Positions 1 to 64,000 of a stretch of 64,000 bases of DNA are shown here, piece after piece. The stretch's first letter is position 1. Every line of letters starts with the position of its first letter. Source of the stretch: Qipengyuania oceanensis (lineage in GTDB: Bacteria; Pseudomonadota; Alphaproteobacteria; Sphingomonadales; Sphingomonadaceae); NCBI RefSeq assembly GCF_009827535.1, contig NZ_WTYN01000001.1, positions 186,001-250,000 on the forward strand, given 5' to 3'. The translations under genes were made by a program, and so were the position numbers. Under the pieces are notes generated by a model. The model saw only the letters and a program-made list of their open reading frames with translations. It had not been told where the DNA came from and searched no databases.

Positions 1-765
1 CTGCGTGGCGAATACCGCGTGCGGTTCGCCTTCGTATTCGATGATCGACGCGCTCTCGACCTGGTCGGCAACTGCGCGGCCGGTCGCATCGATCGGCACG
101 GTCACGTCCTTGGTCCCGTGGACGACGAGTGTCGGAACGGTGAAATGCGGCAGGTCCGGGCGGAAGTCGGTGGTCGCAAAGGCATCGGCCGACTGCAAGG
201 TTGCATACTGGTTTGCCTGCATCGTCGTCTGCCAGGCCCAGTGACGTTCTTCATCGCTGACGTCGTCGCCGTAAAAGTCCTTGAAAAACCCGGTGAAGAA
301 GGCGCGGAAATCGTCCTTCATGCCCTCGGCCATTTCATCGAACGTCGATTGCGGGACGCCTTCGGGATTGTCGTCGGTCTTGAGCATGAAGGGCACGACC
401 GAACTTACCAGTACGGCCTGCGTGACGCCCTTTCCGCCGTGGCGCGACATGTAGCGGGCGATCTCGCCGCCACCCATCGAGAAGCCGACGAGCGCGACAT
501 TCTCGGTTGCACCGGTTGCTGCCATGACGTCGGCAAGGTCGTCCGCGAAGGTATCGTAATCGTAGCCTGCCTTCGCATGATCGGACCGGCCGAAGCCGCG
601 TCGGTCATACGCAATCGCGCGATAGCCGTTTTCGGCGAGCTTCATCATGATCGGATCCCAGCTGTCGCCGGACAGCGGCCAGCCGTGGATGAGAATGACG
701 GGGCGTCCTTCGCCCAGTTCCTTGTAGCGCAGTCGAGTATCGTCCTTGGTTTGCAGATTCGGCAT
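1..765 (-). CDS. Alpha/beta hydrolase, chloroperoxidase-like (3' end cut off)
   Basis: The protein is an alpha/beta-fold hydrolase of the non-haem chloroperoxidase/esterase type, probably cytoplasmic; the substrate is unknown. The ATG at 765 gives MPNLQTKDDTRLRYKELGEG, an ordinary N-terminus for this family. The oxyanion motif HGWPLSG lies near residue 27, the nucleophile elbow GFSMGG has Ser96, VVHGTKD supplies the likely acid near residue 226, and His249 in EPHAVF is the likely catalytic base. The triad is therefore complete although the window ends at residue 255, perhaps a few tens of residues before the natural end. It diverges from the radical SAM gene across about 136 bp. The family is clear; the reaction is not. 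Confidence 0.85.
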   Translation of the reverse strand, partial: MPNLQTKDDTRLRYKELGEGRPVILIHGWPLSGDSWDPIMMKLAENGYRAIAYDRRGFGRSDHAKAGYDYDTFADDLADVMAATGATENVALVGFSMGGGEIARYMSRHGGKGVTQAVLVSSVVPFMLKTDDNPEGVPQSTFDEMAEGMKDDFRAFFTGFFKDFYGDDVSDEERHWAWQTTMQANQYATLQSADAFATTDFRPDLPHFTVPTLVVHGTKDVTVPIDATGRAVADQVESASIIEYEGEPHAVFATQ

Positions 766-866
766 TGAATAGTCTCCTTGAGCCGCTCCAACCGTCGGAA
801 AACGGCTTCAGTTCCGGCATTTGCGCGGAATTACACCTGACGCCCGTTCAGACACCGACAAAACTG

Positions 867-899
867 TTGGCGTTGTCGTTGTGAGAACGTATATAGAAC
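867..899 (+). promoter_or_regulatory. Promoter with LexA (SOS) box for the radical SAM/udgX operon
   Basis: A promoter-like pair TTGGCG (867-872) and TATATA (890-895) is separated by 17 bp. Across the -10 element lies GAAC-GTATATA-GAAC (885-899), which is the reverse complement of GTTC-N7-GTTC, the LexA operator known in Alphaproteobacteria. The match to both 4-base half sites and the 7-base spacing is exact. Transcription would begin at about 901-903, at the ATG at 902. Operator identity is by consensus match only. Confidence 0.75.
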
Positions 900-901
900 A
901 A

Positions 902-2149
902 ATGGGCGCACCATCGATCATCGAACGACTTGGGATTCTCGCCGACGCGGCGAAATACGATGCTTCCTGCGCGTCATCCGGAACCGCAAAGCGCAATTCC
1001 AAGGGAAGCGCGAAAGGCATCGGTTCGACCGAGGGGATGGGCATCTGCCACGCTTATGCCCCCGATGGTCGCTGCATTTCGCTGCTCAAGATTCTCCTGA
1101 CGAACCACTGCATTTTCGACTGCCACTACTGCGTCAATCGGAAGAGCTCGAACGTGCGACGGGCGCGTTTCACGCCGCAGGAAGTGGTGGACCTCACCCT
1201 TAGTTTCTATCGCCGCAATTATATTGAGGGGCTGTTCCTTTCGTCGGGGATCATCAAGAGCTCGAACCATACGATGGAGCAATTGGTCGAGACCGCGCGG
1301 ATCCTGCGCGAAGAGCATGATTTTCGCGGCTACATCCATCTGAAGACGATACCGGAAGCCGATCCGGAACTGGTTCACCAGGCCGGTCTCTACGCCGATC
1401 GGGTGTCGATCAATGTCGAATTGCCGACCGACAGCGGTCTCACGAGGCTCGCCCCCGACAAGGATGCGCGCCAAATCGAAGGCGCGATGGGCAAGGTAAA
1501 GAACGATGTCATCGAGGCGAAAGATGCGCGGAAGCGGTTCAGGAATGCGCCGCGGTTTGCGCCTGCCGGACAGTCGACGCAGATGATCGTCGGCGCGGAC
1601 GCCGCGACCGATGCGGACATCGTCGGCAAGGCGAGCAGGTTGTATGACAATTTCCGCTTGCGCCGGGTGTATTACAGCGCCTTTTCCCCGATCCCCGACG
1701 CGAGCGCGGTTCTGCCGCTGAAACGTCCCCCGCTGATCCGAGAACATCGTCTCTACCAGTCGGACTGGCTCATGCGCTTTTACGGCTACAAGCCGGGCGA
1801 GGTGATGCAGGCGACCGAGGCGGACGGCAACCTTCCGCTCGACATCGATCCGAAGCTCGCGTGGGCGCTCAAGTTCCGCGAACGGTTTCCGGTCGATCTG
1901 AACTGCGCCTCGCGAGAGGAGATGCTTCGCGTGCCCGGGCTCGGTGTGAAAGCGGTGAACAAGATCCTCGCCAGCAGGCGGCACAGGACCCTGCGCCTCG
2001 ATGACGTGGCACTGCTCACCCAGAGCATCACCAAAGTCCGGCCCTTTATCTGTACGGTCGACTGGCGTCCCGTGATGTTGACCGATCGGGCCGATCTTCG
2101 CGCCTTGCTCGCGCCGAAGCAGGAGCAGTTCGAACTGTTCACCGCATGA
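902..2149 (+). CDS. Radical SAM protein, putative DNA modification/repair (UdgX-linked)
   Basis: This is the radical SAM protein family that travels with UdgX genes (TIGR03916 type, putative DNA modification/repair). The cluster-binding CX3CX2C motif is Cys70, Cys74 and Cys77 in NHCIFDCHYC. A helix-hairpin-helix at about residues 333-370 (EEMLRVPGLGVKAVNKILAS) suggests DNA contact. A TTG at 821 opens the frame earlier, but the ATG at 902 is preferred: it gives the N-terminus MGAPSIIERLGILADAAKYD, which fits the family, and it coincides with the start of transcription expected from the promoter at 867-895, so the mRNA may be leaderless. The stop overlaps the udgX start by 4 bp (ATGA). The biochemical reaction of this family is unknown to me. 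Confidence 0.9.
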   Translation: MGAPSIIERLGILADAAKYDASCASSGTAKRNSKGSAKGIGSTEGMGICHAYAPDGRCISLLKILLTNHCIFDCHYCVNRKSSNVRRARFTPQEVVDLTLSFYRRNYIEGLFLSSGIIKSSNHTMEQLVETARILREEHDFRGYIHLKTIPEADPELVHQAGLYADRVSINVELPTDSGLTRLAPDKDARQIEGAMGKVKNDVIEAKDARKRFRNAPRFAPAGQSTQMIVGADAATDADIVGKASRLYDNFRLRRVYYSAFSPIPDASAVLPLKRPPLIREHRLYQSDWLMRFYGYKPGEVMQATEADGNLPLDIDPKLAWALKFRERFPVDLNCASREEMLRVPGLGVKAVNKILASRRHRTLRLDDVALLTQSITKVRPFICTVDWRPVMLTDRADLRALLAPKQEQFELFTA

Positions 2150-3576
2150 GTAGGCTCGCGAAAGACCCGGCATCGGAATGCTGGCTGGTCGAGCTGGAGC
2201 GGCCCGACGATTTCGACGCATGGCGGGACAAGGCCCGTATCTTCGTGCAGGCCGGCGTCGCGCCCGCATCGATCGTCTGGAGCGAACCGGGAGCGAGTGG
2301 CGAATTGTTCGGCGGTGGGCGCGCCGGTTTGCCGTTGCCAGCGCCGGACGCGCCGATCGTCAGGGCCAACCGGCGCTTCGTCAGCCTGGCGCGCAACGCT
2401 GCCTTGCACAGCGATCCGCAGCGGTTTGCGCTATTGTATCGTGTCCTGTGGCGGTTGCAGGCCAGTCCCCGGCTGATGGAAGACAAGGCCGACCTCGACG
2501 TGCGACGTCTGGAGGAGCTCGACAAGAACGTGCGTCGAGACAGTCACAAGATGCATGCCTTCGTGCGCTTCCGCGAAGTGGAGGATGCGCAAGGCGAACG
2601 GTACGTCGCCTGGTTCGAGCCCGAACATCATATCCTGCGCGCCAACGCCGGTTTCTTCGTCAGACGCTTCGCCAATATGAAATGGTCGATCCTGACCCCG
2701 CGTGGTTCGCTCCACTGGGACTGCGAGACCGTATCGGAGGGCCCGCCGGCCGAGCGTAGCGACGCGCCGGACGGCGATCCGACGGAAGACCTGTGGCGCA
2801 AGTATTACGCGTCCATCTTCAATCCGGCGCGGCTGAAGGTCGGCTCGATGCTGAGCGAAATGCCCAAGAAATACTGGAAGAACATGCCCGAGGCAGAGTT
2901 GATTCCCGACCTCATCGCAGGCGCGCAAAGGCGCGAGGCGCAAATGGTCGCGGCGGGGGCGCTCGATTTCGAAGATCGGCCGGAATCTCTCGCGGCGATC
3001 GCGCGTGCGATAGAGGGGTGCCGCAAGTGCCCGATCGGTGCGCTCAACAATCAAGGGGTCATGGGCGAGGGGCCGCAGGGCGCGCCGCTGATGATCGTTG
3101 GCGAACAGCCGGGCGATCAGGAGGACCAGCAGGGCAGACCCTTCGTGGGACCGGCGGGCCAGTTGCTCGATGTGCATTTGGCAAAGGCGGGGATCGACCG
3201 GTCGGCAGCTTACGTCACCAACACGGTCAAGCATTTCAAATACGTCCAGCGCGGCAAGCGGCGTATCCACCAGTCGCCATCGGCGCGCGAGATCGATACC
3301 TGCCGCTGGTGGATTGAAAGCGAGCGCGCGATCGTCCAGCCCAGGCTCGTCCTGGCGATGGGTGCCAGTGCTGCGCGCGGCGTGCTCGGCAAGACGGTGA
3401 GCATTACCAAGGCCAGGGGAACGCCGATCACGCTCGAGGATGGAAGCGAGCTTTGGATCACGGCCCACCCGTCTTACCTGCTGAGGCTGGAGGGAGAGGC
3501 GCGCGATCGCCAGTCGGAACTGTTCGATGCCGACCTTGCCGCAGTCAAGACGCGGCTCGACGAGATGTCATGCTGA
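2146..3576 (+). CDS. udgX: DUF4130 domain fused to UdgX uracil-DNA crosslinking protein
   Basis: The fusion has two parts. Residues about 10-270 match the DUF4130 'probable DNA metabolism' domain (TIGR03915 type). Residues about 280-476 are UdgX, a uracil-DNA glycosylase superfamily member known to bond covalently to uracil-excised DNA. Visible UdgX signatures are GEQPGDQEDQQGRPFVGPAG (319-338), the R-loop KRRIHQ (371-376) with the crosslinking His375, and HPS (441-443). Cys292, Cys295 and Cys386 are candidate iron-sulfur ligands; His363 sits in VKHFKY where family-4 enzymes usually have a Cys (from memory of the family). It is translationally coupled to the upstream radical SAM gene by ATGA and should share its LexA-type promoter. 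Confidence 0.93.
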   Translation: MSRLAKDPASECWLVELERPDDFDAWRDKARIFVQAGVAPASIVWSEPGASGELFGGGRAGLPLPAPDAPIVRANRRFVSLARNAALHSDPQRFALLYRVLWRLQASPRLMEDKADLDVRRLEELDKNVRRDSHKMHAFVRFREVEDAQGERYVAWFEPEHHILRANAGFFVRRFANMKWSILTPRGSLHWDCETVSEGPPAERSDAPDGDPTEDLWRKYYASIFNPARLKVGSMLSEMPKKYWKNMPEAELIPDLIAGAQRREAQMVAAGALDFEDRPESLAAIARAIEGCRKCPIGALNNQGVMGEGPQGAPLMIVGEQPGDQEDQQGRPFVGPAGQLLDVHLAKAGIDRSAAYVTNTVKHFKYVQRGKRRIHQSPSAREIDTCRWWIESERAIVQPRLVLAMGASAARGVLGKTVSITKARGTPITLEDGSELWITAHPSYLLRLEGEARDRQSELFDADLAAVKTRLDEMSC

Positions 3577-3617
3577 ATCCCGGGGAGCCTTGACCGGCGC
3601 CGGTCGTTATCGAGCGA

Positions 3618-4358
3618 ATGAATCGCACGAATGCCTTTCGATTGTCGCGCCGCGTCGGACGGTTCCGGTGGGATCGGGCGCTCATTTCCATGCTTTGCGT
3701 CCTAGCGGTCGCAGCCGGCGCGCATGGCTGGTTGCTCGCGCATCCCGAACACGATCCGCGCGCCCCGCTCGATCTGAACGACCCGGTCGTTTGGGCGACG
3801 CAGGCCAAGCTTGACGCATTGCAAGGCGACCCGGGATTGTGCCGTGCGGTCCTGGAGCGCAGCGGCATAGAGTTCGAAGTGCAGCCGCCTGCTGGCGAGG
3901 GACCATGCCTGCGCGCGGACCGGACACGGCTTGGCGATCTTCCCCTCTCGCCCGATACGCCTTCGATCACCTGTCCTGCGGCAGTGGCGCTGTATCTGTG
4001 GGAGCGCGATACGGTGCAGCCTGTGGCGGAGCGGCATTTCGACCAACCCGTTGCTTCGATCCGTCACCTTGGAGCTTATTCCTGTCGACGGCTCTACGGC
4101 CGCGACAGCGGACCCTGGAGCGAGCACGCGACCGCCAACGCGATCGACATTTCAGGTTTCGTCCTCTCCGACGGTACCGAGATCAGCGTGCTCTCAGACT
4201 GGGACGAGCCGGGATCGAAATCCAGTTTCCTTCGGGAGTTGCGCGATGGCGCATGCGACGCTTTCGCCACGACACTGTCGCCTGATTACAACGAGGCTCA
4301 TGCCGATCATTTCCACCTAGACCAGGCGGACAGAGGGTGGGGCAGCGTCTGTCGATAG
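3618..4358 (+). CDS. Extensin-like family protein
   Basis: A 246-residue envelope protein with an N-terminal signal anchor (hydrophobic stretch at about residues 23-42) and an extensin-like C-terminal domain (PF06904 type). The C-terminal half shows SEHATANAIDISGF and HADHFHLD, the H...D...HxH pattern shared with zinc peptidases of the M15/LAS fold, so a role on peptidoglycan or another wall polymer in the periplasm is plausible, though unproven for this family. It lies 41 bp after udgX on the same strand; that gap contains a 14-bp palindrome (3592-3605). The ATG at 3618 directly precedes the basic residues of the signal sequence. A terminator follows. Confidence 0.85.
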   Translation: MNRTNAFRLSRRVGRFRWDRALISMLCVLAVAAGAHGWLLAHPEHDPRAPLDLNDPVVWATQAKLDALQGDPGLCRAVLERSGIEFEVQPPAGEGPCLRADRTRLGDLPLSPDTPSITCPAAVALYLWERDTVQPVAERHFDQPVASIRHLGAYSCRRLYGRDSGPWSEHATANAIDISGFVLSDGTEISVLSDWDEPGSKSSFLRELRDGACDAFATTLSPDYNEAHADHFHLDQADRGWGSVCR

Positions 4359-4362
4359 GATG

Positions 4363-4395
4363 AAAAAAAGGCCCCGCCGCAGCGGAGCCTTTCTT
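4363..4395. terminator. Bidirectional intrinsic terminator
   Basis: The stem GGCCCCGC/GCGGAGCC (4370-4377 and 4382-4389, one mismatch, CGCA loop) is extended by A-T pairs and flanked by seven A on the left and TTTCTTT on the right. It can end both the extensin-like gene on the plus strand and the small gene 4412-4639 on the minus strand. Confidence 0.8.
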
Positions 4396-4411
4396 TGTTC
4401 GACAAAGCGAA

Positions 4412-4639
4412 TCAAGCGCTTACCGGATCATCGTCGTCATCGATGATCAGGAAGACCGCGATCACCAGCCCGGCCAGCAGCGCGATGTGCACGATGGCGG
4501 GCAGGCCCAGGGCATCGCCCATTTCGTTCGATTCGGCGGCCGGAGCGCTCGCGCGGTCCATGGCCGGAGCGGCGCTGGCGGAGACCGAAGTCCCGGCCAG
4601 CAAGCCAGCCGCCACGGCGGCAGAAACTAGTTTCCTCAT
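4412..4639 (-). CDS. Small exported or membrane protein with acidic tail
   Basis: A 75-residue protein of unknown function. It has a cleavable-looking signal peptide (MRKLVSAAVAAGLLAG, then an Ala-rich ASASAAPA site), a short polar linker, one hydrophobic segment (about residues 46-67) and the tail IIDDDDDPVSA. The annotated start is the ATG at 4639, 8 nt after GGGGA; a TTG two codons upstream is in frame but less likely. The expected topology after cleavage is a single-span membrane peptide with the five-Asp run at its end. I recognise similar short proteins only as unnamed sphingomonad hypotheticals. It is monocistronic, 91 bp beyond phoB. Confidence 0.7.
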   Translation of the reverse strand: MRKLVSAAVAAGLLAGTSVSASAAPAMDRASAPAAESNEMGDALGLPAIVHIALLAGLVIAVFLIIDDDDDPVSA

Positions 4640-4730
4640 ATTCAATTCCCCGAAATTGTCTGGTTTGCGACCTTATCGTTGAGCGCCCTTGTAAGGCACC
4701 GGCCGAGACCCGGTCAAATAGGTAATATCC

Positions 4731-5420
4731 TCAAGCCGGTTCGAGAGCGTATCCCGCGCTCCTGACCGTGCGGATCGGATCGGTCGCCCCATCGATCTCG
4801 ATCGCCTTGCGAAGCCGGCGGATGTGAACGTCGACCGTTCGCAGTTCGATGTCGCTGCCGGTCCCCCAGACGCCGTCCAGCAACTGGTTGCGGCTGAACA
4901 CGCGGCCCGGGCTCTCCATGAAGAACTTGAGCAGCCGGTACTCGGTCGGACCGAGTTGCAGTGCCTGACCCTGCCGGACGACCTTGTGGGCGACAGGATC
5001 GAGGATGATGTCGCCGACCTGGACGCTCTCGCCGGCAAGCGCGGGGCGGATTCTCCGCATGACGGCAGCAACCCGCGCCAGTAGCTCCCTCGGGCTGAAA
5101 GGCTTGGTCAGATAGTCGTCTGCCCCGATCTCGAGCCCGCGGACGCGATCGTCTTCGGATTCGCGCGCGGTGAGCATGATGATTGGCAGGTGGGAAGTGA
5201 GCTTGTCCCGGCGCAACCGGCGGCAGACCTCTATTCCGCTTGTTCCCTCGATCATCCAGTCGAGGATCATCAGGTCGGGCTGGTCTTCGCGCGCCATCAC
5301 CAACGCCTCGTCGCCATCAGGCGTGGCTCTTACCGAATAGCCTTCCTTCTCGAACCGGAACTGCAGCAGCTCGGAGAGTGCCGGATCGTCTTCGACGAGG
5401 ATAAGCTTGGGCGACGTCAC
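4731..5420 (-). CDS. phoB: Phosphate regulon response regulator PhoB
   Basis: PhoB activates phosphate-starvation genes after phosphorylation by PhoR. The 229-residue protein has an N-terminal receiver domain (acidic pair Asp11/Asp12, phospho-acceptor Asp54 in LMILDWMIEG, Lys in YLTKPFSP) and a C-terminal OmpR/PhoB winged helix (LGPTEYRLLKFF through RTVRSAGYALE). The start is a GTG at 5420, with CAGGGAAC as a possible ribosome site. It is the last gene of the leftward phoR-pstCAB-phoU-phoB cluster, 82 bp after phoU, and the Pho box at 9675-9692 implies that PhoB controls its own operon. Confidence 0.96.
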   Translation of the reverse strand: MTSPKLILVEDDPALSELLQFRFEKEGYSVRATPDGDEALVMAREDQPDLMILDWMIEGTSGIEVCRRLRRDKLTSHLPIIMLTARESEDDRVRGLEIGADDYLTKPFSPRELLARVAAVMRRIRPALAGESVQVGDIILDPVAHKVVRQGQALQLGPTEYRLLKFFMESPGRVFSRNQLLDGVWGTGSDIELRTVDVHIRRLRKAIEIDGATDPIRTVRSAGYALEPA

Positions 5421-5502
5421 GTTCTCAGTTCCCTGCAGGTGCCTGTGTTACTGAGCAGCCTGCTGTTACGGTTTCGCGACACCGATATGACCGAAGTCGG
5501 GT

Positions 5503-6171
5503 TCAGTCTTCCTCGTCGGCTGGGTAGTTGCCGGTCGCGGCAAAGTGGACCATCTCCGCGACATTGGTCGCGTGATCGCCGATCCGTTCGATGTTGCGCG
5601 CGACGAACAGCAACTGGGCTGCGCTGGAAATCGTCGCCGGGTTCTCGACCATGTGGGTCACCACGTTGCGGAAGATCGAATCGTAGAAGGCATCGACCTT
5701 CTCGTCGGTCTTGATGACTTCGCGGGCCAGGATCGGGTCGCGCGCCGCATAGGCGGTGAGCACCTCGTGGACCATGTCGCCCGCGACGTCCGCCATTGCC
5801 GGGAGAAGTGTGAGCGGCTCGAAATGCTTGCGCTGTCCGATCTCGCGGCTCGCCTTTGCGATGTTCTTGGAATAATCGCCGATGCGTTCGACGACGCCGG
5901 CGATCTTGAGGGCGGCGATGACTTCGCGCAGATCGTCCGCCATCGGCGCACGCAGTGCGATGATACGCACGGCCAGCTTGTCGATCTCGCTTTCCAGCGC
6001 GTCGATCTTCTTGTCGCCCTTGACGACCAGTTCGGACAAATCGTCGTCGCCTTTGACAAGGGCTTCCATCGCCTGGTGGAGCGCCACTTCGGCAAGTCCG
6101 CCCATCTCGGCAATCAGGCCGCGCAGCTTCGTGATGTCCTCGTCGAAGGCCTTGACCGTGTGTTCCTGCAT
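5503..6171 (-). CDS. phoU: Phosphate signalling regulator PhoU
   Basis: PhoU is a peripheral cytoplasmic protein that links the Pst transporter to PhoR and represses signalling when phosphate is plentiful. The protein has two PhoU repeats of three helices, with the paired motifs VVERIGDYSKNIAK and NIERIGDHATNVAE, typical metal-binding helices. I start it at the ATG at 6171 (MQEHTVKAFDEDI, 222 residues), 10 bp after the pstB stop with AGGA upstream; the reading frame stays open for 31 more codons but that region overlaps pstB and is not family sequence. Confidence 0.96.
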   Translation of the reverse strand: MQEHTVKAFDEDITKLRGLIAEMGGLAEVALHQAMEALVKGDDDLSELVVKGDKKIDALESEIDKLAVRIIALRAPMADDLREVIAALKIAGVVERIGDYSKNIAKASREIGQRKHFEPLTLLPAMADVAGDMVHEVLTAYAARDPILAREVIKTDEKVDAFYDSIFRNVVTHMVENPATISSAAQLLFVARNIERIGDHATNVAEMVHFAATGNYPADEED

Positions 6172-6181
6172 CGCCCGTGTC

Positions 6182-6970
6182 CTATCCGTACCGGCCTGTG
6201 ATGTAATCCTGCGTCCGTTTTTCGAGCGGATTTGTGAATATGTCCGTTGTGCGACCATATTCAACCATCTTGCCGAGGTGGAAGAAGGCCGTTCTCTGGC
6301 TGACGCGCGCGGCCTGCTGCATCGAGTGAGTGACGATCACGATCGCGAACCGGCCGTTGAGCTCGTCGATCAGTTCCTCGATCTTCGCCGTGGCGATCGG
6401 GTCCAGTGCCGAGCACGGTTCGTCCATCAGGATGACTTCGGGATCGACCGCGATGGCGCGAGCGATGCACAGGCGCTGCTGCTGGCCGCCCGAGAGGGCC
6501 GTGCCACTGTCCTGCAAGCGGTCTTTGACCTCGTTCCACAGGCCCGCCCGTTTCAGCGAGCTTTCGACGATGGCATCGAGATCGTCCTTGCCCTCGGCCA
6601 GCCCGTGGATTTTGGGACCGTAGGCGATGTTGTCGTAGATCGACTTGGGGAAGGGATTGGGCTTCTGGAAAACCATGCCGACCCGTGCCCTGAGCTGCAC
6701 GACATCCATCTTCGAGCGATAGATATCCTCGCCGTCGAGCATGATCTCCCCTTCGACCCGTGCCGAGGGGATCGTGTCGTTCATGCGGTTGAGCGTACGC
6801 AGGAAGGTCGACTTGCCGCAACCCGAGGGGCCGATGAAGGCGGTCACGTATTTCGTCGGAATGTCGATCGAAACCTCGTCGATGGCTTTCTTGTCACCGT
6901 AATACACGGAGACATCGCGAGCCTTCATCTTGGCGTCGGTTTCCTCGAGATTGGGATGGACTAAGGTCAC
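6182..6970 (-). CDS. pstB: Phosphate ABC transporter ATP-binding protein PstB
   Basis: This is the ATPase that drives high-affinity phosphate import through PstC/PstA. Visible motifs are Walker [10 protein letters not shown] (residues 47-55), the ABC signature [14 protein letters not shown], Walker [14 protein letters not shown] and the switch His in IVIVTHSM. The length of 262 residues is normal for PstB. The start is a GTG at 6970 whose GTGA overlaps the pstA stop by 4 bp, so the two are translationally coupled. Between the start and the ABC core is a short hydrophilic lead of about 15 residues. Confidence 0.97.
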
Positions 6971-8217
6971 CAGGTCTTCTCGAATTTGTTGCGGAGGTAG
7001 ATTGCGAGGCCGTTCATCAGCAGCAGGAACAGCAGGAGCACGATGATAGCAGCGCTGGTGCGTTCCACGAAGCCGCGATCGATCTCATCGGACCACAGGA
7101 AGATCTGCACTGGCAGCACCGTGGAGGGAGACGTGAAACCGTCGGGCGGGGAAGCGACAAAAGCGCGCATCCCGATCATCAGCAGCGGCGCGGTTTCACC
7201 GAGCGCGCGGGCCATGCCGATGATCGTGCCGGTAAGAATACCGGGCAGGGCGAGCGGCAGCACGTGATGGAAGACGACCTGCACCGGGCTCGCGCCGATG
7301 GCCAGCGCGCCATCGCGGATGCTGGGCGGCACGGCCTTGATCGCGTTTCGACCCGAGATGACGATCACTGGCATGGTCATGAGCGCCAGCGTCATGCCGC
7401 CGATCAGCGGGGCCGATCGCAAGTTCGGAAACAGCGTCAGGAACACCGCCAGGCCGAGCAGGCCGAAGATGATCGACGGGACCGCTGCGAGGTTGTTGAT
7501 CGACACCTCGATAACGTCGGTCCAGCGGTTCTTCGGCGCGTACTCCTCTAAATAAAGAGCGGCGAGAACACCGATGGGGAACGCGAGCAGCAGGGTGACG
7601 ATCATGGTCAGGATCGATCCCTTGAGCGCGCCCCAGATGCCGACCATCTGCGGGTCTGTAGCGTCGGCGCGGCTCATGAAGCCGGAATCGAACGACTTGC
7701 CCAGAACGCCCTGGTCGGACAGCCGCTTGGCCAGCGCCTGCATTTCCGGCGAACCTTCGCCTTCGAGGCCCGCTGCCAGATTGCCGCTGGCCGGCAACTC
7801 GAATACTTCCTCGCGTTGCAGGATCCCGGGATCGGCCACGATGGCATCGCCGACAATTCGCCACGCTTGTCCGTTGAGTTCTTCGGCACCATCCGCGCCA
7901 AGCGATTGTTCGGCGAAGAAATCGACGACTTCGGGCAGACCCTGCCGTTGCAAGTTCTGAACCGCATCGGGTTCCGACAGGCTCCCGCTGTCTCCCGCGA
8001 GGCCCGCCTCGGTAAAGTCGATCGGAACGGATAGCTCCGCACGCTGGAAACCGCCGACGCCGTTGATGGTCATCGTTCCGAGCAGGAACAGAAGAACCGC
8101 AATCGAGAACAGGATCGCCGCCAGGCCGAGCGCCTTGAAACGTCGCTCCGCCTTGTAGCGCTGCTTCAGCCGTGCCTCGAAGGCTGGCGTGCGGGTGGGG
8201 GCTACGAACTCACTCAT
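6967..8217 (-). CDS. pstA: Phosphate ABC transporter permease PstA
   Basis: One of the two inner-membrane channel subunits of the phosphate importer. The 416-residue protein is of the long alphaproteobacterial form: an N-terminal helix (about residues 31-52), a long periplasmic region (about 55-185) and a C-terminal BPD-type permease domain with the EAA-like loop [20 protein letters not shown], the contact site for PstB. Its ATG at 8217 overlaps the end of pstC by 8 bp and its stop overlaps the pstB start by 4 bp. Confidence 0.95.
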
Positions 8218-9595
8218 AAGCTTCGCGGAACCGCTTGACGACGCGCAGGGCGATGAAATTCAGCCCCAGGGTCACGAGAAACAGGACCAGGCCGAGCGCG
8301 AATGCGCTGAGGGTGGCCGGGTGGTCGAAGCTGCCTTCGCCGGTCAGCATGGCAACGATCTGGACGGTCACGGTGGTCATCGCCTCGAGTGGATTGGCCG
8401 AGAGATTGGCCGCCGTTGATGCCGCCATCACGACGATCATCGTTTCGCCGATCGCGCGGCTGATCGCCAGCATCACGCCGGCGACGATCCCGGGCAGGGC
8501 GGCGGGCACGAGCACACGGCGGATGGTCTCCGAAGTGGTGGCCCCCATCGCGAGGCTGCCGTCGCGCATCGCCTGCGGCACGGCGGCGATCGAATCGTCG
8601 GCCATCGACGAGACGAAGGGGATGATCATAACGCCCATCACCAGGCCTGCGGCTAGCGCGCTTTCGCTCGAGGGAGTGCTGGCGCCCAGGGCAAGCGCCG
8701 TGTCGCGGATCGCGGGCGCGACCGTCAACGCGGCGAAATACCCGTAGACCACCGTGGGCACGCCGGCGAGGATCTCGAGCGCGGGCTTCACCCACTTGCG
8801 CACGTTCGGTGCGGCATACTGCGTGAGGTAGATCGCGCTCATAAGGCCGAGCGGGATCGCGACGATCATGGCGATGATCGCCCCAATGAAGATCGTACCC
8901 CAGAAAAGCGGGATCGCGCCATATCGGCTCGCGTCCGGATTGGCTGGGTTCGCCATCGGGTCCGGGCCCCAATGGGTGCCGAACAGGAAGTCGATCGGCG
9001 ACACCATGCCGAAGAACCGGACGGTTTCGAAGATCAGGCTCACGACGATGCCGAGGGTCGTCAGGATCGCGACCAGCGAAGCGACGAGCAAGATCGACAT
9101 GACCGTGCGCTCGACCCTGGTACGTGCGGAGAAGTCAGGCTTGAGCCGCAGGAACGCCCAGGATCCGCAGAGCAGGGCGATCGCCAGCGTGACCGCTATC
9201 CCGACCCAGTTGTAAAACCCGAGTGCCGAGCGAAACGGTTCGACCAGATCGCGCGCTGCCGGATTGAAGACGGCCGTGCTCGCGCCTGTGGCGACAGAAC
9301 GCGCCTCGGACAGCAGGGTCTGGCGCTGAAGGCCGAATGCCGGAAGATCGCTCGCCGCCGGCGAGGCGAGGACGGACTGCAGGACCAGTTGCGGTGCGAT
9401 TATGCTCCACACCACGAGGAAGGCCACGACCGGGATGGCGATCCACAAGGCGACGTACCAGCCATGGTAATTCGGGCGCGAGGAGATTCGTCCGGTCTGG
9501 CTCGACGCCTGGAAATTCCAGGCGCGCGCGCGGGCGGCCAGCCAGCCGGACAGGGCCAGGGCGAGCGCCAGCAGGAGGAGAACTGTCAATGACAT
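8210..9595 (-). CDS. pstC: Phosphate ABC transporter permease PstC
   Basis: The second channel subunit of the phosphate importer. The 461-residue protein has a hydrophobic N-terminus (residues 1-22), a second helix (about 47-68), a periplasmic region, and a C-terminal permease domain whose cytoplasmic loop reads DGSLAMGATTSETIRRVLVP. This long N-terminal form is usual in Alphaproteobacteria. It is the first gene after the Pho box at 9675-9692. No periplasmic phosphate-binding protein gene (pstS) lies between phoR and pstC or elsewhere in the window, so PstS must be encoded somewhere else. Confidence 0.95.
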   Translation of the reverse strand: MSLTVLLLLALALALSGWLAARARAWNFQASSQTGRISSRPNYHGWYVALWIAIPVVAFLVVWSIIAPQLVLQSVLASPAASDLPAFGLQRQTLLSEARSVATGASTAVFNPAARDLVEPFRSALGFYNWVGIAVTLAIALLCGSWAFLRLKPDFSARTRVERTVMSILLVASLVAILTTLGIVVSLIFETVRFFGMVSPIDFLFGTHWGPDPMANPANPDASRYGAIPLFWGTIFIGAIIAMIVAIPLGLMSAIYLTQYAAPNVRKWVKPALEILAGVPTVVYGYFAALTVAPAIRDTALALGASTPSSESALAAGLVMGVMIIPFVSSMADDSIAAVPQAMRDGSLAMGATTSETIRRVLVPAALPGIVAGVMLAISRAIGETMIVVMAASTAANLSANPLEAMTTVTVQIVAMLTGEGSFDHPATLSAFALGLVLFLVTLGLNFIALRVVKRFREAYE

Positions 9596-9674
9596 CGGGT
9601 ATGGTGTTGTCTGGTGGAGGTGGCGCCGAAATCGGCTTCTCGCAGGCTATGGTCCGGACGGGTGGCGGTGATTT

Positions 9675-9692
9675 GTGACAGTTTCATGACAC
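9675..9692 (-). promoter_or_regulatory. Pho box (PhoB operator) at the phoR/pstC junction
   Basis: Read on the minus strand the site is GTGTCAT-GAAA-CTGTCAC, which matches 16 of 18 positions of the known Pho box CTGTCATAWAWCTGTCAY, including the 11-bp repeat period. It overlaps the phoR stop codon and lies about 80 bp upstream of the pstC ATG. No good -10 element is visible at the expected distance, so the start of transcription is not predicted. Confidence 0.75.
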
Positions 9693-10880
9693 ATCCTCCC
9701 GCTCGGTGCCGGCGAGGGGGATCCTCACGGTCACCGTCGTGCCCTGACCCAGCGCACTGGAGATGTCGAGCCGGCCGCGGTGGCGTTCCACAATATGCTT
9801 CACGATCGCAAGGCCTAGACCCGTTCCGCCGGAGGCCCGGCTGCGCCCCGGATCGGTCCGGTAGAACCGGCGCGTGAGGTGGGGCAGGTGCTCTGCGTCG
9901 ATGCCCGGGCCGCGATCGGTCACCTGCAGGCGTGCCTCTTCCTCGGCAGTTCGCGACAAGTTCACGGTTACCCGTTCGCCGGTGCCGCCGTATTTGAGCG
10001 CATTGTCGACTAGGTTGCGGACGAGCTGTTCCAGCTGCTGCGTGTCGCCATGGACCGTAAGCGACCCTTCGAGATCGAGTTCGAGTCGGTCGGTCCGCTT
10101 GGGGCCGGCACCCTCGCGCGCCGCCCGTTCGACGAGCGGCCGCATGTCGACCGGCTCACGCGGGAGATCGTGCTTTTCGGCTTCCACCCTCGATAGCGAC
10201 ATGAGGTCGCTGACCAGGTTCTGCAGGCGCTTGGCCTCGTGCAGGATCGTGTCGAGAAACTTCTGCGACATGCCGGCCTCGATCTCGCCGTTCCCTTCGC
10301 GCAGGGTTTCCGCGTAACCGATGATCGACGAAAGCGGCGTGCGCAGCTCGTGGCTCGCATTGGCGACGAAGTCTGTGTGGGCGCGGCTGATGTCGGCCTC
10401 GGCTGTCTTGTTGATCAGTTCGATGAGGAACAGGCCTTCGGCGAGTTCCTGCCGGTTGATCTGCCATATGTCGTGACGCCGGGCGAGGCCGCTGACCACG
10501 ATCGAGCCGTTGCGACCGGAATTGAGGAACTTCACCGCATCGGGCTGGCGGAATGCGACGCGAAGGTCCTGGCCCACGATGTGTCCGCCCAGCGTCCTGC
10601 GCGCCTGCAGGTTGGCCGAAGTTATCTTCGAACCTTCGATCAGGAGAAACGGAGTTCCCGACAGCTCGGTCAGGCTTTGCATCGAATCGCGGGTGAACGG
10701 GGACCCGGACGGTTTTCGAGAACTTTCCGGGGGCTTGCCCGAGACGAGGTAGAGCGAGCCGATCCACAGCGCCATCACGACGAGCGATATGTCCCAGCGT
10801 ACGCCGAACACGATCAGCCCGATGGCCGCAGCGACGGCCAGGGCGAAACCCGGCCAGGGAAATGTGCGCTGATTCACCAT
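9684..10880 (-). CDS. phoR: Phosphate regulon sensor histidine kinase PhoR
   Basis: The membrane kinase that phosphorylates PhoB in phosphate limitation. The order is two closely spaced N-terminal helices (residues about 10-46), a PAS-like region (about 65-160), the dimerisation/H-box FVANASHELRTPLSSIIGYA with His177, and a HATPase domain with VRNLVDNALKYG, DRGPGI and GGTGLGLAIVKHIVE. The length of 398 residues fits. ATG at 10880. It lies 23 bp after the preceding minus-strand membrane protein gene and may be co-transcribed with it, while the Pho box at its 3' end would separately drive pstC onward. Confidence 0.95.
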   Translation of the reverse strand: MVNQRTFPWPGFALAVAAAIGLIVFGVRWDISLVVMALWIGSLYLVSGKPPESSRKPSGSPFTRDSMQSLTELSGTPFLLIEGSKITSANLQARRTLGGHIVGQDLRVAFRQPDAVKFLNSGRNGSIVVSGLARRHDIWQINRQELAEGLFLIELINKTAEADISRAHTDFVANASHELRTPLSSIIGYAETLREGNGEIEAGMSQKFLDTILHEAKRLQNLVSDLMSLSRVEAEKHDLPREPVDMRPLVERAAREGAGPKRTDRLELDLEGSLTVHGDTQQLEQLVRNLVDNALKYGGTGERVTVNLSRTAEEEARLQVTDRGPGIDAEHLPHLTRRFYRTDPGRSRASGGTGLGLAIVKHIVERHRGRLDISSALGQGTTVTVRIPLAGTEREDVS

Positions 10881-10903
10881 CGCCTGCGCGCCTTAGCGGG
10901 CGA

Positions 10904-12013
10904 TCATGACTGAATCGAGTCAAACGCCGCTGCGCCGCCAGCCCTTCCACGGGAGATACCGGTTTGCATGATGCACCGCCATGTCGATCCGATCATCGCC
11001 AGCCCGACCAGATAAGCGGGCAGCATCGTCAGGATCCAGTATTCGTTGTTCGGTCGTGCGAACAGCGCGATTACCGCGCCGAAACCGGCGAACCAGAGGA
11101 TCGGCAGCATTGGGCGCGCCAAAGATGACCAGCCGGCAAGGGGTAGAAAGGTGAGAAGCGCGGCAAGCGGAATTGGCAACAGACCCAACCAGCTAACTCT
11201 AGCCAGGTCTTGGACGAGCGCGGTCGGGCCACGCAAACCGGTCCAGGGGGGAGACTGGAGATCGGCAGGCAGCCGCACCTCGACGACGGCGAGGTAATGA
11301 AGCGCCAGGAACGCTGCGAAAAGCCCGATCACTCCGGCAATCGCAGCGACTTGGCGCCAGCGCCGCTCGATGAGGGCGAGGAACCCCATCGCCAGCAGGA
11401 ACAGCACTGCAAACTCGCGCACAAATACAGCGGCAGCCGCGAATGCGACCTGCATTGGCCACTCCTTGCGGGGCTGGAATCCCATGGCGATGGTCAACAG
11501 CAGGCCGCACCAGAATTCGTGGAGCACGATCGCAGCTGGTGTGATCGTTGCCGCGCCGCCCAGAGCCAGCAGTGCAACAGCCAGCGTGCGCGTAACCAGG
11601 CCATGGTCTGCAAGAGCCCTGAACCAGACAAGGATCGCGCCCAGTAGCAGCAGCCATGCCGCGACGAAGAGCCCGCTCGAACCGATAGCAGCGTTTACGT
11701 GGGCGAGCGTCGGAAGGCGAACGGTGAAGAAGGGGAAAAGCGGATAGCTTCGCTCCCGATGCAACTCGGCGGCGACCTCGTAATAATTCTCTCCTGCGGC
11801 AACGCGTGCCGCGATTGCACGATAAAGCTGGGTGTCGCGGTTTTCCGGAAGGTCGCTCGTCGTGGCTGCCAGGGAAGTGAGGCCGACTGGTGCATCGGTG
11901 CGATCGGGCTGGAGCAGTGCACTCGCGAGCGCGAGCGCCAAGGCCAGCACCGTTGTGGACAGGCAGAGAAGGCGCGCTTGCATCGCCAGCCGGGATGCCA
12001 TTGGCTCGCACAT
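10904..12013 (-). CDS. Polytopic membrane protein of unknown function
   Basis: I do not recognise this protein. It has about eight or nine hydrophobic segments, a first extracytoplasmic loop of about 90 residues containing NRDTQLYRAIAARVAAGENY and YEVAAELHRERSYPLFPFFT, and alternating basic loops. The 'Tyr-rich loop after helix 1, then many helices' layout recalls GT-C-type glycosyltransferases, but no catalytic motif can be assigned. Several ATGs (12013, 12001, 11983) and an upstream TTG (12028) are possible starts; 12013 is chosen because it leaves the first helix intact with short lead sequence. It is next to the tRNA-Glu pair and reads into phoR after 23 bp. Confidence 0.65.
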   Translation of the reverse strand: MCEPMASRLAMQARLLCLSTTVLALALALASALLQPDRTDAPVGLTSLAATTSDLPENRDTQLYRAIAARVAAGENYYEVAAELHRERSYPLFPFFTVRLPTLAHVNAAIGSSGLFVAAWLLLLGAILVWFRALADHGLVTRTLAVALLALGGAATITPAAIVLHEFWCGLLLTIAMGFQPRKEWPMQVAFAAAAVFVREFAVLFLLAMGFLALIERRWRQVAAIAGVIGLFAAFLALHYLAVVEVRLPADLQSPPWTGLRGPTALVQDLARVSWLGLLPIPLAALLTFLPLAGWSSLARPMLPILWFAGFGAVIALFARPNNEYWILTMLPAYLVGLAMIGSTWRCIMQTGISRGRAGGAAAFDSIQS

Positions 12014-12050
12014 GGGGGCAAGGCGCAACCGTCACGCAACTGTCGAAAGC

Positions 12051-12125
12051 TGGTGACCCCTACGGGAATCGAACCCGTGTTTCAGCCGTGAGAGGGCCGC
12101 GTCCTGACCGCTAGACGAAGGGGCC
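12051..12125 (-). tRNA. tRNA-Glu (anticodon CTC)
   Basis: The minus strand folds as a full cloverleaf: acceptor GGCCCCT/AGGGGTC, anticodon stem CGGCC/GGCTG with loop CTCTCAC (anticodon CTC), T-arm GGGTTCGATTCCC, and an encoded 3' CCA. It reads GAG. It is nearly identical to the second tRNA-Glu 31 bp upstream in its own direction. Confidence 0.97.
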
Positions 12126-12156
12126 GTTCCAGATGAGTGGAAGACGCCCCGGCCGA

Positions 12157-12231
12157 TGGTGACCCCTACGGGAATCGAACCCGTGTTTCAGCCGTGAAAG
12201 GGCCGCGTCCTAACCGCTAGACGAAGGGGCC
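12157..12231 (-). tRNA. tRNA-Glu (anticodon TTC)
   Basis: The minus strand folds as a cloverleaf with the same acceptor and T-arm as its neighbour; the anticodon loop is CTTTCAC, giving anticodon TTC for GAA/GAG. The 3' CCA is encoded. It differs from the CTC copy at only two positions that I can see (D-loop and anticodon position 34), which suggests tandem duplication. Confidence 0.97.
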
Positions 12232-12321
12232 AATCCGATCGGGCCGGTGGCGTGGCGGCGCAATTAGGGGCGCATGGGAGCCGCGTCAAGCTTCCTCTGG
12301 CGGGTTTTTGGCATCCGTGGC

Positions 12322-14106
12322 TCAATCGGCCCAAGCAGCATCTTCCAGATGAAGTTCCGCTTGCGGGCGCGAGCCCCAGTCGTCGATCTTCGCACGCCCG
12401 GCCAGCCACAGTTTGCGACCGGCGGCACCGTGCAGCAGGGCCTGGCCCATCGCACTCTCAGCAGCACGGAACGCGATCGCCTTGAGAGATCTGCCATCGT
12501 CGCCCGAAACGATCAGCCTCACGTGATCGCTGCCGACGATGTCGCATTTCACTATGCGGACCGGGCCGACCGCCACGCGCGGCCCCGGCCAGCCGACTCC
12601 GTAGGGTCCGGCACTTTCGAGTGTATCGACCAGTTCCGGCGTCAGGCCACCGGGGGCGACCGACAGGTCTAACTGCATCGTCTGGTCCTGCATTGCCTTA
12701 TCGACTGCGCGCCCCAGCCGGCTGTCGAGCCACTCGGCCAGCGGATCAAGCTTCGCCCGCTCGATGGTGAGGCCGGCCGCCATCGCATGTCCACCGCCTG
12801 CCACCAGCAGCCCTTCCTCGCGCGCGGCGATGATGGCCGCACCGAGGTCGACGCCCGAGATCGAGCGGCCCGAACCCTTGCCCTGGCCGCTTTCCTCGTC
12901 GAGGGCGATCACCAGCACCGGCTTGCCCGTCTTTTCCTTAATCCGCCCGGCCACGATTCCGATCACGCCCGGATGCCAGCCGTTGCCCGACAGGACGAGC
13001 ACGGCGCGGTTGTGCTGGCTTGCGATCTGCGCCTCGGCGGCCAGCTGCACTTCCGCCTCGATCGCGCGGCGTTCGTCGTTCAGCGCGGACAGCTGGCTGG
13101 CAATGCCTGCAGCCTCGTTGCCATCCTCTGTCGTGAGCAGGCGCACGCCCAGGGTCGATTCGCCCACACGCCCGCCTGCGTTGATCCGCGGGCCCAGTGC
13201 AAAGCCGAGATCGCTCGAACGCGGGGCACGCTGGAGCCGGCTGGCGTCGATCAGCGCGGCCATGCCGATTCCACCGCGCCGTGCCATGACCTTCAGGCCC
13301 TGCGTCACGAATGCGCGGTTGAGCCCGTGCAATGCCGCCACGTCCGCCACCGTGCCGAGGGCAACCAAGTCGAGGAGGCCCATCAAATCGGGCTCTGGCC
13401 GGTCGTCGAAGAACCCGTTTGCGCGCAGCGTGCGAACCAGTGCCACGGCAAGCAGGAAAGCCACCCCGACCGCGGCCAGGTGGCCGTGCGCCGCAGCCTC
13501 GTCGCACTCGTCGAGCCGGTTGGGATTGACCAGCGCTGCGGCCTTGGGAAGCTCGCTCGCGCATTTGTGGTGGTCCACGACGATGACGTCGACACCGGCC
13601 TCGTGCGCCATTTCGAGCGCTTCGTAGGCCATCGCTCCGCAGTCTACCGTCACGATCAGGCTGGAGCCTTGCTCGGCGAGACTGACGAGCGCTTCCCCGC
13701 TGGGTCCGTAACCCTCGAGCAGGCGGTCCGGAATGTAGTAGCGCGCATCGTGGCCGAGCGCCCGGAAAAGCCGGATCAGCAGGGCAGCACTCGTGGCCCC
13801 GTCGACGTCGTAGTCGCCATAGACCGTGATCGCCTCGCGCGAGAGGATCGCCTGTGCGATGCGCTCAGCCGCGAGGTCCATGTCGCGGAAGATCGACGGG
13901 TCGGGCAGGAATCCACGCAGCGTCGGATTGCGATGCCGTTCCAGCTCGTGGTCGGCCACGCCGCGCGATCGCAGCAACTGGGTGACCAGGTCGTCGGAGC
14001 CGCCCGCACCATTTCCCAGATCCATGTTGCCGGCTCGCCAGGTCCAGGCCTTGCCCGAGAGCGAGCGCTCGACACCGAACACGAGAGATTTGAGACGGGT
14101 TGCCAT
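12322..14106 (-). CDS. recJ: Single-stranded-DNA-specific exonuclease RecJ
   Basis: RecJ degrades single-stranded DNA 5' to 3' and works in RecF-pathway recombination, mismatch repair and base-excision repair. The 594-residue protein shows the DHH phosphoesterase motifs VYGDYDVDGATSAALL (metal Asp residues), IVTVDCGAMAYE and VVDHHKC, then the DHHA1 part with GSGRSISGVDLGAAI and VAGGGHAMAAG, and a C-terminal OB-like domain. The ATG at 14106 gives MATRLKSLVFGVERSLSGK, a good N-terminus. It is convergent with nothing; two tRNA-Glu genes follow it by 90 bp. Confidence 0.96.
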   Translation of the reverse strand: MATRLKSLVFGVERSLSGKAWTWRAGNMDLGNGAGGSDDLVTQLLRSRGVADHELERHRNPTLRGFLPDPSIFRDMDLAAERIAQAILSREAITVYGDYDVDGATSAALLIRLFRALGHDARYYIPDRLLEGYGPSGEALVSLAEQGSSLIVTVDCGAMAYEALEMAHEAGVDVIVVDHHKCASELPKAAALVNPNRLDECDEAAAHGHLAAVGVAFLLAVALVRTLRANGFFDDRPEPDLMGLLDLVALGTVADVAALHGLNRAFVTQGLKVMARRGGIGMAALIDASRLQRAPRSSDLGFALGPRINAGGRVGESTLGVRLLTTEDGNEAAGIASQLSALNDERRAIEAEVQLAAEAQIASQHNRAVLVLSGNGWHPGVIGIVAGRIKEKTGKPVLVIALDEESGQGKGSGRSISGVDLGAAIIAAREEGLLVAGGGHAMAAGLTIERAKLDPLAEWLDSRLGRAVDKAMQDQTMQLDLSVAPGGLTPELVDTLESAGPYGVGWPGPRVAVGPVRIVKCDIVGSDHVRLIVSGDDGRSLKAIAFRAAESAMGQALLHGAAGRKLWLAGRAKIDDWGSRPQAELHLEDAAWAD

Positions 14107-14188
14107 GGGACATTACTAGTCGACCGGGCGCCCGGGTTAAACAGGCTGGTGATTGACAATCGACAGGCGCGGGGAAATCGTCGCTCCC

Positions 14189-14677
14189 ATGGCGGAAACA
14201 TCCTCGATCCTGATTGCGTGGCACAGCCGCACCGGAGCAAGCGAAAGCCTCGCTAGAGCCGCAGCGGAAGGGACTGGAAACATGGGCCGGCTACTGCGGG
14301 CATCGGCGGTGCAGCCCGAGGACCTGCTGGCAGCTTCGGCCTACGTTTTCGCCTGTCCGGAGAACCTCGCCACAATGAGCGGCGAGATGAAGGAAATGTT
14401 CGACCGGTGCTATTACCCCGTGCTGGGCAAGTTGGAGGGACGCCCATACGCCACCTTGATCGCGGCGGGTTCCGATGGCGAGGGCGCGCAACGACAGCTG
14501 GACAGGATCGCGACCGGGTGGCGCCTGAGGCGGATAACCGAGCCCCTGATCGCCAACACCGATGCGCAAACTCCCGAACGGATCTACGCGCCCAAACACC
14601 TGGACAGTGCCGTAATCCGAAAGGCGCGCGATATCGGTCAGGGGCTGGCGGAAGGGCTCGCCCAGGGCATCTTCTGA
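14189..14677 (+). CDS. Flavodoxin-like NAD(P)H oxidoreductase family protein
   Basis: A 162-residue flavodoxin-fold protein, likely binding FMN. The N-terminus SSILIAWHSRTGASESLARA has the phosphate-binding Ser/Thr loop after the first strand. The region VFACPENLATMSGEMKEMFDRCYY is the second flavin-contacting loop, and ATLIAAGSDGEGAQRQLDRI the next strand and helix. The ATG at 14189 is preferred over one 12 codons earlier since the flavodoxin core begins only six residues later. Its partner and substrate are unknown. It diverges from recJ and precedes a DUF4261-like gene by about 150 bp. Confidence 0.8.
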   Translation: MAETSSILIAWHSRTGASESLARAAAEGTGNMGRLLRASAVQPEDLLAASAYVFACPENLATMSGEMKEMFDRCYYPVLGKLEGRPYATLIAAGSDGEGAQRQLDRIATGWRLRRITEPLIANTDAQTPERIYAPKHLDSAVIRKARDIGQGLAEGLAQGIF

Positions 14678-14825
14678 AGAGTTGCATCCGATTACGATGA
14701 AGTAACTGGCCCGAGACTCGACCCTTGGACCAAAAGTCGGCAAGAGTTCTCTGGACTGGGACAGGGTCACGGCGAATAGGAACGGGGCCATTTCGGACGG
14801 GCGTATACAGACTGCCGGGCTGATT

Positions 14826-15590
14826 TTGCTCTTCGCCAAATCGGACAGGCCAGACCGTGTGGCAATCCGCGCGGCGCTTTCGCGCGTCCCGAATGCATCG
14901 ATCAGCTTCGATCCCGGTGCCTCCCAGAGCAGCGAGGGGACCAGCTGGTCCGCATCCGGGGAAAACGGAGGTGAAAGCGACGCGAACGCCTGGATGGAGT
15001 TGCTGGTCGACGGACTGACGTTCGACCTCGTCGGTCTCGCGCCGGGCCCCCACGTCAGCGGGCCACCTTTCGCATTCCGCATCGATTGTCCGGCGGATAT
15101 CGAGATCGAGGACTTCGAAGCAATCGGACTGGCGCCCGGTCCCCATCTTGCGGGCGGCGCGAACAGCCTGGTGGTCGCAAAGGCCATGGCCGGGCTTGCG
15201 GTTCGCCTCGCCGACGCCGTCGGGAAAGTGGCCGGCTTCTACTGGCTGCCATCGCGCAGCGTCACCGGGCCATCTTTCTTCGCCACCACGGTCAACTCCT
15301 GGATCGAAGGCGGGCCGTTTCCCGCGCTCGGCCTGTCGGCTTTCTCTACCGACGAGGACGGGGCGCTGCGCAGCATCGGGCTGTCTTTCTTCACCGGGCA
15401 GGAAGTCGTCCTGCCGGTCGAACTTTGCAGCGATCTGGCCAGTGCCACCCGGCTCGCCATGCGGCTGGTGCACCAGCTGGTGTTGCACGGCCCGCTGGAA
15501 GAAACACAAGTCATCGTCGGGCCGGACGGCCGCCAACTGGAGTTGAGGCCCGACGGGTCGGGCAATCTCGTTCGCGTGAGACCTATCTGA
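14826..15590 (+). CDS. DUF4261-like protein
   Basis: A soluble protein of about 254 residues. The C-terminal part (GALRSIGLSFFTGQEVVLPV and the helix ATRLAMRLVHQLVLHG) resembles the DUF4261 family, whose role is unknown; the match is from memory and weak. It contains two similar segments, LVGLAPGPHVSG and AIGLAPGPHLAG (about residues 69-80 and 101-112), a small internal repeat. The start is uncertain: a TTG at 14826 is the only conventional start codon between the upstream in-frame stop (14703) and the conserved body. It is followed 11 bp later by the AHH nuclease gene, so the two may be co-transcribed. Confidence 0.6.
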   Translation: MLFAKSDRPDRVAIRAALSRVPNASISFDPGASQSSEGTSWSASGENGGESDANAWMELLVDGLTFDLVGLAPGPHVSGPPFAFRIDCPADIEIEDFEAIGLAPGPHLAGGANSLVVAKAMAGLAVRLADAVGKVAGFYWLPSRSVTGPSFFATTVNSWIEGGPFPALGLSAFSTDEDGALRSIGLSFFTGQEVVLPVELCSDLASATRLAMRLVHQLVLHGPLEETQVIVGPDGRQLELRPDGSGNLVRVRPI

Positions 15591-15601
15591 CAGGACAATA
15601 A

Positions 15602-16135
15602 ATGGGGTCGCAACCCTTGGCTGCCCGGCCCGGAAGGAGGCGCGGCAGCTTACCCTTTCGCGCGGTCAATCGCCGTGGCGAGCCGACGCATGATGCCGCC
15701 TTGCAGCGGCATCACCTGCTGCCGCGTCAGCTGTTGAGAATAGATGCGTTCGCCAAGCTGTTCGAGTGTCTTGTTACGCGCGCGATCGGCTTCGAGGACT
15801 TCCGGCTCAACGGCTTGCTGCTACCCGCCAAGGAAGAGGCAGTGCTGCGCCTCGGCCTTCCGCTCCACCGTGGGCCGCACCGCGGTTACAACGCGGTCGT
15901 CATCGAGCGTGTCGGACAGATCGAAATAGCCTGGTCGCTCGCCATGCGTCGGGACAGGGAGCGCGCCGGTATCCAAACCTTGCAGCGTCTCGCTGCGCTC
16001 CAGCAGGACCTGCGCGCGGAACTCCTCGCACCGTGCGTCGACTACCTGCGGCTTCACGCCAACGATCCGCTGGGCAAGGGTTTCGACTTCTCCGTGCTCG
16101 ACGACATGGCCGAGCGGCTCTGGTCCGCGACCTAG
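15602..16135 (+). CDS. AHH-type HNH/Endonuclease VII-fold nuclease
   Basis: A 177-residue protein with the AHH signature of the HNH/Endo VII superfamily: QRHHLLPRQLL (about residues 35-45), NGLLLPAKEEAV, and LHRGPHRGYN, the last carrying the second conserved His and Asn-like position. In other bacteria such domains form the toxic C-terminus of polymorphic toxins, but here it stands alone with only about 34 basic residues before the core (GRRRG, NRRGEP) and no secretion domain or obvious immunity partner except possibly the DUF4261-like gene just upstream. It ends in a 4-bp convergent overlap with the nitronate monooxygenase gene. Confidence 0.75.
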   Translation: MGSQPLAARPGRRRGSLPFRAVNRRGEPTHDAALQRHHLLPRQLLRIDAFAKLFECLVTRAIGFEDFRLNGLLLPAKEEAVLRLGLPLHRGPHRGYNAVVIERVGQIEIAWSLAMRRDRERAGIQTLQRLAALQQDLRAELLAPCVDYLRLHANDPLGKGFDFSVLDDMAERLWSAT

Positions 16136-17118
16136 CTCGCCCAGGAGCGATAGGCAGACTTCGCGTCGAGGGCGGCCTTCGCCTCGTGATACTCGCGCTC
16201 CATCCGCGCGACCATGTCCTCGACCGTTCCGACCGCCTTGATCGCGCCGACACCCTGACCCGAGCCCCAGATGTCCTTCCACGCCTTGGCCTTGGTGTTG
16301 CCGCCACTGCCGAAATTCATCTTGCTCGGATCGCTTTCGGGGAGATTGTCCGGGTCCATGCCGGCTGCCTCGATGGAGGAGCGAAGATAATTGCCGTGCA
16401 CGCCGGTGAACAGGTTGGTGTAGACGATGCCGTCCGCACGCCCTTCGACGATGCCGTTCTTGTAGCCTTCGTTCGCGTTCGCTTCCTCGGTCGCGATGAA
16501 GGCGCTGCCGATGTAGCCGAAGTCCGCCCCCATTGCCTGCGCGGCAAGCACCGATGCACCGTGCGCGATGGAGCCCGACAGCGCGACGAGCCCGTCGAAC
16601 CATTCGCGGATCTCGCGCATCAGGGCGAACGGTGACAGCGTGCCTGCATGGCCGCCGGCCCCTGCGGCAACAGGGATCAGCCCGGTCGCACCTTTCTCGA
16701 TCGCCTTGTGCGCGAAGCGGTCGTTGATGACGTCGTGCATGGTGATCCCACCCCAGTTGCGGACGGCGTCGAACACCTCCTCGCGCGCGCCGAGCGAGGT
16801 GATGATCATCGGCACCTGCCACTTCTCGCAAGTCGCCATGTCGGCATCGACCCGGTCGTTCGACTTGTGGATGATCTGGTTGACCGCGAATGGCGCTGCC
16901 GGGCGATCCGGGTTCTCGCGGTTGTGCTTGGCCAGTTCCTCGGTGATCTGGTGCAGCCACTCGTCGAGCAGGCTCTGCGGACGTGCGTTCAGCGCCGGAA
17001 AGCTGCCGATGATCCCGGCCTTGCATTGCGCGATGACCAGTTCGGGCCCCGAAACGATGAACAGCGGCGATCCGATGATCGGCAGCCGCAGGCGGTCGAA
17101 GGGGGCGGGAAGGGTCAT
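16132..17118 (-). CDS. Nitronate monooxygenase family flavoprotein
   Basis: A 328-residue FMN-dependent TIM-barrel enzyme of the nitronate monooxygenase (2-nitropropane dioxygenase) family, which oxidises alkyl nitronates. Evidence: the N-terminal LPIIGSPLFIVSGPELVIAQ, the phosphate-binding Gly-rich strand VAAGAGGHAGTLSP, and VLAAQAMGADFGYIGSAFIA. Many members act on unknown substrates, so the broader name is safer. ATG at 17118. Its last bases overlap the end of the AHH nuclease gene on the other strand. The amidohydrolase gene lies 81 bp upstream in the same direction. Confidence 0.88.
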   Translation of the reverse strand: MTLPAPFDRLRLPIIGSPLFIVSGPELVIAQCKAGIIGSFPALNARPQSLLDEWLHQITEELAKHNRENPDRPAAPFAVNQIIHKSNDRVDADMATCEKWQVPMIITSLGAREEVFDAVRNWGGITMHDVINDRFAHKAIEKGATGLIPVAAGAGGHAGTLSPFALMREIREWFDGLVALSGSIAHGASVLAAQAMGADFGYIGSAFIATEEANANEGYKNGIVEGRADGIVYTNLFTGVHGNYLRSSIEAAGMDPDNLPESDPSKMNFGSGGNTKAKAWKDIWGSGQGVGAIKAVGTVEDMVARMEREYHEAKAALDAKSAYRSWAS

Positions 17119-17199
17119 CCGTTACTCCGTTGCATTGTGAAACCTGCCAGCGGACTATCCACGGGCAGCAGCCTTGTCGAGCCTCGCATTTTGCTAGGC

Positions 17200-18243
17200 T
17201 CAGTCGAGCAGGTGTTCGATCCCGTAGAAGCGCGCAGCGGTCCCGGCGAACAGAGCGGATTTCTCGCTGTCGGAAGCACCCGACGCGAGCCGTTTGAAGG
17301 AGTTCCACAGCACCGCGTAGCTCGCGCCCCAGCGATCGACCGGATAATTGCTTTCGAACATGGCGCGATCCGCCCCAAAAGCGTCGATGCAGGTGTCGAT
17401 ATAGGGCTTCCACATCGCGGCGAGTTCTTCCGATCCCTTGCCCGCGGCCGGGCCTTCCTCGGGCAGTCCGCAGAACGCCATGGCGAGGCCGCCCAGCTTG
17501 ACCACGACGTTCTCGCACGTCGCGATCTCGCGGATCGAGGCTTCCCAGCGATCGAAATGCTCGTCCAGCTTGCCGCGATAACAGCCGATGTTGAGCGGGG
17601 TGCCGCAGTGATCGAGGCAGATGGGCTGATCGGGGAAGGCGCGCGCCAGGTCGAGCACATCGGCCAACTGCGGTTCGAGCAGCCAGGCATCGAAGGTCAT
17701 TCCGCGCTTGCCCAGTTCCGCGAAGCCTTCGCGGAACGCCGCGTCGCGGTAGAGCCCTTCGGGATGGTGGAACGGGGGGCCGAGCACATCGGGGTCCGCA
17801 TCCCATGCGGCGGCGTGCCGGATTCCCTTGAAGCGGGTGGGCGAGGCGGCATGCAGCGCATCGAGTACTTCGCCGGCTCTGGCACCGAGCGTGAGGTCGG
17901 CATGGCCGATGATCGCGGCGCAGGGGCGATAGGCACCATAGAGACCGCTGGCGCCTTGGGCAGCCACGCCGTTGACGAACTCGACTTCGCCGACGGTCTT
18001 TTTCTCATCGCCGCGGCTCGCATCGTAGAAGGCGCCGCATTCCATGAACACCGTGCCGACGATGTTGTGGCCCGAATGCGTATCGGCATGAAGTTCGTCG
18101 AAGGTGTAGTAGCTTGCATCGACCAGCGCTTCGAGGAAGTCGTGCCGCGGCTGCGGGAAGGCGTCGATCAGCGGACGCAGGTCCCACAGGTGATGATGGG
18201 GATCAATAATCGGCAGGTCGGGTTCGATGATCGCTTCGGTCAT
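17200..18243 (-). CDS. Amidohydrolase family protein (TIM-like fold)
   Basis: A 347-residue metal-dependent hydrolase of the Amidohydrolase_2 family. The HxH metal motif is His16/His18 in IIDPHHHLWD; later ligands are in RFKGIRHAAAWD and LDHCGTP, and the C-terminal Asp is in MFESNYPVDR, followed by the usual FYGIEHLLD end. Related enzymes hydrolyse lactones or decarboxylate aromatic acids; the substrate cannot be told from sequence. ATG at 18243. It may be co-transcribed with the downstream nitronate monooxygenase gene. Confidence 0.85.
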   Translation of the reverse strand: MTEAIIEPDLPIIDPHHHLWDLRPLIDAFPQPRHDFLEALVDASYYTFDELHADTHSGHNIVGTVFMECGAFYDASRGDEKKTVGEVEFVNGVAAQGASGLYGAYRPCAAIIGHADLTLGARAGEVLDALHAASPTRFKGIRHAAAWDADPDVLGPPFHHPEGLYRDAAFREGFAELGKRGMTFDAWLLEPQLADVLDLARAFPDQPICLDHCGTPLNIGCYRGKLDEHFDRWEASIREIATCENVVVKLGGLAMAFCGLPEEGPAAGKGSEELAAMWKPYIDTCIDAFGADRAMFESNYPVDRWGASYAVLWNSFKRLASGASDSEKSALFAGTAARFYGIEHLLD

Positions 18244-18574
18244 TGTAGGCTCTCTCTCCGCTCAGTCCTTATCGATGGAGCACGTGGAGCACTCACATGG
18301 CAAGGAAAACTCTGCGCTCGATCGCAACTCCGCATCGCAGTCCATTCGACGATTGTGGATCGGTAGGAAAGGGCCGGAAAAATGTCGGCCCATCACTGCG
18401 TGCGCGAGATGCAAACCCGGCCTTGCGATCACGTTTGCCAACGACACGATCACGGCCATTCGGGATGCCGCCATGCATGATCGAAACCGGGTTTTCCGAC
18501 CCGAAGGGTTGCACATTTCGGCAAGAGCAGTAGTCTTCTCGGTGATAAGTCATTGAGAACAGGGAGATGATATC
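18244..18574. other. Non-coding stretch between divergent genes
   Basis: These 331 bp separate the amidohydrolase (minus) from the unknown secreted protein (plus). Short open frames are present on both strands but none has a ribosome site plus plausible protein composition. The only internal feature I see is a 7-bp direct repeat, GGAGCAC, at about 18273 and 18283. No convincing promoter hexamer pair stands out. Confidence 0.5.
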
Positions 18575-19336
18575 GTGCTTGGTCTTCTGGTGATGGCGAT
18601 GGGGGCGGCTCAAATCCCCGATGCAATGCTTTCCCGAACCGAAGCCGAAGCCATGTCGTCCGACAAGCTGGCGGATTTGCTTCTGGCAGAATTTCCTCAT
18701 GACGACATCGTCGGCGCATATCTTCCGGACACCGGACCCGGACCACACGGAGAGATCCGCGATCCATCGCTCGGTCACATATCCTTTCAAGAGCAGGGCA
18801 GCGCGGGCGGCGGCCGACTGTGCAAAGCGCGCAGAATAGTCGCTACATTCGACTGGCCTGATGGTGAAAGCGGTAAACCGCTCGCCGAACGCAGTGCCGA
18901 CGATCCCAAGCGTCTGTTCAGGGTGTACGGTCTCCCGCAAACCGCAGTCTTGGCTGAAACTGCGACCGACGCTGATTGCGCATCATTACCGAGCGAGCGT
19001 TATGCCAGTCTCGGTCAGCCGCCCGAACATGAGCAACGCTTGCGACAATTCATCGAATTGACCGGCGCCGTCGACGATGGGCGCCAGCGAGCATTACCGA
19101 TTGCCTGCGGTGATTGGACAGGAGCGCAAGAGCAGCCTTGCGATGCTGACGAGGCGATCGCGAAGATCAACTGGGACAGGCTGGCCTCCGTCCGGCCGGT
19201 CGATTGGCCGCACGGCGTTTCTGCAACGCGCATCACCTTCTCGCAGCCCGACGGCCCGCTCATCCACGCCTACCTGTCCGGAGCGGAAACGATATCCGCG
19301 GCAAAAGTCACCTATGCGTGGCCAGCGCCGTTCTGA
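18575..19336 (+). CDS. Unknown secreted protein
   Basis: I do not recognise this 253-residue protein. The first 13 residues (MLGLLVMAMGAAQ) look like a short, uncharged signal sequence. The rest is hydrophilic and soluble, with scattered Cys residues (LCKARR, DADCAS, IACGDW, QPCDAD) that could pair in the periplasm. The start is a GTG at 18575 following CAGGGAGATG, a good ribosome site. It stands alone, convergent with leuA across about 78 bp. Confidence 0.65.
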   Translation: MLGLLVMAMGAAQIPDAMLSRTEAEAMSSDKLADLLLAEFPHDDIVGAYLPDTGPGPHGEIRDPSLGHISFQEQGSAGGGRLCKARRIVATFDWPDGESGKPLAERSADDPKRLFRVYGLPQTAVLAETATDADCASLPSERYASLGQPPEHEQRLRQFIELTGAVDDGRQRALPIACGDWTGAQEQPCDADEAIAKINWDRLASVRPVDWPHGVSATRITFSQPDGPLIHAYLSGAETISAAKVTYAWPAPF

Positions 19337-19414
19337 GACCTCAAACTGAAGGCCTTACCAAGCGTCATCCCGGCATAAGGGCAGGCGAAAGCCAACTCGG
19401 AAACTGGCGATTGC

Positions 19415-21097
19415 CTATCCTTTGCCGACAGCCGAATTCGCCGCGCTAAGCACGGCCCGGACGCTGGCGGTTGCGACGTCCTCGTCGATGCCGCAGCCCC
19501 AGATGGTATTGCCGGCTCCGTCGCGGCATTCGAGATAGGCTGCCGCGCGTGCGTCGCGACCGGTACCGAGCGCGTGTTCGGTGTAATCGCAGATTTCCAG
19601 GTGCAGGCCGAAGGCATCCTCGATCGTCGAGACGACCGAGGAAATCAGGCCATTGCCGCGACCCGAAACGCGCTGCTCCTGTCCCTCGACCGCGATCGTG
19701 CCGGCAAAGATCCGCGTGCCGTCGGATGCGCGGGTTTCCTCGTAATCGACCAGCTGGAAATGCTTGGGATGCGTCTGGACGTGATAGGTCTTGCGGAAAG
19801 CGTCCCAGATGTCGGTGGCGTTCAGCTCGCGGCCGAGATCGTCGGCCATGTTCTGCACTGCCTTCGAGAAATCGGCCTGCATCTTCTTGGGGAGCTTCAG
19901 TCCCTGGTCCTTTTCGAGCACCCAGGCGAAACCGCCCTTGCCGGATTGCGAATTGACGCGGATGACCGCTTCGTAACTGCGACCCAGATCCGCCGGGTCG
20001 ATCGGCAGGTAGGGGACGCGCCAGTGCTCGTCGTTCTGCTTCTCGTTGGCTTCGAAGCCTTTCTTGATCGCATCCTGGTGGCTGCCGGAAAATGCCGTGA
20101 AGACCAGCTCGCCGCCATAGGGATGGCGTTCGTGGACGGGGATCTGGTTGCAGTATTCGACAGTCTCGATAACCCGGTCGATGTCGGAGAAGTCTAGGCC
20201 AGGATCGACGCCTTGCGTGTACATGTTGAGCGCAACTGTCACGAGGCAGCAGTTGCCGGTCCGCTCGCCATTGCCGAACAGGCACCCCTCGACCCGGTCC
20301 GCGCCCGCCATCAGGCCGAGCTCGGCCGCGGCCACTCCCGTCCCGCGATCGTTGTGGGTGTGCAGGCTAATGACCGCGCTCTCGCGGTTGGGAAGGTTGC
20401 GGCAGAAATACTCGATCTGGTCGGCGTAGACATTGGGCGTCGCCGCCTCGACCGTGGCCGGGAGGTTGAGGATGATCGGATGATCGGGCGTGGGCGCGAG
20501 CACGTCCATCACCGCCTCGCACACCTCGATGCTGAAATCGATTTCCGCAGTCGAGAAGGTTTCGGGCGAGTACTCGAAATGCCAGTCGGTATCGGGGCGC
20601 CTGCCAGCCTCGTCGCGCAGCACTTTCGCGCCGTCGACGGCGATCTGGCGGACCTCGTCCTTGCTCATTCGGAACACGATGTCGCGCCAGGCCGGGCTGA
20701 CTGCATTGTAGAGGTGGACGATCGCCTGCCTGGCACCGGCCAGGCTTTCGAAGCTGGTGCGGATCAGGTCCTCACGGCTCTGTGTCAGAACCTGGACGAA
20801 GACGTCCTCCGGAATACGGCCGGAGCGGACCAGGCCGGAAATGAAATCGAATTCCGTCGCGCCCGCGCTCGGGAAGCCGACCTCGATTTCCTTCAGGCCG
20901 ATTTCGACGAGCAGGTCGAAGAACCGGTTCTTCTTCACCGAATCCATCGGGTCGACGATGGCCTGGTTGCCATCGCGAAGGTCGGTCGAAAGCCAGCGCG
21001 GCGGGGCGGTGATGGTCTGGCTCGGCCACTGCCGGTTCGGCAGGTCGATCTGCGGGAAAGCGCGATATTTACGCGAAGGTTCGCTCAGCATGGGCAT
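19415..21097 (-). CDS. leuA: 2-isopropylmalate synthase LeuA
   Basis: LeuA condenses acetyl-CoA with 2-ketoisovalerate, the first committed step of leucine synthesis. The 560-residue protein is of the long type-2 form: a TIM barrel with LSTDLRDGNQAIVDPM (catalytic Arg and metal Asp), the metal His pair in ISLHTHNDRGTGVAAAE, GNGERTGNCCLVTVALNMY, and a C-terminal regulatory LeuA dimer domain (from about residue 430). The ATG at 21097 is used; the ATG two codons later is equally possible. It lies alone on the minus strand, with an inverted repeat in its leader (21147-21196). The ilv genes that supply its substrate are 5 kb away. Confidence 0.96.
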   Translation of the reverse strand: MPMLSEPSRKYRAFPQIDLPNRQWPSQTITAPPRWLSTDLRDGNQAIVDPMDSVKKNRFFDLLVEIGLKEIEVGFPSAGATEFDFISGLVRSGRIPEDVFVQVLTQSREDLIRTSFESLAGARQAIVHLYNAVSPAWRDIVFRMSKDEVRQIAVDGAKVLRDEAGRRPDTDWHFEYSPETFSTAEIDFSIEVCEAVMDVLAPTPDHPIILNLPATVEAATPNVYADQIEYFCRNLPNRESAVISLHTHNDRGTGVAAAELGLMAGADRVEGCLFGNGERTGNCCLVTVALNMYTQGVDPGLDFSDIDRVIETVEYCNQIPVHERHPYGGELVFTAFSGSHQDAIKKGFEANEKQNDEHWRVPYLPIDPADLGRSYEAVIRVNSQSGKGGFAWVLEKDQGLKLPKKMQADFSKAVQNMADDLGRELNATDIWDAFRKTYHVQTHPKHFQLVDYEETRASDGTRIFAGTIAVEGQEQRVSGRGNGLISSVVSTIEDAFGLHLEICDYTEHALGTGRDARAAAYLECRDGAGNTIWGCGIDEDVATASVRAVLSAANSAVGKG

Positions 21098-21146
21098 CCG
21101 ATGGGTCCGTCAAGTCTGCTTCGAAGATGTGCCGGGCAGGTGATGT

Positions 21147-21196
21147 CCCTTGGGCGATCCGCGCGCCCGGAGCACGCGTTATCTCACGCCCAAGGG
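21147..21196 (-). promoter_or_regulatory. Inverted repeat in the leuA leader
   Basis: CCCTTGGGCG (21147-21156) and CGCCCAAGGG (21187-21196) form a perfect 10-bp inverted repeat, 50-100 bp upstream of leuA. A 37-codon open frame (21179-21292, minus strand) ends inside its loop. It could be an attenuator or an operator; no run of leucine codons and no U tract support classical attenuation. Confidence 0.35.
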
Positions 21197-21328
21197 CGGA
21201 TAAGTCGTAGCGGAAGCAGGCTGCCGATGCGGATCATGGGCACGGGTATGGGTCGCCACGGCGGGCTTGTAAAGCGAAAGCTGCGCGGGCATCGCAGGGA
21301 AAAATCGGCCTGATGCAAGGGAGACTTT

Positions 21329-21772
21329 ATGCCGGAAGCCGCACGCGCGCCCGAGACGCTCTACGAGGAAATGGGACTGGTCGAGGTCGTTTCGACCGAT
21401 TCCGAAGGCAAGGCCACGATGGAGTTCGAGGCGCGCATGTCGCAATGCCATTCGGGCGGCGTGGTGCAGGGCGGCTTCGTGACGGTGTGGATCGACGCGG
21501 CGATGGCGCACGCCTGCATGGCGAAGAACGGGCCGGGCGTCGTGCCGATGACGCTGGAATTCAAGGTCAGCTATTTCGGTCCGGCGCGCCCCGGCAAGGT
21601 GATAGCCGAGGCCTGGGTGGTGAAGCACGGCAAGCGCACGAGTTTCTACGAAGGGCACTTGAAGGCGCCGGACGGAACCGTCCTCGCCAAGGCGACGAGC
21701 ACCGTGCTGTTGATGGACCTGGGCCGGGTGCAGGCCGCTTCCGAGGCCGCGCGCAAGAGTGACGGGGCATGA
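21329..21772 (+). CDS. PaaI-type hotdog thioesterase
   Basis: A 147-residue acyl-CoA thioesterase of the PaaI/4HBT hotdog fold. The conserved loop and helix are CHSGGVVQGGFVTVWIDAAM, with the family's Gly-rich turn and acidic residue, and LEFKVSYFGPARPGKVIAEA is the central strand pair. The ATG at 21329 is preceded by AAGGGAGA. The stop overlaps the epoxide hydrolase ATG by 4 bp (ATGA), so the two products are made together, suggesting a shared catabolic or detoxifying role. The acyl group is unknown. Confidence 0.85.
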   Translation: MPEAARAPETLYEEMGLVEVVSTDSEGKATMEFEARMSQCHSGGVVQGGFVTVWIDAAMAHACMAKNGPGVVPMTLEFKVSYFGPARPGKVIAEAWVVKHGKRTSFYEGHLKAPDGTVLAKATSTVLLMDLGRVQAASEAARKSDGA

Positions 21773-22896
21773 GCGACGTCCGCCCGTTCACGCTCGACAT
21801 CCTGCAGGCCGAGATCGACCGGCTGCACCGCAAGATCGACGATACCCGCTGGCCCGAAAAGGAGCCGGTCAACGACTGGTCGCAGGGCACGAAGCTCGAC
21901 ACGCTCAAGGATCTCGTCGCCTATTGGCGTGACAGCTACGACTGGCGGCGCTGCGAGGCGGAACTCAACGCGCTCGGCCAGCACGTCACCGAGATCGACG
22001 GGTTGGCGGTGCATTTCCTGCACGTGCGCTCGAGCCGCGCGGATGCAATGCCGCTGCTGATCACGCATGGCTGGCCGGGTTCTGTGGTCGAGTTCCTCGA
22101 CGTGATCCCGCTGCTGACCGAACCGGAAGACGGGCAGCCATTCCACGTCATCGCGCCCTCGCTTCCCGGGTTCGGATTTTCCGGCAAGCCGGAGCAAACC
22201 GGTTGGGGCGTGGAGACGATTGCGACCGCCTGGGCGGAACTGATGCGACGCCTCGGCTACGAAAGATGGGTGGCGCAGGGCGGCGACTGGGGCAGCGCTG
22301 TGACCACCGCGATCGGCGCGCAGGCGCCCGAGGGCTGCATCGGTATCCACGTGAACATGCCGATCGGCTCGCCCACTCCGGAGGAGATGGCCAACCCCTC
22401 GCCGGAAGAGCTCAAGGCGCTGATGGCGCTCAAGCATTACCAGGACTGGGACAGCGGTTATTCGACCCAGCAGAAGACCCGCCCGCAGACCGTGGGATAC
22501 GGCCTGGTCGATTCGCCGGTCGGGCTGGCGGGCTGGATCCTCGAAAAGATGTGGGCGTGGACCGACAATTCGGGCTCGCCCTACGACGCGCTGAGCAAGG
22601 ACCGGATCCTCGACAACATCATGCTCTACTGGTTGCCCGCGACCGGCGCGTCTTCCGCACGGTTGTACTGGGAGAGCTTCAGCAAGTTCGGCGAAGGACA
22701 AGTGGCCATTCCGGCCGGTGCGAGCCAGTTCCCCAGGGAAATCATCCCTGCACCGCGCAAGTGGGCCGAGCGCCGTTACACCCACCTCGTCTACTGGAAC
22801 GATCTGCCCAAGGGCGGGCATTTCGCCGCCTGGGAGCAGCCGGAACTGTTCGCGGGGGAATTGCGCGCCTGCTTCGGCAAGATGGTCGCCAGCTAG
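21769..22896 (+). CDS. Epoxide hydrolase family protein
   Basis: A 375-residue alpha/beta hydrolase with the N-terminal EHN domain (residues about 5-110) of microsomal-type epoxide hydrolases, which convert epoxides to diols. Motifs: oxyanion hole HGWPGS (100-105), SLPGFGFSG (131-139), nucleophile Asp173 in QGGDWGS, and the catalytic His in KGGHFAAWEQPEL near residue 354. It is translationally coupled to the upstream thioesterase. The soluble form without a membrane helix is usual in bacteria. Convergent with the I78 lipoprotein gene 6 bp away. Confidence 0.92.
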   Translation: MSDVRPFTLDILQAEIDRLHRKIDDTRWPEKEPVNDWSQGTKLDTLKDLVAYWRDSYDWRRCEAELNALGQHVTEIDGLAVHFLHVRSSRADAMPLLITHGWPGSVVEFLDVIPLLTEPEDGQPFHVIAPSLPGFGFSGKPEQTGWGVETIATAWAELMRRLGYERWVAQGGDWGSAVTTAIGAQAPEGCIGIHVNMPIGSPTPEEMANPSPEELKALMALKHYQDWDSGYSTQQKTRPQTVGYGLVDSPVGLAGWILEKMWAWTDNSGSPYDALSKDRILDNIMLYWLPATGASSARLYWESFSKFGEGQVAIPAGASQFPREIIPAPRKWAERRYTHLVYWNDLPKGGHFAAWEQPELFAGELRACFGKMVAS

Positions 22897-22902
22897 CCGG
22901 GA

Positions 22903-23346
22903 TCAGTTGCCGCAGCGTGCGTCGCGGATGATGCCGCTCGCATCGAGCATGACATTGAGCCGCCGGGAGTTCGGGTCGGGCTGAACGGTCGATCCGGGCA
23001 AGAGGAAGCGCACGTCTCGCTGCGGCGCGATGGCTTCCATGATCGCAACCCGCGTCGGCTCGTCCGCCTGCTTGCCATAGAAGGGCGCGACCTTGGGCGC
23101 GGCGCAACCGTTTGCCTGCGGATCGGTCGCGGTCCCGGGCACGAACTGGCCCTCGGCCGCACCGGGCATCGGCGTAGCGGTCGCGGCAGGCGTAGCGCCT
23201 GCCTGGGGCGTCGTGCTGGCGGTGGCCGAGCCACCGTTGACGCGCGCGGCGAAATCGTCGGCATTCTCGCCGTCGGCAGTTTTCGTCTGTCCGCAGGCGC
23301 TCAGCGCCAGTGCGGCAGCCAGGGGAAGAAAAGCGAATCGGATCAT
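22903..23346 (-). CDS. I78-family peptidase inhibitor-like lipoprotein
   Basis: A 147-residue lipoprotein. The signal peptide ends with the lipobox LSAC (Cys18). A low-complexity Ala/Thr/Pro linker (about residues 40-65) is followed by a C-terminal domain resembling the I78 serine-protease inhibitor family: GCAAPKVAPFYGKQAD, VRFLLPGSTV, and RRLNVMLDASGIIRDARCG, with the paired Cys at both ends of the domain. It would sit on the periplasmic side of a membrane and could protect against proteases; inhibition is inferred from family resemblance. It is 66 bp beyond the alpha-hydroxy-acid oxidase gene on the same strand. Confidence 0.75.
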   Translation of the reverse strand: MIRFAFLPLAAALALSACGQTKTADGENADDFAARVNGGSATASTTPQAGATPAATATPMPGAAEGQFVPGTATDPQANGCAAPKVAPFYGKQADEPTRVAIMEAIAPQRDVRFLLPGSTVQPDPNSRRLNVMLDASGIIRDARCGN

Positions 23347-23412
23347 GCTTGCGGGCTTTCAGGAGTGGTTCGCCCGCCCAAGACGACAGCAAGTTTGCGC
23401 TTTCGTGACAGC

Positions 23413-24561
23413 TCAGCGCCAGCGAAGCCGCTCCGCCGTCAACTGCGAGACCGAGGTAACGCCCATCAGCCGCATCCCGCGTTCGATCTCGTCCCGCAAG
23501 ATGCCAAGCGCACGCTCAACCCCGTCCTGTCCGGCAGCTGCCAGCGCATAGAGATAGAGCCGGCCGCCGCTCGCCGCGGTCGCGCCTGCACAGATAGCTT
23601 TCAGCACGTGCGTACCGCGCCGCACGCCGCCATCGCAGATGATCTCGATCTCGCCGCCGACCGCATCCTCGATCTCGCGGATCTGGTCGAAGGGCGACCG
23701 GCTGCCGTCCAGTTGCCTGCCCCCGTGGTTCGACACCATGATCGCGTCTGCTCCGATTTCGACCGCCCGCCGCGCGTCGCCTGCGCTCATCACGCCCTTG
23801 AGGCAGAAGGTGCCGCCCCAGTCCTGCCGGATCCTCGCGGCCGTGTCCCAGTCCATCGAGGTGTCGAGCATGGTGTTGAAATAGTCCGCGATGCTCACTG
23901 CCTTGCCGCTTCCTTCGGCGACGTGCGTATCGAGGTTGGGCAGGCGGAACTTGTCGCGCAGCAGGTAGTCGAGCGTCCAGCGCGGGCGCGTGGCGTAGCT
24001 CCAGATGGCCGAGGGCGAGAAGCGGGGCGGGGTGGTGAAGCCCGAGCGCAGGCACCGTTCGCGCTTGCCGGAAACGATGGTGTCGACCGTCAGCGCCAGC
24101 GCATCGAAACCCGAGTGCTGGCAACGCTCGATCATGCTGGCGTTGAGCCCCTTGTCCTTGTGGACGTAGAGCTGGAACAGCTTCGGGCCGCCGGTCAGCG
24201 CGGCGATGTCCTCGATCGAATGCGTCGCGAGGCTTGATATCCCGAACCACAAGCCGAACTTCTCCGCTGCCCGCGCCACGGCCTTTTCGCCTTGCCAGTG
24301 AAAGGCGCGCTGGACGGCGGTGGGGCTGAGCATCAGGGGCAGGGCGCTGGTCCGGCCCATGATCGTGCAGCTCGTGTCAATCTCTGCAACGCCTGCGAGG
24401 ACGTCGGGCACGAGATCGGCTTCGTCGAAGGCGCTGCTATTGCGCGCCTTGGTCAACTCGTCGTCCGCCGCACCGTCGATGTAATCGAACACCGGCCACG
24501 GCAGCCGCGCCTTCGCGAGCGTGCGAAAGTCGTCGATGTTGTGACAGTCCGAAAGCTTCAT
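23413..24561 (-). CDS. FMN-dependent alpha-hydroxy-acid oxidase/dehydrogenase
   Basis: A 382-residue FMN TIM-barrel enzyme of the L-lactate dehydrogenase/glycolate oxidase family. The active-site His and Arg lie in VSNHGGRQLDGSRSPFD, the flavin-binding Lys in FCLKGVMSAGDA, and ICDGGVRRGTHVLKA binds the FMN phosphate. The N-terminal INDFRTLAK-like opening and FDYIDGAADDE are typical. Substrate specificity (lactate, mandelate, other 2-hydroxy acids) is not clear. The ATG overlaps the stop of the DUF6151 gene by 4 bp. Confidence 0.9.
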   Translation of the reverse strand: MKLSDCHNIDDFRTLAKARLPWPVFDYIDGAADDELTKARNSSAFDEADLVPDVLAGVAEIDTSCTIMGRTSALPLMLSPTAVQRAFHWQGEKAVARAAEKFGLWFGISSLATHSIEDIAALTGGPKLFQLYVHKDKGLNASMIERCQHSGFDALALTVDTIVSGKRERCLRSGFTTPPRFSPSAIWSYATRPRWTLDYLLRDKFRLPNLDTHVAEGSGKAVSIADYFNTMLDTSMDWDTAARIRQDWGGTFCLKGVMSAGDARRAVEIGADAIMVSNHGGRQLDGSRSPFDQIREIEDAVGGEIEIICDGGVRRGTHVLKAICAGATAASGGRLYLYALAAAGQDGVERALGILRDEIERGMRLMGVTSVSQLTAERLRWR

Positions 24562-25163
24562 GGCGCAATTCCCATAGCCCGCTCTGCAGCCGTCAGTCGT
24601 TTCGGAGCAGCGATCGGCTCGAGCGTCCGTGCATCGAACAGCGCGGCACGCCGCCGATCTCCCGAAACGACGTCTTTCACCATCCGCACGAAGAAACGGC
24701 GCATCAGTTTGTTCATTTTCAATGCCCGCAGTCCCGACACGTCACCGGTCGCGTCGGCGAGGAACAGATGGCCGAGAGGGGTGCCGAGGCTGCCGCGTCC
24801 CGTACCATCGCAGGCTGCGAGTTGCGTGGTGATGTAGGGTATCTTGCCGTTGGCATAGGTGTTGAACAGCGGCGTATTGCAGCATTCCGCGTACCAGCGC
24901 AGCGTGCCTTCCTCGGTCATGTGCAGGCCGGCGAGGCGTTCGCGCCCCTGGTCGACGGTGACGCTGGCGCAGCGCGACTGGTAAAGGTGGCTCCCGCCGT
25001 GTGCATCGAGCACCCGGTCGGCCTGGCCGAGGTAGCGCGTAAGATCCTGGCAATCGCTGCAGTGACACACGACGTAATCGCCGTGCCGGGGGTCGGCGTT
25101 GGCGATCTTGCCGCGAACCGCGCCGCACTGGCACGCAAACCGCAGGACGTTGCTCGCGCTCAT
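24558..25163 (-). CDS. DUF6151 family protein, GFA-like
   Basis: A 201-residue protein related to glutathione-dependent formaldehyde-activating (GFA) zinc proteins. Cysteines are arranged as CQCGAVRG (near residue 11), VCHCSDC (near 32) and WYAECCNTP, all likely zinc ligands. The function of DUF6151 is not known. The ATG at 25163 follows GGAGG closely and is preferred over the longer open frame. It overlaps the alpha-hydroxy-acid oxidase gene (ATGA), implying joint expression. Confidence 0.82.
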   Translation of the reverse strand: MSASNVLRFACQCGAVRGKIANADPRHGDYVVCHCSDCQDLTRYLGQADRVLDAHGGSHLYQSRCASVTVDQGRERLAGLHMTEEGTLRWYAECCNTPLFNTYANGKIPYITTQLAACDGTGRGSLGTPLGHLFLADATGDVSGLRALKMNKLMRRFFVRMVKDVVSGDRRRAALFDARTLEPIAAPKRLTAAERAMGIAP

Positions 25164-25233
25164 ACGAACCTCCTCGAAGGGGCGACCGGATAGCGCGGTA
25201 CCGGCTGATGCGGCAAGGCCGTGGCGGCCGTGC

Positions 25234-25878
25234 CTACTGTTTCTCGAAAGCTGCCGAGATGTGCAGTTCGACTTCCTTGCCGACCATCGGAGCAGCATAG
25301 TCGATGCCCCATTGCGTGCGATCGATCACGGCGCGCCCTTCGAAGCCGATCGTCTCGGCCTTGCTCATCGGGTTGGCCCCCGCTCCGGTAAACTGAACGA
25401 GTATGGCGACCGGCCCGGTCTTGCCGTTCATCGTGAGCATTCCGGTGACGAGCGCGCTCGTCTCGCCCGTCTGGCGGACGTTGGTCGAGACGAACTTCGC
25501 CGGTTCGGGCGCCGGGCCGAAGAAATCGGGTGCCTTGCCGTCCTTGCCCGCCCGCAGGAGGTGATCCTTCAGGCCGGAGCTCGCCACGGTGACTTCCGCG
25601 ATCGGGATCAACAGGTCGAAGCTGCTGGTCGCGATGTTTGCAGGATCGAGCTCCATCGTGCCGGAGATGTTGCCGAACAGACCGATGTAGTCGTTGAAGC
25701 CGAAGTGGTTCACGCGCCACGATACCAGCGTATGCGCCGGGTCGAGTGCGTAGGTGCCCGCCGTGACGCGTGAGGCATCGACAACGCCCGGTAGCTGCGG
25801 CGCATCCTGCGCGGCGATCGACACGGCGCCGATCGTGCCGGCTCCTGCGAGGGCGAGGGCTGCGAGAAGTTTCTTCAT
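25234..25878 (-). CDS. YceI family periplasmic lipid-binding protein
   Basis: A 214-residue YceI-like lipocalin-fold protein; the family binds polyisoprenoid lipids such as ubiquinone precursors in the periplasm. The signal peptide MKKLLAALALAGAGTIGAVS is followed by the core with YALDPAHTLVSWRVNHFGFN, GTMELDPANIATSSFDLLIP, and the C-terminal WGIDYAAPMVGKEVELHISA. The ATG at 25878 is chosen at the signal peptide. It lies 38 bp after ilvC in the same direction and may be in the same transcript, although no metabolic link is evident. Confidence 0.9.
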   Translation of the reverse strand: MKKLLAALALAGAGTIGAVSIAAQDAPQLPGVVDASRVTAGTYALDPAHTLVSWRVNHFGFNDYIGLFGNISGTMELDPANIATSSFDLLIPIAEVTVASSGLKDHLLRAGKDGKAPDFFGPAPEPAKFVSTNVRQTGETSALVTGMLTMNGKTGPVAILVQFTGAGANPMSKAETIGFEGRAVIDRTQWGIDYAAPMVGKEVELHISAAFEKQ

Positions 25879-25916
25879 GCGTCGTCTCCGCTTCGTTAGC
25901 GTTTTTGCGCCGTGCG

Positions 25917-27563
<1,647 letters not shown>

Positions 27564-27564
<1 letters not shown>

Positions 27565-29312
27565 CAGACCAGGGCTTTCGCTTCGTCGTCCATCGTGCCT
27601 TGCACCTGGTCGCCATAGAGCAGCATGTCGGTGTGCGCCGCGCCGCTCGGGATCATCGGGAAACAGTTGGCGTGCTTGGAAACCATGCAGTCGACGATCA
27701 CCGGACCGTCATGGTCGAGCATCGCCTGGATGCCTGCATCGAGGCCGGCCTCGTTCTCGATCCGGATGCCTTTCCAACCGTATGCCTCTGCCAGCCGGAC
27801 GAAGTCCGGAAGGCTGTCGGAATAGCTGTTCGAATAGCGGCTTTCGTAGGTCAGTTCCTGCCACTGGCGGACCATGCCCATGTATTCGTTGTTGAGAATG
27901 AAGATCTTGACCGGCAGGCGATACTGGCTGGCGGTGCCCAGTTCCTGGATGTTCATCTGGATGCTGGCTTCGCCCGCGATGTCGATCACCAGGCTGTCCG
28001 GATTGCCCAGTTGCGCGCCGATGGCGGCGGGCAGGCCGTAGCCCATCGTGCCGAGGCCGCCGCTGGTGAGCCACTTGTTCGGGCCGAAGAAACCGAAATA
28101 CTGCGCCGCCCACATCTGGTGCTGGCCGACCTCGGTGGTGATGATCGGGTCGCGGTCCTTCGTCAGCTCGAACAGGCGCTGGACGGCCTTTTGCGGCATG
28201 ATCATCTCGCGATCGTCGGGATAGGCGAGGCTTTCGCGTGCGCGCCAGCCGGCGATCCGCGCCTTCCATTCGCCGAGGTCGCGCGGCTTGCGATCTCCCC
28301 ACGCGCCGAGGATCTGCTCGAGCACCTGGCCGCAGTCGCCGACGATGCCGATGTCCACCGGCACGACCTTGTTGATCGATGCGCGGTCGATATCGATGTG
28401 GATCTTCTTGGAATTGGGCGCGAAGGCATCGAGCCTGCCGGTCACCCGGTCGTCGAAGCGCGCGCCCACGCACAGCATCACGTCGCAGCGGTTCATAGCC
28501 ATGTTCGCTTCGTAAGTGCCGTGCATTCCCAGCATGCCGAGCCAGTCGGGATGGTCGGCTGGAAAACAGCCGAGGCCCATCAGCGTGCTGGTCACCGGAG
28601 CACCGGTCAGGTCCTGGAGCTGGCGCAGCAATTCGCTGGCACGGGGGCCGGAATTTATTACGCCGCCGCCCGAGTAGATCACCGGTGCTTCGGCGTTTGC
28701 GAGCAGTTCGACCGCGTCGATGATCTCGTCGATGCTGCCGACGGTCTGCGGATTGTAGCGCGAGGAGGCGAGGGTGTCGTTCGACTGCTCGCTCCAGCTC
28801 GCTAGCGCGATCTGCACGTCCTTGGGAATGTCGACCACGACCGGGCCGGGGCGACCGGTGGTCGCGATGCGGAACGCCTCGTCGATGGTCCGGCGCAGGT
28901 CTTCCGGATCCTTCACGAGGTAATTGTGCTTGGTGCAGTGCCGGGTGATGCCGATCGTATCGGCTTCCTGGAAAGCGTCCGTTCCAATGAGCGCGGTCGG
29001 CACCTGGCCGGTGATGACCACCATCGGGATCGAATCCATGTACGCATCGGCGATCCCGGTGATCGCGTTGGTCGCACCCGGGCCGCTGGTGACGAGCACC
29101 ACGCCGGGCTTGCCGGTCGAGCGGGCATAGCCTTCCGCCGCATGGGCCGCACCCGCTTCGTGGCGGACGAGGATGTGACGCAGCCGCTCGTCGGAGAACA
29201 GTTCGTCGTAAATCGGCAGGACTGCGCCGCCGGGATAGCCGAAAACGAATTCGACGCCCTGCCGCACCAGGCATTCGACCAATATGTTCGCGCCGCTGCG
29301 TTCTTCGGACAC
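27564..29312 (-). CDS. ilvB: Acetolactate synthase large subunit IlvB/IlvI
   Basis: The catalytic, thiamine-diphosphate and FAD enzyme that joins pyruvate with pyruvate or 2-ketobutyrate. Visible: [15 protein letters not shown] with the catalytic Glu in [14 protein letters not shown], the ThDP region ending with [20 protein letters not shown] and [12 protein letters not shown]. The start chosen is the GTG at 29312 ([20 protein letters not shown]), which has AGAGG 7 nt upstream; another GTG 8 codons earlier is less well placed. It leads ilvB-ilvN-ilvC and has a 170-bp leader after miaA with a promoter and strong hairpin. Confidence 0.96.
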
Positions 29313-29379
29313 GGGTACACCTCTTTCCTGTTGCACGGTCTTCTAGCGGGGGGAGGTCCGCAAGCCGAGCCAGCATTTG

Positions 29380-29427
29380 CTATCGCCAGACAAAGATCGA
29401 CCCGATGCCGCGTGGGCACCGGGTCAT
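29380..29427 (-). promoter_or_regulatory. Leader hairpin and possible leader peptide before ilvB
   Basis: A near-perfect 11-bp stem, GACCCGGTGCC/GGCATCGGGTC with loop CACGC (29399-29425, one G-U pair), lies about 90 nt before the ilvB start and is followed by GATCTTTGTCT. A 15-codon frame, MTRCPRGIGSIFVWR, begins at the ATG at 29427 behind GGAGCTGGAGAGG and ends at 29380; it contains two Ile and one Val. Attenuation is possible but the Ile/Val codons are few and the hairpin lies inside the frame. Confidence 0.4.
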
Positions 29428-29452
29428 CCTCTCCAGCTCCATTCATCGCCGC

Positions 29453-29479
29453 ACTATAAGACACGAAATAGCGCGTCAA
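29453..29479 (-). promoter_or_regulatory. Probable ilvB promoter
   Basis: On the minus strand TTGACG (29479-29474) and TATAGT (29458-29453) are close to the sigma-70 consensus, though the 15-bp spacing is short. The pair lies immediately after the miaA stop, in the right place to start an ilvB transcript that includes the leader hairpin. Confidence 0.45.
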
Positions 29480-29482
29480 CCG

Positions 29483-30442
29483 CTAATTTTGTAATAATCG
29501 TGCAAACTGAGTCGTAATATCGATGTTTTCCGTCCCTGCGCGCGCCCAGTCCTGCGGCGGCTGGCGGCGGAACCAGGTGTATTGCCGCTTGGCGTAATTG
29601 CGGGTCGCCTGCTGCCCGGCCGTGATCATCGCCTCGCGGCTCGCGTCGCCGCGCAGCCAGCCGGCGATCTCGGGCACGCCGATCGCCCGCATCACGGGCA
29701 GGGCGGGGTCGAGTTCGCGCGCGAGCAATTCCTCGACTTCGGCGACCGCGCCAAGTTCCAGCATTTGGGCGAACCTGCGGTCGCACCGGTCGTAGAGCCA
29801 CTCGCGATCCGGCAGCAGGATCAGCGGATGGAGATCGATCGCCGCGCCGATGCCGCCGGTCTTGCTCTGCTGCCACTCGCCAAGCGGTTTGCCGGTAGAC
29901 AGGACGACTTCCAGTGCGCGGGTGATCCGCTGGTTGTCTGCCGGGGCGAGGGCCGCTGCGCGCACGGGGTCCTCGTTCAGGAGTCTGGCATAGGCGGTTT
30001 CGGTATCGAGGCCGCGAATCTCGCGCCGGATCTGCGGATCGATCGCCGGAATGTCCGCGATCCCGTCGAGCAGCGTGCGGATATAGAGGCCGGTCCCGCC
30101 GACCAAGATTGGCACCGCGCCGTCCCGGTGGAGCGCCTCGATCTCGCCTCTCGCGGCGCTCGCCCAATCCGCTGCCGAACACGCTTGCGCGCCGTCCCAT
30201 GTGCCGAACAGGCGATGCTCGATCCCGCCCGTCTCTTCGTCAGTCGGGCGGGCGCTCAGCACCTGCAAGTCGGCATAGACCTGCGCGCTGTCGGCGTTGA
30301 CGATGACCGCGCGCCTGCCTTTGTCCTCGATCGCCTGCGCCAGCCGCACGGCCAGATCGCTCTTGCCGCTCGCGGTCGGCCCTGCAATGAGCGCGACCGG
30401 CGGCAATCCGGTCGCATTTTCGGGAGACGGTAACGTGCTCAT
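29483..30442 (-). CDS. miaA: tRNA dimethylallyltransferase MiaA
   Basis: MiaA adds a dimethylallyl group to A37 of tRNAs that read codons starting with U. The 319-residue protein shows the P-loop ALIAGPTASGKSDLAV (residues about 15-30), the NADSAQVYADLQVLSARP region with the catalytic Asp, and ILVGGTGLYIRTLLDGIADI, with the C-terminal KRQYTWFRRQP. The start at the ATG at 30442 places the P-loop near residue 19 as expected. That start overlaps the divergent serB start by 8 bp. Confidence 0.93.
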   Translation of the reverse strand: MSTLPSPENATGLPPVALIAGPTASGKSDLAVRLAQAIEDKGRRAVIVNADSAQVYADLQVLSARPTDEETGGIEHRLFGTWDGAQACSAADWASAARGEIEALHRDGAVPILVGGTGLYIRTLLDGIADIPAIDPQIRREIRGLDTETAYARLLNEDPVRAAALAPADNQRITRALEVVLSTGKPLGEWQQSKTGGIGAAIDLHPLILLPDREWLYDRCDRRFAQMLELGAVAEVEELLARELDPALPVMRAIGVPEIAGWLRGDASREAMITAGQQATRNYAKRQYTWFRRQPPQDWARAGTENIDITTQFARLLQN

Positions 30443-31319
30443 CGCGCGGGTGATAGCAGACCCGGCCACTCTGGAAACTCGCCTCGACGCGGCATCTGCC
30501 GCGCTGGAGCAGGCTGACCTGCGCGTTGCGGCGGCGACCATGCTCGATTTCTGCGGCGACGTTCTCCAGATCATGCTGCCGGATGGCAGCCCGCAAGCGG
30601 TGGCCGCCATCCTTGCCGAACATTTCGATCCCAGCGACATCCTCGTCAGCGACCGCGAGATCGACGTGCCCCACCTCTTCGTGTCCGACATGGATTCGAC
30701 GATGATCGGGCAGGAATGCATCGACGAACTCGCCGATTATGCCGGGCTGAAGGAGCGGATCGCCGCGATCACAGAGCGCGCGATGCAGGGCGAGCTCGAT
30801 TTCGAGAGCGCGCTGCGCGAACGCGTCGGCCTGCTGGAAGGGCTGGGCGAGGATGCGATCGATGCGTGCCTTGCCGAGCGGATCCGGCCGATGGACGGTG
30901 CGCGCCGGCTTGTCGCGACACTGAAGGCGCGCGGTTGCCGCACGGTTCTCGTCACCGGCGGATTCCACCATTTTGCCGATCGGGTCGGCGAGGACCTGGG
31001 TTTCGAGCGCGTGGTCGGCAACCGCCTTGCCGTTGCCGAAGGGCAGCTGACGGGCGAACTGGTGGGCGCGATAACAGACAGTTCGACGAAACAGCGTGTC
31101 CTGCTGGAAGAGCTCGAGAAGCTGGGCGATGGCGCGGTGTCGCTGGCTACCGGCGACGGCGCAAACGACATCCCGATGATCGGGTCTGCGACATACGGGA
31201 TCGCCTACCACGCCAAGCCCAGGGCGGCGGCCGCGGCCAACGGGCGGATCGGCCGGGGCGATCTCACGTCGGTCCTGCGATTGCTAGGTATTCCGGAAAG
31301 CGACTGGCTGGCTGCCTGA
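30435..31319 (+). CDS. serB: Phosphoserine phosphatase SerB
   Basis: SerB hydrolyses phosphoserine to serine, the last step of serine synthesis. The 294-residue protein has an N-terminal ACT-like domain (about residues 1-75) and a HAD domain with the catalytic FVSDMDSTMIGQECIDELAD (DxD motif), the Thr motif VLVTGGFHHFADRV, and ATGDGANDIPMI. The start chosen is a GTG at 30435 (MLIARVIADPATLE), which suits the family; an in-frame ATG far upstream lies wholly inside miaA. Its 5' end overlaps that of divergent miaA. Confidence 0.93.
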   Translation: MLIARVIADPATLETRLDAASAALEQADLRVAAATMLDFCGDVLQIMLPDGSPQAVAAILAEHFDPSDILVSDREIDVPHLFVSDMDSTMIGQECIDELADYAGLKERIAAITERAMQGELDFESALRERVGLLEGLGEDAIDACLAERIRPMDGARRLVATLKARGCRTVLVTGGFHHFADRVGEDLGFERVVGNRLAVAEGQLTGELVGAITDSSTKQRVLLEELEKLGDGAVSLATGDGANDIPMIGSATYGIAYHAKPRAAAAANGRIGRGDLTSVLRLLGIPESDWLAA

Positions 31320-31339
31320 CCGGCATCGGACGCGGGCGA

Positions 31340-31383
31340 TTTACATATCGTTTCGAAACCTTATATTGACATTCGTGTCAGTA
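31340..31383 (+). promoter_or_regulatory. coq4 promoter with palindromic operator
   Basis: TTTACA (31340-31345) and TATATT (31362-31367) are 16 bp apart and lead into the palindrome TGACA-TTCG-TGTCA (31367-31380; with flanks TATTGACA/TGTCAGTA, 31364-31383). The operator would cover the -10 end and start point, a typical place for repressor binding. The half site TTGACA is of a kind used by TetR-family proteins; the regulator is unknown. Confidence 0.55.
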
Positions 31384-31396
31384 TGAGAGGCCCGTC

Positions 31397-32242
31397 ATGA
31401 CCGATGCCAGTGTGATTTCACGAGACGCCACGGGCGTCGAATGCGCCCCCGACGGTACGCCGCTGCGCGCGCCCGAGCGGCCCGAGCCGAAGTACGAGCC
31501 CCTCAAGGCGTGGCACCATTTCCGCGAGCTGCTGAAGGACAAGGAAGACACCGCCGAGGTCTTCAAGATCTTCGAAGCGCTGCCGCACAAGGATTTCATG
31601 CCGCGCGTGCGCAATCTCATGCTGAGCGAGCAGGGCGAGAAGCTGCGGGCAACCGAAGGCTACCTCCCGTCCATTCTCGACGATCACGATGCGCTCCGCC
31701 GGCTGCCGGCGGGTTCCGTCGCCCATGCCTATTGCGATTTTATGGAGCGCGAAGGGCTGTCGGCTGCCGGGCTGGTGGAAGAATCGGAGAAGTCGGGCCG
31801 CCCGACCTATGACGATCTCATCCAGTTCTACGGGTTTCGCCTGCGCGACACGCATGACCTGATGCACGTGCTGACGGGCTATGGCCGCGATGGTCTTGGC
31901 GAACAATGCGTGCTGCTGTTCACGCACGGCCAGAACCCCAGTCACGGCCACCTGCTGATCGGCTATGCCGGCGCGGTCCACATGAAGAAGACGGTCAAGA
32001 GCAAGGCCCCGGTCTTCAAGGCGGTTCGCCAGGCGCACCGGACGGGCGTCGCCTGCCCTTCGATCGTCGGGATGTCGATCCGCGAACTGCTGGCGATGGA
32101 CCTTGCCGAGGCGCGCAAGCAATTCAACATTCCGACGCCTAGCTGGTACCACGAATGCCATCGCATCTGGCGCAGCGAAGGGATCGATCCCTACGATTTG
32201 CTCGCGCCGCGCCGGGAATCGGAAGAGCTGGCCGCAGCCTGA
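31397..32242 (+). CDS. Coq4 family protein (ubiquinone biosynthesis)
   Basis: A 281-residue Coq4 homologue. Coq4 takes part in ubiquinone synthesis and has been linked to C1 decarboxylation/hydroxylation of the ring. The metal motif HDxxH-x11-E is intact: His153, Asp154, His157 and Glu169 in RDTHDLMHVLTGYGRDGLGE. Helical regions rich in His, such as SWYHECHRIW, follow. ATG at 31397. It is alone between serB and the convergent nitroreductase gene (3 bp apart), with a promoter bearing a palindromic operator. Confidence 0.9.
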   Translation: MTDASVISRDATGVECAPDGTPLRAPERPEPKYEPLKAWHHFRELLKDKEDTAEVFKIFEALPHKDFMPRVRNLMLSEQGEKLRATEGYLPSILDDHDALRRLPAGSVAHAYCDFMEREGLSAAGLVEESEKSGRPTYDDLIQFYGFRLRDTHDLMHVLTGYGRDGLGEQCVLLFTHGQNPSHGHLLIGYAGAVHMKKTVKSKAPVFKAVRQAHRTGVACPSIVGMSIRELLAMDLAEARKQFNIPTPSWYHECHRIWRSEGIDPYDLLAPRRESEELAAA

Positions 32243-32245
32243 CGG

Positions 32246-32932
32246 TCAAAGCCAGCTGGCGATCTGGTCCAGCGGCTTCTTCTTCAGAGCGTGTTCGGGG
32301 ACGGTGGCGTCGGCCGCCGGGTGCCCCACGACCACGATCATCAGCGGCTTTTCGCTCGCGGGTCGCTCGCAGATGTCGCGCAGGAAGCCCATCGATGAAG
32401 GGGTGTGCGTCAGCGTTGCGAGCCCGGCCTCGTGCAGCGTCGCAATCAGCATTCCGCAGGCGATTCCGACGCTTTCGGCGACATAGTAATTCTGCGTTTC
32501 GGCATCCTCGTCGATCCCGCCCTTGCGCTGGGCGAAGCAGACGATGAGCCAGGGAGCGGTCTCGAGGAACGGCTTGTCCGCATCGGTTCCGATCGGATCG
32601 AGTGCGCCCAGCCACTCGTCGCCGGCTTTCGGCGCATCGCCGTCGCTGCCGTAGAACCGCCGCTCTTCCGCCTCGGCCGCTTCGCGGATTGCGCGTTTCG
32701 TTTCCGCCGAGCCGATCGCGGCGAAATGCCATGGCTGGTGGTTGGCCCCGCTGGGTGCCGTCCCGGCAGCGCGGATCGCGAATTGGATAATCTCGCGCGG
32801 GACCGGGGTGTCGGCAAAGCCCCGGCAACTGCGCCGGGTCCGCAGCCGTTCGAATGCCGCTTCGGCGCGGGCGATGCGCTGCTCGTCGGTCAGCGCTGGA
32901 AGGAGCGGGTAGGGCCGGTGGCCCCCGCTCAC
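32246..32932 (-). CDS. Nitroreductase family protein, iodotyrosine deiodinase-like
   Basis: A 228-residue FMN enzyme of the nitroreductase fold. Its pattern, [41 protein letters not shown] and [20 protein letters not shown], is closest to the iodotyrosine deiodinase (IYD) branch as I know it. The three residues that clamp halotyrosine in IYD appear to be kept: Glu90 and Tyr94 (EERRFY) and Lys120 (ADKPFLE), though the loop between Tyr and Lys is about five residues longer. The start is a GTG at 32932 whose GTGA overlaps the purL stop by 4 bp. A plain nitroreductase remains possible. Confidence 0.75.
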
Positions 32933-35181
32933 ATGCCCATCCACTCGCGGAAAAAGCTCTCGTGGGCTTCGCGCATGCTCGCCAAGGAAGTGCCGAGCAG
33001 GGAATCGCCGCCGACCGTACCGATCCGGTGGAAACCGACGAGCGCCGCCTCGTCGTTCTCCGGACCTTCGGCGAGGATCGCGTTGAACGCTTCGATCTTG
33101 TCCGCGCTGACCGTCATCACGTAGCGCGCCTGGTCTTCGCCGAACCACCATTGAGCTGCGGTGTAGTTAGGGCTGCCTTCCACTTGCGCACCGATGCCGC
33201 CCGCGAGCGCCATTTCGGCGAGGGCGACGGCAAGGCCACCGTCCGACACGTCGTGCACGGCGTTGACGAGGCCCTCGCCGATCAGCCGCCGCACGATCTC
33301 GCCTGCGCCGCGCTCGGCAGCAAGGTCGACCGGCGGCGCGCGCCCGTCGTCATTGCCGTGGACGATGCTCATCCACAGCGACTTTCCGAGATGCGAACGG
33401 GTCGTGTCGGGCCGCGCCCAGAATTCGGGCGCAAGCAGGTAGATCGCGTCGCCGTCGTTTTTGAAACCCGTCGTCATCATGGTCGCGTAGTCGTCGATGA
33501 TGCCGACCCCGCCGATCGCGGGGGTGGGGAGAATGGCCGAACCGCCGCCGGTCGCCTTGCTCTCGTTATAGAGGCTGACGTTGCCGCTCACGATCGGGAA
33601 GTCGAGCGCGCGGCAGGCATCGCCCATGCCTTCCAGGGCGTGGACGAACTGGCTCATGATCTCGGGCCGCTGCGGATTGGCGAAGTTGAGGCAATTGGTC
33701 ACCGCAAGCGGGCGCGCGCCGACTGCGCACAGGTTCCGGTATGCCTCGGCAATCGCCTGCTTCCCGCCCTCGTAGGGGTCGGCGTAGACATAGCGCGGCG
33801 TGCAATCGGTGCTGATCGCCAGCGCCTTCCTGGTACCATGCACGCGCACGACACCCGCATCGCCGCCGGTCTGTAGCGTGTCCGCACCGACCTGGCTGTC
33901 GTACTGCTCGGAGATCCAGCGGCGTGATGCGAGTGCGGGGCTCCCCATGAGCGTGACGAGGTCGGCGCCCGGATCGCTGCATTCGGGAATATCGGTTAGC
34001 GGCTTCACGCCCGCCCAGGCCTTGTATTCGTCCATCGGCAGATAGGGGCGGTCGTATTCGGGCGCGTCGGCGGCGAGGGGGCCGAGCGGGATGTCGCACA
34101 CGACCTCGCCATCGAATTCGAGCTCCATGTGCCGTGTATCGGTGACTTCGCCGATCACCGCGAAGTCGAGCTCCCACTTCCTGAAGATCGCTTCCGCCAT
34201 GGCTTCCTTGCCGGGCTTCAGAACCATGAGCATCCGCTCCTGGCTCTCGCTCAGCATCATCTCGTAGGGCGTCATGCCCTCCTCGCGGCACGGCACCTTG
34301 TTCATGTCGAGCCGGATCCCCGCCTTGCCGTTGGTCGCCATTTCGACCGACGAGGAAGTCAGGCCCGCCGCGCCCATGTCCTGGATCGCGACGATGGCAT
34401 CGGTCGCCATCAGCTCGAGGCAGGCCTCGATCAGCAGCTTCTCGGTGAAGGGATCGCCGACCTGCACGGTCGGGCGCTTGGCTTCGGCATCTTCCTCGAA
34501 ATCCGCGCTGGCCATGGTCGCGCCGTGAATACCGTCGCGGCCGGTCTTGGAACCGACGTAGACGATCGGATTGCCGACGCCGGTCGCGGCCGAATAGAAG
34601 ATCTTGTCGGCATCGGCGACGCCCACCGTCATCGCGTTGACCAGGATGTTGCCGTCGTAGGCCGGGTGGAAGTTCGTCTCGCCGCACACCGTCGGCACGC
34701 CCACACAATTGCCGTAGCCGCCGATCCCCGCGACCACGCCTTGCACCAGGTGCTTCATCTTCGGATGGTCGGGACGCCCGAAGCGCAGGGCGTTGGCGTT
34801 TGCTACCGGACGCGCGCCCATGGTGAACACATCGCGCAGGATGCCGCCCACGCCAGTCGCCGCACCCTGGTAGGGCTCGATGTAGCTGGGGTGGTTATGC
34901 GACTCCATCTTGAAGATCGCCGCCTGCCCGTCACCGATATCGATCACCCCTGCGTTCTCGCCCGGGCCGCAGATCACCCACGGTGCCTCGGTCGGCAGCT
35001 TCTTGAGGTGCAGACGGCTCGATTTGTAGGAGCAATGCTCGCTCCACATCACCGAGAAAATGCCGAGCTCGACCAGGTTTGGCTCGCGCCCTAGGGCATT
35101 GAGGACGCGCTCGTATTCCTCGGGGCTGAGCCCGTGCTGTTCGACGATCTCCGGGGTGATTTCGGACGTGTGCGTAGCCAT
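32929..35181 (-). CDS. purL: Phosphoribosylformylglycinamidine synthase subunit PurL
   Basis: PurL is the large catalytic subunit that makes FGAM from FGAR, glutamine and ATP in purine synthesis; with this 750-residue small type, PurQ and PurS are separate subunits. Evidence: [20 protein letters not shown], the ATP-site loops [20 protein letters not shown], and [17 protein letters not shown], repeated in the second half by [20 protein letters not shown] at 35181. Neither purQ nor purS is in this window. The nitroreductase gene is translationally coupled behind it. Confidence 0.97.
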
Positions 35182-35252
35182 GCCCGCGCACTTAGCCGCG
35201 AGGGGCCGGATGCGCTAGGCCGTGGACACCTGCCGAGGCGAAATTTCCCCGC

Positions 35253-35651
35253 CTAGCCGAACTTGAGTGCGGCCCATGTTCCGACGCCCGCGGCAATCGC
35301 CGTCGCGAAAGCGCCCCAGGCGATGTCGGCAAGGCTGATATGCGTGGCCCAGACCTTCATGATCGCCTGGCTCGTGAGGTCGAAGGTGGCATAGCACAGC
35401 GCGCCCAGCAGCGCGCCGTTCAGCATCGCGGTGCCGACATTGCCGGCAGCCAGACCCGGCTTCACTGCGAACCACATCATGCCGAGCAGGTAGAGCAGGT
35501 AGAACGCGATCGCCGCGCCCTTGCGGAAGTCCTCCGCCATGATCGGACCGATCACCGGCCGGTAGAGATTGGGGCCCGCCCAACGCAGCCACATGGCATC
35601 GAGCAACCCGAAAGCCACGGCGGCAGCGACGTAGGCGATAATCCACTTCAT
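35253..35651 (-). CDS. DUF2177 family membrane protein
   Basis: A 132-residue inner-membrane protein with four predicted helices (about residues 3-22, 45-64, 77-98 and 106-130). The opening MKWIIAYVAAAVAFGLLDAM and YATFDLTSQAIMKVW match the DUF2177 family, whose function is unknown. ATG at 35651. It lies 71 bp upstream of purL in the same direction and diverges from xseB by 63 bp. Confidence 0.85.
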   Translation of the reverse strand: MKWIIAYVAAAVAFGLLDAMWLRWAGPNLYRPVIGPIMAEDFRKGAAIAFYLLYLLGMMWFAVKPGLAAGNVGTAMLNGALLGALCYATFDLTSQAIMKVWATHISLADIAWGAFATAIAAGVGTWAALKFG

Positions 35652-35714
35652 TGCTCTGTCCCCTGTTTTCCTACAGCTTGACCCCGCGCGCCGTGGCGGT
35701 CAATGCTTCGCGCC

Positions 35715-35966
35715 ATGAGTGAGGCCCCCGGACAGATTTCCGAGATGAGTTTCGAGGACGCGCTGCGCGCTCTCGAAGATGTCGTTCGCAAGCTTGAAGG
35801 TGGCGAAGTGCCGCTCGACCAGTCGATCGAACTTTACGAACGGGGCGAGAAGCTGCGCGCCCATTGCCAGGCACGGCTCGACGCCGCGCAGGCCCGGATC
35901 GAGAAGATCGTCGCGGGCAGCGATGGCAGAGCGACAGGCACCGTCCCCTTCGACGCGGGCAGCTGA
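35715..35966 (+). CDS. xseB: Exodeoxyribonuclease VII small subunit XseB
   Basis: XseB is the small subunit of exonuclease VII, which cuts single-stranded DNA to oligonucleotides. The 83-residue protein has the family helices MSFEDALRALEDVVRKLEGG and PLDQSIELYERGEKLRAHCQ. The ATG at 35715 is preferred to one four codons earlier. As in many bacteria it sits directly upstream of ispA, whose GTG starts 2 bp after its stop. xseA is not in the window. Confidence 0.93.
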   Translation: MSEAPGQISEMSFEDALRALEDVVRKLEGGEVPLDQSIELYERGEKLRAHCQARLDAAQARIEKIVAGSDGRATGTVPFDAGS

Positions 35967-35967
35967 C

Positions 35968-36876
35968 GTGGAACTGGCCGAGGCCAACCGGGCGCTATTG
36001 CCGGACGCGCTCAGCCGCATTCAGGCTGAGGTCGATGCCTGCTTCGACGGCCTCCTGCCGGTCCCCGACGATACCCGCGCCCCGCTGTTCGAAGCGATGC
36101 GCTACGCCGCGATCGGCGGCGGCAAGCGGGTGCGCCCGTTGCTGCTGGTCTCGACCGCCGAACTGCACGGGGTCGATCGCGAAATCGCGGTGCGGGTCGG
36201 CTGCGCGGTCGAATCGATCCACGTCTACTCGCTGATCCACGATGACCTTCCCTGCATGGACGACGACGAGTTGCGCCATGGCAAGCCGACCGTGCACCGC
36301 GCCTATGACGAGGCGATCGCCGTGCTTGCCGGAGATTCGCTCCATGCGCTGGCTTTCGAGATACTGTCCGACGCAGCAGAACTGCCCGACCCGTTCGTGC
36401 GCGCCGAGCTGGTATCCGCGCTGGCGACCGCGTCGGGGATGAACGGAATGGCGGGTGGGCAGGTCATGGATATGGCGTCCGAGCATTCGGAATACGACCT
36501 CCATTCGATCACCCGGCTGCAGCAGTTGAAAACCGGTGCGCTGCTCAGCGCGAGCGTGGAGATGGGGGCCATCCTCGGCCACGTTCCGCCGGAGGGCCGT
36601 ACGCACCTGCGGGGCTACGCCCGCGACATCGGGCTCGCATTCCAGATCGTCGACGACCTGCTCGACGAGGAAGGCGACGAGGAACTGGCCGGCAAGGCGC
36701 TTCGCAAGGATGGCGAACAGGGCAAGCAGACCTTCGTTTCGCTGATGGGCAGCGACAAGGCCCGCGCCCAGGCACGCATGCTGGTCGACCAGGCGATCGG
36801 GCACTTGTCCGCCTATGGCGAGGAAGCCGACCTCTTGCGCGAACTGGCGCGTTTCATCGTGGAGAGAGACAGGTGA
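35968..36876 (+). CDS. ispA: Polyprenyl (farnesyl) diphosphate synthase IspA
   Basis: IspA builds farnesyl diphosphate from isopentenyl and dimethylallyl diphosphates, feeding ubiquinone, undecaprenyl and carotenoid synthesis. The 302-residue protein shows both Asp-rich motifs, HDDLPCMDDDELRHGKPT and FQIVDDLLDEEGD, plus GGKRVRP for diphosphate binding. The start is the GTG at 35968, just after the xseB stop; the frame extends upstream through xseB but that part is not family sequence. The stop overlaps coaD (GTGA). The exact chain length is inferred from the operon with xseB. Confidence 0.94.
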   Translation: MELAEANRALLPDALSRIQAEVDACFDGLLPVPDDTRAPLFEAMRYAAIGGGKRVRPLLLVSTAELHGVDREIAVRVGCAVESIHVYSLIHDDLPCMDDDELRHGKPTVHRAYDEAIAVLAGDSLHALAFEILSDAAELPDPFVRAELVSALATASGMNGMAGGQVMDMASEHSEYDLHSITRLQQLKTGALLSASVEMGAILGHVPPEGRTHLRGYARDIGLAFQIVDDLLDEEGDEELAGKALRKDGEQGKQTFVSLMGSDKARAQARMLVDQAIGHLSAYGEEADLLRELARFIVERDR

Positions 36877-37388
36877 GCACACCGCGTATCGGCATCTATC
36901 CGGGCACGTTCGACCCGATCACACTCGGCCATGCGGACATCATCCGTCGCGGCAGCAAGCTGGTCGACAAGCTCATCATCGGGGTGACGACCAATCCGTC
37001 GAAGAACCCCATGTTCTCGACCGAGGAACGCTTTGCCATGGTCGAGCGGGAGATCGCCAACATGGGCATCTCCAACGTCGAAGTCGTCGGGTTCAATGCG
37101 CTGCTGGTGAAATTCGCGCAGAAACAGGGCGCCAACGTCCTGATTCGCGGGCTTCGAGCTGTCGCCGATTTCGAATACGAGTACCAGATGGCGGGAATGA
37201 ACCAGCAGCTCGACGACGATATCGAGACGGTGTTCCTGATGGCGGATGTGTCTCTGCAGCCCATTGCCAGCAAGCTGGTCAAGGAGATCGCACTGTTTGG
37301 CGGCGACATCCGGCCGTTCGTGAGCAGCCAGGTTTGCGAAGACGTGGAAGCTCGCGTCGAGGAGCTGGGCCGGCTCGGCGATTACTGA
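36873..37388 (+). CDS. coaD: Phosphopantetheine adenylyltransferase CoaD
   Basis: CoaD transfers AMP to 4'-phosphopantetheine, the penultimate step of coenzyme A synthesis. The 171-residue nucleotidyl transferase has the TxGH-class motif YPGTFDPITLGHADIIRRGS at residues 7-26, LIRGLRAVADFEYEYQMAGMN for substrate, and the C-terminal ATP loop with SSQVCEDVEA. The start is a GTG at 36873 with a 4-bp overlap with ispA. Confidence 0.96.
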   Translation: MSTPRIGIYPGTFDPITLGHADIIRRGSKLVDKLIIGVTTNPSKNPMFSTEERFAMVEREIANMGISNVEVVGFNALLVKFAQKQGANVLIRGLRAVADFEYEYQMAGMNQQLDDDIETVFLMADVSLQPIASKLVKEIALFGGDIRPFVSSQVCEDVEARVEELGRLGDY

Positions 37389-37479
37389 AGCGGCGCGTTT
37401 CCACAGCTATTCATTGAACCGACAGTCGCGCTTGGGTAAGCGGCGCATCAATCAATTTCGATCACCTGACGGGAATCCC

Positions 37480-38178
37480 ATGATCAAACGCATGATCGCC
37501 GCCGGCGCGCTTCTCTCTGCCGCCATGCTGCCTGCCATGGCGCAGGCCCAGGAAGAGGGCGCGAGCGCCGAGCCGGCCGTCGCCGCCGAGGCAGACACCC
37601 GGGTTTTCAAGTCGGTGAACTTCAACCTCTCGGAAGACCGCGACGACATCCTGTTTCTCGACCTGTCGAATGGCGAGCGGGTTGCCATCCGGCTCATGCC
37701 GAGCTGGGCTCCCAACCATGTCGAGCGCATCAAGACGCTGGCTCGCAGCGGCTTCTACGACGGGGTCATCTTCCACCGCGTCATCGACGGGTTCATGGCG
37801 CAGACCGGCGATCCGACGGGAACCGGGCAGGGCGGCTCGCAGCTTCCCGATCTGGCCGAGGAATTCAACCGCATGCCGCACATCCGCGGCACCGTATCGA
37901 TGGCGCGCGCGGCCAGCGAAGACAGTGCGAACAGCCAGTTCTTCATCGTTTTCTACCCGCGCTTCAGCCTCGACAACCGCTACACCAATTTCGGTCGAGT
38001 GATCTCGAACATGGCTGCCGTCGACGCAATCACCCGCGGCGAACCGCCCCAGAACCCGACCAGGGTGCTCCAGGCGTCGATCGCATCGGACAACAAGCCC
38101 GTCCCGGCACGCATGGCGCCCGCTCCCGTGCAGGACGAGGCAGTGACCGCCGATATGCTGAGCGCGCCGGCAAGCTGA
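37480..38178 (+). CDS. Periplasmic peptidyl-prolyl cis-trans isomerase (cyclophilin)
   Basis: A 232-residue cyclophilin with a signal peptide (MIKRMIAAGALLSAAMLPAM, cleavage near AQA-QEEG). The core keeps FHRVIDGFMAQTGDP with the catalytic Arg, GTGQGGSQLPDL, and ANSQFFIVF. The C-terminal 40 residues are a Pro/Ala-rich tail beyond the fold. It should fold envelope proteins in the periplasm. The ATG at 37480 is at the signal peptide. It lies 91 bp after coaD and 37 bp before queA. Confidence 0.9.
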   Translation: MIKRMIAAGALLSAAMLPAMAQAQEEGASAEPAVAAEADTRVFKSVNFNLSEDRDDILFLDLSNGERVAIRLMPSWAPNHVERIKTLARSGFYDGVIFHRVIDGFMAQTGDPTGTGQGGSQLPDLAEEFNRMPHIRGTVSMARAASEDSANSQFFIVFYPRFSLDNRYTNFGRVISNMAAVDAITRGEPPQNPTRVLQASIASDNKPVPARMAPAPVQDEAVTADMLSAPAS

Positions 38179-38215
38179 TCTTCCGCTTGCCTGTCCGCTG
38201 CCCTAAGGGCGCGGC

Positions 38216-39244
38216 ATGAAAGTCGACCTCTTCGATTTCGAGCTTCCGCCGGAACGCATTGCGCTGCGTCCCGCGCGGCCGCGCGACAGCGCACGGATGC
38301 TCGTGGCACGCGGCCCGCACGAGACCATCGACAGGTCCGTGAGGGACCTGCCGCAGATGCTCGAGCCCGGCGACATGCTCGTTTTCAACGACACCCGCGT
38401 CATCCCGGCCCGGCTCGAGGGCAGAAGGGGCGACGCCAAGATCGGCGCGACCCTTCACAAGCGGATCGACCTCAGGCGCTGGCAGGCGTTCGTCCGCAAC
38501 GCCAAGCGGCTGCGCGAAGGCGATCGGGTCGAATTTCCGCAGGGCGTTACCGCATTCGCCGAGACACGCCATGCCGACGGCAGTTTCACGCTCGCCTTCG
38601 AAGGCGACGAGCCGGTCGAAGTGCTGCTGGAACGGGCCGGGACAATGCCGCTGCCGCCCTATATCGCGGGCAAGCGGGCGACCGACGAACAGGACCGCTC
38701 GGATTACCAGACCATGTTTGCCGAAAAGGACGGGGCGGTCGCCGCGCCGACGGCTGCGCTTCATTTCACCGATGACCTTATGGCGGCATTGGCAGAGCGC
38801 GGAGTTCTCACCGAAACGCTGACATTGCATGTCGGGGCAGGGACCTTCCTGCCGGTGAAGGCCGAGGACACTACCGAACACGTCATGCATTCCGAATGGG
38901 GGCGGATCGATGCCGCCACGGCGGAGCGGCTCAATGCGGCCCGGGCAGCGGGCGGCCGGATCATCTCGGTCGGAACCACCAGTCTGCGTGTCCTCGAGAG
39001 CGCGGCGGGGGAGGACGGCAAACTGGCCGCGTGGGAAGGGGACACCGACATCTTCATCACGCCTGGGTATCGCTTCAAAGCGATCGACGGGCTGATGACC
39101 AACTTCCACCTGCCGAAATCGACGCTGTTCATGCTGGTCAGCGCGCTGATGGGTCTGGAACGGATGCAGGCCGTCTATGCCCATGCGATCGGGCACGAAT
39201 ACCGCTTCTACAGCTACGGCGACTCGTCCCTATTGCTTCCCTGA
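38216..39244 (+). CDS. queA: S-adenosylmethionine:tRNA ribosyltransferase-isomerase QueA
   Basis: QueA moves the ribosyl part of SAM to preQ1 in tRNA, making epoxyqueuosine. The 342-residue protein matches the family throughout: [74 protein letters not shown] and [22 protein letters not shown] at 38216. tgt, the preceding enzyme of the pathway, is 5 kb downstream on the same strand. The last 31 bp overlap the end of the tetR gene on the other strand. Confidence 0.96.
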
Positions 39245-39810
39245 ACCGAGAAAAGCGACCCGGTATCGAGCAGCACGTCGATGAGTTCGTCGTCTGCAGG
39301 AATGCGCCCGTCGAGCATGAGCATCGCGATCCCGTGCGCGATCGACCAGGCCTGCAGCGCGAGCCGCTCCGCGTTCTTCCGGTCGCCGGCCAGCATCCGC
39401 GTGTTGGCAGTCAGGAGTTCACGAGCCGGATCGCTGGCTTGGTGATCCGAGATAGGGTCGCCCTGAGTGAACATGAGCCGGAAGAGGGCAGGGTGCGCCA
39501 ATGCGAAGCGCACATAGGCTCGCCCCGTTTCCGCGAAGCCCGATGGCCCGCCGCCAGCCTTTTCTGCCGCCGCCAGCTGCGCCGCGCCGAGACGATTCAG
39601 CCCTTCGAGTGCCAGCGCTTCCATGAGGGCCTGCTTGTCGGGAAAGTGGCGATAGACCGCGGTCGGCGAGACGCCAACTTCGCGGGCCAACGCGCGCAAC
39701 GAGACATCCTTGCCGTCGGCCCCCTCCAGCGAGGCAATGCCGGCCTCGATCAGCGCTTCGCGCAGGCTTCCGTGATGATAGCTGTCGGTTGATGTTGACA
39801 CTGTTACCAT
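39214..39810 (-). CDS. TetR/AcrR family transcriptional regulator
   Basis: A repressor-type regulator of 198 residues. The N-terminal helix-turn-helix is clear ([50 protein letters not shown]); the C-terminal ligand domain is of the WHG type ([14 protein letters not shown]). The ATG at 39810 is chosen; a GTG three codons later and one eight codons earlier are alternatives. It diverges from the carotenoid oxygenase gene across 47 bp containing a strong promoter and TTGAC half sites, so it probably controls itself and that gene. Its end overlaps queA. Confidence 0.88.
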
Positions 39811-39822
39811 TACTGCTATGTT
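39795..39822 (+). promoter_or_regulatory. Promoter of the carotenoid oxygenase gene with likely TetR half sites
   Basis: TTGACA (39795-39800, full consensus) and TATGTT (39817-39822) are 16 bp apart. The element GTTGAC occurs at 39794-39799 and again at 39820-39825, the latter facing GTTCAC in GTTGAC-GTT-GTTCAC (39820-39834). Two spaced copies overlapping the promoter fit repression by the adjacent TetR protein. Confidence 0.55.
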
Positions 39823-39857
39823 GACGTTGTTCACATCATAGAAGGTCCGAGTCGATC

Positions 39858-41288
39858 ATGGCAAGCGTCATCGAGAAAACCATCCGCAAGGCAGTCACCC
39901 CGCTCATTACCGGTGTCGCGGAGCGAAACCGCAAACGGCTCGGCGATGCGGCGCAGAACCCGTTCCTCGGCGGGATCCATACTCCGATGCGCGAGGAAAA
40001 GACGCTGGACGATCTGGCTGTCACCGGCTCGATCCCGACCGAACTCGATGGCACTTATGCCCGCATCGGGCCGAACCCCTTCGACGCTACGAAATCCGGC
40101 CACCACTGGTTCATCGGCGACGGCATGGTCCACGGCGTCCGCATTCGCGACGGCAAGGCCGAATGGTATCGCAACCGCTACATCCGCTCGAATGATCTCG
40201 AGCGCGAAGGCGGTCCAAAGGCAGTCGGCGGGCCGCGCCGCGGTTTCGGGGACAGCGTCAATACCAACATCCTGCAGGTAGGCGGCAGGACCATGGCGCT
40301 GGTCGAGGCCGGATCCTTCCCCGTCGAACTCGACGAGAACCTCGACAGCGTCGCCTATTCCGATTTCGGCGGTGGTCTGACGGGCTCCTTCACCGCGCAT
40401 CCGCACCAGTGTTCCGCGACCGGCGAATATCATGCGATCTGTTACGACGGGGCGGACGACAAGACGATCCGCCACGTGGCGATGGACGAACACGGCACCG
40501 TGCTGCGCGAAACGCCGATCTCCGTCCGCAACGGACCCTCCATCCACGATTGCGCGCTGACGCAGAACCACGTGGTCATCCTCGACCTGCCGGTGTGCTT
40601 CTCGATGAAGACCCTGATTGCCGGTTACCGCTTTCCGTATCGCTGGAACCCGGAGCATCAGGCGCGCGTCGGCCTGCTTCCGCGCGGCGGGACGAACGAC
40701 GACGTCCGCTGGGTCGATGTCGATCCGTGCTATGTCTTCCACATCGGCAACAGCTACGAGAAAGCCGACGGCACGGTGGTCATCGACGCCTGCGTCTACG
40801 AGACCATGTTCGATGGCGACGCGCCCGGCCCTTACGGAAAGCCGCTGGGGCTCGAGCGCTGGACCATCGCGCCGGGCGCCTTGAAGGTGCAGCGCGAGAC
40901 GCTCGATCCCGATGCCCAGGAATTTCCGCGACCCGACGAGCGGTACTTCGCTCAAGACTATCGCTACCTGTGGTCGATGGGTCTGCCGGCCGACCAGGAC
41001 CTCGAATTCGTCGCGCCCATGCCGCTTTATCGCCACGACCTCGAAACCGGCGAGCGCGTAACGCGCGAACTGGGCGAGGGGTGCGTGCCGGGCGAGTTCG
41101 TCTTCGTACCGCGCGCCAAGGACGCGCCCGAAGGCGATGGCTGCCTGATGGGTTACATCGTCGACCGAAATGCCCGAACGACCGATTTCGCCATCCTCGA
41201 TGCGATGACGCTCGACGACGTGGCACGGGTGCACATCCCGCACATCGTGCCTCCGGGCTTTCACGGAAACTGGTTACCCGCTAGCTGA
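39858..41288 (+). CDS. Carotenoid oxygenase family protein (dioxygenase)
   Basis: A 476-residue non-haem iron dioxygenase of the carotenoid cleavage/lignostilbene dioxygenase family, which splits conjugated double bonds. The four iron-binding His residues are visible: His181 (FTAHPHQ), His230 (SIHDCALT), His295 (VFHIGNSYE) and His469 (GFHGNW). [12 protein letters not shown] and [19 protein letters not shown] are also family motifs. The ATG at 39858 follows GAAGG. Substrates could be apocarotenoids or stilbenes. It is followed 5 bp later by an ABC exporter and divergent from a TetR gene. Confidence 0.92.
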
Positions 41289-41293
41289 GGCGG

Positions 41294-42265
41294 GTGACCA
41301 GCGCGCCCGATACAAATTCCGAACCGATTCTCGAACTGGATGGCCTGACCAAGGTCTATCCGGGCGGGTTGACGGCTCTCGACCATGTCGACCTTTCGAT
41401 CCGCCGCGGCGAGATCTTCGCCCTGCTCGGGCCGAACGGGGCCGGCAAGACGACCCTCATCGGGGCCGTCTGCGGCCTCGTACGGCCGAGTGGCGGCACG
41501 ATGCGCGCCTTCGGCCACGACCTTTCCAGCGACTGGCGCAAGGCGCGCTCGCGCATCGGCCTCGTCCCGCAGGAACTGAGCACCGACATGTTCGAAACCG
41601 TGTGGCGCGCGGTCAGCTATTCGCGCGGGCTGTTCGGCCTCGCACCGGACAAGGCCCGCATCGAGGAAGTGCTGCGGAGCCTGAGCCTGTGGGACAAGCG
41701 CGACGAGCAGATCCGCGCGCTGTCGGGCGGCATGAAGCGCCGCGTTCTGATCGCCAAGGCGATGGCGCATGAACCGGACCTCCTGTTCCTCGACGAGCCG
41801 ACCGCCGGTGTCGATGTCGAACTGCGCAAGGACATGTGGCGCCAGATCGACGCGATGCGCGCGCGCGGCGTCACCATCATCCTGACGACGCATTACATCG
41901 AGGAGGCCGAAGAAATGGCCGACCGCGTCGGGATCATCGACAAGGGCCGCTTGCTCATGGTCGACGACAAGGACGCGATCATGAAGCGCCTGGGGCGGAC
42001 GGAAGCCTATTTCACGCTGTCCGAGCCCTTGGCCGAAATGCCTGCCATGCTGGCCGATTATCCGGTCGAGCTGGCAAATGGCGGGCGCGAGCTTTGCTAT
42101 CGCGGGGGCGACGGCACGGGCAAGGGCAAGGAGGACGTCGCCGAGATCGCGAAGCTGCTGACCCGCGCAGGGATCGATTTCGCCGGCATCGACGTGCGCG
42201 ATTCGACGCTGGAGGACATCTTCGTCTCGCTGCTCGAGAACGATCATCAGGAGCGCGCGGCATGA
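41294..42265 (+). CDS. ABC transporter ATP-binding protein (YadG-like)
   Basis: A 323-residue ABC ATPase for an ABC-2 type exporter. Walker A is [16 protein letters not shown], the signature [15 protein letters not shown], Walker [13 protein letters not shown], and the switch His is in [13 protein letters not shown]. About 85 residues after the ABC core form the C-terminal domain common in drug and polysaccharide exporters. The start is a GTG at 41294 with GAGG only 3-4 nt away, a tight ribosome site. It is coupled to the permease gene by ATGA. The pair resembles E. coli YadG/YadH, of unknown substrate. Confidence 0.92.
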
Positions 42266-43026
42266 TATCCTGGCGTTCTACCTGGTCGATCTACACCCGC
42301 GAACTGACGCGTTTCCTCCGCACCTGGATGCAGTCGCTGATTGCCCCGGTGATGACGACATCGCTGTATTTCATCGTCTTCGGCGCTGCCATCGGCGACC
42401 GGATGCCGGACTTGGGGGGAGTAGGCTATGCTGCCTTCATCATCCCTGGCCTGATGATGCTGACGCTGCTGGGAGAAACCACCAGCAATTCCAGCTTCGG
42501 CATCTACATGCCGCGCTTCACCGGCACGATCTACGAATTGCTGTCCGCCCCCATCGGAGTAGCCGAGACGCTGATCGGGTTCGTCGGCGCGGCCGCGACC
42601 AAGAGCCTGATCCTTGCGGGGATCATCCTCGCGACCGCGCTGGTTTTCGTCGATTACTCGATCGCACATCCGTTCTGGGCGGTGCTGTTCATCGTGCTGG
42701 TAGCTGCGGCCTTCAGCCTTTTCGGCTTCATCCTGGGCATATGGGCGGACAATTTCGAGAAGCTCGGCATCATTCCGACGCTGTTCCTGACGCCGCTGAC
42801 CTTCCTCGGCGGGACTTTCTATTCGATCGACATGCTTCCCGAGCCGTGGGACAAGGTCGCGCTGGCCAACCCGATCGTCTATCTCGTGAGCGGTCTGCGC
42901 TGGACGTTTTACGGCAGCGCCGATGTCGACTTCCGCGTATCGCTCGGCATCACGATCGGCTTCCTCGCCATCTGCGTTGCGGTTATCGCGACTATCTTCA
43001 AGACAGGGTGGCGACTGCGCGCCTGA
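42262..43026 (+). CDS. ABC-2 type exporter permease (YadH-like)
   Basis: A 254-residue permease with six membrane segments, the partner of the upstream ATPase. It resembles YadH closely by eye: [48 protein letters not shown], and [17 protein letters not shown] with [12 protein letters not shown]. The ATG at 42262 overlaps the ATPase stop by 4 bp. The exported compound is unknown; the carotenoid oxygenase next door might supply it, but this is speculation. Confidence 0.92.
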
Positions 43027-43047
43027 TTGGCTAGCAGGCGGCGCGTT

Positions 43048-45122
<2,075 letters not shown>

Positions 45123-45124
45123 AG

Positions 45125-45823
45125 ATGGTCGCCGCTGCCGACCGCACGCGCAGGATGGCGCTGCTCGCCATCCTCGCCTTCGGGTCGATCATGCTGTGGC
45201 AGAACCCGATCGGTGCAAAGCTGCTATATCCCTTCACGATCCTGTCGACCTGGTTTCACGAGATGGGCCACGGGTTGATGGCGATGCTGGTCGGGGGGCG
45301 ATTCGAGAGCCTTGCGATCTATGCGGACGGTTCGGGTGCGGCGCTTTCCTCCTACGCTCCGGGGCGCCTCACCGATGCTCTCATCGCCGCAGGCGGGCCG
45401 TTCGGCCCGGCCTTGGCCGGCGCAGCCCTGATCCTCGCCTCGCGCCACCCGCGCTCGACCCGCATTGCGCTTGCCGTGCTGGCCGGCGCGATCCTGCTCT
45501 CGACCCTGATCTGGGTCCGCTCGCTGACGGGTTGGCTGGTTCTTCCGCCGATTGCCCTGGTGCTCGGCCTCATTGCTGCTCGCGGATCGAACGAAGTTCG
45601 CGAGCTCACCGCCCAGTTTGTCGGCGTGCAGGCGGCAATCAGCACTTACCGCCAGACCGGCTACCTCTTTTCACAGGGAGGGGTCGTCGGAGGCCTGCCG
45701 CAGCGGTCGGACACGCAGGCGATGGCCGATGCCCTGCTTCTTCCCTACTGGTTCTGGGGCGGCGCCATAACCGTGGCGATCGCGCTGCTCCTCTGGTGGA
45801 GCCTGCGCAGGGCGCTACGCTAG
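45125..45823 (+). CDS. M50B-like membrane metallopeptidase
   Basis: A 232-residue integral membrane protein with the zinc motif HEMGH (residues 44-48, in TWFHEMGHGLMAMLVGG), in the M50B-like pattern found in many bacteria. Several helices follow, including a Gly-rich one (LIAAGGPFGPALAGAALIL) and two near the C-terminus. No PDZ or CBS domain and no clear NPDG ligand motif is visible, so it is probably outside the classic site-2 proteases; activity is uncertain. ATG at 45125, 2 bp after tgt. Confidence 0.8.
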   Translation: MVAAADRTRRMALLAILAFGSIMLWQNPIGAKLLYPFTILSTWFHEMGHGLMAMLVGGRFESLAIYADGSGAALSSYAPGRLTDALIAAGGPFGPALAGAALILASRHPRSTRIALAVLAGAILLSTLIWVRSLTGWLVLPPIALVLGLIAARGSNEVRELTAQFVGVQAAISTYRQTGYLFSQGGVVGGLPQRSDTQAMADALLLPYWFWGGAITVAIALLLWWSLRRALR

Positions 45824-45824
45824 G

Positions 45825-45995
45825 TTACGTTTTCTCGTTCTCGCGCATCTCCAGGATCGCGCCGCGACACGGGGTGAACTGACCCTTCGGATCGAGGAAT
45901 CCGGCGCCGATCGAATTGGCAAAGCGCTGGGCATCATTGAGGCTGTCGTACCACTTGCCGTGGCGGCCTTTCACATGGAAACGATACTGCGTCAT
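45825..45995 (-). CDS. Small conserved-looking protein, 56 residues
   Basis: This short gene is convergent with the M50-like gene. Translation from the ATG at 45995 gives MTQYRFHVKGRHGKWYDSLN, then DAQRFANSIGAGFLDPKGQF and TPCRGAILEMRENEKT. The composition is that of a real protein (aromatic, balanced charge), with one Cys. I do not know the family, but the pattern resembles a small beta-alpha fold. The ribosome site before the start is weak (TGCGGCATCACC). The gene ends 1 bp after the M50 stop. Confidence 0.6.
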   Translation of the reverse strand: MTQYRFHVKGRHGKWYDSLNDAQRFANSIGAGFLDPKGQFTPCRGAILEMRENEKT

Positions 45996-46076
45996 GGTGA
46001 TGCCGCAACGCCCGGGAATCGACCCAAGTTCCTGTAAGCCAACCGTAAATGCGACGAACGGTTGGGCGCAGATACG

Positions 46077-46104
46077 AAAAGGGCGGCCCCGCAGGACCGC
46101 CCTT
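46077..46104 (-). terminator. rpsD intrinsic terminator
   Basis: On the minus strand AAGGGCGG and CCGCCCTT form an 8-bp stem (46097-46104 and 46079-46086), with a short GC-rich loop, followed by TTTTCG. It lies about 25 bp after the rpsD stop. Confidence 0.8.
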
Positions 46105-46126
46105 CGAATTCATATGAGCCGATCAA

Positions 46127-46741
46127 TCAGCGCGAGTAGAACTCGACGACCAGGTTCGGTTCCATCGTGACCGGGTAGGGCACTTCGTCGAGCGTCGGAA
46201 CGCGCGTGAAGGTCACCTTGTCGTTGCCATCCGGCGAGACATAATCGGGAATGTCACGCTCGGGCAGGCTCTGCGCCTCGATGACCAGCGCCATGTCCTT
46301 GGCCTTACTGCCCAGCGAGATCACGTCGCCGACCTTGACCCGTGCACTGGGGATGTTCGTCTTCACGCCGTTCAGGTAGATGTGGCCGTGGTTGACGATC
46401 TGGCGAGCCGAGAAAACGGTCGGCGCGAACTTGGCGCGATAGACGACCATGTCGAGGCGCTGTTCGAGCAGGCCGATCAGGTTCTGGCCGGTATCGCCCT
46501 TCATGCGCGATGCCTCGAGATAGGTGCGCTTGAACTGCTTTTCGGTGACGTCGCCGTAATAGCCCTTGAGCTTCTGCTTGGCGCGAAGCTGCAGGCCGAA
46601 GTCGCTCATCTTGCCCTTGCGGCGCTGGCCGTGCTGGCCCGGACCGTAGGAACGCTTGTTGACGGGAGAATTGGGGCGACCCCAGATGTTTTCACCCATC
46701 CGGCGGTCGAGTTTGTACTTGGCGCTGTTGCGCTTCGACAT
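46127..46741 (-). CDS. rpsD: 30S ribosomal protein S4
   Basis: S4 binds 16S rRNA early in 30S assembly. The 204-residue protein begins [20 protein letters not shown] and has the S4 domain ([40 protein letters not shown]). The first half contains the usual basic [20 protein letters not shown]. The ATG at 46741 is used; the frame is open for 24 more codons upstream but those are leader sequence. It has its own promoter and leader hairpin and is transcribed separately from the rpiB-glyA-nrdR unit. Confidence 0.97.
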
Positions 46742-46802
46742 GAGTCGTATCCTTCGATTTGCTGGACGGGCCCTTTGCCCGCCATTCAACCCGGCATCGC
46801 AC

Positions 46803-46823
46803 CGCTGGAGCATTCCTCCAGCG
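46803..46823 (-). promoter_or_regulatory. Hairpin in the rpsD leader
   Basis: CGCTGGAG and CTCCAGCG form a perfect 8-bp stem with a 5-nt loop in the roughly 120-nt untranslated leader of rpsD. Ribosomal protein leaders often carry sites for autogenous control by their own product; that role here is only a possibility. Confidence 0.4.
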
Positions 46824-46868
46824 CGGCCACCGCTTCACCGGGGTGCGGGACCAATTCGCGAAGGCGCG

Positions 46869-46896
46869 CATATAGCGGCCTTCCCGAAACAATCAA
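46869..46896 (-). promoter_or_regulatory. Probable rpsD promoter
   Basis: On the minus strand TTGATT (46896-46891) and TATATG (46874-46869) are 16 bp apart. The -35 overlaps the stop codon of the RNA methyltransferase gene, so rpsD is initiated at the very end of the upstream unit. Confidence 0.5.
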
Positions 46897-47639
46897 GTGT
46901 CGCGTGGCGGCTTGCCGAGCGAGGACAGGACGCCGCGCAGCGTGCGCACCTCGAGGTGGTTCCAGCCGGGCCGGGTCAGGATATTCCGGAGCGTGAGCCT
47001 GGTCGCGGCCACGCGATCGGGTGGCTGGAAGTATCCGCGAGGCTGGAGGAGTTGCTCGAAATGCGCGATCAGCCCTTCCAGCTCTTCCTGGGGGGCTGGC
47101 GGCAGGGCGTCTTCGGCAGTGGGCTGGACGAGAGTGCCATCGGCTTTCTTCGACCATTCGTAGGCGCACAGAATCACGGCCTGGGCAAGGTTGAGCGAAC
47201 CGAAATCCGGATTGATCGGCACGGTCAGGATTTCGCGGGCAAGAGCCACGTCTTCGGTTTCCAGCCCGGAGCGTTCCGGCCCGAACAGGATCGCCGAGCG
47301 GCCATCGCGCGATGCGATGAGATCGGCTGCCTGCTCCGGGGTGACGACCGGCTTGGTGACGCCGCGCTTGCGGACGGTGGTGGCGTAGACATTGGCGCAG
47401 TCCGCCACCGCTTCGGCCGTGGTCTCGTAGACTTTCGCGTCGTTGAGGACGCTGTCCGCGCCGGACGCGGCGGGCCCGGCGGACGGGTTCGGCCAGCCAT
47501 CGCGCGGAGCGACCAGGCGCATTTCGGTAAGTCCGAAATTGAGCATGGCACGCGCCGCCTTGCCGATATTCTCGCCCAGTTGCGGCCGCACGAGCACTAT
47601 GATGGGCGCCTTGCCCGCCAGATCACCCATCCGCGACAT
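46893..47639 (-). CDS. TrmJ-like SPOUT RNA 2'-O-methyltransferase
   Basis: A 248-residue SPOUT-fold methyltransferase of the TrmJ/rRNA_methyl_1 type, which methylates ribose at position 32 of tRNAs with SAM. Motifs: [19 protein letters not shown] (Arg and Asn of motif 1), [18 protein letters not shown] (motif 2) and [20 protein letters not shown] (motif 3 with the knot). The ATG at 47639 is shown; the one at 47630 is equally likely. Either way it overlaps the end of nrdR (17 or 8 bp), so it is coupled to that gene. Confidence 0.88.
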
Positions 47640-48084
47640 CTCGCACGCTGCTGGCGAATTCCTCGAAATCGCGCGCCTCGCTGAAGTCGCGGTAGACGCT
47701 CGCGAAGCGGATGTAGGCGACGCTGTCGAGCTGGCGCAGGCCGTCCATCACCATTTCCCCGATGCGCGAGGACGAGACCTCGTTTTCGCCAGCGGTTTCG
47801 ACCTGCCGCTGGATCCCGGACACGAGCTGGTCGATCCGTTCCTGCGGCACATCGCGTTTGCGACAGGCGAGCGTTACCGATTGTTCAAGCTTGCGGCGAT
47901 CGAATGCCTCGCGCTTGTCGTCGCTCTTGACCACGGCGACTTCGCGCAGTTGCACGCGCTCGAAGGTGGTGAACCGTGCGCCGCAGCTCGAACACTGGCG
48001 GCGGCGCCGGATGGAGGCATTGTCCTCGGTCGGCCGGCTGTCCTTCACCTGGCTGTCGTCATGGGCGCAGAAAGGGCAGCGCAT
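47623..48084 (-). CDS. nrdR: Transcriptional repressor NrdR
   Basis: NrdR represses ribonucleotide reductase genes in response to dATP/ATP. The 153-residue protein has the N-terminal zinc ribbon ([15 protein letters not shown] and [18 protein letters not shown]) and the ATP-cone ([20 protein letters not shown] through [15 protein letters not shown]). It is in the rpiB-glyA-small protein-nrdR unit, a context common in Alphaproteobacteria (glyA next to nrdR). The ATG at 48084 places the zinc ribbon at residue 3. Confidence 0.96.
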
Positions 48085-48096
48085 CGGGCGTGGAGC

Positions 48097-48324
48097 TTAC
48101 TTCTTGATGCGGTTGTAGAGGACGTAGCCCGCACCGGCCGCAAGCCCGATCGGCCAGGTCACGATCGGCAGGATCGCACCGGCAACCGCGCCGATGGCCG
48201 CGCCCTTGAGGACAGGCTTCGTCGCGGGATGGTGCATGCCTTCCTTGGCCATACCGACGATTTCCTCGCGGGCATCGTCGATCATGTCCTTCTTGTCGCC
48301 GGGCTGCTTGTTCTCGCTATCCAT
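48097..48324 (-). CDS. Small glycine-zipper membrane protein
   Basis: A 75-residue protein of unknown function. The hydrophilic N-terminal half (MDSENKQPGDKKDMIDDARE) is followed by a hydrophobic Gly/Ala-rich stretch, VLKGAAIGAVAGAILPIVTW and PIGLAAGAGYVLY, with GxxxG-type spacing that can insert or pack in a membrane. It ends in basic residues. It lies 12 bp before both glyA's end and nrdR's start, so it is part of that transcript. No homologue is known to me by name. Confidence 0.7.
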   Translation of the reverse strand: MDSENKQPGDKKDMIDDAREEIVGMAKEGMHHPATKPVLKGAAIGAVAGAILPIVTWPIGLAAGAGYVLYNRIKK

Positions 48325-48336
48325 AGTCGTGTCTCC

Positions 48337-49641
48337 TTACATACCCGGATAAACGGGGAAGTCGGCGCAAAGCTCCGAAACCTTGCGGCGCACGGCTTCC
48401 TCGACCTGGGCATCGCCTTCGGCCCCGTTCTTCGACAGGCCTTCGGCCACTTCGGCGATCAGCGCGCCGACCTTGCGGAATTCCTCCGTGCCGAAACCGC
48501 GCGTGGTGCCTGCCGGCGTGCCGAGGCGAATGCCGCTGGTCACAAACGGGCTGCGCGTGTCGTAGGGAATGCCGTTCTTGTTGCAGGTGAGCCATGCGCG
48601 GTCGAGACCGGCCTCTGCGGCCTTGCCGGTCACGTCCTTGGCCGTGAGGTCCACCAGCATCGAATGGTTGTCGGTGCCACCGGACACGATCCTGAGGCCG
48701 TTTTCCTCCAGGCTCGCAGCGAGCGCGCGAGCATTGGCGACCACCGCCTTGGCATAGTCCTTGAACTCGGGGCGCAGCGCCTCGCCGAACGCGACCGCCT
48801 TGGCTGCGACGACATGCATCAACGGGCCGCCCTGCATGCCGGGGAACACCGCCATGTTGATCGGCTTGGTCAGCTCCTCGTCGTTCCACAGGATCACGCC
48901 CGAACGCGGACCGCGCAGGCTCTTGTGCGTCGTGGTCGTGACGACGTGGGCGTGCGGGAAGGGGTTGGGGTGCTCGCCGCCGGCGACGAGGCCGGAGATG
49001 TGGCTCATGTCGACCATCAGATAGGCACCGACCTCGTCCGCGATCTTGCGGAACGCGGCCCAGTCCCACACCCGCGAATAGGCGGTGCCGCCCGCGATGA
49101 TGATCTTCGGATTGTGGGCCTTGGCGATGGCACGGACCTCGTCCATGTCGATGCGCTCGTCTTCCTTGCGCACGCCGTAGGGGACGGGGTTGAACCACTT
49201 GCCGCTCATGTTGACCGGCGACCCATGCGTGAGATGGCCGCCCGAATTGAGGTCGAGGCCCATGAAGGTATCGCCCGGATTGAGCAGCGCGAGGAAGACC
49301 GCCTGGTTCATCTGGCTGCCCGAATTGGGCTGCACATTGGCGAACTGGCAGCCGAACAGCTTTTTCGCGCGCTCGATCGCCAGCGTCTCGACGACGTCCG
49401 CATAGTCACAGCCGCCGTAATAGCGCTTGCCGGGATAACCCTCGGCATACTTGTTGGTGAACACGCTGCCGGTCGCTTCGAGCACTGCACGCGAGGCGAT
49501 GTTCTCGCTTGCGATCAGTTCGATCTTGTCCTGCTGGCGCTTGAGTTCGTTGCGGACCGCGCCGAAGATTTCGGGGTCGGCCTGCTCGAGGCTGTCGGAC
49601 CAGAAGCCGGTCATCGGGCGGGTGAGGGTGTCGGTGCTCAT
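48337..49641 (-). CDS. glyA: Serine hydroxymethyltransferase GlyA
   Basis: GlyA interconverts serine and glycine with tetrahydrofolate, the main source of one-carbon units. The 434-residue PLP enzyme has the cofactor Lys in [16 protein letters not shown], the substrate loop [35 protein letters not shown] and [14 protein letters not shown]. The ATG at 49641 overlaps the rpiB stop by 4 bp. serB, which provides serine, is elsewhere in the window. Confidence 0.97.
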
Positions 49642-50102
49642 TGGAAGGGCTCGATCGTGTCGGTGTCGGAGGGAGGGTTGGAAAGCTTGTCGACCCGGCG
49701 CTGGTGGCGGCCACCGGCGAAGTCGGTGTCGAGGAACGAAGCCAGGCAGGCTTTGGCCATGTCGCTACCGGTCAGGCGCGCGCCCATCGCGATGCAATTC
49801 GCATCATTGTGTTCGCGGGCGAGGGCGGCGGACAACGGCTCGGATACGAGCGCGCAGCGCACGCCAGGGTTGCGGTTGACCGAGATTGAAATACCGATGC
49901 CAGACCCGCACAGCGCGACGCCGCGCTCGGCCGTGCCTTCGGCGACCACTGCGGCGAGCTTGTAGCCGTAGTCGGGATAATCGACGCTGTCGGTCGTGTC
50001 GGGGCCGAGATCGGCGACTTCGTGACCCTGTTCGATCAGCCAGTCGCGCAGCTCGGCCTTCAGGTCGATTGCGGCATGGTCGGAAGCGATCGCAATGCGC
50101 AT
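49638..50102 (-). CDS. rpiB: Ribose-5-phosphate isomerase B
   Basis: RpiB converts ribose 5-phosphate to ribulose 5-phosphate in the pentose phosphate pathway. The 154-residue LacA/RpiB-fold protein has [20 protein letters not shown] (phosphate loop), [20 protein letters not shown], and the active-site Cys in [20 protein letters not shown], plus [23 protein letters not shown] at 50102. It is the first gene of the leftward unit and its stop overlaps glyA. Confidence 0.95.
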
Positions 50103-50204
50103 GGCACACCTTTGCTGTTGGAGGGTGCCCAGACGAGCGGCAATTCAATGCTCGCGCTCCACGGCGGTACTCCGCCTGTCTCGTCAGTCACGCAAGCGAA
50201 TCGC

Positions 50205-50233
50205 GATATACGGATGCGGGCTTCGACTCGCAA
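50205..50233 (-). promoter_or_regulatory. Probable rpiB-glyA promoter
   Basis: On the minus strand TTGCGA (50233-50228) and TATATC (50210-50205) are 17 bp apart, giving an untranslated leader of about 95 nt before rpiB. The leader includes a small GGCGG-AGTA-CCGCC hairpin. Confidence 0.5.
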
Positions 50234-50248
50234 CCCGGGCGGCGAGGT

Positions 50249-51337
50249 TCATGCCCGCCGGATTGCAGTTTTCGTAAGGTGACGCGCACGCCCCTGCGCC
50301 ATGGCCAAGGCTCCGGCGACATAGAGACAGAACAGCATCCCTTCGAGCGCACCCGTGGCCGCCGCGGTGAGCGGCCCGAAACCGGGATCGCCGATGCCAC
50401 TGCCCAAGGTATCGAGCCGCACGGCGGCTTCCGGAAAGGCGTTCGACAGGCCGACGAGGCTTCCGCCGAGCATGGTTCCCCCGAGCAATGGAATGAGCGC
50501 GCCGGTCGCAGCGCCGATCATCGCTGCAAGTGCGATCCAGCTCTTGCGCTCGCCGGCGAGGGTGCCGGTGCGGGACAGGAACAGGAGCAATCCGATCGCC
50601 GCTCCGAAGCACAGGCCTTCCAGCGCGCCTGTCACGCCCAGGGGCGCGCGCCCGACCAACAGGCCGAAGGCGTCTGTGCTTACGAGATTGCCCAGCCCGC
50701 CGGTCACAAAGCCGCCAATCGCGCCGCCGACAATCGGGCCGTACTGCCTGAGCGCAGCAAAGCGATCCGCGATTTCGATGCCGAGCGCGATGCCCATTGC
50801 CGCAACCGCCGCGATCCCTGCGCAGATGGCGAACATCACCACCAGCAGGGAGACACCCGCGCTTGCTCCGCTGCCGGAGGGCGCCGACGCGGCGAAGGTG
50901 TAGAATACGGCCATCATCGCGCCCGCGAGCGCGCCGCCCAAGGCGGCCATCAGCACTGGGGAAGGCGTATCCACCCGCATGGTCACGGCGCGGTGGCCGA
51001 GCGTTTCTGTCGGTTCGCGCACGTTTTCGACGGGCGCGATGAAGCGATAGCCGTAGCGCGGGACCGTCTCGATGAAGCGCGGGTTCTGGGCCTCGTCGCC
51101 CAGTGCCTGCCGCAGGCTGCGGATCGCCTGGGTCAGTGCCTCGTCGGTGACCGGCACGCCTTTCCAAGCTTCGTTGAGAAAAAGGTCCTTGGTGACCAGT
51201 TCGCCCCGATGGCGAAGGAGCAGCAGAAGCACGTCGAGATAGCGCCCGCCCAGATCGACCGGCTCGCCATTGCGCAGCAGCCGTCGTTCGTGCGGTTCCA
51301 GCACGTAGTCGCCGAAGGACAGTGCCTCGTCCGGCAT
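50249..51337 (-). CDS. Membrane-anchored winged-helix regulator (ToxR/CadC-like)
   Basis: A 362-residue one-component regulator. Residues about 1-100 are an OmpR/PhoB-type DNA-binding winged helix: FGDYVLEPHERRLLRNGEPV, LGGRYLDVLLLLLRHRGELV, and QNPRFIETVPRYGYRFIAPV. There is no receiver domain. From about residue 125 the protein has roughly seven hydrophobic, Gly/Ala-rich helices (for example GIAAVAAMGIALGIEI, GAIGGFVTGGLGNLV). The layout is like ToxR or CadC but with a polytopic rather than single-span anchor. Its probable target is the divergent membrane gene at 51427, across an 89-bp gap. ATG at 51337. Confidence 0.82.
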   Translation of the reverse strand: MPDEALSFGDYVLEPHERRLLRNGEPVDLGGRYLDVLLLLLRHRGELVTKDLFLNEAWKGVPVTDEALTQAIRSLRQALGDEAQNPRFIETVPRYGYRFIAPVENVREPTETLGHRAVTMRVDTPSPVLMAALGGALAGAMMAVFYTFAASAPSGSGASAGVSLLVVMFAICAGIAAVAAMGIALGIEIADRFAALRQYGPIVGGAIGGFVTGGLGNLVSTDAFGLLVGRAPLGVTGALEGLCFGAAIGLLLFLSRTGTLAGERKSWIALAAMIGAATGALIPLLGGTMLGGSLVGLSNAFPEAAVRLDTLGSGIGDPGFGPLTAAATGALEGMLFCLYVAGALAMAQGRARHLTKTAIRRA

Positions 51338-51426
51338 TGCTCAGATATTCCTCATGCGTTGCTCATGGCTTTCACCGCCATCCTAGGCACGCTCCGGCTA
51401 TCGCTCAATGGATGAAGGAATACGAC

Positions 51427-51987
51427 ATGACCGACACGACAAATATTCCGGGCACCACTGCCGACGAAGCGGGGCGCCTCGATGGAGTGCTGCGGATTGC
51501 CGGCTGGGGCACGGCGGGAGTGATGTTCGCGATCCCGGCAATCGCCATGACGCTGACGCACGAGGTCGACTGGGATGCGACCGATTTCGCGGCGTGGGGC
51601 ATCATGCTTCTCACCACCTGCCTGCTGGGAGAGGGCGTGCTGCGCGCGTACCCGAACTGGCCGGCCCGCGCCGGCGCAATCCTGTCAATCGCCGCCGGCT
51701 TCCTGCTCGTGTGGGTCAACCTGGCGGTGGGCTTCATTGGCGACGGGATCAACCAGTACAACGCCGTCTACCTCGCCATGCCGATCGGCGTCGTGGCAGC
51801 AGGAGCACTCGCACGGTTTCGCGCGAACGTCATGCAATGGTTGTTGATAGGCTGCGCCCTGGTCCAGCTGGCGATCCCGGTCGCGGCGAGTGAGAGCGGG
51901 CGGTTCGAATGGATCGCGACGGCCGTATTCTGCGCCTTGTGGCTGGGTGCCGCCGGACTTTTTCGGAAATCACTGGGCTTCCGCTGA
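51427..51987 (+). CDS. Polytopic membrane protein of unknown function
   Basis: A 186-residue membrane protein with five or six hydrophobic segments starting near residue 22 (IAGWGTAGVMFAIPAIAMTL) and ending near WIATAVFCALWLGAAGLF. The short soluble N-terminus reads MTDTTNIPGTTADEAGRLDG. The ATG at 51427 follows GAAGGA by 9 nt. I do not recognise the family. Because it diverges from the membrane-bound winged-helix regulator, control by that protein is likely, perhaps as sensor partner or target. Confidence 0.7.
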   Translation: MTDTTNIPGTTADEAGRLDGVLRIAGWGTAGVMFAIPAIAMTLTHEVDWDATDFAAWGIMLLTTCLLGEGVLRAYPNWPARAGAILSIAAGFLLVWVNLAVGFIGDGINQYNAVYLAMPIGVVAAGALARFRANVMQWLLIGCALVQLAIPVAASESGRFEWIATAVFCALWLGAAGLFRKSLGFR

Positions 51988-52022
51988 GACAGGCGATCGC
52001 AGGGTGGTCGCCAGCATCAGAA

Positions 52023-52050
52023 AGCCCCGGCATCCGAAGATGTCGGGGCT
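52023..52050. terminator. Hairpin, probable terminator
   Basis: AGCCCCGGCATC and GATGTCGGGGCT form a 12-bp stem (one G-U pair) with the loop CGAA. On the minus strand it is followed by TTTCT, so it may end the dnaG-rpoD transcript, about 100 nt after the rpoD stop; on the plus strand no T tract follows. Confidence 0.55.
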
Positions 52051-52152
52051 CGTGAAGATAGCTCCACAAGGAAGCTACATCATAACCAGATGATTTTTAC
52101 ATCGTCTGATACATTAGCAATGTTCGGGCCCTCGATCGCTTCCCGAGAAAGA

Positions 52153-54165
52153 TCACTGGTCGAGGAAGCTGCGCATCTTGCGGCTGCGCGACGGGTGCTT
52201 GAGTTTCCTCAGCGCCTTCGCCTCGATCTGGCGGATACGTTCGCGGGTGACCGAGAACTGCTGGCCGACTTCTTCCAGCGTGTGATCGGTATTCATGCCG
52301 ATGCCGAAGCGCATGCGGAGCACGCGCTCCTCGCGCGGCGTTAGCGAGGCAAGAACACGGGTGACCGTTTCCTTGAGGTTCGACTGGATCGCCGCGTCGA
52401 CCGGGATGACCGCGTTGGGATCCTGGATGAAGTCGCCGAGATGCGAATCTTCCTCGTCGCCGATCGGCGTTTCGAGACTGATCGGCTCCTTGGCGATCTT
52501 CATCACCCGGCGAACCTTTTCGAGCGGCATGGAGAGTCGAGCGGCCATTTCTTCCGGCGTCGGCTCGCGGCCTTCTTCGTGGAGGAACTGGCGGCTGGTG
52601 CGCACGAGCTTGTTGATCGTCTCGATCATGTGGACCGGGATACGGATCGTGCGGGCCTGGTCGGCGATCGAACGCGTGATCGCCTGCCTGATCCACCATG
52701 TCGCATAGGTCGAGAACTTGTAGCCGCGGCGGTACTCGAACTTGTCGACGGCCTTCATCAGGCCGATATTGCCTTCCTGGATCAGGTCGAGGAACTGCAA
52801 CCCGCGGTTGGTGTATTTCTTGGCGATGGAGATAACGAGGCGCAGGTTCGCCTCGACCATTTCCTTCTTCGCGATGCGCGCCTCGCGCTCCGCTTTCTGC
52901 ACCATGTTCACGATGCGGCGGAACTCGTTGAGGCTCATGCCGGTGGCCGCGGCGATGTCCGCGATCTCCGAGCGGATACGCTCGATCGCATCGGCTTCCT
53001 TCTCGGCGAAGGCGGCCCACTTCTTGTCCTTCTTCGACGCGTCCTTGATCCAGGTGTCGTCGAGTTCGTTGCCGATGTAGATGTCGAGGAACTCGCCGCG
53101 CTTCACCTTGTGGCGTTCGGCAAGGCGAAGCATCTGCCCGCCAAGCGCGGTCAGGCGGCGGTTGAAGGCATAGAGATTGTCGACCAAGAACTCGATCTTG
53201 GTCGCGTGGAACTGCATGCTCTCGACCTCGGCCGTGAGTTCCTCGCGCAGCTTTTCGTATTTCTTTTCCTTGGCGGCGGGGAAATCGTCGCCTCGGCCGA
53301 GCACGTCGACGCGCTCTTCCTGGATCTTCTCGAAAGTCTTGAACAGCTTGGTGATGCGCGCGAACCGTTCGAGCGCCTCGGGCTTCAGCGTCGCTTCCAT
53401 TTGGGCGAGCGAGAGGGTGTTGTCTTCCTCGTCGTCTTCGTCCTTCTTGGAGGACGAGCCTTCCTCGCCATCCTCGTCGTCGGAATCGCTTTCCTCCTCG
53501 ACTTCATCGTCGTCGTCGCGGATCGAGGGACCGGCGGTCTCTTCGGAAATCTCGCCGTCGTCGTCGTCTTCCGCGTCGTCGGTCATCTTGTCCGGCGGCG
53601 GTTCCTTCGACAGCATGGCGTCGAGATCGAGGATCTCGCGCAGCTGCATCTCCTCCGCATTGAGCGCTTCGGACCACTGGATGATCGCGTGGAAGGTGAT
53701 CGGGCTTTCGCACAGCCCCATGATCATCATGTCGCGGCCGGCCTCGATGCGCTTGGCGATCGCGATCTCGCCTTCGCGGCTGAGCAGTTCGACCGCGCCC
53801 ATCTCGCGCAGGTACATCCGCACCGGATCGTCGGTCCGGTCGACGGTTTCCTTCTTCTTGGCAGGCGCGGCGGCAGCCGTCTTGGTGCTCTTGGACGGAG
53901 CGGCGCTGATCTCTTCGACTTCGTCGGAGCTCTCGGCTTCGCCTTCCTCGTCGTTCTCGACGATCTGGACACCCATCTCGGACAGCGCCGTCTGGATGTC
54001 CTCGATCTGGTCGCTGCCGAGATCCTGCGGCAGGGCCTCGTTCAGCTCATCATAGGTGACGTAGCCCTTTTTCTTGGCCTTGGAGATGAGCTTCTTCACC
54101 GACGCCTCGTTGAGGTCGATCAGGGGAGCGTCTTCCTTTTCCGTTGCCTTCGACTTGGTGGCCAT
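52153..54165 (-). CDS. rpoD: RNA polymerase primary sigma factor RpoD
   Basis: The housekeeping sigma-70. The 670-residue protein has region 1.1 (residues about 15-75), region 1.2 ([20 protein letters not shown], 112-131), the non-conserved region, 2.1-2.4 ([40 protein letters not shown]), region 3, and 4.2 ([20 protein letters not shown]). The non-conserved region holds a run of almost only Asp, Glu and Ser (residues about 195-249, 53419-53583). ATG at 54165, 9 bp after dnaG. Confidence 0.97.
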
Positions 54166-54174
54166 AAATCGAAA

Positions 54175-56061
54175 TCAGTCCATCTGCTGTTCTTCCGCCT
54201 GCCGTTCGGCTTGCGGAGGAGTGGGATCCTGGGGGGCTGCGCGCGCGGCCCGTCTGCTTGCCATCTGCCCGAGTCGGCCCTCAAATTCCAGCTTAAGCTT
54301 GAGCAGTCGTTGCTGCTCGGCGAAAGCGGCTTCCGGGTCGGTCTCGAACCGCGCAGTCGCCGCTTGGAGTGCAGCTTCGAGCGCAGGCCGTTCGACCAGT
54401 AACGACACGGCTTCGGCCAGATCCTCGCGAGCACAATCCGGATCATATCCTTCCTGGAGGAAGGCAAAGCGGGTTTTATCCGGTGGCGCAGGTAGGCCTG
54501 TGAGGCGCGATATGGGCATTTCGCCGGACGGATCAAGCGTTTCCGCGGCATCCAGAGCAAAATCTATCGCTTGTCCGTACCTCGGGTCGTCCGCGGCATA
54601 GCGTGCAAGGGCTTCTGCATGGGCGAGTGCGACATCGGGAAACATCGTGAGGCCGATGGCGACTGCCGCCGCGAGCTCGCCTCGCGCGCCCCCCAAACTG
54701 GCGTTGCGCAGCCGCGAAGCCGTCTCGGGCGAGAGCTTGGCAGGGGCAGGGCGCCAGGAGCCTGCGCTGCGCGGGGTGAACGGGCGCTGTTCGCGCGGCG
54801 GATAGGCGAAGGCGGAGAATTTCTCGAGCAGTTCCCGGCGGTAGAGCGACTTGATGTCCGGGTGCTCGATTGCCTCTGTCTGTTCGATGAGGCGTTGCTT
54901 TAGTCCCGCCTTGTCCTCCGGCGTCTCGAGCGGTGCGGCGTCGCGTTCGAACAGCCACAACGTTTCGATGAGACTGGCCGCATTGTCGAGAAGGGTGTCC
55001 AGCGCTGCGCGTCCGCGCTGCTTGAGCAGGTCGTCGGGATCGAGCCCGGCGGGAAGGCGCACGATCGCCAGCGACTTACCGGGACGCAGCATCGGGAGCG
55101 CACGCGAAATGGCCCGCATCGCCGCCCGCTGGCCGGCATTGTCGCCGTCGAAGCACAGGATCGGCCTGTCGACCATGCGCCACAGCATCTCGATCTGGTT
55201 CTCGGTGAGCGCCGTGCCGAGCGGAGCGACCGCATCGGCAATCCCGGCATCGGCGAGGGCGATCACGTCCATATAGCCCTCGACCACGACCATGCGATCG
55301 CTCTGGCGGCTTGCCGGTCCGGCGCGGTGCAGATTGTAGAGCGTGCGCCCCTTGTCGAAGAGCGGTGTGTCGGGCGAATTCAGGTATTTCGCGACCCCGT
55401 CCCGCGCTTCGAGGATGCGGCCACCGAAGGCGATGACGCGGCCGCGCTGGTCGTGGATCGGCAGCATCAGACGGTCGCGGAAACGATCGTAGGGTGCCTT
55501 GTCGTCGACCGAGATCTGCATGCCGCTTTCGACCAGCATGGCCTCGTCGAACTGCGCCAGCGCGCCCTTGAGTGCGACCTTGCTGTCGGGCGCGTAACCG
55601 AAACCGAACTCGCGGATCGTGCGCCCGGAAAAGCCGCGCGACTTGAGGTAATCCTGAGCGCGCTTTCCCTCGGGAGCGCGCAGTTGCTCCATGAAGAACG
55701 CCTGGCTGGCATCCATCACGTCGACCAGGCTGGCGCGTTTCTCCGCTCTCTGCGCGGCGACCGGATCGGGGGCGGGCACATCCATCCCGGCCTGCTGCGC
55801 CAGTTCCTTCACTGCATCCATGAACTGCAAGCCGCGCTGGTCGGTCATCCAGCGGATGACATCGCCATGAGCGCCGCAGCCGAAGCAGTGGTAGAAGCCC
55901 TTTTCGTCGCTGACGGTGAAACTGGGCGTGTTCTCGTTATGGAACGGGCAGCAGGCCTTCCATTCGCGGCCCGCGCGCTGGAGCTTGGTCGTGCGCATGA
56001 TCACGCTCGAAAGCGTGACGCGTGCGCGCAATTCGTCCAGCCATTGCGGGGAAAGGGCCAT
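54175..56061 (-). CDS. dnaG: DNA primase DnaG
   Basis: DnaG makes RNA primers for DNA replication. The 628-residue protein has the N-terminal CHC2 zinc finger (KACCPFHNENTPSFTV, GFYHCFGCGAHGDVI), the TOPRIM domain (VVVEGYMDVIALADAGIADA, ILCFDGDNAGQRAA) and a helical C-terminal domain for DnaB binding. Its length matches the family. ATG at 56061. It heads the dnaG-rpoD pair, the macromolecular synthesis operon order without rpsU. Confidence 0.97.
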   Translation of the reverse strand: MALSPQWLDELRARVTLSSVIMRTTKLQRAGREWKACCPFHNENTPSFTVSDEKGFYHCFGCGAHGDVIRWMTDQRGLQFMDAVKELAQQAGMDVPAPDPVAAQRAEKRASLVDVMDASQAFFMEQLRAPEGKRAQDYLKSRGFSGRTIREFGFGYAPDSKVALKGALAQFDEAMLVESGMQISVDDKAPYDRFRDRLMLPIHDQRGRVIAFGGRILEARDGVAKYLNSPDTPLFDKGRTLYNLHRAGPASRQSDRMVVVEGYMDVIALADAGIADAVAPLGTALTENQIEMLWRMVDRPILCFDGDNAGQRAAMRAISRALPMLRPGKSLAIVRLPAGLDPDDLLKQRGRAALDTLLDNAASLIETLWLFERDAAPLETPEDKAGLKQRLIEQTEAIEHPDIKSLYRRELLEKFSAFAYPPREQRPFTPRSAGSWRPAPAKLSPETASRLRNASLGGARGELAAAVAIGLTMFPDVALAHAEALARYAADDPRYGQAIDFALDAAETLDPSGEMPISRLTGLPAPPDKTRFAFLQEGYDPDCAREDLAEAVSLLVERPALEAALQAATARFETDPEAAFAEQQRLLKLKLEFEGRLGQMASRRAARAAPQDPTPPQAERQAEEQQMD

Positions 56062-56125
56062 GCCCTAGTGTTGCATTGCGACTCTGGCGCTGTCGAGATG
56101 CCAATCCCCGATCATCTGAAGCTGG

Positions 56126-56863
56126 TCACTGACCCTGCGCCATGCAGGCATTGGTCGCACCGGCAGCTTCGCCCGGGAACGGTCCCTTGGCATTGGCTTC
56201 GGTGTAATTGACCTTGAGCTGGTATGCATCCTGCGGACCTGAAGGCGGGACGGTCGACTTCCAGTAGAAGGTGAGGGGTTCGGCCTGCTCCCACTGGTTG
56301 CCGCCGTCGCCCGCGCTGACCGTCCACACCAGCGCGCCGTTGTCGCAGGAGATGACGACATCCGCCTTGGGACCGATCGCGGCAAGCGCCTCGGCCTTGG
56401 AATAGCCGGCCTCGCCGGTGAAGCCGACGGCCGGGCGCGTCATGCGGAACACTTCCGCGCGTTCCACGTCGGAGGAATCATTGCCGTTTCCGCTGCCGGT
56501 GGTCGGATCGTTGTCCTCGCCCGGATAGACGATGTGGACGTAGGTATAGACCGTTCCTGCAGGCGCATTCGCCGGATCGCAGCTATCCATCCCCGCGGGA
56601 CAGGCGACGTAGCTCGTCATGTCGGCGAAGTTGCCTTCCGCGGTGGAGAACACGGTCTTGGGCTCGGGCCCCTGCGGGCCTGAGATCTTTGCGCCCAGCT
56701 GCAGGTCCATGAAGCTGCCGGCGGCGATGGCGTTGGCCATGGCGACGGCCTCGCCATCGGAATTGGCCTTTTCGAGGTCGGTGGCAGAGGTATCGTCCGC
56801 TTCGCTCGTGCAGGCGCCCAGCGCCAGGGCAATCGTCGCGGCAGCGGCAAACAGCTTCGTCAT
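56126..56863 (-). CDS. Putative lipoprotein of unknown function
   Basis: A 245-residue exported protein. The signal peptide MTKLFAAAATIALALGACTS has a lipobox LGAC with Cys18. The mature part is acidic, with four Cys (CPAGMDSC, SCDNGA, NACMAQ) and a Gly/Asn/Asp-rich loop (PTTGSGNGNDSSD). I do not know the family. The start overlaps the YqeY stop by 4 bp, so it is translated with that gene. Confidence 0.7.
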   Translation of the reverse strand: MTKLFAAAATIALALGACTSEADDTSATDLEKANSDGEAVAMANAIAAGSFMDLQLGAKISGPQGPEPKTVFSTAEGNFADMTSYVACPAGMDSCDPANAPAGTVYTYVHIVYPGEDNDPTTGSGNGNDSSDVERAEVFRMTRPAVGFTGEAGYSKAEALAAIGPKADVVISCDNGALVWTVSAGDGGNQWEQAEPLTFYWKSTVPPSGPQDAYQLKVNYTEANAKGPFPGEAAGATNACMAQGQ

Positions 56864-57312
56864 GTCAAACTCTCCTTTACCAGGGCCGAGGCCCGGCTCA
56901 TGTCGAGTTCAGCGCCATGCCGCGCCTTTAGTTCCGCCATCACGCGGCCCATATCCTTAATGGAATCAGCGCCCAAGGTTGATTTCACGTCCTCGATCGC
57001 GGCGCGCGTTTGCGCTTCGTCCATCTGGCTGGGAAGGAACTCCTCGATAATGGCGAGTTCCTTGCGCTCCTGCTCGGCCAGTTCCTCGCGGCCACCGTCA
57101 ACATACATGGTTATCGACTCGCGCCGCTGCTTGGCCATTTTTTGCAGCACTTCGATCACGAGATCGTCGTCGTTGGCCGGAGCTTTGCCCGTCCGCGCCT
57201 CGATATCGCGGTCCTTGATCTTGGCCGAAACCAGCCGGAGCGCGGCCGTACGCTCCTTGTCGCCGGCCTTCATCGCGGTGATGGTGTGCTGCTTGATGTC
57301 GTCGCGGATCAT
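56860..57312 (-). CDS. GatB/YqeY domain protein
   Basis: A 150-residue free-standing YqeY protein, related to the tail domain of the GatB amidotransferase subunit and able to bind tRNA in that context. It is all-helical: RDDIKQHTITAMKAGDKERT, ALRLVSAKIKDRDIE, LPSQMDEAQTRAAIEDV, and MGRVMAELKARHGAELDMSR. Its own function is unknown. ATG at 57312. It diverges from carA and is coupled to the lipoprotein gene. Confidence 0.9.
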   Translation of the reverse strand: MIRDDIKQHTITAMKAGDKERTAALRLVSAKIKDRDIEARTGKAPANDDDLVIEVLQKMAKQRRESITMYVDGGREELAEQERKELAIIEEFLPSQMDEAQTRAAIEDVKSTLGADSIKDMGRVMAELKARHGAELDMSRASALVKESLT

Positions 57313-57475
57313 GTGTCTCGTCCTGCCTTGGAATGGAATGTTGGCCGCCAGATAGGGATTTTGCCCCGATTAGTCGACATATCCACCGAACCCGTGTTGA
57401 CGGCAGGGGCGGCTGTCCCTAGCGGGTGAGACTTAGCGACATCGCCGGAAAACCCCCTGACTCGGAGCGCCCCTT

Positions 57476-58660
57476 ATGGCCCTTTCCGCCCCTACTCCTG
57501 CGCAACCAGCCGGTGCGACGGGAGTCCTCGTTCTGGCCGACGGAACGGTCGTTTGGGGGCGTGGCTTCGGCGCTTCGGGCGAAGCGGTCGGCGAGGTGTG
57601 CTTTAACACCGCGATGACCGGCTATCAGGAGGTGATGACCGATCCCTCCTACGCCGCGCAGATCGTCACATTCACATTCCCGCATATCGGCAATGTCGGT
57701 GCGAACGAAGAAGACCTGGAAAGCCGCGTTCCGGGCGCGGTCGGATGCATCGTGCGCGAGGATATCACCGCGCCGAGCAATTTCCGCAGCGCCGAGCCGT
57801 TCCACGTCTGGATGCACAATGCCGGAAAGATCGGGCTTGCGGGCGTCGATACCCGCGCGCTGACCCGCCGTATCCGCATGTCCGGCGCACCCAATGCGGT
57901 GATCGCGCATCACCCGCGGGGCAAGTTCGACATCGCCAAATTGCTGAAGAAGGCACAGGGCTGGGCCGGCCTCGAGGGCATGGACCTGGCTGGAAAAGTC
58001 ACCCGCGAAAGCCAGGAGGACTGGGCCGGCGGAAGCTGGGCGCTGGGTTCCGGCTACGAGACGATGGGCGAAGGTGCGGGCAAGCCCCACGTCGTCGCGA
58101 TCGACTACGGCGCGAAGGATAACATCTTCCGCAACCTCGTAAAAGCGGGCGCAAAGGTGACCGTCGTACCGGCCAAAACCTCGCTGGACGAGGTCATGGC
58201 GCTGAAACCTGACGGCGTATTCCTGTCGAACGGGCCGGGCGATCCGGCGGCGACTGGCGAATACGCGGTGCCGGTTATCAAGGGACTGCTCGACAAGGAC
58301 GTGCCGATCTTCGGCATCTGCCTCGGCCACCAGATGCTCGGGCTGGCCGCAGGGGCGAAAACGGCCAAGATGTTCCAGGGCCACCGCGGCGCAAACCACC
58401 CCGTGCAGCGTGTCGGCGAGGGCTGGGGCGAAACGGAGGGGCTGGTCGAGATTACCAGCATGAACCACGGCTTCGCGGTCGATAACGAAACGCTGCCGGA
58501 CGGTGTCGAGGAAACCCATCGATCGCTGTTCGACGGCACCAACTGCGGCATTTCGATCAAGGGCAAGAAGGCCTTCGGCGTGCAGTATCACCCCGAGGCA
58601 AGCCCCGGCCCGCAGGACAGTTTCTACCTGTTCGAGAAATTCGTGGGGATATTGGGGTGA
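57476..58660 (+). CDS. carA: Carbamoyl-phosphate synthase small subunit CarA
   Basis: CarA hydrolyses glutamine and passes ammonia to CarB for carbamoyl phosphate, used in pyrimidine and arginine synthesis. The 394-residue protein has the N-terminal CPSase_sm domain (GFGASGEAVGEVCFNTAMTG, DPSYAAQIVTFTFPHIGNVG) and the class I glutamine amidotransferase with the nucleophile Cys in FGICLGHQMLGLA and the HPE of YHPEASPGP. ATG at 57476. Unusually, its stop overlaps a foreign-looking gene (GTGA) rather than being followed directly by carB. Confidence 0.97.
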   Translation: MALSAPTPAQPAGATGVLVLADGTVVWGRGFGASGEAVGEVCFNTAMTGYQEVMTDPSYAAQIVTFTFPHIGNVGANEEDLESRVPGAVGCIVREDITAPSNFRSAEPFHVWMHNAGKIGLAGVDTRALTRRIRMSGAPNAVIAHHPRGKFDIAKLLKKAQGWAGLEGMDLAGKVTRESQEDWAGGSWALGSGYETMGEGAGKPHVVAIDYGAKDNIFRNLVKAGAKVTVVPAKTSLDEVMALKPDGVFLSNGPGDPAATGEYAVPVIKGLLDKDVPIFGICLGHQMLGLAAGAKTAKMFQGHRGANHPVQRVGEGWGETEGLVEITSMNHGFAVDNETLPDGVEETHRSLFDGTNCGISIKGKKAFGVQYHPEASPGPQDSFYLFEKFVGILG

Positions 58661-59295
58661 ACAGCAGCGTTAGCCACGAAGATTTGCAGGCGCAGATTGT
58701 CGAACTACTGTTCGATGCAATGAATCAAGATGCCGGGTTCGTTGGTCCAGATCAAATAGGACAGAATCTCAATATTTCGGGCGATCGCGTGACCCTTGCC
58801 GCGAGCGCACTTGTACGGAAAGGTTACCTACAAGCTCGGTACAATACTCGCTCTGGTGCCCGCTATCAAATTTCAGAGCAAGCGTATCTTGATGTCGAGG
58901 AACGGCGGGCAAAAGAAATGGAAGTGGTGGGCAAATCGTCGTCCGACCCCATCCAAGCATTGGAGGAGCAAATCGCTCCCGCTGCCGGGCGTATGGTCAG
59001 CTTTGGAGACAATCAAAGCGACGCCGATCAGGCTATTGAAATCATCGAGGAAGCAACATCTGCTCTACGCTCCTCAAATAAGATCGATACAGAACTTCGC
59101 GACGAGACAGTAATTAATCTCGACACATGGAAAGGCATGGTAGCGAAGGGTCAGCGGTTCGCAGTTGGAGCGTTCCGTTTTCTAGTCTGGGATCGGATTA
59201 AGGCGGTAATCGAAAACGGCATTGAAGATATTTATCGCGTCGCCCTTGTGACCGCGCTCATCACTCTCGGAACCCTCATAGTGGCTTTATTCTAA
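58657..59295 (+). CDS. Unknown winged-helix/membrane protein wedged between carA and carB
   Basis: A 212-residue protein I do not recognise. Residues about 5-75 look like a winged helix ([44 protein letters not shown]). Residues 85-150 are charged and helical. Residues 150-190 ([35 protein letters not shown]) lead into a C-terminal hydrophobic segment (191-212, [20 protein letters not shown]) ending at the stop, as in a tail-anchored protein. GTG start overlaps the carA stop by 4 bp and its TAA overlaps the carB ATG by 1 bp. GC is about 51% over 58681-59280 by my count, against roughly 60% or more next door, so it was probably acquired. Confidence 0.72.
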
Positions 59296-62200
59296 TGCCC
59301 AAACGCACTGACATCTCCTCGATCCTCGTCATTGGCGCCGGTCCGATCATCATCGGTCAGGCCTGCGAGTTCGACTATTCCGGCACGCAGGCGATCAAGG
59401 CGCTGAAGGAGGAGGGCTACCGGGTCATCCTGGTCAACTCCAATCCGGCCACGATCATGACCGATCCGGAGTTCGCCGACGCCACCTATGTCGAGCCGAT
59501 CACGCCCGAGATCGTCGCCAAGATTATCGAAAAGGAGCGGCCCGACGCGCTGCTGCCGACGATGGGCGGGCAGACCGCGCTCAACACTGCGCTCGCGCTG
59601 TTCAACGACGGTACGCTCGAGCGGCTGGGCGTCCAGATGATCGGTGCGGATGCCGATGCCATCGACAAGGCGGAGAACCGCCAGCGCTTCCGCGAAGCGA
59701 TGGACAAGATCGGCCTTGAAAGCGCGCGCAGCGGCGTCGCCACCACGGTCGAGAAGGCTTACGAAATCCTCGAGCGGACGGGCCTGCCCTCCATCATCCG
59801 GCCCAGCTTCACGCTCGGCGGCACGGGCGGCGGCATCGCCTACAACAAGGCCGAGTTCGAACGAATTGTACGCGAAGGGATCGACGCCAGCCCCACCAAC
59901 GAGGTGCTGATCGAGGAATCGCTGCTCGGCTGGAAAGAGTTCGAGATGGAAGTCGTCCGCGACAGGAACGACAATGCCATCATCATCTGCGCGATCGAGA
60001 ACGTCGATGCGATGGGCACGCACACGGGCGATTCCATCACCGTCGCCCCGGCGCTGACGCTGACCGACAAGGAATACCAGATCATGCGCTCGGCGAGCAT
60101 CGCCGTGCTGCGCGAAATCGGCGTGGAAACAGGCGGTTCGAACGTACAGTTCGCAGTCAATCCGGACGATGGCCGGTTGATCGTGATCGAGATGAATCCG
60201 CGCGTTTCGCGCAGTTCGGCCCTAGCATCCAAGGCGACCGGCTTCCCCATCGCCCGCGTCGCGGCGAAGCTTGCCGTGGGCTACACGCTCGACGAGATCA
60301 CCAACGAGATCACCGGGGCGACGCCTGCCAGCTTCGAACCGACGATCGACTATGTCGTGACCAAGATCCCGCGCTTCGCATTCGAAAAGTTCAAGGGCGC
60401 CAAGCGCGAGCTCGCCACCGCGATGAAGTCCGTCGGCGAAGTCATGGCCATCGGCCGCAATTTCCAGGAATCGATGCAGAAGGCGCTGCGCGGGCTCGAA
60501 ACCGGGCTCGACGGGTTCAACCGCGTCGTGGCGCTGGAAGGCGTGAGCCGCGAGAAGATCGTCGCCGCGATCAGCCAGCGCACGCCCGACCGGCTGCTCA
60601 ACGTTGCGCAGGCTTTCCGCGAAGGCCTGACGGTCGAGGAAATCCAGCCGCTCACCGGCTACGACCCGTGGTTCCTGCGCCAGATCGAGGCGATTATCTA
60701 CGAAGAGCGGATGATCGCGCACAACGGCCTGCCGCGCGATGCCACCGAAATGCGGCGGCTGAAGGCGATGGGCTTTTCCGACAAGCGGCTGGCGACGCTG
60801 GCCGTGCGCTCGGTCGGGGTGGCGGGCGGCCTTGCCGAGACGCAGGCGCGCCGTTCCGGTCTTTTGCACGACACGCTGCGCGCCATGGCTGGCGCAACGA
60901 GCGAGGCCGAGGTTCGCAAGCTGCGCGAAAAGCTTGGCGTCTTCCCGGTCTACAAGCGGATCGACAGCTGCGCTGCCGAGTTCGAGGCGGTGACGCCGTA
61001 CATGTATTCGACCTACGAGGCTCCGAGCTTCGGCGAACCGGAGTGCGAGGCCGATCCCTCGGATCGCAGGAAGATCGTGATCCTCGGCGGCGGCCCGAAC
61101 CGGATCGGGCAGGGCATCGAGTTCGACTACTGCTGCGTCCATGCCTGCTTCGCGCTCGCTGAGGCGGGTTACGAGACGATCATGGTCAACTGCAATCCCG
61201 AGACCGTCTCCACCGATTACGACACCTCCGACCGGCTCTATTTCGAGCCGCTGACCGAGGAAGACGTACTCGAGATCCTGCGGGTCGAGCAATCGCGCGG
61301 TGAACTGGTCGGCGTGATCGTCCAGCTCGGCGGGCAGACCCCGCTCAAGCTGGCACAGGCGCTGGAGGATGCGGGCATCCCGATCCTGGGCACTTCGCCC
61401 GACGCGATCGACCTTGCCGAAGACCGCGAACGCTTCGCCAGGCTGGTCGGCAAGCTCAAGCTCAAGCAGCCGGCCAACGGCATCGCGCGCAGCCGCGACG
61501 AGGCGGCCGCCGTCGCGCGCAAGATCGGCTACCCGGTGCTGCTGCGCCCCTCCTACGTCCTGGGCGGCCGGGCGATGGAGATCGTCGACAGCGAAGCGCA
61601 GCTCGACGATTATATCAACACGGCCGTCAATGTGTCGGGCGACAGCCCGGTGCTGGTCGACCAGTATCTGCGCGACGCCATCGAATGCGATGTCGACGTC
61701 ATCTGCGACGGCGACGAGGTGCGCGTCGCGGGCGTGATGCAGCATATCGAGGAAGCGGGCGTCCATTCGGGCGACAGCGCTTGCACCATTCCGCCCTACA
61801 GCCTCCCCTCGGAAATCATCGAGGAAATGGAACGGCAGGCCGATGCGCTCGCGCGGGCGCTGAACGTCATCGGGCTGATGAACGTGCAGTTCGCGGTCAA
61901 GGACGGGGAGGTCTATCTCATCGAGGTCAATCCGCGCGCGAGCCGGACCGTGCCCTTCGTCGCCAAGGCCATCGGCCAGCCGATCGCGAAGATCGCCAGC
62001 CGGATCATGGCGGGCGAGAAGCTGTCGGCCTTCGATCCCTTCCGCCGTGACTTGCCGTACATGGCGGTCAAGGAAGCGGTGTTCCCCTTCAGCCGCTTCC
62101 CGGGAAGCGATCCGGTGCTCACACCGGAAATGAAGTCCACCGGCGAAGTCATGGGAATAGACAAGGATTTCGCTCGCGCTTTCCTCAAGTCGCAACTGGG

Positions 62201-62618
62201 TGCGGGGGTCCGCCTGCCGCGTTCGGGCACGCTGTTCGTTTCGGTGAAGGAGGGCGACAAGCCGCAGATCGTCGAGGCGGTGCGCGATCTGATCGCTCAG
62301 GGTTTCAAGGTCATCGCCACGGGCGGGACGCAGACCTATCTTGCCGACAAGGGGCTCGACGTCGAGCGGGTCAACAAGGTCGCCGAGGGACGGCCCCATA
62401 TCGTCGACCGGATCGTGGACGGCGAAGTGGACCTGATCTTCAATACGACCGAGGGTTGGCAATCGCTTCTCGACAGCAAGTCGATCCGCGCTTCGGCTCT
62501 CGAGTTCAAGATTCCGTACTACACCACGGCGGCCGGTTCGGTCGCTGCGGCACGCTCGATCCGGGACGTTGCGCCCGACACGCTTGAAGTCCAGCCCCTG
62601 CAAGACTATTATAGCTGA
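59295..62618 (+). CDS. carB: Carbamoyl-phosphate synthase large subunit CarB
   Basis: The large ammonia- and ATP-dependent subunit. The 1107-residue protein has two homologous halves, each with a Rossmann-like preATP-grasp and ATP-grasp domain: [20 protein letters not shown] with [10 protein letters not shown], and [18 protein letters not shown] with [21 protein letters not shown] methylglyoxal-synthase-like regulatory domain lies at the C-terminus (from about residue 970). Length is normal. The start shares one base with the inserted gene upstream. Confidence 0.97.
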
Positions 62619-62730
62619 GAAATACGCCTCCTTCCCCTGACAATCGAGCCGGAAAGCGGCCGCACCACTGGCGCGGCGGATGGTCCGATTGTTGCGGGGG
62701 CAGGCTCAACAGGGAACAGGCTGGGACGTC

Positions 62731-63198
62731 ATGGAAAAGGTGCCGATGCTTGCGGAAGGCTATGAAAAGCTGACCGCGGATCTAAAGATGTTGCGGGCCG
62801 AGCGTCCGAAAATCGTCGATGCGATCGAGGAAGCGCGCGCCCATGGCGATCTTTCCGAGAACGCCGAATACCATGCCGCCAAGGAACGCCAGGGCCAGGT
62901 CGAGGCGCAGATCGCCGAGATCGAGGACAAGGTGACACGCGCACAGATCATCGATCCGACCACGCTGTCGGGCGACAAGATCGTGTTCGGGGCGACGGTG
63001 ACGCTGCTCGACGAGGACGAAAAGCCGGTCAGGTACCAGATCGTCGGCCAGACGGAGGCAGATGCGGCCCGCGGCCGGATATCCTACAACTCGCCGATCG
63101 GTCGTGCGCTCATCGGCAAGAGCAAGGGCGAAGAGATCGAGGTCACCGTACCGTCGGGCGACCGGTTCTATCTCGTCGACAAGATCGAATACATCTGA
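62731..63198 (+). CDS. greA: Transcription elongation factor GreA
   Basis: GreA rescues backtracked RNA polymerase by stimulating transcript cleavage. The 155-residue protein has the N-terminal coiled coil ([20 protein letters not shown], with the tip [20 protein letters not shown] holding the acidic residues) and the C-terminal FKBP-like domain ([40 protein letters not shown]). The ATG at 62731 fits the family; the frame opens 17 codons earlier, but with a poor lead. Its leader contains a 7-bp inverted repeat (62640-62692). Confidence 0.96.
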
Positions 63199-63216
63199 TC
63201 GCCGCCGGGGCCGGAC

Positions 63217-63444
63217 TCAGGCGTCCGGCGTCAGCAGCTTGTGGATGTGGACGATGACGTATTTCATCTCTGCATCGTCGACCGTGCGCTGCGCATTGGC
63301 GCGCCACGCTTCGACCGCCGCATCATACGAACTGTAGACGCCCGCGACGTGGATGCTCTCGGGGTCGGCGAAAGTCGTCGAGCGCGGATCGGTGACCTTG
63401 CCGCCCATGACGAGGTGCAGGCGCTGAGTGGATTGTTCTTCCAT
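63217..63444 (-). CDS. DUF4170 domain protein
   Basis: A 75-residue cytoplasmic protein of the DUF4170 family, common in Alphaproteobacteria and of unknown function. It has the pattern LHLVMGGKVTDPRSTTFADP, VAGVYSSYDAAVEAWRANAQ and DAEMKYVIVHIHKLL, an alpha-beta fold reminiscent of small ferredoxin-like proteins. The ATG at 63444 is chosen over the upstream open frame because the family starts here. Convergent with greA. Confidence 0.85.
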   Translation of the reverse strand: MEEQSTQRLHLVMGGKVTDPRSTTFADPESIHVAGVYSSYDAAVEAWRANAQRTVDDAEMKYVIVHIHKLLTPDA

Positions 63445-63495
63445 GGTGGGATCCCGGGGATTGGATGAGGGGGAGGACTCGAGCGCCCCATAGAG

Positions 63496-63531
63496 AAAGC
63501 GGCGCTGCAGGCAAACCCGCAACGCCGCTTT
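63496..63531 (-). terminator. Intrinsic terminator after the DUF883-like gene
   Basis: AAAGCGGCG and CGCCGCTTT form a perfect 9-bp stem around an 18-nt loop with further partial pairing; on the minus strand it is followed by CTCTATGG, and it lies 20 bp after the stop at 63551. On the plus strand TTTAATC follows. Confidence 0.65.
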
Positions 63532-63550
63532 AATCGGTCTCAGGATGCGA

Positions 63551-64000
63551 TCAGTTGGTCAGGCTACGGCGGGCGTCGCGTACTGCGCGGCTCGACTTCT
63601 TGCTGACCGTCCGGCCGAGCGAGCGGAGCGTATCCGAAGCGTTCGCGGCCTTGTATCCAATGTCCCGGCGTGCCGAGCGCGCCGTCGAGGCCACTCCGTC
63701 TCCCAGGTCGTCGAGCCGGTCCCTGCCAGTGATCGCGGCATCTGTCGCGTAGACCAGGCCAGCTTCCGCAAGCGCGGTAGCAAGCGAACCCGCGCGCCGG
63801 CCGAGCTTTCGGCCCTTCGGCGTAAGCGCGCCGATCAGCAGTCCGAGGACAACGCCGCCGGCGACGGTGGCGAAAGGATGCTCCTTCGCGAAGCCGACAG
63901 CATTGTCGCGTGCCTCGCGTGCGTACTGCGAGAACTCCTTGCGCTCTTCGTTACGCTGTTCGCCGGCGGCGATCCGCTGGCGAAGTTCTGCGCGCTTTTC
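63551..64000 (-). CDS. DUF883/YqjD-like membrane-anchored protein (5' end cut off)
   Basis: The window holds the last 149 residues. They begin with a charged helix (EKRAELRQRIAAGEQRNEER), then FAKEHPFATVAGGVVLGLLI and GALTPKG, a hydrophobic segment of the kind found in ElaB/YqjD-type proteins (a conserved HPF before the helix), and then a long basic, helical tail (ARSARRDIGYKAANASDTLR, SKKSSRAVRDARRSLTN). Such proteins are inner-membrane anchored and some bind ribosomes in E. coli; function here is inferred. The start codon is outside the window. Confidence 0.7.
   Translation of the reverse strand, partial: EKRAELRQRIAAGEQRNEERKEFSQYAREARDNAVGFAKEHPFATVAGGVVLGLLIGALTPKGRKLGRRAGSLATALAEAGLVYATDAAITGRDRLDDLGDGVASTARSARRDIGYKAANASDTLRSLGRTVSKKSSRAVRDARRSLTN

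Follow-up and report, generated by a model that had tools for sequence, protein, structure and literature searches.

The window analysed here is a stretch of 64,000 nucleotides (G000:C1:186001-250000) within a 2.87-Mb genome. It holds a regulator gene and a gene for a small membrane protein, here called the partner, which diverge over an intergenic gap of 89 bp (51338-51426). An initial annotation had read this divergence from the letters, and the coordinates of the two open reading frames, 50249-51337 on the minus strand and 51427-51987 on the plus strand, bear it out. On one side of the pair lies an rpiB-like gene (49638-50102), and on the other a gene for an rpoD-like sigma factor (52153-54165), both names being read from translations. 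The features of the locus are as follows.

50249..51337, minus strand: regulator gene, open reading frame with ATG start, 362 aa; OmpR-type winged helix and polytopic membrane domain
51020..51328, minus strand: winged-helix DNA-binding domain, residues 4-106; PF00486, structural matches to ToxR and CadC
50255..50959, minus strand: membrane domain, residues 127-361; six long and two short helices (AlphaFold2), conserved acids
51336..51374, minus strand: putative operator of four direct repeats, from the gap alignment; R4 overlaps the regulator start codon
51374-51366, minus strand: operator repeat R1, TGAAAGCCA
51365-51355, minus strand: operator repeat R2, TGAGCAACGCA
51354-51344, minus strand: operator repeat R3, TGAGGAATATC
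51343-51336, minus strand: operator repeat R4, TGAGCAAT
51380..51408, minus strand: possible regulator promoter, TTGAGC (51408-51403), 17 bp, TAGGAT (51385-51380); by eye, just upstream of the operator
51388..51393, plus strand: CACGCT, -10-like hexamer for the partner at positions +14 to +19, 13 bp past the operator
51415..51419, plus strand: ribosome-binding-like AAGGA, 7 nt before the partner ATG, by eye
51427..51987, plus strand: partner gene, open reading frame, 186 aa; six membrane helices in the model, no Pfam or NCBIfam name for the family

Domain structure of the regulator and the partner

The regulator is a member of the OmpR/PhoB winged-helix family, as PF00486 (Trans_reg_C) matches residues 24-99 with 57.9 bits, above the curated Pfam cut-off of 26.2. 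It is the sole Pfam family found in the window protein up to E 1, a search in which a LytTR DNA-binding domain was absent. PF00486 is also matched by 83/83 aligned regulator members at E 0.1 or better. Beyond it, only scattered weak Pfam matches occur in the 83 proteins, and the receiver domain of two-component response regulators was found neither in them nor in the window protein. DUF1932, ECF_trnsprt, SHR3_chaperone and similar matches, each seen in one to three members of the regulators or partners, were rejected as chance. Among the 50 structural matches listed by VIA-align, ToxR (8b4d_C) ranked best, with Z 17.2 and 103 residues superposed at rmsd 1.4; CadC (5ju7) was also present with Z 14.8 and rmsd 2.6 over 102 residues. 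The protein is not covered by the CadC equivalog NF007540 of NCBIfam, which gave 68.4 bits against a threshold of 400 and matched residues 3-117 only. In the regulator tree, the window protein forms a long branch.

About 240 residues follow the winged helix and belong to no Pfam family. The AlphaFold2 model of the regulator, built on 83 aligned proteins (mean pLDDT 91.6, pTM 0.74), contains six long helices at residues 127-150, 158-191, 200-228, 238-256, 264-284 and 322-361, and two short ones at 290-300 and 309-315. No extracytoplasmic or periplasmic domain is apparent in this helix list, and no long stretch lies outside the helices. The initial annotation had described an OmpR-type winged helix fused to about seven membrane helices; the fusion stands, and the number becomes six long helices with two short ones. 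By predicted structure, the protein belongs to the transmembrane transcription regulators, a class in which a single polypeptide combines a DNA-binding domain with one or more membrane helices. All 83 aligned relatives share the glycine-rich C-terminal membrane domain with its invariant residues. Three of its acids are conserved, namely D222 (83/83), E240 (82/83) and E332 (83/83).

Comparison of the membrane-domain profile with PDB sequences gave a best E of 0.34. When the full-length model was used as the query, the best 50 matches listed by Foldseek and by VIA-align were all winged-helix proteins. A possible internal TGxxEG hairpin repeat is weakly indicated over 31 columns (hhalign p 1e-4, probability 57%; reversed control 0.3%). 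Searched with a profile restricted to the membrane part, 398 genomes from across the phylum yielded matches in 11, and the complete winged-helix and membrane architecture was encoded at every one of the 11 loci.

The partner is likewise modelled with six helices (mean pLDDT 91.9, 46 sequences). Nothing exceeded the cut-offs of Pfam or NCBIfam for its family, and a Pfam search of the 46 partners gave only scattered weak matches. There was no sequence match in the PDB up to E 1 and no Foldseek match at E 0.001. The earlier description of the neighbour as an unknown membrane protein is therefore retained. Homology of the partner to the regulator membrane domain, or of the two partner halves to each other, was considered and found unsupported (probabilities 0.5 to 1.2%).

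Distribution of the pair and attachment of the operator to the partner

A scan of genome contigs found 344 stretches encoding a relative of the regulator, some of which perhaps share the winged helix alone. The best 80 were kept, of which 79 span most of the protein and one (L127) is cut at a contig end. Most of these loci belong to Sphingomonadales and Caulobacterales; a few are gammaproteobacterial (Luteimonas, Woeseiaceae), and the rest carry other labels. The partner profile matches 41/80 of them. A third member of the module was also sought among the first 25 clusters of open reading frames of at least 90 aa within 4 kb, frames over the regulator that were taken by eye as shadows being set aside. 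Only the partner (39 loci) recurred in at least 10 of the 80 loci; next in frequency, at 9 loci each, were citrate synthase and a stretch represented solely by other frames.

The family sample consisted of 397 genomes of Sphingomonadaceae, the family of the window. The regulator is present in 78 of them (76 full length; two partial, G191 and G300), according to a cut set by the analyst between 9e-58 and the winged-helix-only matches that start at 8e-30. For each genome, the best 5 regulator and the best 8 partner candidates were scored, so these counts are lower bounds of presence. In 62/78 regulator genomes, no more than 180 bp separate the partner match from the regulator match. The 62 linked pairs comprise 47 divergent pairs, 14 with the partner downstream on the same strand and one convergent pair. 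The remaining 16 genomes are divided into 10 with a partner elsewhere and 6 with none at E 1e-10. A full-length partner (match longer than 450 bp) occurs in 67/78 regulator genomes vs 10/319 others (Fisher p ~6e-53). The pairing of regulator and partner is far beyond chance, and the same pair sought in other genomes is conserved. On a weakly resolved tree, the linked forms must have changed arrangement seven times or more.

Partner family matches, long or short, were found in 131/397 family genomes. A short form of about 107 aa, corresponding to the N-terminal half, is common, with 59 short matches (e.g. L046, L048, L050 and L052). As a target of the regulator, the short form was rejected because it showed no association (9/78 regulator genomes vs 50/319 others). 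Since the short form is not tied to the regulator, the partner family has a wider role. In G077, G101 and G388, a short partner match adjoins the regulator.

The aligned gaps share the motif TGAGCGGCA-TGAGCAACTCC-TGAGGTTTTGC-TGAAAAATG, in which TGA/TGAG repeats are placed at 9, 11 and 11 bp and run up to the regulator start. In the window, this operator reads TGAAAGCCA-TGAGCAACGCA-TGAGGAATATC-TGAGCAAT on the minus strand from 51374 to 51336. The exact 9-11-11 spacing was present in 27/35 divergent gaps and 13/47 other regulator upstream regions, and in 1/16,400 shuffles that preserved base composition alone. Tandem direct repeats of the OmpR/PhoB type, about 11 bp apart, are conserved at this promoter as a sequence pattern.

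The exact pattern with 15 fixed bases was found in 57/397 whole genomes, some of which are the same organisms as the motif-discovery loci (e.g. G013 and L087), and in none when the pattern was read backwards. All 57 are among the 78 genomes with the regulator (Fisher p ~1e-51). The pattern was found in 0/319 regulator-free family genomes, including 10 with a full-length partner. A second pattern, allowing up to two mismatches and searched in the 78 regulator genomes, matched 56 (control 0). Matched genomes carry one to four such sites, most of them at the partner, and the genome of the window carries a single one.

By the two patterns, a site lies between the genes in 49/62 linked pairs (hand tally). 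Of the other 13, 11 were scored with a PWM, G365 and G344 being left out of this check. In eight of these, a site scoring PWM 17 to 38 is intergenic or stands at the end of the regulator gene; in G144 the partner is preceded only by a site of 8.7, and nothing in G319 or G388 reaches PWM 8. Because 27 of the divergent sites served to train the PWM, its results for divergent pairs are not independent; the rearranged and unlinked cases are.

In the rearranged loci and the unlinked L045, the site precedes the partner and keeps its relative orientation, with PWM 16 to 42. This holds for the tandem loci L097 and L120, the convergent L068, and L098 and L113, where the partner is kilobases away. L101 and L107, with the partner upstream on the same strand, have weaker sites (16.0 and 20.1). 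In L045 the partner is on another contig and has the operator, and at the regulator of the same genome (L013) no site reaches 9. Altogether, a site scoring at least PWM 15 lies within 260 bp of the partner gene in 45/50 cases; the 50 include L010 and L087, which are one locus, and L064 and L070, which are nearly identical. Four of the five partners without such a site (L041, L042, L043 and L051) come from genomes without a full-length regulator and, as a negative control, score -5 or lower. The fifth is the exception, the convergent L105, with no site within 260 bp of the partner and a site of 12.6 farther out. The contig of L105 is labelled Bacteroidota and may be mis-binned. In the family sample, a site precedes the partner in 10/10 genomes that have it elsewhere: by the exact pattern in G022, G069, G162, G212, G260, G321 and G343, with two mismatches in G407, and by PWM in G160 (19.9) and G391 (13.7 and 11.0).

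The pair, the operator, its dependence on the regulator and its attachment to the partner are established by genome comparison. The initial annotation had seen a self-contained sensor/target pair at this locus, and this picture gains support from the conserved pair, the operator upstream of the partner and the restriction of the exact pattern to regulator genomes.

In some genomes, other genes also carry the operator. At partner-free loci (Brevundimonas, other Caulobacterales and one Woeseiaceae genome), the genes that it faces are other small ones. One kind codes for proteins of about 148 aa, related by blastp, in L080, L083, L096, L100, L103, L115 and L124, and another for a 92-aa protein in L079, L082, L086 and L090. 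At further sites in family genomes, a gene lies on the side where the partner would be. These genes encode a protein of 116-128 aa with about three helices by eye (G162, G214, G321), a protein of about 141 aa (G199, G362), a B12-radical SAM protein (G063, G199), DUF4153 (G407), a TonB-type receptor (G260) and a 146-aa membrane protein with an MFS transporter on the other side (G144). Second sites also occur in G212 (34.0) and G343 (34.4, at a contig end), and those of G228 (PWM 16.0) and G235 (nothing at PWM 8) were put down to chance. Many of the operator-linked genes encode membrane proteins, which points to envelope or membrane homeostasis.

In two genomes (L140, L141), the operator stands at a gene for a B12-binding radical SAM protein distantly like HpnJ/HpnR. 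Its assignment as a hopanoid enzyme was rejected, since HpnJ gave 78 bits against a cut-off of 578. Among the aligned regulators, 25/83 are labelled as having neither a linked partner nor an adjacent operator of exact spacing; three of these, L111, L116 and L126, have PWM sites of 24.3, 18.2 and 25.6. In L074, L075 and L116, a gene that by eye is dual-specificity-phosphatase-like diverges from the regulator, and the operator of L116 is weak (PWM 18.2).

Proposed mechanism and rival readings

A -10 element placed beyond the operator repeats, with the nearest repeat in the position of the -35 element, is the layout of PhoB-type activators. Alignment of 45 partner promoters gave C14 in 32/45, A15 in 34/45 and T19 in 22/45, a weak -10 consensus CAnnnT, and the -35 position falls on the nearest repeat. 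An enrichment of CA was likewise seen in a mixed set of 32 additional sites scoring at least PWM 24 (C 20/32, A 19/32, T 13/32); most of these lie at unrelated genes, and four are at second or half partners.

The best reading, and a probable one, is that the regulator is a membrane-embedded one-component activator of a small membrane protein. Between the two genes, the N-terminal winged helix would bind the four tandem TGA/TGAG half-sites with their 9-11-11 bp spacing. On the partner side, the outermost repeat would take the place of the -35 element, 13 bp from the CAnnnT -10 element; owing to this position, the bound regulator most likely recruits RNA polymerase. Recruitment would then switch on the six-helix partner. 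We infer that the membrane domain itself receives the signal. The six-helix domain would most likely respond to some condition of the inner membrane or to a hydrophobic ligand, with D222, E240 and E332 as the first candidates for signal reading. The partner would be a response protein, possibly with feedback.

The opposite direction of control, in which the regulator represses the partner from an operator overlapping the -35 region and frees the promoter on signal, is unlikely. The operator does overlap the -35 position of the partner, where binding could block RNA polymerase, and repression is known in the OmpR family, as in the case of ArcA, which represses carbon-oxidation pathways (PMC3798270). 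However, position counts of the partner promoters reveal no conserved -35 hexamer other than the repeats themselves, and an activator that replaces the -35 element would need just such a constant spacing to the -10 element, here 13 bp. Less probable still is a partner that acts mainly as a ToxS-like accessory protein, stabilizing or tuning the regulator, with an operator that serves autoregulation. The tight co-occurrence of the two genes would fit such a role, and several membrane transcription factors, e.g. ToxR, have an associated protein (PMC10269533). Nevertheless, the operator follows the partner rather than the regulator when the genes are apart (L045 vs L013; L098, L113), and it is also found at unrelated genes, although the partner could still do both.

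Two further readings deserve very little credence. The repeats could belong to a more general transcription factor with the regulator as a mere neighbour, a reading favoured by the eight other PF00486 matches in the genome of the window. This is very improbable, as the regulator is present in 57/57 genomes with the exact pattern though in merely 78/397 overall, and matching genomes have one to four sites at up to two mismatches, most at the partner. It is similarly hard to believe that the protein is an ordinary ToxR/CadC-family regulator with an unremarkable membrane part. Its DNA-binding domain is indeed closest to those of ToxR and CadC, but 83 relatives share the glycine-rich membrane domain with invariant residues, in which six helices are modelled for the window protein.

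Relation to known systems and significance

ToxR and CadC, the best-studied membrane transcription factors, have one membrane helix and a periplasmic sensor domain. The regulator shares with them the N-terminal cytoplasmic OmpR-type winged helix, the membrane anchoring and the one-component logic, whereas their single helix and periplasmic sensor are replaced, in the model, by a six-helix domain with no apparent periplasmic domain. The nearest working parallels are BcrR and HigX, membrane factors that each have a compact helical bundle and lack a periplasmic domain (PMC13384398). HigX of Caulobacter crescentus is also alphaproteobacterial and has a multi-helix membrane domain with no apparent periplasmic domain. 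It differs in its four N-terminal helices and its LytTR DNA-binding domain, and the available part of the source describes no such dedicated partner (PMC13384398). The four-helix membrane domain of BcrR (Enterococcus) senses its ligand directly and stimulates its targets from the membrane; it differs from the regulator in helix number and in its known ligand, bacitracin (PMC13384398), the likeness noted here being one of membrane domains. Of 50,302 transmembrane transcription regulators in a bulk survey, 27% have more than two helices (PMC10269533). The survey shares the class definition used here, and the available part of it does not describe the regulator family, the operator or the partner (PMC10269533).

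With respect to the operator, direct repeats 11 bp apart from centre to centre are known in the OmpR/PhoB family, including the tandem repeats of ArcA and PhoB, and most ArcA sites have three to five repeats (PMC3798270). In contrast to the regulator, ArcA and PhoB are soluble response regulators, and the operator described here has a 9-bp first spacing and a TGA/TGAG half-site. None of the titles and abstracts listed in searches of open-licence PMC papers deals with the regulator, its operator or the partner.

Multi-helix membrane transcription factors are already known from BcrR and HigX, and what is added here is an unusually well-defined operator and target. A wider proposal can be entertained with slightly less than even confidence. 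It suggests that these proteins form a distinct family of one-component activators, in which the glycine-rich six-helix domain senses a membrane-borne signal through its conserved acids and the four-repeat operator controls a small regulon of largely uncharacterised membrane proteins; the whole would be a membrane-homeostasis switch in Sphingomonadales, Caulobacterales and some Gammaproteobacteria. How membrane-held transcription factors sense signals and find promoters is poorly understood (PMC10269533). The regulator is a compact example of a membrane protein that would act directly on DNA. With no apparent periplasmic sensor, a likely target, an operator defined to the base pair and a single site in the genome at up to two mismatches, the system could be tested with one reporter. 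It also provides a first lead on the role of the unnamed membrane-protein family of the partner.

The operator also bears on transcription of the regulator itself. In the divergent arrangement it reaches the start codon of the regulator, and therefore binding should lower the regulator's own transcription. An element related to the possible promoter of the window, TTGCCT-N17-GASGCT, was found in 23/82 regulator upstream regions vs 0.3% in shuffles, with a regex composed after inspecting the sequences. This element is probably the regulator's own promoter; if so, the operator lies at the start of the regulator transcript, which suggests autorepression. The same element is kept upstream of the regulators of L055, L065, L074, L117, L123 and others, even where the search for an operator or partner gave none.
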